Shown here piece after piece: positions 1 through 25,098 of a stretch of 25,098 nucleotides of DNA; positions within the stretch are counted from its first letter, which is position 1; each line of letters starts with the position of its first letter. The notes under the pieces are model-generated. The model did not search any database. It was not told the DNA's origin and worked only from the letters and a program-made list of their open reading frames with translations. The stretch is from a virus. The stretch is taken from positions 1-25,098 of IMG/VR virus record IMGVR_UViG_3300005526_000027; one strand, written 5' to 3'. A program made the translations under genes and the position numbers.

Positions 1-363
1 CCGCAGCATCCGCTTGGTGGTGTGGCGCTCAGCTTTTAGTCTTTCGACCTCTGACAGCAGCCTGGTGTTATCCCCGCGCAAGCGCGCGATCTCCTCGTTG
101 CGCTCCTGCAACAGAAGGTGCTTCTTCTCGATCAGCGCCAGATATTCACTCTCGCGGCGCTCGGTGCCGTCCAGTATCGCCCGTAATCGTTCGATCTCGG
201 TCTGCAGCGCGGCCTTCGACCAGAACAGCTGATCGATCTCGTCGGCGGCCTTATCCAGCCACGCTTCCCACACTTCACGCTGACCCACTACCCCCGTGCG
301 AAGATGCTCGCGGATGGTCAGCAGTCGCTTGATGATGTCGGTAATGTCGGTAACGTCGGTCAC
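1..363 (-). CDS. Coiled-coil phage protein, 3' end beyond window
   Basis: Function unknown. The frame is open for 121 codons from a GTG at 363 to the window edge, so the C-terminus is missing. The start is GTG (MTDVTDITD...), 8 bases into a GGAAGAG-TGAGCC leader and only 3 bases after the stop of the upstream gene; no ATG lies near this N-terminus. Residues about 55-121 are strongly charged with heptad spacing of Leu/Ile (for example IERLRAIL, LLLQERNEEIARL, LLSEVERLKAE), which is a long coiled coil. The N-terminal third contains three Trp residues (WEAWL, LFW). It is the last visible gene of the minus-strand cassette of small genes. The plus-strand frames opposite it have no ribosome site or family resemblance. 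Confidence 0.72.
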   Translation of the reverse strand, partial: MTDVTDITDIIKRLLTIREHLRTGVVGQREVWEAWLDKAADEIDQLFWSKAALQTEIERLRAILDGTERRESEYLALIEKKHLLLQERNEEIARLRGDNTRLLSEVERLKAERHTTKRMLR

Positions 364-366
364 GGC

Positions 367-549
367 TCACTCTTCCGGCAAGAAAACATGGTCTCCCAGG
401 ATGATCTCGATGTGCTTGCAAAGCCAGGACGGACACCGGCCATCACCGTGAATGTCACTCAGCACCTTGATCAGCCACTCGATCTCGCCGCGCAGCCGCT
501 CGTTCTCATTGAGGGCGTTCAGAAGCTGCTGCCCCATGGTTTCCATCAT
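367..549 (-). CDS. Small helical phage protein (60 aa), unknown function
   Basis: Not recognised. The protein begins MMETMGQQLLNALNENERLR and has an acidic helical first half likely to form a short coiled coil (residues about 5-30), then a C-terminal part with two Cys and two His (GRCPSWLCKH), ending HVFLPEE. Two tandem ATGs (549 and 546) are possible starts. The first overlaps the stop of the upstream gene as ATGA and has GGGAG about 12 bases upstream. A longer frame reaches back to 660, but its N-terminal extension is an alternative reading of the upstream gene and is rejected. The Cys-His spacing could bind a metal, but that is speculation. Confidence 0.62.
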   Translation of the reverse strand: MMETMGQQLLNALNENERLRGEIEWLIKVLSDIHGDGRCPSWLCKHIEIILGDHVFLPEE

Positions 550-755
550 CGGTGTCGGCTCCCGACATGGGCGCGGCGCACGTTTTTGATGCGGGGCTGG
601 GCGACCTCGTGGCTGGATCGGAACACCGTGTGACGCAGATGATGTGAGAGCGAATGCCATAGCTCGACGTTGTTTGGGTCACGGCGCAGCTCTCGAAAAT
701 CCTCGTAGGCATGGCAAGCGTGACGGTGCAGGGCATCGCGATTGTTCCAGCTCAT
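546..755 (-). CDS. Small basic His-rich protein (69 aa), unknown function
   Basis: Not recognised. The ATG at 755 overlaps the stop of the upstream membrane-protein gene (ATGA), and its own stop overlaps the next gene's start, so translation is probably coupled. The protein starts MSWNNRDALHRHACHAYEDF and is rich in His and Arg (about ten His and a dozen Arg in 69 residues), with a helical central segment (NNVELWHSLSHHLRHTVFR) and a very basic tail. The charge suggests nucleic-acid or acidic-partner binding, but nothing in the sequence proves it. The same frame is open upstream to 1031, but that extension would overlap two better genes. Confidence 0.58.
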   Translation of the reverse strand: MSWNNRDALHRHACHAYEDFRELRRDPNNVELWHSLSHHLRHTVFRSSHEVAQPRIKNVRRAHVGSRHR

Positions 756-883
756 GGTCTGCGCTCTATCTGGTCCAGGATACGCTTGATATCCATCAGC
801 GTGTTGGAGATCGCCCAGGCCCAGTAGGTGAAGCCGGTGCCGAAGATCAGCACCACGACGATCAGAAGCTGGGTCTCGGTCAT
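752..883 (-). CDS. Single-pass small membrane protein (43 aa)
   Basis: The reading frame from ATG 883 encodes a short polar N-terminus (MTETQ), one uninterrupted hydrophobic segment of about 20 residues (LLIVVVLIFGTGFTYWAWAI) and a charged amphipathic tail ending QIERRP. It is too short for usual ORF cut-offs. Support comes from a good ribosome site (GGTGA 5 bases before the ATG) and ATGA overlaps at both ends, with the upstream gene stopping inside its start and the downstream gene starting inside its stop. It should insert in the inner membrane. The role is unknown: a membrane-acting takeover or superinfection-exclusion protein, or a minimal holin-like protein, are possible, but no lysis gene lies beside it. 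Confidence 0.66.
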   Translation of the reverse strand: MTETQLLIVVVLIFGTGFTYWAWAISNTLMDIKRILDQIERRP

Positions 884-1074
884 GTTTCACCGGGGCCGAG
901 ATTGGAGCGCATCGGCTTTGTCTCCAGGGCGCGGCGCGTTTTTTGCGCCTCAGCCTTACGCACATGCCGCAGTGCGGCGATAATCTCGTGTATGTCGGCA
1001 TCCTCCAGGGAAAGTCCCGGCGAGGCGTCACGTAGCGAGTAGTGCAGTTGTAGCCGCTCTAGCAGGTCACTCAT
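880..1074 (-). CDS. Small acidic-to-basic helical protein (64 aa), unknown function
   Basis: Not recognised. The protein begins MSDLLERLQLHYSLRDASPG and continues with a helix-rich middle (LEDADIHEIIAALRHVRKAEAQK), then a Lys/Arg/Pro-rich, probably flexible tail ending GPGET. Its stop overlaps the ATG of the 43-residue membrane-protein gene (ATGA), so the two are probably co-translated. The ribosome site upstream of 1074 is weak (AAGAAG at a long spacing), and 119 bases without a convincing gene precede it. The helical part resembles a small protein-interaction module, but no family can be named from sequence alone. Confidence 0.66.
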   Translation of the reverse strand: MSDLLERLQLHYSLRDASPGLSLEDADIHEIIAALRHVRKAEAQKTRRALETKPMRSNLGPGET

Positions 1075-1193
1075 GTGGCTTTGGCTTCTTCACGTAACCC
1101 CAGTCCTTGATCTGATGGTCACGCACCAGCTTGACGTACCACTCCGACCTGCGTGCAAAGCACGCTAAGCGTAGCGGCTGGATCGTGCGGCGC
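1075..1193 (-). other. Spacer with an open frame lacking a start codon
   Basis: This 119-bp gap interrupts an otherwise gapless run of genes. One minus-strand frame stays open through it and ends at a TGA at 1069-1067, 8 bases inside the next gene. Its last part reads SEWYVKLVRDHQIKDWGYV and then a Lys/Pro-rich end, which looks protein-like. The only standard start in that stretch is a GTG that would give about 20 residues. It could be the remnant of a gene that lost its start, or chance. No terminator hairpin with a T-run is visible. Confidence 0.3.
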
Positions 1194-1487
1194 TCACAGC
1201 GGGATGCTGCCGAGATCGCCTTTAACCGGGTGATCAGGGGGATAGTCCTTCGGATCGACTTCCCGCCCTTGCCGTGGCGAGCCGTCAGGGTTCCTGGTGA
1301 TGGCGACGTTCACCCACATCGCGACCTCGCGCAGCTGGCGCAAGAGGTAAGTTCTGTCCGGTCCTTCCGGGACAATGGACACGAGAAGCTGGGCATAGAC
1401 TGTGGTGGCAAAGCGCGCCTGCTGCATCAACGCCACCTGCTCAAGCGTTGGCTGGAGGTAGTCAAACGTCGAGGGGTGCAGTGTCAT
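1194..1487 (-). CDS. Acb2/Tad1 hairpin-like protein (candidate anti-CBASS/anti-Thoeris sponge)
   Basis: A 97-residue protein with a polar N-terminus (MTLHPSTFDYLQPTLEQVALM) and two helices. The second helix and its end (YLLRQLREVAMWVNVAITRNP) match the signature I know from small phage proteins of the Acb2/Tad1 hairpin family, whose consensus is roughly an Ala-Leu-rich helix followed by MW-[AV]-N-x-[AG]-I-x-R-N. The preceding F-x-Y-x-x-PT-x-x-Q segment also matches. Known family members bind cyclic di- and trinucleotides or gcADPR and so blind CBASS or Thoeris immunity; acting as such a sponge here is inference. The start has a clear ribosome site (GGGAGA, 8 bases) and lies 1 base after the previous stop. 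The C-terminus after the hairpin is longer than usual and Pro/Asp-rich (DPKDYPPDHP). Confidence 0.7.
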   Translation of the reverse strand: MTLHPSTFDYLQPTLEQVALMQQARFATTVYAQLLVSIVPEGPDRTYLLRQLREVAMWVNVAITRNPDGSPRQGREVDPKDYPPDHPVKGDLGSIPL

Positions 1488-1488
1488 G

Positions 1489-1779
1489 TTATCTGTCTCC
1501 CAGCAGTTTGCGCATGCCTTGGTCGAAGCCGGCCTTGAAGGCGATGATCTGGGGCGATGGCTCCACGCCCTTGTTGCGCATTTCCATCAGCAGCTGGTTG
1601 ATCAGCTGCATGGCGCCGTCGAGCGCATTGGTGAGCTTGCTGCGCTGCTCGCCCAGCTCGGTGAGGTTGAAACAAGCCATCTGGTAAGCTCGCTTGATGC
1701 GGGCGATGTCCTGGCTATCTTCCACCGGTTCCCTGGGATCATGGCCTTGTGGCGTCGTGCGATCGAGATCGTCGCTCAT
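1489..1779 (-). CDS. Small helical protein, tandem paralogue of the 1776-2006 gene
   Basis: Function unknown, 96 residues. The ATG at 1779 has a strong ribosome site (GGGAGG, 6 bases) and overlaps the upstream stop (ATGA). The N-terminal 30 residues are polar and Asp/Pro-rich (MSDDLDRTTPQGHDPREPVE). The rest is helical, with a region (residues about 45-96) that aligns without large gaps to the neighbouring 76-residue protein. Shared pattern: K-x-x-x-ALD-x-AMQ, then M, then SP, then a Phe/Leu-Asp-x-x-MR and a terminal G-x-R. The two are therefore a duplicated pair. Longer frames in the database-style ORF (start 1989) merely read through the paralogue in another frame. Confidence 0.72.
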   Translation of the reverse strand: MSDDLDRTTPQGHDPREPVEDSQDIARIKRAYQMACFNLTELGEQRSKLTNALDGAMQLINQLLMEMRNKGVEPSPQIIAFKAGFDQGMRKLLGDR

Positions 1780-2006
1780 CTGCTTCCTCCCATCACTGCC
1801 CGCATGGCGATGTCCAGGCGTTCTTTGCAGCCGCTCACCTCGGGCGAAAGGTTGAGCCCCTCTGGCATCCAGGCAATCAGCGCATCCACCGTTTGCATTG
1901 CGCAGTCGAGCGCATGGATCACCTTGGCGGTGTCGGCGCGAACCTGCACCAGCTCGGCGCGCAACTGCGTACACTCGTGCTCGCACCACTCAGCCGGTCT
2001 CGGCAT
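1776..2006 (-). CDS. Small helical protein, first gene of the minus-strand cassette
   Basis: Function unknown, 76 residues, beginning MPRPAEWCEHECTQLRAELV. It carries three Cys (two near the N-terminus, then one in ALDCAMQ and one in SGCKERL). The helical body shares the K-x-x-x-ALD-x-AMQ ... LSPE ... LDIAMR ... G-x-R pattern with the next gene, so they are paralogues. The chosen ATG at 2006 follows a weak ribosome-like stretch (GGGGTGCGGA). Upstream is the divergent promoter region, which makes this the promoter-proximal gene. A frame extending to 2270 would run through the terminase promoter region and gene and is rejected. Confidence 0.7.
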   Translation of the reverse strand: MPRPAEWCEHECTQLRAELVQVRADTAKVIHALDCAMQTVDALIAWMPEGLNLSPEVSGCKERLDIAMRAVMGGSR

Positions 2007-2030
2007 TCCGCACCCCGTATTTGCTTTGCA

Positions 2031-2059
2031 TTGATATACATGTTGTGTAATGTTTGCAA
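2031..2059 (-). promoter_or_regulatory. Candidate minus-strand sigma-70-like promoter
   Basis: On the minus strand, TTGCAA (2059-2054) and TATCAA (2036-2031) are separated by exactly 17 bases, and the -10 ends 25 bases before the ATG at 2006. The segment lies in the AT-richest patch of this part of the window, between two divergent genes. The spacing is ideal but each hexamer deviates from consensus (TTGACA, TATAAT). The terminase operon must also start in this gap; a plus-strand promoter is not clear by eye. Confidence 0.33.
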
Positions 2060-2088
2060 GCGTCGCAGAATCACGCTCAGATTGGACC

Positions 2089-3822
2089 ATGAGCAAGAAA
2101 GCCAAGATTACAGAAGACGCCACTCCGATCGATGACGCCCTGGCGGCGGCCACACTCACCGCCATGCGGGCGGAGTTCACCTTGCGGCGCGAGCGCAAGG
2201 CGCAGTCGCAAGAAGGCGGGTTGATCGCGTTTGTAAGATACTTCTGGAAGGTGATCGAGCCCGAGACCAAGCTGGTGGAAGGCTGGGTGCTCTATGCCAT
2301 CTGTCAGCACTTGGAAGCGGTCAGCTTCGGGAAAATCACCAGGCTTCTGATCAATGTCCCTCCAGGCAGCATGAAGAGCCTGATGGTGAACGTGTTCTGG
2401 CCGGCTTTTGAGTGGGGCGCGCTGGGCATGAGTTCGCTGCGCTATGTGAGTTTCTCTTACAGCTCGGGTCTGACCGAAAGAGATAACCTGAAGTTCAAAA
2501 AGCTGATCACGTCCGAGCGCTATCAGGAGATGTGGGGTGACAAGTTCAAGATCGAGAAAGAAGGCGAGATCAAAATCACCAACAACAAGACCGGCTCGAA
2601 GTTCGCCTCGTCGGTCAAAGGCATCGGAACCGGGGAGCGCGGTGACCGGGTCATTATCGATGATCCTCACGACGTCCACAAATCAGAGTCCGATATCGTC
2701 AGGACCGATACCGTTCGATGGTTTCGTGAAACGATCACCGACCGGCTCAACAATCTTAGTGATTCTGCAATCATCATCATCATGCAGCGGGTTCATCAGC
2801 TTGATATTTCAGGATTCATCCTCGAACAAGGGTGGGCCTACTGCCACCTGATGGTGCCGATGGAGTTCGAAGCCGGGCGCGAACCCTACAATACGATCGG
2901 CTGGATCGATCCGCGCACCGAAGAAGGAGACCTGGCATGGCCCGAGCGGTTCTCCCCCGAAGCAGTTGCCAGGATCGAGCAGGAGAAGGGCAGCTTTGCG
3001 TATGCGGGGCAGTACCAGCAGAGACCTGCCCCGCGTGGTGGCGGTATCATCAAGAGAGAGCACTGGAGGCCCTATACCCCAGACGATTGTGGGAAGTTCG
3101 GTGTCCCTTGGCCGAAGTTCCCGGTGATGAGCTATACTGTGCTCTCGTTAGACACCGCCCAAACCGAAAAAAAGCAAAACGACCCGAGCGCGGGCGTGGT
3201 TCTCGGCGTGTGTAGGGATATCTGGGAGAACCGAAGAGTTATTACGATGTGGGGCTGGTCCGAGCGCCTCGAAGTCTACGAACTGGTCAAAAAGATCGAG
3301 GAAACCTGCAAGAAGTTCATCGTCAACCGGGTTTTGATCGAGGACAAAGCCTCCGGGTATCCGGTTGCGCAGGAGCTGCGCCGCCGAGGCAGGACGATCG
3401 CGGACAGCCTCTCGCACAATCCCAAAACCGCCGATCGCGCCGACTTCGGGGTGACGCTGATCACCCCGGAGGGCGACAAGCTTGCGCGCGGTTACGCCGT
3501 GCAGAATCTCTTTGAATGTGGATTGATCTACGCGCCCGCCGAGCCCACCGGCAATGGGGATTTCCTGTTCAAAGACTGGGCCGACAAGATCATCGATGAA
3601 TGTGCCACCGCGCCCAAGGGGCAGTTCGATGATCGCTTCGATGCCATGACCCAGGGATTGCTGCATCTTCGGACGATCGGATTGATCTCGCTCCCCGACG
3701 AGGACGAGATCGATCGCATTGAGGAGAACCGCTATCGCAGCCCGCCGCTTCCGCTCTATCCGGCCTACGGCGGAAGTGTCACTCCATTGCCCCAGGTCAC
3801 GACCGGTGACTGGAATAGGTGA
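2089..3822 (+). CDS. terL: Terminase large subunit (packaging ATPase and nuclease)
   Basis: Packages DNA into the prohead by ATP hydrolysis and cuts concatemers. Residue numbers count from the alternative upstream ATG at 2050. The ATPase domain has a variant P-loop LINVPPGSMKS (100-110), a Walker B strand RVIIDDPHD (200-208) and the conserved QYQQRP segment (321-326) that ends the ATPase half. The nuclease (RNase H-like) domain has the acidic triad positions: VLSLDTAQ (Asp368), VLIEDKASG (Glu431/Asp432) and FDDRFDAMT (Asp527/528/531). Length (577-590 aa) fits phage large terminases. The start at 2089 (MSKKAK) is preferred because the ATG at 2050 sits inside the promoter region; neither has a strong ribosome site. 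No small-terminase gene is recognisable nearby. Its stop overlaps the next GTG. Confidence 0.96.
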   Translation: MSKKAKITEDATPIDDALAAATLTAMRAEFTLRRERKAQSQEGGLIAFVRYFWKVIEPETKLVEGWVLYAICQHLEAVSFGKITRLLINVPPGSMKSLMVNVFWPAFEWGALGMSSLRYVSFSYSSGLTERDNLKFKKLITSERYQEMWGDKFKIEKEGEIKITNNKTGSKFASSVKGIGTGERGDRVIIDDPHDVHKSESDIVRTDTVRWFRETITDRLNNLSDSAIIIIMQRVHQLDISGFILEQGWAYCHLMVPMEFEAGREPYNTIGWIDPRTEEGDLAWPERFSPEAVARIEQEKGSFAYAGQYQQRPAPRGGGIIKREHWRPYTPDDCGKFGVPWPKFPVMSYTVLSLDTAQTEKKQNDPSAGVVLGVCRDIWENRRVITMWGWSERLEVYELVKKIEETCKKFIVNRVLIEDKASGYPVAQELRRRGRTIADSLSHNPKTADRADFGVTLITPEGDKLARGYAVQNLFECGLIYAPAEPTGNGDFLFKDWADKIIDECATAPKGQFDDRFDAMTQGLLHLRTIGLISLPDEDEIDRIEENRYRSPPLPLYPAYGGSVTPLPQVTTGDWNR

Positions 3823-3857
3823 AACGCAAAGAGCTAACCAAAAAGGAAGGAAACGCT

Positions 3858-4157
3858 TTGATCCAGAACATTGAGGACGAAAACGGGGAAGATTTTCTGC
3901 GCCACTGGTCGGAGCGGGTGTGGGATCGGCTTCAGCTCGCACATATTGCCGAGATCGAGCGCCAGCTGGTCGACTATGCCATGAACGGGTGGCGGCCAAT
4001 GAAGATCGAGCCGCCAATAGGTGGCCCGCTGCTGGGTGCTTGCGAGGAAGGCGTCCTCGTTATGAGTCAGACCGCGCTGGGCGAGTGGCGCACCCGGGAT
4101 GGGGTGCCACATAAACCGCCGCGCGCCTGGATGCCCTGCCCGCACCACCCGCGTTGA
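3858..4157 (+). CDS. Small DUF551-like phage protein
   Basis: Function unknown. The C-terminal half has the pattern WRPMKIEPP...GVLVM...GEWRT...HKPPRAWMPCP, which resembles the DUF551-type phage proteins (W-x-P-I-x-x-x-P ... W ... HW-MP-x-P). The N-terminal part is acidic and helical. There are two possible starts in the same frame. A GTG at 3819 overlaps the terminase stop (GTGA). A TTG at 3858 is preceded by AGGAAGG at 7 bases, by far the better ribosome site, giving a 99-residue protein; I prefer the TTG. The gene sits between terminase and a virion protein gene. Confidence 0.72.
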   Translation: MIQNIEDENGEDFLRHWSERVWDRLQLAHIAEIERQLVDYAMNGWRPMKIEPPIGGPLLGACEEGVLVMSQTALGEWRTRDGVPHKPPRAWMPCPHHPR

Positions 4158-4229
4158 GCCCCACTGGCGAATCATAGGGATTGCGTTATCCTGCCGGCCT
4201 TCTACTGATGCTGGTGGGTGGTCTTTCCC

Positions 4230-5264
4230 ATGCTGATACTCGCCTCGACTTCCGATGTCGTTCAAGTGGTCACTGGCGGCGCCGGTCTGGTTGATGTGCA
4301 CGCCAGCTGGATGGACAACGCCTCGGGCGCGGTGCTGCCCGGACGTACCAATACCGCCAACATCGCGACCGCGACCACCACCACGGTGGTGCCGGCCCCT
4401 GTCGCCCAGGTGCAGCGCAACGTCAAGACTCTTCATATTCGCAACGGTGGCGTCAGTCAGGTCGTCGGCGTGCTGCTTGTCGATCCTACCGGTGCATTCA
4501 AGCTATGGGAGCAGCGCCTGGAGCAGGGCGCCACGTTGCAATACATTGACGAGATCGGCTTCAAGGCGCGGGCCGAGCCCGCAAGAGTCACCGTCCAGAA
4601 GTTCGATGTGGCCGGGAGCTTCACCTATACCCCGACCCCCGGAATGACCTTTGCGACCATCGAATGCATCGGCGGCGGCGGCTCCTCTGGTGACGCAGCT
4701 TGGGGCATCGGTCGCGGGTCTGGTGGCGGTGGCGGCAGCGGCGGGTATTCTCGCAAGCTGGTGTCGGCATCGGACATCGGCGCCTCGCAGCCCGTCACCG
4801 TTGGAGGAGGAGGTACATACGAAAACTCACCCAACGGAGCGCCGGGGGGGTTAAGCGCTGTCGGCACTCTGTGCCGGGCCAATGGCGGCGGTGGTGGCGG
4901 GCACTCGCTTAATGGCGACAACACGCCGGTCGGTGGGCAGCCGGCCAGCACAGCAGGCGCCATCGGCGATATCACGGCAGGCGGCTCCCCCGGCGAGCAA
5001 GGCGGCTATGTGTATTTCCCGGCGGGCTCGGTCAGTCCAGACGACCCGATCATTATTCCTGATGGTGGCAGAGGCGCCTCCGGTCCCTGGGGCGGTGGTG
5101 CACCCATGCCGGCAGTGGGGACGACCGGCTCCGTCGGCGGCATTGCCGCTGGCAAATACGGCTCTGGTGGTAGCGGCGCTGTCAGTAACACGACCGGCGG
5201 CTATCTCGGTCTCGGCGTGGGCTCCGTCGGTCTTGTCTTCATCACCGAGTTCTGCTTCCCGTAG
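4230..5264 (+). CDS. Virion protein: beta module plus glycine-rich fibre domain
   Basis: A two-part protein. Residues 1 to about 125 (MLILASTSD... through IDEIGFK) form a predicted beta-rich module with VDVHASWMDNA, PGRTNT and QRNVKTLHIRN, the same order of motifs as the entire next gene. Residues about 145-345 form a glycine-rich domain (GGGGGSGGYSRKL, IGASQPVTVGGGG, GGIAAGKYGSGGSGAVSN) ending VGLVFITEF, shared with the fibre protein at 18481. Glycine-rich domains of this kind occur in phage receptor-binding tips, so surface exposure is likely. The ATG at 4230 is chosen because it aligns with the start of the paralogue. A GTG at 4218 is possible. Its position between terminase and portal is unusual for a fibre. 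Confidence 0.8.
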   Translation: MLILASTSDVVQVVTGGAGLVDVHASWMDNASGAVLPGRTNTANIATATTTTVVPAPVAQVQRNVKTLHIRNGGVSQVVGVLLVDPTGAFKLWEQRLEQGATLQYIDEIGFKARAEPARVTVQKFDVAGSFTYTPTPGMTFATIECIGGGGSSGDAAWGIGRGSGGGGGSGGYSRKLVSASDIGASQPVTVGGGGTYENSPNGAPGGLSAVGTLCRANGGGGGGHSLNGDNTPVGGQPASTAGAIGDITAGGSPGEQGGYVYFPAGSVSPDDPIIIPDGGRGASGPWGGGAPMPAVGTTGSVGGIAAGKYGSGGSGAVSNTTGGYLGLGVGSVGLVFITEFCFP

Positions 5265-5273
5265 GGATAAACC

Positions 5274-5630
5274 ATGTTGATCCTGGTCGCTGGTGACAAG
5301 CTGTCGGTGATTACTTCGCTCACTGCGGCGGTCGACGTGCACGCCTCCTGGGTGGATAACGCCAGCGTCGTGATCACACCGGGACGAACCAATACCAAGA
5401 TCACGGTTGCAGGAACCGTCACGGTGGTCGCAGGACCGGCGGCCTCGACCCAGCGTAACGTGAAGACGCTTCACGTGCTGAACCGAGACCCAACGATCAC
5501 CTGTGATGTGACCATCCAGCACGACAGCGGCACCGCCATATGTAAGCTGTTCTCGACCACCCTGAAGTCTGGCGATGCTATCGAGATGACTGATCAGGAC
5601 GGGTTCAGAATCCAACGCAAGGCCATCTGA
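5274..5630 (+). CDS. Small beta-rich virion-associated protein, paralogue of previous N-terminus
   Basis: 118 residues, function unknown. It begins MLILVAGDKLSVITSL, with VDVHASWVDNA, PGRTNTKI, ASTQRNVKTLHVLNR and a final strand region (SGDAIEMTDQDGFRIQ). The motif order and spacing match residues 1-125 of the preceding gene, so this is a free-standing copy of the same module. Similar small proteins are common next to portal genes in phages and are probably virion components, but I know of no assigned role. It has a TAGGGAT ribosome site before the ATG, and its stop overlaps the portal start (TGATG), suggesting coupled translation. Confidence 0.8.
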   Translation: MLILVAGDKLSVITSLTAAVDVHASWVDNASVVITPGRTNTKITVAGTVTVVAGPAASTQRNVKTLHVLNRDPTITCDVTIQHDSGTAICKLFSTTLKSGDAIEMTDQDGFRIQRKAI

Positions 5631-7906
5631 TGGCCAATGGCATCAACGGCACAGGCGGCATAGCCAGGACCGAGCATTATCGTAATCTGGACGATGCTGC
5701 GGGCGCTAATCCTTCGCTGGAAGATGATCTCGACCCTGTCACGGTGGTCATCCAGGAAGACGCCGAGAAGCCAGTAGAAAACATCGGGGTCGAGCGTGCC
5801 GACGGCGCGCTGATTATACGCTTGGACGGTTACCGTCCGCGCAAAGAGACCACTTCCAAGGCAAAACAACACGACGCAAACCTCGCCGAGCACATCGATG
5901 AGCGCGAACTGGCCAGAATATGCGATGAGCTGCTCAACGGCATAGATTCTGATCGCCAGACCCGTCAGGAATGGCTGGAACGACGTGCCGCCGGGATCAA
6001 GCATCTTGGTTTGAAGATCGAGAACCCGAGATCACCCTCCGCAGACTCCGACACTGCGGTCGAGGGTCAAGCCACCGTCAGAAGTCCCATACTTCTGGAC
6101 GCGGTGATGCGGTTCCAGGCCAATGCCCGGGGAGAACTTCTCCCGGCTGGTGGCCCCGTAAAAATGACCAGCACGGCTACGACTAAGACCCCCCACAGGA
6201 GCTTCTTAGAGCAGCAGATGCAAATCCCGCGCGAGGATCGCGGCGATGACGCTGACACCTACGCCGAGATGCTGGAGGGAATGTTCAACCGGTATCTGAC
6301 GATCGTAGACAAAGAGTACTACCCCGACACGAATAGAATGTTCTTCATGCAGGGGTTCGGCGGCTGTGGCTTCAAGAAAGTCTACCGTTGCCCGATCCTA
6401 AGACGTCCGGTGTCACGCGCGATGGACGCGGCAGACGTGATTGTCTCGGATAACGAGGTTTCTCTGCACGATTGCGCCCGGGTCACGCATTGTATCCTGA
6501 TGCAACAATCCCGGTTACGGCGGATGCAGCTCGCCGGGACCTATATCGACATCGATATTTCCAACCCGGTGCCGCCCGAGGTCGATGCGCTCGACCAAGC
6601 CGAGGGTGACGTGGCGGGGCTCGCCACCTGGTCTCAGCGCCCCGAGGATTACAAACACACGATCTACGAAACCTACTGCGAGCTGGACATCGCGGGCTTC
6701 GAGCACACCGAAAAAGGTCACATAACAGGGCTGCCCCTGCCCTATCGGGTGACGATCGACAAAGACGCCCAGGTCATCCTTGAGGTGCGCCGGAACTGGG
6801 ACGAGAACGACGACCGCTACATCAAGCACATGCCGATCGTGAAGTACCCGTTCGTGGACGGGCTCGGGTTCTACGGGATAGGTCTTCTCCACATTATGGG
6901 CAATTCCACCGCCGCGATCACCACGGCGTGGCGCCTAGCGCTAGACTCTGCGAGCTTCTCCTCCTGGCCCGGGTTTCTGTATTCCGACACGGTCTCACGC
7001 CAAGACACGATGACGTTTAGGGTTGGTTTAGGTGCCGGCGTGAAGGTCAATACCGGCGGCCAGCCGATCGGTAACCACATCTACGATCTGCCCTACAAGG
7101 ATGTCACAGCTGGCCTGGTACAGGTCACCCAGCACATCGAGGAGGAGTGCCGTCGCGTCGGTGGCACGCCCGAGCTGATGGTCGGCGAAGGCCGCCAGGA
7201 TGTTCCTGTTGGCACCACGCTCGCCATGATCGACCAAGCAGTCAAAGTCTTGGATTCTGTGCATAAGGGGATGCACACCGCGCAGGCCGAGGAGTTTTCT
7301 CTCCTTCGGGACCTGTTCATCGAGGACCCGGATAGTCTTCTTTGCGCGGCGCCGACTACGCCTGGATTTCAGTTCGAGCGTGATGACCTCGTTAAGGCGC
7401 TCGAAAACTGTAATCTTTCGCCCCAAGCCGACCCCAACACGCCTTCTCACACCATCAGGATCATGAAGGCGGTGGCCCTTGTTCAGTTGGTGCAGCTGAA
7501 CCCGTCGATGTGGGACATCCACGCCGTGGTTCGAAGAGTTGCTACGATGGTCGGGCTGGGCAACGTGGACGAGCTGTTCTCGGCACCGCAGGCGCAGATG
7601 GACGGCAAGCAAGCCGCCGAGATGCAAAAAGCCCAGCTCAAGATGGCGGAGCTGGCGCAGAAGAGCAAAGATTCCCAGGAGAAGGCGAACCTGGAGATCA
7701 TCTCTCAGAAGATGAAGATGTTCATCGAGGGCGCCAAGATTCAGGGCATGGACCGGCAGAATCAGTCGCGCGAGCGCATCGCCGCCGCCCAGCTCGAACA
7801 AAAGAAAACGGAACTGGTCGCGGGTGCGATGGTGCATCCGCTCGCTGCGCCGGTTGCCCAGGAGTTCGCCTCGCTCTATCCGCCCAGCCCTGGGCGCGTG
7901 ATATAG
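5630..7906 (+). CDS. Portal protein
   Basis: Forms the dodecameric ring at the packaging vertex; it binds terminase during packaging and the adaptor afterwards. At 758 residues it is in the size range of P22-type portals. Features in order: acidic N-terminal region; a helical clip/stem entry (about 130-230); a Gly/Cys-rich strand GFGGCGFKKVYRCP near 242; repeated Tyr/Trp-rich beta segments; KYPFVDGLGFYGIGLLH near 406, typical of portal wing/stem; GGTPELMVGEGRQDVPVGT near 510; and a long helical, Lys/Gln/Met-rich C-terminus (about 659-743), like the coiled-coil barrel of large portals. Position just after terminase and before scaffold and capsid supports the call. Family-level assignment rests on pattern and context. 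Confidence 0.9.
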   Translation: MANGINGTGGIARTEHYRNLDDAAGANPSLEDDLDPVTVVIQEDAEKPVENIGVERADGALIIRLDGYRPRKETTSKAKQHDANLAEHIDERELARICDELLNGIDSDRQTRQEWLERRAAGIKHLGLKIENPRSPSADSDTAVEGQATVRSPILLDAVMRFQANARGELLPAGGPVKMTSTATTKTPHRSFLEQQMQIPREDRGDDADTYAEMLEGMFNRYLTIVDKEYYPDTNRMFFMQGFGGCGFKKVYRCPILRRPVSRAMDAADVIVSDNEVSLHDCARVTHCILMQQSRLRRMQLAGTYIDIDISNPVPPEVDALDQAEGDVAGLATWSQRPEDYKHTIYETYCELDIAGFEHTEKGHITGLPLPYRVTIDKDAQVILEVRRNWDENDDRYIKHMPIVKYPFVDGLGFYGIGLLHIMGNSTAAITTAWRLALDSASFSSWPGFLYSDTVSRQDTMTFRVGLGAGVKVNTGGQPIGNHIYDLPYKDVTAGLVQVTQHIEEECRRVGGTPELMVGEGRQDVPVGTTLAMIDQAVKVLDSVHKGMHTAQAEEFSLLRDLFIEDPDSLLCAAPTTPGFQFERDDLVKALENCNLSPQADPNTPSHTIRIMKAVALVQLVQLNPSMWDIHAVVRRVATMVGLGNVDELFSAPQAQMDGKQAAEMQKAQLKMAELAQKSKDSQEKANLEIISQKMKMFIEGAKIQGMDRQNQSRERIAAAQLEQKKTELVAGAMVHPLAAPVAQEFASLYPPSPGRVI

Positions 7907-7930
7907 AAGGCACACGCAAGGAGAATCACC

Positions 7931-9238
7931 ATGGCACACCCGATGGCAGGTCAGGCGAAGTCCTCGCAGAAGGCCCGGCTCAAACGCCTGGGTGGGAAGG
8001 CCGGAAAAGCCTGGGGCTCTTCCAGCATGTACAAGGCGAAGTCGCTGCCGGGCAAAAACGCCGGCAGCTCCACGCCGATGACGATCTCGGGTGGCAGCTC
8101 CAAGGGCCGCCCGGATCGCATGGCAGCTGGTGGCAGCGTGGGAAAAAAGCGCCACCCGCATGCGACTACGAACATCATCATCTCGCATGCAGGTGGTCGC
8201 GGTGGATCAGGTGGCGGCGGTGGGGCCGGTCCCAATCCACAAGCACAGCCAGTGCCGGTGCCTCGTCCCGTTCCGGTCCCGGTCAACCGTCCGGTTCCGG
8301 TGCCGGTGGGCGGTGCACCTGGACCCGGTGGCCCTCCCCCGGGTGCAGGTTTGGCGGCAGCGGTGCCGCCCCGTCCCCCGATCGCGCCACCCGCAGGCCC
8401 TCCCCCGGGCGCCGGGCTTCCTATGCGTCCGCCCGGCATGGCGGCTGGTGGCGCTGTGAAGAAGGCGGCCAAAGGCGGTTTTTTGAAGGAGTCCAACAGC
8501 CCAAAAGGGGGTGACGCCTATCCAGGCTTCCCGCATTCGCCCACCACCAAGGCCAAGAGCACGGTGTCTGCGCATGCCGCAGGTGGCGGCGTGAAGAAGC
8601 ACGCAGGCGGCGGTGGGGTTACGTTCACCAAAAAGCTTGAGTTTGGTGGCGGCACCGGCCTGGGCCTCGGTGCTGGTGCTACGCCGGGTGGTGGCGGCGC
8701 CGGTCCTGGTCAGTCTGGCCCTGCTGGTGCTGCCAACGCTGCGCTCGGCGCCGGCCCTGGAAGGGTGCCGCTGCCGCCGCAACAGGGGGCGCCAAACATC
8801 TCGGGTCGGCAGGCGATCCCGTTCTCGCAACCCAATACCGTGCCGCTGTCGGGCTTCGGTGCCAGAAACTTCTCCACCCGGCCCGCGCCGGGGACCACGA
8901 CTTCTTACGCCAAGAAGGGTGGCTTCATCGGGAAACACGACGACGAGGCCGAGGACAAGAAGCTGTTCAAGAAGATGATCAAGCAGGAGGACAAAACTGA
9001 AGCGAAGGAGATGAAGAAAGCCTCCGGTGGCGGCGTCGGTCCTGGTCTGGTCGGCTACAAGTATCGCACCAACGGCCCGTCGGGCGGCAAAGGCAAGGGC
9101 CTTAGCCCCTACTCAGATGCCAAGGTCTACCGTAATCAGGGCAAGGGCTATGCCGACGGCGGAAACATCCACGGCGCTGGGTCTGCTGTCGGGCGGATGG
9201 CGCGTAACAACAAGATTCCGGCCAAGACTGAGCTGTAA
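7931..9238 (+). CDS. Disordered basic Gly/Pro-rich virion-associated protein
   Basis: 435 residues of low-complexity sequence, no enzymatic motif. A basic N-terminus (MAHPMAGQAKSSQKARLKRL) is followed by a Pro-Val repeat (PVPVPRPVPVPVNRPVPVPV, about residues 110-128), Gly/Pro-rich stretches, and then a basic, Lys/Glu-rich segment (about 340-365). A short motif, a small or basic pair then GG then a hydrophobic residue and Lys, recurs: RMAAGGSVGKK, GMAAGGAVKKAAKGGF, AAGGGVKKHAGGGGV, KKGGFIGKHDD, KKASGGGVG and YADGGNIHG. Similar GG motifs occur in the 13226 gene. A strong ribosome site (AAGGAGA) and codon-consistent length support real coding. The role is unknown: internal head protein or DNA/scaffold-binding protein is a guess. 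Confidence 0.82.
   Translation: MAHPMAGQAKSSQKARLKRLGGKAGKAWGSSSMYKAKSLPGKNAGSSTPMTISGGSSKGRPDRMAAGGSVGKKRHPHATTNIIISHAGGRGGSGGGGGAGPNPQAQPVPVPRPVPVPVNRPVPVPVGGAPGPGGPPPGAGLAAAVPPRPPIAPPAGPPPGAGLPMRPPGMAAGGAVKKAAKGGFLKESNSPKGGDAYPGFPHSPTTKAKSTVSAHAAGGGVKKHAGGGGVTFTKKLEFGGGTGLGLGAGATPGGGGAGPGQSGPAGAANAALGAGPGRVPLPPQQGAPNISGRQAIPFSQPNTVPLSGFGARNFSTRPAPGTTTSYAKKGGFIGKHDDEAEDKKLFKKMIKQEDKTEAKEMKKASGGGVGPGLVGYKYRTNGPSGGKGKGLSPYSDAKVYRNQGKGYADGGNIHGAGSAVGRMARNNKIPAKTEL
8251..8310 (+). repeat. In-gene Pro-Val coding repeat
   Basis: A run of near-tandem GT(C)CCGGT(G/T)CC-type units encodes alternating Pro and Val (PVPVPRPVPVPVNRPVPVPV). It lies inside the disordered protein gene and probably varies in length among relatives through slippage. 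Confidence 0.7.
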
Positions 9239-9240
9239 AC

Positions 9241-9495
9241 GTGCTCGAACGGTTTGATCTGGAGTTCAAGGCGATCATGGAGCGTCAGCTCCTGATGCTG
9301 CTTCGTGGTGATGACGGACAGGGCGGCCTCTACAAGGGGCTGCTCTCGTGCGAGGACTGGGACAGCGTGAACCGCACCAAGGCTACGATCATAGCCTACG
9401 AGAATGTGCTGAAGACGATGCAGGAAGTTGCCAAGCGCATGAACGAGAACGAAGAGCCGATGCGCGCCAGTGGTGTACGGGGGTTTTCCCGATGA
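9241..9495 (+). CDS. Small helical head-region protein (84 aa), unknown function
   Basis: Not recognised. The protein (VLERFDLEFKAIMERQLLML, read with GTG as Met) is mostly helical, with two predicted helices around a Gly-rich turn (GDDGQGG), a Cys in SCEDW, and a second helix TKATIIAYENVLKTMQEVAKRM. The GTG at 9241 lies 2 bases after the previous stop. An ATG at 9277 with AAGG 5 bases upstream is an alternative start. The stop overlaps the ATG of the GroES-like gene (ATGA). Small helical proteins here may be assembly factors, but I see no signature. Confidence 0.75.
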   Translation: MLERFDLEFKAIMERQLLMLLRGDDGQGGLYKGLLSCEDWDSVNRTKATIIAYENVLKTMQEVAKRMNENEEPMRASGVRGFSR

Positions 9496-9968
9496 GCGTG
9501 CTCAATCCGATCGCACACAGCATGAGCACCATGTCGCAGGCGCCGATGCCGCCCTGGCGCAACGACGAGGAAGCCGAGGATTACAAGAAGGACCCAAGAG
9601 GGTTCCTGCTCGATCGCTGTGAGATGTGGATGAAGACGTGCACCGTGTTCCACAACTGGGTGATCACGGCGACGTATTTCCTGCCAGATTACCTGGGTGA
9701 GAGCCGTGTAAAGGGGATCATCCTCCCCGACGTGACGCATGACGAGGCGCTCTACCAGGGCAAGATTGGCTTGGTAATCGGCAAGGGGCCGCTGGCGTTT
9801 CGCGATGATGAGCACGTCAAGTTCCAGGGCCAGGACGTCAAGATTGGGGAATGGGTGCAGTACGACGTCATGGAGGGGAGGCAGTTCACGGCAGATCGCG
9901 TCCACTGCCGACGGCTCAAGGATACCCAGATCGTGATGCGGGTGCCCGACCCGAGGTTGATCTATTGA
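9492..9968 (+). CDS. GroES-like co-chaperonin
   Basis: 158 residues with a Met/Pro-rich N-terminal extension (about 1-54) and a GroES-like fold from about 55 to 155. Visible landmarks: HNWVITATYFLP (first strand, as in HDRVIVK of GroES), a loop ending KGIILPD (mobile-loop position, compare GGIVL), QGKIGLVIGKGP (compare RGEVLAVGNG), VKIGEWVQYD (compare VKVGDIVIF) and a last strand QIVMRV. GroES partners with GroEL to fold capsid proteins, as phage T4 gp31 does, and its position between portal and scaffold/capsid supports that. Known phage homologues are larger than bacterial GroES, as here. Start ATG 9492 overlaps the previous stop; an ORF extended to 9348 is rejected. Confidence 0.8.
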   Translation: MSVLNPIAHSMSTMSQAPMPPWRNDEEAEDYKKDPRGFLLDRCEMWMKTCTVFHNWVITATYFLPDYLGESRVKGIILPDVTHDEALYQGKIGLVIGKGPLAFRDDEHVKFQGQDVKIGEWVQYDVMEGRQFTADRVHCRRLKDTQIVMRVPDPRLIY

Positions 9969-9995
9969 TCCTTCGAAAGATGTGCGGAGAGAGCC

Positions 9996-10979
9996 ATGGC
10001 TAATCAAGATTTCAATCCCCCGGAGGAGGGCGAGAGCGTAGTTATCGACCTCAACGAAGCGCCGGAAGGCGAGAAGATCACTTCAGCTGGGGCCAAGCCG
10101 CCGCCCGTTCCCGGGCCGTCTTCAGCTCCCGCAGCACCACAAGCTGGGCTGGAGGAGCTGCAGAAGCAGATCAATGCCGAGCGAGCCGAGCGGACGCGCG
10201 TCACCCAGGTGGCGCAGCAGATCGCCCGCGAGCGTGATCAGGCGGTGCAGTTTGCCCAGGAGGCAGAGCGCAGGGGTGTAAGCACCTACGAGCTGTACAA
10301 CGAGAACCAGATCAAGGCCACGCAAGACAAGATGGAGGCGCTGGCCGGGCAGGCTGAACAAGCCATGCAGGACGGCGACTTCAAGCGTGCGGCGACATTC
10401 AATCTTCAGCTTGGGCGCCTGGGTGGGTCATTGGCCGTGCTGGAGCGCGATCAGGCTGTGTTGGCGCAGCAGCGCGAGCAGCGGCAGCAACCGCAGCAGC
10501 CGCAGCAGCCACGGCAGCAGCAGCAACCACAGCAACCAGCGGCTCCCACCGATCCGTTCGAGCGGGCGCTGGTCGGTCGCAGCGAGGCCACCAAGGACTT
10601 CTTACGCAGGCACAAGGAGCTGGTGCGCGGCGACGGCACGTTGAAACGAAGCGTCATTGATGCCCACGATCGAGCGCTGGACGAGGGCTACCAGATCGAC
10701 ACCCCCGGATACTTTGAATACGTGGAGAAATCACTGATGGCGCAGACACCAAGAGGCGATGGCGGCGCCGCTCCCGTTACGCGCTCCCCCCAGGGCTATT
10801 CCGCGCCGGTCGCGCGCAACGGCGGCCCTGGTAATTCTGGTGGCGGCGCCGGTAGCGGCAACTTCGTGATGACACCAAAAATGCGACGGCTCGCTGCCGA
10901 GCAGGGTGTCCCGGAAAAGGAATGGGCGCAGAACTATGTGAGGCTCCTCGCAGAGGGGCGGATCACCCCCATCAATTAG
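9996..10979 (+). CDS. Capsid scaffolding protein
   Basis: 327 residues, charged and helical, located just before the decoration and capsid genes. An acidic Pro-rich N-terminus (1-50) is followed by a coiled coil (about 51-160: LEELQKQINAERAERTRV ... ARERDQAVQF), a Gln/Pro run (158-182), a helical middle (DPFERALVGRSEATKDFLRRH), a Gly-rich linker and a short helical C-terminus starting MTPKMRRLAAEQGV. Scaffolds of this design bind capsid subunits by the C-terminal helix, and the basic MTPKMRRL helix is the natural candidate. A good ribosome site (GGAGAGA) precedes the ATG. Assignment is by composition and position, since scaffold sequences diverge. Confidence 0.82.
   Translation: MANQDFNPPEEGESVVIDLNEAPEGEKITSAGAKPPPVPGPSSAPAAPQAGLEELQKQINAERAERTRVTQVAQQIARERDQAVQFAQEAERRGVSTYELYNENQIKATQDKMEALAGQAEQAMQDGDFKRAATFNLQLGRLGGSLAVLERDQAVLAQQREQRQQPQQPQQPRQQQQPQQPAAPTDPFERALVGRSEATKDFLRRHKELVRGDGTLKRSVIDAHDRALDEGYQIDTPGYFEYVEKSLMAQTPRGDGGAAPVTRSPQGYSAPVARNGGPGNSGGGAGSGNFVMTPKMRRLAAEQGVPEKEWAQNYVRLLAEGRITPIN
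10467..10540 (+). repeat. In-gene CAG/CCG-rich Gln-Pro repeat in scaffold
   Basis: The segment encodes QQPQQPQQPRQQQQPQQP. The nucleotide run consists of CAG/CAA and CCG/CCA units. It is a flexible linker between the coiled coil and the C-terminal part of the scaffold and may be length-variable. Confidence 0.6.
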
Positions 10980-10986
10980 GTGACAC

Positions 10987-11556
10987 ATGGAAAATCTCTC
11001 ACCCTGGCGCGAGAGCCCGCACGAAGACGTACCTTTTGGCATTCCTGGTGCGTCTAGCGCTGCGCTGCGCTCGGGCCTGCATGAAGAGCTTCGGCTCGAT
11101 CTCACGCGGCAGAGGTTACACTCGGGCAACCAGAACATCGATCCGTATGACATCTCGGACATCTACGCGAAGTACGCCCCGACCCGGGGTGATCCGCGTC
11201 GCGGAAACGTCGTTCACGAGATCGACTTCAATTGGAAGCGTTACGAGACCTACGGCAAGCCGGATTATTCCGAGCAGCGTGCCTATCACGCCCAGGGCTG
11301 GCGCCCGGTGATGCATCATCATTTTCCGGGAAGATTTGCCCCCGAGGGGACAGAAGGGCCGGTTGTCGTCAAGGACATGATCCTGATGGAACGACCTATG
11401 ACCTTGACTCTGAAGGCAAGAAATGAAGAGATTGATCAGGCGACTCAGGCCATGCGGATCAATCGCGAGAAGGTCAGAGACACGCCAGATGGAAGTATGC
11501 CGCGAATCGTCTATGCTGACCGCACTTCGCGCGAGGCCATAGAGATACCGGACTAA
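10987..11556 (+). CDS. Head-region protein, unknown function (189 aa)
   Basis: Not recognised as a named family. It begins MENLSPWRESPHEDVPFGIP, has a Tyr/Arg-rich centre (YAPTRGDPRRG, FNWKRYETYGKPDYSEQR), then GWRPVMHHHFPGRFAPEG, GPVVVKDMILMERP and a C-terminal charged helix with TLKARNEEIDQATQAMR. The pattern WRPV-x-x-x-x-FPGR ... GP ... VLMERP ... AR-x-E recalls an uncharacterised phage family next to capsid genes. The ATG follows AGGTGA, and 8 bases separate it from the scaffold stop, so it belongs to the head operon. Possibly a minor head protein; that is inference from position. Confidence 0.74.
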   Translation: MENLSPWRESPHEDVPFGIPGASSAALRSGLHEELRLDLTRQRLHSGNQNIDPYDISDIYAKYAPTRGDPRRGNVVHEIDFNWKRYETYGKPDYSEQRAYHAQGWRPVMHHHFPGRFAPEGTEGPVVVKDMILMERPMTLTLKARNEEIDQATQAMRINREKVRDTPDGSMPRIVYADRTSREAIEIPD

Positions 11557-11558
11557 AT

Positions 11559-11575
11559 CCCCGACCAAGTCGGGG
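11559..11575 (+). terminator. Strong hairpin after the head-region gene, no T-run
   Basis: CCCCGAC (11559-11565), loop CAA, GTCGGGG (11569-11575): a perfect 7-bp stem starting 2 bases after the stop codon of the preceding gene. The base sequence that follows (TCGCGTCC) has no T-run, so it is not a classical intrinsic terminator. It could be an attenuator, an RNA-stabilising hairpin or a processing site before the decoration/capsid transcript. Confidence 0.5.
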
Positions 11576-11624
11576 TCGCGTCCACCGCCTGGACGTGTCT
11601 AACTAATCTCACCGCTCGGACGGA

Positions 11625-11672
11625 GGCGACGCTCGCCAAGGCCCGGCAACCCTGGAAAGGGAGGCCAGCCTC
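11625..11672 (+). promoter_or_regulatory. Structured leader upstream of decoration/capsid genes
   Basis: The leader holds GGCGA-CGC-TCGCC (11625-11637) and GAGGC-CA-GCCTC (11661-11672), the latter ending immediately before the ATG at 11673. The second palindrome includes the ribosome site AAAGGGAGG (11656-11664). If folded it would place the ribosome site in a small hairpin at the start codon, with a 4-bp stem and CCAG loop or 5-bp with a tight loop. The stem is short, so real translational control is uncertain. Confidence 0.35.
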
Positions 11673-12266
11673 ATGGCAAACACCAATTCGCCTTTTGGTT
11701 TCAAGCCTATTCGTCGTCTTGACGGCGCGGCTTGGTCAAGCTGTCACACCACCAAGAAGATGCAGATCACCGCAGGCGCCTGCAATCGCGGCGACGTGGT
11801 GAAGCAGATGCCCGACGGCACGGTTGCGGTCAGCGCTGCTGCTGCGGGTTATCTCAACGTCGGCGTCTTCGTCGGCTGCCACTACACGGTGGCCTCGCTC
11901 GGTTATCCGATCTGGACGAACTATTGGCCTGGGGCTGGCGCCGCTCCTGGCACCCTGGTCGACGCCTTCGTGATCGATGATCCGATGGTGGTGTACGAGG
12001 TCATGGCCGCGACCGGGCCGATCACCTTGGCCAACGTCGGCGACAATGCGGACGTTGTGGTTACCGCTTCCGCCACCGGGTTTTCCAAGTGGGCACTTGC
12101 TACGCCGGCTGTTGCCGCCGGCAGCGACGTGCTGCCGTTCAAGGTCGTCGGTGTCGGTAACAACGGCATCTTCATCCAGGACGGCTACGACGCCGCCTCG
12201 GCGAACAACATCGTGGAAGTCGCCTGGAACGTCCAGAATTACAAGACCGTCGGGCTCAACGCCTAG
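11673..12266 (+). CDS. Capsid decoration-like structural protein
   Basis: 197 residues rich in Gly, Ala and Val, no Lys clusters and almost entirely predicted beta strand. It starts MANTNSPFGFKPIRRLDGA, a beginning I recognise from an uncharacterised but common family of phage structural proteins (MANxNxPFGFxPxR) encoded immediately before major capsid genes. Features: GDVVKQMPDGTVAV, GVFVGCHYT, YPIWTNYWPG, DDPMVVYEV, and a terminal beta hairpin. Head stabilisation or decoration is inferred from position and from relatives seen in virions. A strong ribosome site, followed by a 27-bp gap to the capsid gene, suggests high expression together with it. Confidence 0.78.
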   Translation: MANTNSPFGFKPIRRLDGAAWSSCHTTKKMQITAGACNRGDVVKQMPDGTVAVSAAAAGYLNVGVFVGCHYTVASLGYPIWTNYWPGAGAAPGTLVDAFVIDDPMVVYEVMAATGPITLANVGDNADVVVTASATGFSKWALATPAVAAGSDVLPFKVVGVGNNGIFIQDGYDAASANNIVEVAWNVQNYKTVGLNA

Positions 12267-12293
12267 AGCACGGGTCAGGGAAAGGGCTAAGTC

Positions 12294-13205
12294 ATGGCTA
12301 TTGATCTTGCATCGATCAAGAACGAGCTGTTCCCCGGCCTGGCCGCTGTGGAAGGTCGTTACAAGAAGATCGAGACCAAGTGGTCCCGGCTCTTCGAAAA
12401 GCGCACATCTAAGATGGCGCTCGAACGCAGGACGCAGATGGCGTACCTGCCGCTCGCCAGAGAGAAGGGCGAGGGTCAGAGCACCTACTTCGATGACCGA
12501 GCTGGTGAGCGCTGGCTCTACAGCGCTGAGATGAAAGAGCTGAGCTTAGGCTACATCATCACCAGGAAGGCCGTTGAAGACAATCAGTACCGCGCAGAGT
12601 TCAATCCTTCAAACCTGGGTCTGCAGGACGTCTTTGCGACCACGAAGGAAATCTACGCGGCTAACATCTTCAACATGGGCACGGTGCTCGACCCCACCGT
12701 CGGCGGCGACCAGAAGCCGTTGTTCGATATCGCGCATCCGCTAGACACTGGGTCGGTTGCCAACAAGCCGGCAGTGGACATCGATCTCAACGAGAGCACC
12801 TTGCTCACGTCGATGACCACCATCAGGAACAACTGGGTCGATGAGCGTAATATTAAAATCTCCGCTCGCGCCGAGCTGGTGATCGTTCCCACCGCGCTTG
12901 AACCAGTCATCGTCAGGCTGCTTCGCACGACCCTCCGTCCAGGAACCAACGACAACGACGTCAATGCGATCCAGCACGTCGGTGGCGGACTGCGCGATTA
13001 CGTTGTCAACGAGTTCCTGACCTCGAACTTCGCCTGGTTCGTGAAGACCGACAAGCGCGGGCTGATCTACTACGATCGCGTTCCGTTCGAGATGGACATG
13101 TATGTGGATTTCGATACGGACAACTTGAAAGTCAAAGGCCGTGAGCGTTATGCGTTCTCGTACTTTGATTGGCGCTCGGTGTACGGGAGCTATCCCACGA
13201 GCTAA
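12294..13205 (+). CDS. Major capsid protein (HK97-fold, Mu gpT-like)
   Basis: Builds the icosahedral shell. The 303-residue protein has an N-terminal helical part (IKNELFPGLAAVEGRYKKI), a charged loop region (MAYLPLAREKGEGQSTYFDD), a spine helix (LGLQDVFATTKEIYAANIFN, about 109-127) and QKPLFDIAHPLD (140-151), matching the Mu gpT-type motif K-x-LF-x-x-x-H-x-LD. It continues with LTSMTTIRNNW, IKISARAELVIVPTALEPVIVRLL, NDNDVNAIQ and a C-terminal domain (FAWFVKTDKRGLIYYDRVPFE ... KGRERYAFSYFDWRSVYG). Position after scaffold and decoration agrees. The ribosome site is GGGAAAGGG, about 12 bases before the ATG. No N-terminal delta domain is present, consistent with a separate scaffold. Confidence 0.92.
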   Translation: MAIDLASIKNELFPGLAAVEGRYKKIETKWSRLFEKRTSKMALERRTQMAYLPLAREKGEGQSTYFDDRAGERWLYSAEMKELSLGYIITRKAVEDNQYRAEFNPSNLGLQDVFATTKEIYAANIFNMGTVLDPTVGGDQKPLFDIAHPLDTGSVANKPAVDIDLNESTLLTSMTTIRNNWVDERNIKISARAELVIVPTALEPVIVRLLRTTLRPGTNDNDVNAIQHVGGGLRDYVVNEFLTSNFAWFVKTDKRGLIYYDRVPFEMDMYVDFDTDNLKVKGRERYAFSYFDWRSVYGSYPTS

Positions 13206-13225
13206 GACCATGCAGGGAGAACCAC

Positions 13226-13561
13226 ATGGCGACGCGCCCCCCTGCTGGCCCGATAGGTAACAGCCCTCGTGACGTGCGTGACGACGCTGTCGGCGTCCCT
13301 GCCGAGAACGTCAATGCGCCCGAGCCGCCGCGCTGGCCGACCAAGCCCAAGAAGATCACCAAGAACGACTTCCACGCCAAGGTGAGCGGCGGCAGTTCGT
13401 CCAAGCGTGCCGATCGCGCGCCGCATTTTCGCAAGGGTGGATTCGTGTCGGGCTACGCTTCTGGCGGCGTGATCGGGAAGCGCGAGGACCTGCCGAGCGA
13501 AAAGAAGAACGATCCGTTTGCCAAGCAGAACCTGAAGAAGGGCGGCCCCGTCAAGAAGTGA
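13226..13561 (+). CDS. Small disordered basic protein with GG motifs
   Basis: 111 residues, unknown function, very rich in Lys, Arg, Pro and Gly and predicted disordered. It begins MATRPPAGPIGNSPRDVRDD, then VPAENVNAPEPPRWPTKP, and ends with KKNDPFAKQNLKKGGPVKK. It repeats the short motif found in the 7931 gene: HFRKGGFVSGYASGGVIGKRED and LKKGGPVKK (compare KKGGFIGKHDDE there). A ribosome site GGGAGA precedes the ATG at 13226; an earlier in-frame ATG (13169) lies inside the capsid gene and is rejected. The two proteins flanking the capsid genes may be a functional pair. Role unknown. Confidence 0.76.
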   Translation: MATRPPAGPIGNSPRDVRDDAVGVPAENVNAPEPPRWPTKPKKITKNDFHAKVSGGSSSKRADRAPHFRKGGFVSGYASGGVIGKREDLPSEKKNDPFAKQNLKKGGPVKK

Positions 13562-13562
13562 C

Positions 13563-13663
13563 ACCTGCGCACTGACCCGCACAGACGTGCGCAGGTTAGG
13601 AGAGGCTGGACCCCAGGCAGAATAGCCCTCCCCCTGGGCGTAACGGCGAGGTCCAGCCTCTCC
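13563..13663 (+). repeat. Twin inverted repeats in the capsid-to-neck spacer
   Basis: Two adjacent perfect inverted repeats. The first is ACCTGCGCA (13563-13571) against TGCGCAGGT (13588-13596), a 9-bp stem with a 16-base loop. The second is GGAGAGGCTGGACC (13599-13612) against GGTCCAGCCTCTCC (13650-13663), a 14-bp stem with a 37-base interior that itself contains CCAGG/CCTGG (13613-13617 and 13633-13637). Only 2 bases separate the two. No T-run follows. In RNA this would make a compact multi-stem structure just after the capsid gene pair and just before the neck genes. Confidence 0.7.
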
Positions 13664-13683
13664 GCACAAGGAAGAGGTTGGTT

Positions 13684-13956
13684 ATGGCAGCGAGCTTTGC
13701 CCAGGTCAGTGCGATGCCGGTTGTGACCGGTAGCGGCAATCCTGCGCCGGTATCGGCGATTCCTGTCGTTGTTGTGAGCGATGGCTCGGTGCCGATCTCC
13801 CCCGAGCTGCGGCAGCCGGTCATCGACGTCACGGCCAACGGTACGTTCCCGCGTGCTCTCAAGGTCGCGCCGATCCCGATCGTGTATGCTCCTGGCACGT
13901 CGGGTGTTGCCCAGGTCGATCCCATCCCAGTCTTTGTCGTAGGGACCGTTCCATGA
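13684..13956 (+). CDS. Small repetitive beta protein (90 aa), unknown function
   Basis: Not recognised. The protein (MAASFAQVSAMPVVTGSGN...) has an internal short repeat: x-x-[AQ]-V-[SD]-x-[MI]-P-V-[FV]-V, seen as VSAMPVVTG, VSAIPVVVV and VDPIPVFVV, plus VAPIPIVYA. This suggests stacked beta strands. The ATG at 13684 is best because AAGGAAGAGG lies 6 bases upstream; a TTG at 13678 is in frame but less likely. Its stop overlaps the adaptor ATG (ATGA). Genes of this type lie next to connector genes in related phages, but no function is established that I know of. Confidence 0.75.
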   Translation: MAASFAQVSAMPVVTGSGNPAPVSAIPVVVVSDGSVPISPELRQPVIDVTANGTFPRALKVAPIPIVYAPGTSGVAQVDPIPVFVVGTVP

Positions 13957-14660
13957 CAGCTGGCGTCAACACCAGCAGGACTTACGACTTCGCCCCCTCG
14001 CTGGCGGATGTCTTCATTGCGGCCTACGGGCGCTGCCAGATACGGCGTACGGAGCTGACGCCTGATCACCTCCACGATGCGGCGATGGCGGCCAATCTCC
14101 TTCAGGTCGAGTGGGCCAACGATCAGGTCAATCTCTGGACGGTGGAGAAGACGTCGATTCCGTTGACGCCAGGACAGGCTGTGTACGACGTCGACCCCAA
14201 CACTGTGATGATCATGGGAGCGTGGATATCCACGGGAGATGCCCCCGAGAAGGATCGGATTATTAGTTCGCTCGATCGCGATACCTATGCTGCATTCCCC
14301 GACAAGGACACGCCCGGGCAGCCGACGCAGTACTGGTTCAATCAGCAGATACTTCCGACCATCACGATGTGGCAGCCGCCCGACGATGGAGGCCCGTATA
14401 CGTTGCGGTTCTACCGTGCGCGCCAAATCCAAGATGCGGTGATGCCGGATGGTGTCGAGCCCGAGGTGCCCTATCGGTTCCTGGCAGCCTATGTGGCGGG
14501 GCTGGCGTACTACCTGTCGATGACCTGGGCGCCGCCTCGCACCGGAGAGCTGAGGGCGGTGGCGGTTGATACGTTTGACAAGGCCAAGAAGCGTGACGTC
14601 GAGAAGAGCCCGCTTCGCATTGTGCCGGCGATGAGCATCTACACCAACAGCGTGTACTGA
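13953..14660 (+). CDS. Head-tail adaptor (connector) protein, gp4/T7 gp11-like
   Basis: 235 residues. The pattern DRDTYAAFPDKDTPGQPTQYWFN, TITMWQPPDD, YTLRFYRARQIQDA and PYRFLAAYVAGLAYYLSM is the one seen in podovirus adaptor or tail-tubular proteins that dock under the portal (families near P22 gp4 and T7 gp11). The N-terminal half is helical (ADVFIAAYGRCQIR) with IPLTPGQAVYDVDP as the beta edge. It closes the head after packaging and links the portal to the tail. The start overlaps the previous stop. Assignment by motif and position; exact family uncertain. A second adaptor-like protein is at 21789. Confidence 0.78.
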   Translation: MTAGVNTSRTYDFAPSLADVFIAAYGRCQIRRTELTPDHLHDAAMAANLLQVEWANDQVNLWTVEKTSIPLTPGQAVYDVDPNTVMIMGAWISTGDAPEKDRIISSLDRDTYAAFPDKDTPGQPTQYWFNQQILPTITMWQPPDDGGPYTLRFYRARQIQDAVMPDGVEPEVPYRFLAAYVAGLAYYLSMTWAPPRTGELRAVAVDTFDKAKKRDVEKSPLRIVPAMSIYTNSVY

Positions 14661-14662
14661 AC

Positions 14663-14992
14663 ATGGGAAGCTTCGCACCAAGAGGTCACGCCAAGCTGGA
14701 CCCGCAGCATCCGGCGGCATTTGCCATCTGCGAGATGTGCGGCTTCCAGTACAACAACCGCGACCTCAAGTGGGAATGTCAGTGGACCGGCATGGAGATA
14801 CGCAGGACCGGTCACTTGGTGTGTCCGACCTGCTGGGACGCGCCCAACTACACCATCCGCGCCAAGACGCTTCCGCCTGATCCGGTGCCGATCCTCAATC
14901 CGCGCAGCGAGCCAACGCATAAGCATGTGCGGCGCTGGCCGGGCGAGCCGTTCCCGCAGCCCTATGAAGGGCTGCCAGACATACCGGATTAA
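14663..14992 (+). CDS. Zinc-ribbon phage protein
   Basis: 109 residues. Two Cys pairs, C23-EM-C26 and C54-PT-C57, with a Trp/Gly-rich middle (KWECQWTGMEI), form a zinc-ribbon. The pattern C-x-x-CGFQYN ... W-x-x-TG ... VCPTCWD matches a small phage family usually found among neck genes. The C-terminus is Pro-rich and probably flexible (PPDPVPILNP ... PGEPFPQPYEGLPDIPD). An additional Cys (C39) lies between the pairs. Its role is unknown: a structural zinc module in the neck is plausible. It starts 2 bases after the adaptor stop (TGAAC-ATG). Confidence 0.8.
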   Translation: MGSFAPRGHAKLDPQHPAAFAICEMCGFQYNNRDLKWECQWTGMEIRRTGHLVCPTCWDAPNYTIRAKTLPPDPVPILNPRSEPTHKHVRRWPGEPFPQPYEGLPDIPD

Positions 14993-14996
14993 CAAC

Positions 14997-15425
14997 ATGG
15001 CGAACGCAATCTATCCGCTGTGGAAGCAGGCGTTGATGCGGGAGATCGACACCCATAAGTCGCTCGACCAGGGCGGCATTGATCCTGTCCAAGGTGTCTA
15101 TGCGTCGCTGGTCGACATCGACAACGCCTACGTCTATTCCGATGCCGATCAGTTCTACTCCAGAATCAGCAGTCCGATCGGCGTGCCGAGCTTGCTCACC
15201 ACGCCGACTGTGGCGGGAAGAATCTTCTCGGCTGACACGGTCGTCTACACCAATGTGACCGGGCACAAGATCGGTGCTCTCGTGCTCTATCGTCAGAACG
15301 CTGGTGCGTCTTCGACCTGGCGGCTGGTGCTCTACGAGGATACCGGGATCGTTGGGCTGCCGATGATCCCCTCGGGCGGGAACATCATCGTGTCCTGGAA
15401 CGTGCAAGGGATATTTGGCCTGTGA
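14997..15425 (+). CDS. Small virion-associated beta protein (142 aa)
   Basis: Not assigned a definite function. It begins MANAIYPLWKQALMREIDTH and contains GVYASLVDIDNAYVYSDADQ, TNVTGHKIGALVLYR, WRLVLYEDT and IPSGGNIIVSWNVQGIFGL. This order matches an uncharacterised phage protein family with a YP-x-W/Y-K start and a terminal G-x-x-I-x-x-W ending GIF, found in neck/tail regions. Predicted beta sandwich. The ATG at 14997 has only a weak ribosome site (GGA, 9 bases). Its stop overlaps the next GTG start. Confidence 0.75.
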   Translation: MANAIYPLWKQALMREIDTHKSLDQGGIDPVQGVYASLVDIDNAYVYSDADQFYSRISSPIGVPSLLTTPTVAGRIFSADTVVYTNVTGHKIGALVLYRQNAGASSTWRLVLYEDTGIVGLPMIPSGGNIIVSWNVQGIFGL

Positions 15426-15739
15426 ACGACCCGCTGGATAACGCAGACGAGGCCACTCGCGCGCTGTTCGCGGAGATCAGCAAGCTGTTGGTTAACCGGC
15501 CACAGCAAGCAGTATGGGGTGCCGGGCTTAATCTTCTGGTCAACTCGATCCGGCAGTGCACGGCGCAACGCAAGGACGCGGAGGCGCTGTTCGATCAGCT
15601 GATGGGGAGCGCTAAAACTGTTCTGCTGGATGTGCACTACGACTCGGTGACGGGGCTGCGCAGGAGCGTGTTTCCGTTCACCCAGGTCATCCAACCGCCG
15701 TTCCATCAGAACGAGAGCGTCATCTTTCATGGAAAGTAG
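15422..15739 (+). CDS. Neck-region protein (105 aa), unknown function
   Basis: Not recognised. The helical N-terminal two thirds (ADEATRALFAEISKLL, GLNLLVNSIRQCTAQRKDAE, ALFDQLMGSAK) is followed by a beta-like end (VLLDVHYDSVTGLRRSVFPF, ESVIFHGK). The start is GTG at 15422, overlapping the upstream stop (GTGA). It lies in a run of small genes between adaptor and fibres, so a connector or fibre-attachment role would fit, without direct evidence. Confidence 0.73.
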   Translation: MNDPLDNADEATRALFAEISKLLVNRPQQAVWGAGLNLLVNSIRQCTAQRKDAEALFDQLMGSAKTVLLDVHYDSVTGLRRSVFPFTQVIQPPFHQNESVIFHGK

Positions 15740-15742
15740 TGG

Positions 15743-16108
15743 ATGCAGCCGGCCCAGCTTCCGTTGGACATCTACCGTGGCGACAGTTTGCGGCTGCGGA
15801 TCAAGCTATCGACCAAGGATGCCGCTGGCGTCCCGCAGCCGCTCGACCTCTCGGCGGTAATCGTCACGAGCGAGATACGCGATCGACCGGCTGGCACGAC
15901 GGTTATTCCGTTCACTTGTTACGTGACGCTTCCCAACAGCATTGAGCTGTTCCTTTCGTCTGATAAGAGCCAGACGTTGCCGCAGAACGGCGTGTGGGAC
16001 CTGCAGCTCAGCTACGGCTCGGGAGAGGTCAAGACCCCGTTGGCTGGTCCGGTGGTTGTCACTCCAGACGTGACTGGAAGTACGCCGACGCCTCAGCTTT
16101 TGCCGTGA
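15743..16108 (+). CDS. BppU-N-like beta-sandwich virion protein (121 aa)
   Basis: The pattern [43 protein letters not shown] and [17 protein letters not shown] ... [10 protein letters not shown] resembles the beta-sandwich found in phage baseplate/fibre attachment proteins of the BppU N-terminal type: G-D-x-x-x-x-x-x-x ... DL ... A-x-I-R ... W-D-L-x-x ... G ... V-T. Such modules tether receptor-binding fibres, and the fibre gene follows 7 bases downstream. The ATG lies 3 bases after the previous stop, with GGAAAG upstream. Call is by pattern; it could be an unrelated immunoglobulin-like module. Confidence 0.66.
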
Positions 16109-16115
16109 GGGCGCG

Positions 16116-18008
16116 ATGACCGAAACGGTCGAGATCGTATCCCTCGAAATAACGACCTTTCTGATTGAGGCTGAGCTTCAGCTCACGCCGCCCGATGCCG
16201 AAATCTCGCTGACGACGGAACTAGGCCCGCAAGGCCAGCCTGGACCTCCGGGACCGGCTGGTCAGCCAGGGGCGCCTGGCGTGCCTGGCGTACCAGGTTC
16301 GCAGGGTCCGCCGGGCGCTACAGGCGCGAAGGGCGCTGACAGTACGGTGCCAGGCCCGCCGGGCGCGGTGGGGGCGCAAGGTCCGCAAGGCCCACAGGGA
16401 GCTACAGGCGCAACCGGCCCCACGGGGCCGGTGCCCGAGGCGCCCACTGACGGCCAGCAATACGCGCGGCAGAGCGCGGCATGGACGGTGGTGTCGCTCC
16501 CCAGTGGTGGCGTTGCTCCGGTTGGTGCGCAGTACATCACGGCGGCGACTGACGCGACGCTCACCAACGAGCGAGTGCTGACCAACACTGCAAGCGTTAC
16601 CTGGGACTTTGCGACGGCGGGCCAGGCTAGGGCCGCTGTGCCTATGGGGTTGTTCCAGATAGCGGACGCGGACTTGACCGCGCTCGCGGGGCTCACCGGC
16701 ACCAACGTCATCTACTATCGCTCGGCTGCCGATACCTGGACGCCAGTGACCATTGGCACGGGCCTGACGTTCACGTCTGGCACGCTGACGGCGACGGTGA
16801 CGGGCGGCGGCAACGTCAACAACACTGGCACGCCGGCTAACGGGCAATGGGCGCAGTGGACGGACGCGACGCATATCCAGGGCGTCGCAACGGCATCTAT
16901 GCCGTTTGTGCAAAAAGCCGGCGACACCATGACCGGCACGCTGACCGTACCGACTGTCGTGGTGACCACCAGCCTGACCGCGCCAACGATCACGCCCGCG
17001 ACGGATAGCACCACCAATGTTGCGACTACGGCATTCGTGCAGAGCGCGATCGTTGCTGCTGGAGCTACCGTTGCGATCTCCGATACTCCTCCAGGCTCTC
17101 CGGGGCAGGGCAAACTTTGGTGGGAGACGGATACTGGTAAGCTTTTTATCAACTACAATGACGGCAACTCGACGCAGTGGGTTTCGCTGTTTCCGTTTAC
17201 GAGCACTGGTGGCGGTGGTGCTGCCAACGTCGGCAATGTCGGTACGCCAGCTAATAACCAGATCGCGGTCTGGACCGACCCGACGCATATCCAGGGCAAC
17301 GCTGCTCTTACCTTTGATGGGACCTCGCTAAGAGCCCCGACGGTCACGCCGGGCAGTGATAGCTCAAATCAAGTCGCGACCACGGCGTTCGTGCAGTCTG
17401 CGCTGGGTGCCGCCGGGTTCTCGACCGGAGACGCCAAGCTCACGCTGAAGACCGTCGCTGATGCCGGTTGGGTGCTGATGAACGACGGCACCATCGGCGA
17501 TGCGTCGAGCGGTGCCTCGTCCCGCGCCAATGCTGACTGTCAGGCGTTGTTCACGTTGCTCTGGAACAACATCACTGACCCTTATGCCACGGTGTCGAGT
17601 GGTCGTGGCGCCAACGCGGCGGCGGATTGGGCGGCGCACAAAAAGATTACGTTAACCCGGCAGCTGGGTCGCACGCTGGCTATAGGCGGTGCCGGTGCCG
17701 GCCTCACCAGTCGTCCGCTTGGCGGTTATCTGGGCGAAGAAAGCCACACCCAGAGCGTCGGCGAGATGGCGGCGCATGGTCACACTGGTGGTGTCGGCGG
17801 CAGCACGGCCAATAACTATGTCTACAGCTACGGCGGCACAACCATCACCTATGACGGCTATCTAGCCATAGCCCAAGCTTTCGTGACCTACCCTATGGAC
17901 GTCACCAATGGCTTGTCCGCCTATGTCACCATTAACGGTAACGGCAGCAGTACGCCCGCCAACGTCATGCAGCCAACCTCGTTCTGGAACATCATGATCA
18001 AGCTGTGA
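16116..18008 (+). CDS. Tail fibre with collagen-like stalk and collar-like tip
   Basis: 630 residues, probably a trimeric fibre. In order: short N-terminal attachment region (1-36); collagen-like Gly-X-Y triplets (37-75, then a STVP break, then 80-106); [19 protein letters not shown] and, later, [19 protein letters not shown] (two copies of one module); [14 protein letters not shown], a fibre motif shared with the 18481 gene; [14 protein letters not shown] and [12 protein letters not shown] (another duplicated module). The C-terminal domain ([20 protein letters not shown] ... [14 protein letters not shown] ... [12 protein letters not shown] ... [18 protein letters not shown] ... [13 protein letters not shown]) is of phage tail-collar type. 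The ribosome site GAGGG precedes ATG 16116. Receptor binding is inferred from architecture. Confidence 0.87.
16224..16433 (+). repeat. Collagen-like Gly-X-Y coding repeat
   Basis: About 13 triplets, a 4-residue interruption (STVP) and about 9 more triplets. The positions X and Y are often Pro, Gln or Ala. The repeat encodes the trimeric collagen-like rod of the fibre; nucleotide units GGNCCNCAN vary enough to limit slippage. Confidence 0.8.
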
Positions 18009-18016
18009 GGGTATCA

Positions 18017-18478
18017 ATGCGGATGCTGCAGCAACATGGAGGTCTGGTTTTCGTTCGCATCGACGGTGACACGTATATGGAGACGCCGGAAAACTTCGAA
18101 GGTGACTACGGCTCGCCCATGCCGGCGCTGGCGTCGTCTTTCGATGAGCGGGTGTACGAGCCGGGTAAGCGTCATGCGCTGTCGTTCGAGAACAGCGTGG
18201 TGGATGGCGGCGAGATGCCCTGGCCGGAAGGCGATGCGATCATTGAGGCGGCTCCTGCGCTAATAAGCAAGCAGGCGACCCGCCGGCAAGCAGAACAGGA
18301 AGCGCAGCAGCAACAAGCGCAGCAGGTCGTGATGGTGGATCGAGCGCAGGCAGAAGCTGAGCTTGCTGAGCTGCAGCGTGGGTTGGATGCGCTGACGACG
18401 CGGGAGGAGAAGAATGCGCTGCTCAAGAAGTTCAATGATGAGCGGAGAGCGCGAGAAGCCGCGCGAGTGAGGAGCTAA
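18017..18478 (+). CDS. Fibre-linked protein with coiled-coil tail, possible assembly partner
   Basis: 153 residues. Two parts: an N-terminal domain (MLQQHGGLVFVRIDGDTYME ... SSFDERVYEPGKRHALSFEN) of beta character, and a C-terminal Gln/Ala/Glu-rich coiled coil (about 95-150: TRRQAEQEAQQQQAQQ, AELAELQRGLDALTTREEK). It lies between two fibre genes and overlaps none, as tail-fibre assembly proteins often do; that role is inferred only from position and coiled coil. A GTG at 18005 overlaps the fibre stop, but the ATG at 18017 has a better ribosome site (GAGG, 7 bases). Its stop is 2 bases before the next ATG. Confidence 0.72.
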   Translation: MRMLQQHGGLVFVRIDGDTYMETPENFEGDYGSPMPALASSFDERVYEPGKRHALSFENSVVDGGEMPWPEGDAIIEAAPALISKQATRRQAEQEAQQQQAQQVVMVDRAQAEAELAELQRGLDALTTREEKNALLKKFNDERRAREAARVRS

Positions 18479-18480
18479 GG

Positions 18481-19596
18481 ATGGCGTATGACTTTCCAGC
18501 ATCGCCGGTTGCGGGGCAGCTGTTCACGCCAGCTGGCGGGCCGAGCTACACCTGGAACGGCTATGCCTGGGATATCATAAGCTCGGGGGTTTTGGTCGTC
18601 ACCAAGGTGATCACGGCGAGCGGGACGTATACGCCATCTTTTAATCTGATCTCGGCCCTCGTGGAATGTGTGGGCGGCGGAGGTGCGGGTGGTGGTGCGG
18701 CGGCGAGTGCGAGCTTTGTCTATACCGGTGGTGGCGGTGGTTCTGGCGGTTACTCACGCAAGCTACTCACAGCCGCGCAGATCGGAGCGAGCCAGACTGT
18801 TACGATTGGTATTGCCGGCGCTGCTAGCACAGGTAGCGGTGGTGCTGGTAGCGCTACGAGTTTTGGCACGTTCTGCGTCGCCAATGGTGGTGGGGGCGGA
18901 GCACTGAACAGCAGTGGCGGGGCTGGCGGTGTTGTGGCGGGTGCCGTGGGGGACGTTGTGGCGGCGGGTGCTCCCGGCAGTGCGGGAGGAAACGTCACTT
19001 CTGCTACGGGCGCCTATGGTGGCGGTCTCGGTGGTTCCAGTATCTTTGGTGGCGGCGGTCAAAGTATCAATGCGAACAGTGGTGGTGTTTCTTACGGGAT
19101 TGCTGCAGCCAACTATGGCAGTGGTGGCAGCGGCGGTGTTTCGAACAATCAGGCAGCCGTCGCCCCTCAAGGTGGCCCTGGATCGGCTGGCGTCATTGTC
19201 GTTACCGAATACATTGGGCTGAGTTCTTCGGCGGTCGCACTGACGCAGTACGTGGCCAAGACCGGCGACACCATGACGGGTACGCTGACGGCGACCACGG
19301 CAGCGCTCACGAGTGGCGTAGCGGCAAACTTCTCTGCCTGTCAGAACTTCACCGTGGCGCTGGCTGCAGCGTTCACGGTCGCCAATCCTTCCGCCAATCC
19401 ACCGGTCGGAACCTATATTGCGATCACCGTGGACATGACGATAGGGGCGGCGCTCAGCTGGGGCTCCAACTTCAAGGGGCTTGCGAGCTATACGCAGAGC
19501 ACTTGGACTGCCGGCACGATGCGCGATCATCTGGTGTTTCGCTGGAGTGGCACAACGTATGACCTCGTGGGAGCCGCCAAGGGGATCAATCAGTGA
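18481..19596 (+). CDS. Glycine-rich tail fibre / receptor-binding protein
   Basis: 371 residues. N-terminal module MAYDFPASPVAGQLFTPAG ... YTWNGYAWDI is a common phage fibre start (FPxSPxxGQ ... Y-x-W-x-G-x-x-W). Residues about 61-245 form the glycine-rich domain (GGGGGSGGYSRKL, IGASQTVTIG, GGGLGGSSIFGGGG, NYGSGGSGGVSNN), homologous to the domain in the gene at 4230. GDTMTGTLT follows (a module also in the collagen fibre) and then a C-terminal beta domain (FTVALAAAFTVAN ... GTYIAITVDM ... FRWSGTTYDLVGAAKG). Glycine-rich domains of this type form compact receptor-binding tips in phages such as T4-like adhesins. Starts 2 bases after the previous stop with GAGGAG upstream. Confidence 0.84.
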   Translation: MAYDFPASPVAGQLFTPAGGPSYTWNGYAWDIISSGVLVVTKVITASGTYTPSFNLISALVECVGGGGAGGGAAASASFVYTGGGGGSGGYSRKLLTAAQIGASQTVTIGIAGAASTGSGGAGSATSFGTFCVANGGGGGALNSSGGAGGVVAGAVGDVVAAGAPGSAGGNVTSATGAYGGGLGGSSIFGGGGQSINANSGGVSYGIAAANYGSGGSGGVSNNQAAVAPQGGPGSAGVIVVTEYIGLSSSAVALTQYVAKTGDTMTGTLTATTAALTSGVAANFSACQNFTVALAAAFTVANPSANPPVGTYIAITVDMTIGAALSWGSNFKGLASYTQSTWTAGTMRDHLVFRWSGTTYDLVGAAKGINQ

Positions 19597-21026
19597 TTTT
19601 TCCTTTGATCCCGCCAGTCAGCACAACTCCACCGGTCTATGCCACGGGCGGGATTATCACGACTAATGGACCGTGGAGGGTTCATACCTTTACGGCTCTC
19701 GGTGCCAGTACCTTTCAGGCCGTTGGTGGTCCCAGCGCGTTTGACCTGGAGTATCTGGTGGTCGCTGGCGGCGGCGGCGGCGGAGGGTCTAACACCGGTA
19801 GTGCGCTTGGCGGGGGTGGCGGTGCCGGTGGCATGTTGGAGGGTACGTTATCTCTGGGGGCTGGAACGTATCAGGTCGCTGTAGGCGGCCCTGGTGGTGG
19901 TGGTTCATATAGTCAGGGCTATGGAGGAGAGGGCGGAGCCTCTGCGTTTGACAATGGCGGCCCGAAGCAGATTCTCACGCGCGGTGGTGGCGGCGGAGGT
20001 TGGTGTTATTGGGATGGCAGCACCTACTACTACGGAGCCGGCGGTCAAGGTGGCGGATCGGGAGGTGGTAGAGCATACGACACTTACTACGGTTCAGGCG
20101 GTGGGGGAGGGACACCGGGCCAAGGCAACGACGGGGGAAGCAGCGTCTCTGGCGGCAACGGCAGTGGTGGCGGCGGCAAGGGATCGGCAGGGGCTTACGC
20201 CTCAACAGGAGGCGTGGGGAAGGTAAACTCAATCGACGGAAATGCGACGACCTATGCTGCTGGCGGCTATACGACCGGGATTGCCGGGGCGAGTAGCCGA
20301 GGCAACGGCGGTGGAGGGGGCTACAACAGCAACGGCTCCCAAGGCGGCTCAGGCATCGTCATCGTAAGATATCGCGGGACGACACCGCAGGAAACAGTGG
20401 GTGGCAACGATTACTACACGAGCTGTTTGTTGCATTTGGATAGCAATCTTGTTGACTCGTCCATGTGGCAGCGTGGTGGTTGGGGCCAGAACGGCAACGT
20501 CACGATAGACACCACGCAATCAAAGTTCGGCGGGGCTTCGGCGCGCTTCGTCGGCAATGGGTACATGTATGCCGCTACTGACATAGCTGCTTTTGGAACG
20601 GGTGATTTTGCGATTGATTTTTGGGTTCGGTTCGCCTCGATCGGCTCTCAGATCATCTACGATGGACGTGGTACCGGCAGCGACCTTGCTCCAGTGATTT
20701 ATCTGAATGCTGCTGGCAATGTTCTTGAGTACTTTGTGGGCGGGACTCTCAGGCAGTCGACATTCTCGCCAGTGGCGAACACCTGGTATCACGTTGCGGT
20801 CACGAGAAACGGAACGGTCGGAAGATTGTTCGTGAATGGCGTTCAACAGGGCGCGACGTTTTCGGACATCAATAACTTCGCTGCTATTGCGAGCAGACCG
20901 TTAGTCGGCACGGCTTATGATGGCAGCTCTTCTCCTGTCAATGGGTGGGTTGAGGAGCTGAGGATCACCAAGGGCAAGCCGAGATGGACGGCGAACTTCA
21001 CGCCGCCCACGGCGCCGTATTCCTGA
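19593..21026 (+). CDS. Tail fibre: glycine-rich domain plus LamG-like lectin domain
   Basis: 477 residues with a GTG start overlapping the previous stop. Residues about 20-262 are a glycine-rich domain of the second type (WRVHTFTALGASTF ... LEYLVVAGGGGGGGS ... GGGGGAGG ... YQVAVGGPGGGG ... GIVIVRYRG). Residues about 275-477 are a concanavalin-type jelly roll (LamG-like): LLHLDSNLVDSS, SKFGGASARF, DFAIDFWVRF, NTWYHVAVTRNGT, RLFVNGVQQG and GWVEELRITKGKPRWTANF. This lectin end normally recognises surface glycans, so it is likely a receptor-binding protein. The catalytic residues of glycosidases are not evident. Its first segment is only about 20 residues and may attach to another fibre. Confidence 0.86.
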   Translation: MIFPLIPPVSTTPPVYATGGIITTNGPWRVHTFTALGASTFQAVGGPSAFDLEYLVVAGGGGGGGSNTGSALGGGGGAGGMLEGTLSLGAGTYQVAVGGPGGGGSYSQGYGGEGGASAFDNGGPKQILTRGGGGGGWCYWDGSTYYYGAGGQGGGSGGGRAYDTYYGSGGGGGTPGQGNDGGSSVSGGNGSGGGGKGSAGAYASTGGVGKVNSIDGNATTYAAGGYTTGIAGASSRGNGGGGGYNSNGSQGGSGIVIVRYRGTTPQETVGGNDYYTSCLLHLDSNLVDSSMWQRGGWGQNGNVTIDTTQSKFGGASARFVGNGYMYAATDIAAFGTGDFAIDFWVRFASIGSQIIYDGRGTGSDLAPVIYLNAAGNVLEYFVGGTLRQSTFSPVANTWYHVAVTRNGTVGRLFVNGVQQGATFSDINNFAAIASRPLVGTAYDGSSSPVNGWVEELRITKGKPRWTANFTPPTAPYS

Positions 21027-21038
21027 GAGGGTCTAGCA

Positions 21039-21425
21039 ATGCAGTTCCTCTATGAACCACAGTTAGCCCTCAGCGGCTGGTACGACGACAGCGGAAAGAC
21101 TCTTCCGTCGTGGTGGGATCGCGACATAACCACCGACAACGGACCCGAGGTGCTTCCTTATCCTCATCCTATCGTGACCCCGTTGGACCTCCTTGAGCCC
21201 GGGTTCGTGGATGATCCCGATGTGGTCTTTCTTCTCGACGGGGGTCCTGGCACGCCGATCCCGGTCCAGCATTTGCCGCCTGGGTTTGTCCCTACTTCCG
21301 GCATCTGGGTGCAGCTGATTGCCAACTTCTTCGATGACGATGACCTGTTTTTCCACCCGATGAGCATACGGGCGCTGGATGCACCCGATCAGCTGCTGAA
21401 GAACGAGGTCCGCAGAATACGCTAG
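21039..21425 (+). CDS. Tail-region protein sharing a motif with the nozzle-like protein
   Basis: 128 residues, function unknown. Residues 5-33 (YEPQ ... GWYDD-x-G ... SWWDRD ... D) align without gaps with residues 577-605 of the large protein starting at 22580 (16 of 29 identical by eye). The rest is acidic and Pro-rich (PYPHPIVTPLDLLEPGF, DDPDVVFLLDGGPG), then beta-like (IWVQLIANFFDDDDLFFHP) and a basic tail. The ribosome site GAGGG is upstream of ATG 21039. No conserved domain is evident outside the shared motif. Confidence 0.77.
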   Translation: MQFLYEPQLALSGWYDDSGKTLPSWWDRDITTDNGPEVLPYPHPIVTPLDLLEPGFVDDPDVVFLLDGGPGTPIPVQHLPPGFVPTSGIWVQLIANFFDDDDLFFHPMSIRALDAPDQLLKNEVRRIR

Positions 21426-21444
21426 AATCAGATAGGGTTGGGCC

Positions 21445-21777
21445 ATGTACCTGGGAAAAGACTTCTCACCACAGGAGAGCGGCGAGTCCGAGGTCTTTGG
21501 CATGGACTTCGTCAATGACCTCGACGCCATGGAGCAGATATTATCGTCGGTGTGGACGATCTCTGTCAGCCAGGGGAATGATCCCAATCCGAAGGTGCAT
21601 CTGGAGGGCACCTCGTTGGCGATCGTGCCGTTTGGTAGCAATCTGAAGACGGCTACGGTCCAGCGCATCGGCGGCCTATGGCCGGATGTGACCTACATCG
21701 TGCGAGCGCAGATACTGACCGATGCCGGCAACACCAGAAGCCTGTGGTCGCATGTTCGGGGCGTGGACCTGGACTAG
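21445..21777 (+). CDS. Small virion protein (110 aa) with Ig-like pattern
   Basis: Starts MYLGKDFSPQESGESEVFGMDF and has NDLDAMEQILSSVWTISVSQ, NPKVHLEGTS, ATVQRIGGLWPDVTYIVRAQILTDAGN and SLWSHVRGVDLD. The order matches a phage family I have seen near adaptor genes (an acidic start, S-x-W-x-x-x, V-x-Q-R-I-G-G-L-x-x-x-V-x-Y, T-D-x-G-N), with an Ig- or fibronectin-like beta fold. It lies 11 bases upstream of the second adaptor gene and has a purine-rich leader GGGTTGGG. Role unknown. Confidence 0.76.
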   Translation: MYLGKDFSPQESGESEVFGMDFVNDLDAMEQILSSVWTISVSQGNDPNPKVHLEGTSLAIVPFGSNLKTATVQRIGGLWPDVTYIVRAQILTDAGNTRSLWSHVRGVDLD

Positions 21778-21788
21778 GGAAGGTCGCC

Positions 21789-22574
21789 ATGAACTACGAT
21801 GAGGTCATAGCTGCGCTGCAGGTGTTGGGGGCGATCCCGCAAAACAGCGAGGATGCCAACTTCCAGAAGCTCGTCACTCTGATGTTTCACTACGCAGAAG
21901 GTCGCATCTACCGTGATCTGAGCTTCCTGGCGACCGATGTGATGACACCAGTCACGCTAACGGCGCTGGAGCGGGAGATACTGCTTCCGCCAAACGTGCT
22001 GACGGTGCGCTCGGTCGGCGTGTGCACGCCACCAGGGCCGCCCACCCGCAACAGTCGAAGGCACTACCCGGAGCGCATATCCACTGAGGCGCTGGATATG
22101 TTCTGGCCGCAGCCCAACTTCAGGCCGGGCATTCCGAAGAAGTACACCATCATCGGGATACGCCTTCCGCCCACGACCTCACCGTCTCCGTTGCCGCCGA
22201 TGACGCAGCCGCGACCACCGGTCTATGAACCGGAGCGCTTTATCTATGCGTTGCACTTCATGCCGTCGCCGGATCGCGCCTACACCGCAGAGGTGTTTGG
22301 CGGCGTCGAGCCTGAATTACTTTCCGAGAGCAATCCCGAGACGTTTTTGAGTGTCTACTACCCCGAGCTGCTGTGCGCGGCTTGCATGGTGTTCATCGCC
22401 GGCTACCAGCGCGATTACGGGGCATCGTCTGACGATCCGCAGCGTGCCATAAGCTGGAACGCGCAGTACATGGCGTTGAAAGACGGCATTGCGCAGGAGG
22501 CCGGCAGGCTACGTGGCGAGGGACCGGGCTTCACGGCATTGCCGCCGGCACCGATTGCTCAGCAGCCGAGGTAA
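21789..22574 (+). CDS. Second adaptor-like neck protein (SU10-type)
   Basis: 261 residues. The pattern FHYAEGRIYRDLSFLAT, LTALEREILLPPNVLTVRSVGV, ... IYALHFMPSPDRAYTAEVFGG and SNPETFLSVYYPELLCAACMVFIAGY resembles the adaptor proteins of SU10-like podophages: an acidic/Arg helix, a beta hairpin, an x-P-x-P-x-x-x-Y-x-V strand and a terminal helix with Y-PELL. They sit below the portal and connect to the nozzle. The ATG has AAGG 6 bases upstream; an ORF extending to 21678 uses an earlier start in another gene and is rejected. A Pro-rich insertion (LPPTTSPSPLPPMTQPRPP) lies in the middle. Confidence 0.72.
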   Translation: MNYDEVIAALQVLGAIPQNSEDANFQKLVTLMFHYAEGRIYRDLSFLATDVMTPVTLTALEREILLPPNVLTVRSVGVCTPPGPPTRNSRRHYPERISTEALDMFWPQPNFRPGIPKKYTIIGIRLPPTTSPSPLPPMTQPRPPVYEPERFIYALHFMPSPDRAYTAEVFGGVEPELLSESNPETFLSVYYPELLCAACMVFIAGYQRDYGASSDDPQRAISWNAQYMALKDGIAQEAGRLRGEGPGFTALPPAPIAQQPR

Positions 22575-22579
22575 GACTG

Positions 22580-25098
22580 ATGGCACTGGTTAAGCCACAG
22601 GCCCCGCCCGGCTTTCTCTCACAAGCCACCCAGGTCCAGGCGCGTGGCGGCTGGTACGCCGGCAATCTGGTGCGCTGGCGCACGGGGTTGCTGGAGAAGT
22701 GGGCGGGCTGGCGGCGATTATATCGCGAGGGGCTGCCGCAGATCATCCGTCGGATGCATGCCTGGCTCGACCTGGACAATAAGAAGAACCTGCTCGTTGC
22801 GGCTGACGACGGCGTGCATCTGCTGGTGCAAGATACCCTTTATGGGCTGGGCCGGCAGATTGACCTGCAGGGCGCTTTTGTCCCGGCGCTGGGTTCCTCT
22901 GGGCCAGCCGCGACCTTTAGTGTTGCGCTCGGCTCCACCACGGTAACGGTCACCACCTCGGCCATCGTGACGGCGGGGACGAGCTTTCTGCTGCGGCTGC
23001 CGATCTCGATCGGCGGGAGGGTCATTCTTGCCAACTCGTTCTTCACGGTAAAGGCGGCTGTTACCAACGGGTTCACCTTTGACATGCTGCAGCCGGCGTT
23101 GGTGGCGGAGACCGGCACTTATGGTGTGCCGCTACTCACCAACGACATCGTCAATGGCTTTACCATCACCTGGAAGGCGCACGGGTTTACTGCCGGTTTA
23201 GAGATCAGGGTCGCACAGGAGACGACGATTCGTGTTGGCACGCCCCCGGCGTGGGAGAAGCTCAACTTCTCGGCGCCCGCAGGGACACTTGGGACGGTTG
23301 CGAACGTCATCGACGCCGATCACTTCACTCTCATGATGGGGGCGCACGGCACTGGTGACGGCGCTGGTGGTGCCTCGCATCAGATATATGTCGGCGGTTT
23401 CTATCAGCAGAACCTGACCAGCGGCGCGATTGATGCCACGCCTGGTTCGGTCATTGGCTTGGCGATCGCCAGGCCGCTGGGTGATCCGCAGCGTAACGCC
23501 TGGTTCCTGGCAAACATGGGCGGCAAGTTCGGGCTGGTGCTGGCTTCGGGTGGCCCGCTTGAAGTGTACAAGACCCCGGTTGAGAACGGGCCGTTTCTGA
23601 ACCCGGTCAACAATCCGTACAAGTTTGGCGTGATGGCTGGCGCTGAATCTGTGCCGCAGAAGAGCATGGGCATGATTGTCGCCATGCCGCAGGCGCAGGT
23701 GATCCTGTTTGGGACCGAGGCAGTTCCCGGCGAGGGGGTGATTGATCCGCTGCTGATCGCCTGGACGCATGTCGGCACTTACGATCAGTTCGAGAGCACG
23801 GTATCGAACCAGTCCGGTACCATGCGGCTCTCGCGTGGCTCGCGCATCGTGGGCATGATTCAGGCGCCGCAGAGCACGCTGATCCTCACTGACACTGATC
23901 TGTGGCAGATGACGTATATCGGCCCGCCGCTGATCTACGGCTTTGCGATCGTGGGTTCCGGCTGTGGGTTGGTGGCGCCGCACGCCATCGGTAATCTCGG
24001 GCGCACCACCGTCTGGCAGGGGCAGAAGAACTTCTGGCAGTTCGGCGACACTGCAGTGCAGCCGGTGCAGTGCACGGTGTGGGATTACATCTTCGATGAC
24101 ATAGATAGCGTCAACGTCAACAAGTGTCACGCCGCGCCCAACTCGACCACCAACGAGCTGGCGTTCTACTTTCCCTCCAAGCGCACGATGATCAACGTCT
24201 CAGCCAACCTGCTGCGGTTCTCGCAGGTGTTTGCGGACCCGACGGTGTGGCTAACACGCGGTGCGGTGCCGACGCCGTTCGCAGTGTTGATCAAGGCGTT
24301 TTATGTCTATGAGCCGCAGTACCGGATCACTGGCTGGCCCGATGATGCCGGCGTGTCGATCATTAGCTGGTGGGACCGTGATCTGCATTCAGACATAACG
24401 CAGATCATCTACGCCCCTGATGGTGGGGTAACGTCGACCCTGCTGATGGAGGACGGCACCAACGGTATCCATGCAGTGAAGCAATCGATCATCAAGGCCA
24501 GCGAACGCATCACCTACACGTTCTCGGTCTACGCGCACGACAGCTCGACCAGGAACCTGACGCTGCGTGCTGTCGCTGGTCAGGATTATGCGTTTGCCAC
24601 TTTTGTTGTTACCAGCGGCAACCTGATTGCTACCGGTGTGTCATCGCCACGGTTCTCGCTGATCGAGGCTAAGGTGATTATCGACACCCTGGGGACTGGC
24701 CGGGATGACCCGACCACTGCTAACGGTTGGCGGCGTTATGTGATGACGTTCACCAGCGATGATAGTTCTACGCTGGAGTTGTTCATTCACAACACCAAGG
24801 GCACCGAGCTGAGCTATCAGGGCGAGCCGCCGAAGGGTGTCTTGATGTGGGGTGCGCAGCTGGTGCTTGGTCCCGATCCGCTGGATTACCAGGCGACCCA
24901 GGGCATCCTGCGACAGAACGAAACCCGGCGATACGTAAAGGTCAATGTTGCAGAGGGCATGGCGTGGGACAGCGGAAGACTGTCGCGCTCGGCCTGGCTC
25001 GATGAGAGTGTTTGGGGTACGCCGCTCGGTGCGGACACCACGATCATTCCACCCAAGCTCGGTACTAATCTAGTGACTGCGGTGTTCGAAGAGGCGAT
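22580..25098 (+). CDS. Tail nozzle/hub protein with inserted binding module, 3' end beyond window
   Basis: The frame is open for 839 codons to the window edge. The body matches podovirus nozzle or hub proteins (compare P22 gp10-type): N-terminal GGWYAGNLVRWRTGL ... AGWRRL (about 23-47), MHAWLDLDN ... LLVAADDG, then a beta-propeller-like body with ILFGTEAVPGEG, GTYDQFESTVSNQSGTMRLSRG, ILTDTDLWQMTYIGPP, GSGCGLVAPHAIG, GRTTVWQGQKNFWQFG, KCHAAPNSTTNELAFYFPS (to 533) and, after an interruption, RRYVKVNVAEGMAWDSGRLSRSAWLDESVWG (from about 783). Residues about 543-776 look like an inserted module: NLLRFSQVF, APDGG (612-616), YTFSVYAHD, GWRRYVMTFTSDDS, GVLMWGAQLVLGPDPLDYQ. The latter pattern is of carbohydrate-binding-like phage domains. 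The start has GTAAGA nearby; the ATG lies 5 bases after the previous stop. Confidence 0.85.
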   Translation, partial: MALVKPQAPPGFLSQATQVQARGGWYAGNLVRWRTGLLEKWAGWRRLYREGLPQIIRRMHAWLDLDNKKNLLVAADDGVHLLVQDTLYGLGRQIDLQGAFVPALGSSGPAATFSVALGSTTVTVTTSAIVTAGTSFLLRLPISIGGRVILANSFFTVKAAVTNGFTFDMLQPALVAETGTYGVPLLTNDIVNGFTITWKAHGFTAGLEIRVAQETTIRVGTPPAWEKLNFSAPAGTLGTVANVIDADHFTLMMGAHGTGDGAGGASHQIYVGGFYQQNLTSGAIDATPGSVIGLAIARPLGDPQRNAWFLANMGGKFGLVLASGGPLEVYKTPVENGPFLNPVNNPYKFGVMAGAESVPQKSMGMIVAMPQAQVILFGTEAVPGEGVIDPLLIAWTHVGTYDQFESTVSNQSGTMRLSRGSRIVGMIQAPQSTLILTDTDLWQMTYIGPPLIYGFAIVGSGCGLVAPHAIGNLGRTTVWQGQKNFWQFGDTAVQPVQCTVWDYIFDDIDSVNVNKCHAAPNSTTNELAFYFPSKRTMINVSANLLRFSQVFADPTVWLTRGAVPTPFAVLIKAFYVYEPQYRITGWPDDAGVSIISWWDRDLHSDITQIIYAPDGGVTSTLLMEDGTNGIHAVKQSIIKASERITYTFSVYAHDSSTRNLTLRAVAGQDYAFATFVVTSGNLIATGVSSPRFSLIEAKVIIDTLGTGRDDPTTANGWRRYVMTFTSDDSSTLELFIHNTKGTELSYQGEPPKGVLMWGAQLVLGPDPLDYQATQGILRQNETRRYVKVNVAEGMAWDSGRLSRSAWLDESVWGTPLGADTTIIPPKLGTNLVTAVFEEA

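Follow-up and report, generated by a model that had tools for sequence, protein, structure and literature searches.

Acb2/Tad1 ‘sponge’ proteins are used by phages to soak up bacterial alarm nucleotides. The gene at positions 1194 to 1487 (minus strand) of the window, that is, of the whole 25,098-nucleotide stretch analysed here, which is part of the genome of an uncultivated phage whose portal and adaptor are of the SU10 type, is likely to encode such a nucleotide sponge, one that belongs to the Acb2/Tad1-hairpin superfamily. Together with its relatives the protein constitutes a new clade of this superfamily, and a search of the open literature, most subscription journals apart, found no description of either the clade or the C-terminal tail that some of its members bear. 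In this regard, knowledge of the superfamily's sponges comes from a few structures, no function is listed for PHROG 1454, to which the protein is best matched, and in viral contigs the clade itself accounts for 270 or more related stretches.

The gene and its protein

The open reading frame that a first-pass annotation, made by eye, had placed at 1194 to 1487 proved exact in its limits. The gene, its signals and the parts of its protein are as follows.

1194 to 1487, minus strand: hairpin gene of the Acb2/Tad1 type, 97 amino acids, ATG start (from the open reading frame list; Pfam, PHROG and relatives)
1496 to 1501, minus strand: Shine–Dalgarno sequence GGGAGA, 8 bases 5′ of the ATG, read from the sequence
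1293 to 1460, minus strand: two-helix hairpin domain, residues 10–65 (PF24729 profile positions 2–58 of 58; AlphaFold helices)
1272 to 1292, minus strand: proximal C-terminal segment N-P-D-G-S-P-R, residues 66–72 (residues conserved in relatives)
1197 to 1247, minus strand: distal tail DYPPDHPVKGDLGSIPL, residues 81–97, a module also found on other phage proteins and predicted with low confidence
1489 to 1779, minus strand: s6, the preceding small gene, 96 amino acids, which stands next to the hairpin also in contig L019

The stop codon of s6 and the start of the hairpin gene abut as TAACATG, with the TAA one base ahead of the ATG. Given this junction and the GGGAGA sequence, the hairpin gene looks to be translated and coupled to s6, the two probably being translated together.

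Both of the motifs from which the family had been proposed are present, namely the N-terminal F8-D-Y10-L-Q-P13-T14-L-E-Q17 and the second motif E54-VAMWVNVAITRN. The latter had been mistaken for the end of the protein; EVAMWVNVAITRN in fact closes the hairpin domain, and a further 31 residues then run to the C-terminus. Only nine residues lie N-terminal to the domain, and no strands are predicted among them. Across 68 distinct relatives the invariant residues are P13, M21, R25, P40, G42, P43, D44, T46, R50, R53, W58, N60, R65, G69 and P71. The last two of these belong to the proximal segment, residues 66–72, which is common to tailed and tailless relatives alike (G69 and P71 in 68/68, R72 in 67/68).

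Assignment to the Acb2/Tad1 hairpin superfamily

The single Pfam match of the protein is to PF24729 (Acb2_Tad1_hairpin), with E 7.7e-4 over profile positions 2–58 of 58, its own score of 20 bits falling under the curated cut-off of 27 bits. Relatives that are 55–75% identical to it pass this cut-off, for example those in L019 (40.2 bits) and L018 (38.5 bits), both 55–60% identical to the window protein, and the cut-off is passed in 13 of 14 related contigs. Moreover, each of the 13 proteins in the first alignment has a PF24729 match, the best at 1.7e-11. A scan of viral contigs yielded 16 relatives of the window protein, and a scan with their profile yielded 270 related stretches. The best PHROG is 1454 (E 1.5e-9), which is annotated as of unknown function, and PHROG 717 is not reported. 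The observation itself is thus confirmed and lies beyond chance, and the assignment to the Acb2/Tad1 family, which had been made by eye, is upheld by the HMM match, by intermediate relatives and by the predicted fold. The protein is a member of the Acb2/Tad1 hairpin superfamily on these three grounds taken together. Two outcomes that would have spoken against the by-eye assignment, a lack of any HMM match and a predicted fold with no two-helix hairpin, were looked for and did not arise.

The connection to individual characterised sponges is more remote. With a profile built from the window's clade only, Vs.4 of phage T4 cannot be told from shuffled sequence, and what links the clade to Vs.4 is therefore the Pfam family together with intermediate relatives; an hhalign comparison of profile A4 with Vs.4 gives a partial alignment at probability 69. 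Against the PDB, the window-clade profiles A1 and A4 reach no sponge, and the sequence of the window protein gives chance matches only (thymidylate kinase). A composite profile of the window's relatives with proteins of Lactococcus, Arthrobacter, Gordonia, Mycobacterium, Paenibacillus and Streptomyces phages, T4 being left out, reaches PDB 9ptq, ‘Acb2 homolog 43’, at 8e-7. A profile that included Vs.4 would be circular for that protein, and so was not used as evidence on Vs.4. An NCBIfam search gave no match and a plasmid search gave two weak ones. Among 397 genomes of the order to which the Rhizobiales record belongs, the hairpin occurs only in the genome already known, and the tail in none.

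The closest known system is T4 Vs.4/Acb2 (PDB 7uq2; 8h2j, 8h2x; PHROG 717), which has the PF24729 hairpin and is the best fold match in the PDB. The window protein shares with Vs.4 an N-terminal tyrosine (Y8, here Y10), a basic residue 15 positions on (K23, here R25), a helix-cap threonine (T12, here T14) and, in helix 2, the MW motif. Unlike Vs.4/Acb2, its hairpin is some 20 residues shorter between the helices, it falls in PHROG 1454 rather than 717, H11, R79 and F82 are replaced, there is an extra tail, and the direct profile match of the clade to Vs.4 is not significant. Judged by its PHROG, by the failure of the clade profile to reach Vs.4 above shuffles and by its residues at the cGAMP-contact positions, the protein lies outside Acb2 sensu stricto. 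With Tad1 (CbTad1, PDB 8kbf) it has in common a hairpin of the same Pfam family and a conserved C-terminal segment after helix 2; unlike Tad1 it is without the N-terminal β-sheet domain, which places it outside Tad1 sensu stricto, and the fold score is weak (Z 4.7). In 9ptq, for which no paper was found, there is likewise a short hairpin, with a PEGREK loop resembling PEGPDR of the window protein, although the two sequences are remote. Finally, the nearest matches in annotated phages are PHROG 1454-type proteins of Lactococcus CHPC971/P1046, Arthrobacter Mimi and Paenibacillus Sitara (~26–32% identity over the hairpin), which are annotated as hypothetical and, unlike the window protein, lack the YPxDHPxxGDLGSxPL tail.

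As a separate observation, cyanophage S-2L has an unannotated open reading frame, MSITNDELHTRFTYHPVKEGQ...EEACFWANAGVARRT, at about 375–590 of L104 (MW334946, about 35200–35415), which looks like a further member of the hairpin family.

Predicted fold

AlphaFold (41 sequences) returns helices at residues 15–38 and 43–64 with pLDDT above 90; confidence is low at the C-terminus. The protein is thus confidently predicted to be a two-helix antiparallel hairpin, as the proposed family would have it, and its distal tail is probably disordered. When the prediction was compared by Foldseek with viral models, Acb2/Tad1 hairpin proteins took all of the first 13 places (probability 0.95–1.00). Against 350,542 PDB chains, rank 1 is T4 Vs.4 (Acb2) with cGAMP (probability 0.93, E 0.97), and Acb2 follows at rank 4 (probability 0.60); these matches are to be read with the caution that Foldseek E-values against the PDB are around 1 and that two-helix hairpins are common. 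Indeed, the VIA Z-scores of 6.9 for Vs.4, 6.3 for Acb2 and 4.7 for CbTad1 are of a size that unrelated hairpins also reach. The structure 9ptq is not among the Foldseek matches listed, which carries no weight either way. The family is settled by fold and sequence family jointly, the fold alone being insufficient.

The nucleotide pocket and its ligand

In Vs.4 the stacking on cGAMP is by Y8 and F82, and the polar contacts are made by Y8, H11, K23 and R79; the hexamer is held by L29, A66, A73 and A77, and T12 acts as a helix cap (PMC10097602). By their Pfam match ranges, Y10 of the window protein and Y8 of T4 both fall at PF24729 profile position 2. R25 takes the position of K23, being 15 residues past Y10 with the same spacing as Y8–K23, and the cap T12 corresponds to T14. 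These positions are conserved among the 68 relatives: Y10 in 65, R25 in all, and T, S or N at the cap in 67. H11, R79 and F82 of Vs.4 correspond to P13, V61 and T64, where relatives have V or I at 61 and T or S at 64. Hence two of the five cGAMP contacts of Vs.4 have counterparts in the window protein and three differ.

Since these three contact positions differ, cGAMP or cA3 is not established as the ligand, and the replacement of the H11, R79 and F82 contacts indicates that the ligand is probably other than that of T4 Vs.4. The window protein would then be a sponge with a changed ligand. As part of the Vs.4 pocket is kept and the rest replaced, the clade stands out as one whose ligand may well be new.

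By analogy with Vs.4 and Acb2, the short two-helix protomers would assemble into a hexamer, in which pockets between protomers might be lined by Y10 and R25 together with the conserved R50, R53, N60, R65 and R72 in or after helix 2. Such a sponge would bind, without cleaving it, an alarm nucleotide made by a host defence such as CBASS or Thoeris, and with the nucleotide captured the effectors of that defence would stay off. The distal tail is a separate motif, one at the level of the protein, that has been added onto the sponge.

A rather unlikely variant is that the protein is a Tad1-like anti-Thoeris sponge, whose ligand is a cyclic ADP-ribose isomer and not a CBASS nucleotide, and in which the invariant segment after helix 2 helps to close the pocket, just as the C-terminal tail of Tad1 contributes to the pocket of that protein (PMC12043709). 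The replacement of the aromatic F82 clamp and the near invariance of R65...G69-S-P71-R72 after the hairpin would both accord with this. Against it, the four-strand N-terminal sheet of Tad1 is absent, just nine residues standing before the hairpin, and CbTad1 is the lowest of the three structural references.

Genome setting

Two further genes near the hairpin gene are needed here.

2089 to 3822, plus strand: terminase large subunit (TerL), divergent from the cassette (phrog_38, E 1e-73; PF17289)
1776 to 2009, minus strand: s7, the first small gene, 77 amino acids, a paralogue of s6 that recurs near TerL in related phages

TerL, by which related phages were recognised, is at most ~41% identical to its best annotated-phage matches listed. 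Every contig examined with a TerL 76–90% identical to that of the window has a hairpin gene, which belongs to either subfamily A or subfamily B; that this is always so is partly selection, because those contigs were mostly reached through hairpin or tail searches. The turnover of the place, strand and subfamily of the hairpin in these contigs is not a selection effect. The gene lies 5′ of TerL on the opposite strand in the window, L019 and L113, and 5′ of TerL on the same strand, at distances that vary, in L009, L020, L024, L031, L034, L040, L112 and L119; it lies just 3′ of TerL in L027 and further 3′ in L111. Near the hairpin of most other relatives no window gene was found.

This turnover bears on the possibility that the protein has the fold and ancestry of the hairpin family but is no immune sponge, and instead serves phage physiology by binding a housekeeping nucleotide or some protein of the phage or its host. 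Such a role would fit the listing of PHROG 1454 as of unknown function, the loss of three of the five Vs.4 cGAMP contacts, and a tail that suggests protein–protein contact. It is nonetheless unlikely, in that the hairpin changes position, strand and subfamily around a stable TerL–portal block as an accessory counter-defence gene would, and the characterised relatives Vs.4, Acb2 and Tad1 are sponges.

For none of the six other small genes of the cassette (367–2009, the truncated gene at 1–363 being left out) does Pfam or PHROG give a significant match of known function. As no neighbour looks like a known anti-defence gene, the first-pass suggestion of an anti-defence island is unsupported, and that interpretation as a whole is partly supported; uncharacterised anti-defence genes may be present among the neighbours.

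The paralogy of s6 and s7 is seen by BLASTP (32% over 56 amino acids, E 1e-8), and the tandem pair (1489–2009, minus strand) recurs beside TerL in related phages. Elsewhere in the window, two adjacent genes at 4230–5630 (plus strand) have a similar N-terminal domain (MLILASTSDVVQVVTGG... and MLILVAGDKLSVITSL...), the first having also a glycine-rich domain. The tail-fibre protein at 16116–18008 (plus strand) contains a collagen-like repeat, and 3′ of its gene (region 16116–21026, plus strand) come two proteins of fibre type, both rich in glycine, one of which has a lectin-like Laminin_G_3 domain.

The distal C-terminal tail

The Pro/Asp-rich C-terminus had been called unusual, and it is both real and unusual; yet it is conserved and recurs in other phages. 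The motif YPxDHPxxGDLGSxPL, followed directly by the stop codon, ends 11 of the 68 distinct relatives after a linker of varying length. In a motif scan of the collection the same tail also ends three hairpins of another subfamily (L111, L112 and L119); the two of these that were scanned score 39.2 and 49.3 bits to PF24729, with PHROG 717, the source group of the Vs.4 homologues, as the best PHROG. Moreover, it ends two unrelated proteins that have no hairpin match.

L027 2171 to 2578, minus strand: tail-bearing non-hairpin protein, 135 amino acids (L027/L110)
L113 9284 to 9544, minus strand: tail-bearing non-hairpin protein, 86 amino acids

In both phages that have a non-hairpin carrier (L027 and L113) the phage's own hairpin is tailless, and in each of 12 tailed contigs a single tail occurs alongside a single hairpin. 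An additional pattern match, in G398, was rejected as a tail, since it reads GDFG.

Over 136 pairs of tails pS is 0.63 against a pN of 0.16, with pS exceeding pN in 135; the invariant Leu and the invariant Gly are each encoded by four different codons, and 3′ of the stop codon the DNA is unlike from one to another, with no visible conservation. Because pS greatly exceeds pN and the DNA past the stop is dissimilar, selection acts on the tail peptide; in other words, as read from its substitutions, the distal tail is selected at the protein level. Synonymous sites that vary so freely make it most improbable that the tail is a mere recombination joint, conserved 3′ DNA for the swapping of genes with no function in the protein, even if a joint of this kind could account for the same tail on unrelated proteins and for its single occurrence in each phage contig.

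A tree built solely from the hairpin part, which is poorly resolved and has few columns, requires six changes of the tail. A single origin on this tree is not favoured, being found in 0 of 200 bootstrap trees, again from few columns. No tail remnants were seen 3′ of the stop codon in ten tailless relatives, a tblastn search of annotated phages with the tail gave no match, and looser tail patterns gave no further carrier beyond chance matches.

With regard to the role of the tail, a docking or targeting peptide is more likely than the alternative of a pocket lid. More specifically, and tentatively, YPxDHPxxGDLGSxPL-COOH could be a transferable docking tag on two sponge subfamilies and on unrelated small proteins, so that all of these reach a single shared partner, of the host or of the phage, such as a site of alarm-nucleotide synthesis. 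In both cases seen of a tailless sponge in a tag-bearing phage, it is a second protein that has the tag. With one short tail on sponges of two subfamilies and also on two unrelated proteins, it may be that counter-defence proteins are sent to a particular place in the cell instead of simply floating in it.

A further copy of the tail, SLPGYHPVPGDLGSVPL, is found at 5210–5260 (minus strand) of L107, in a frame that is without a clear start and overlaps another open frame; it is perhaps the remnant of a tailed gene.
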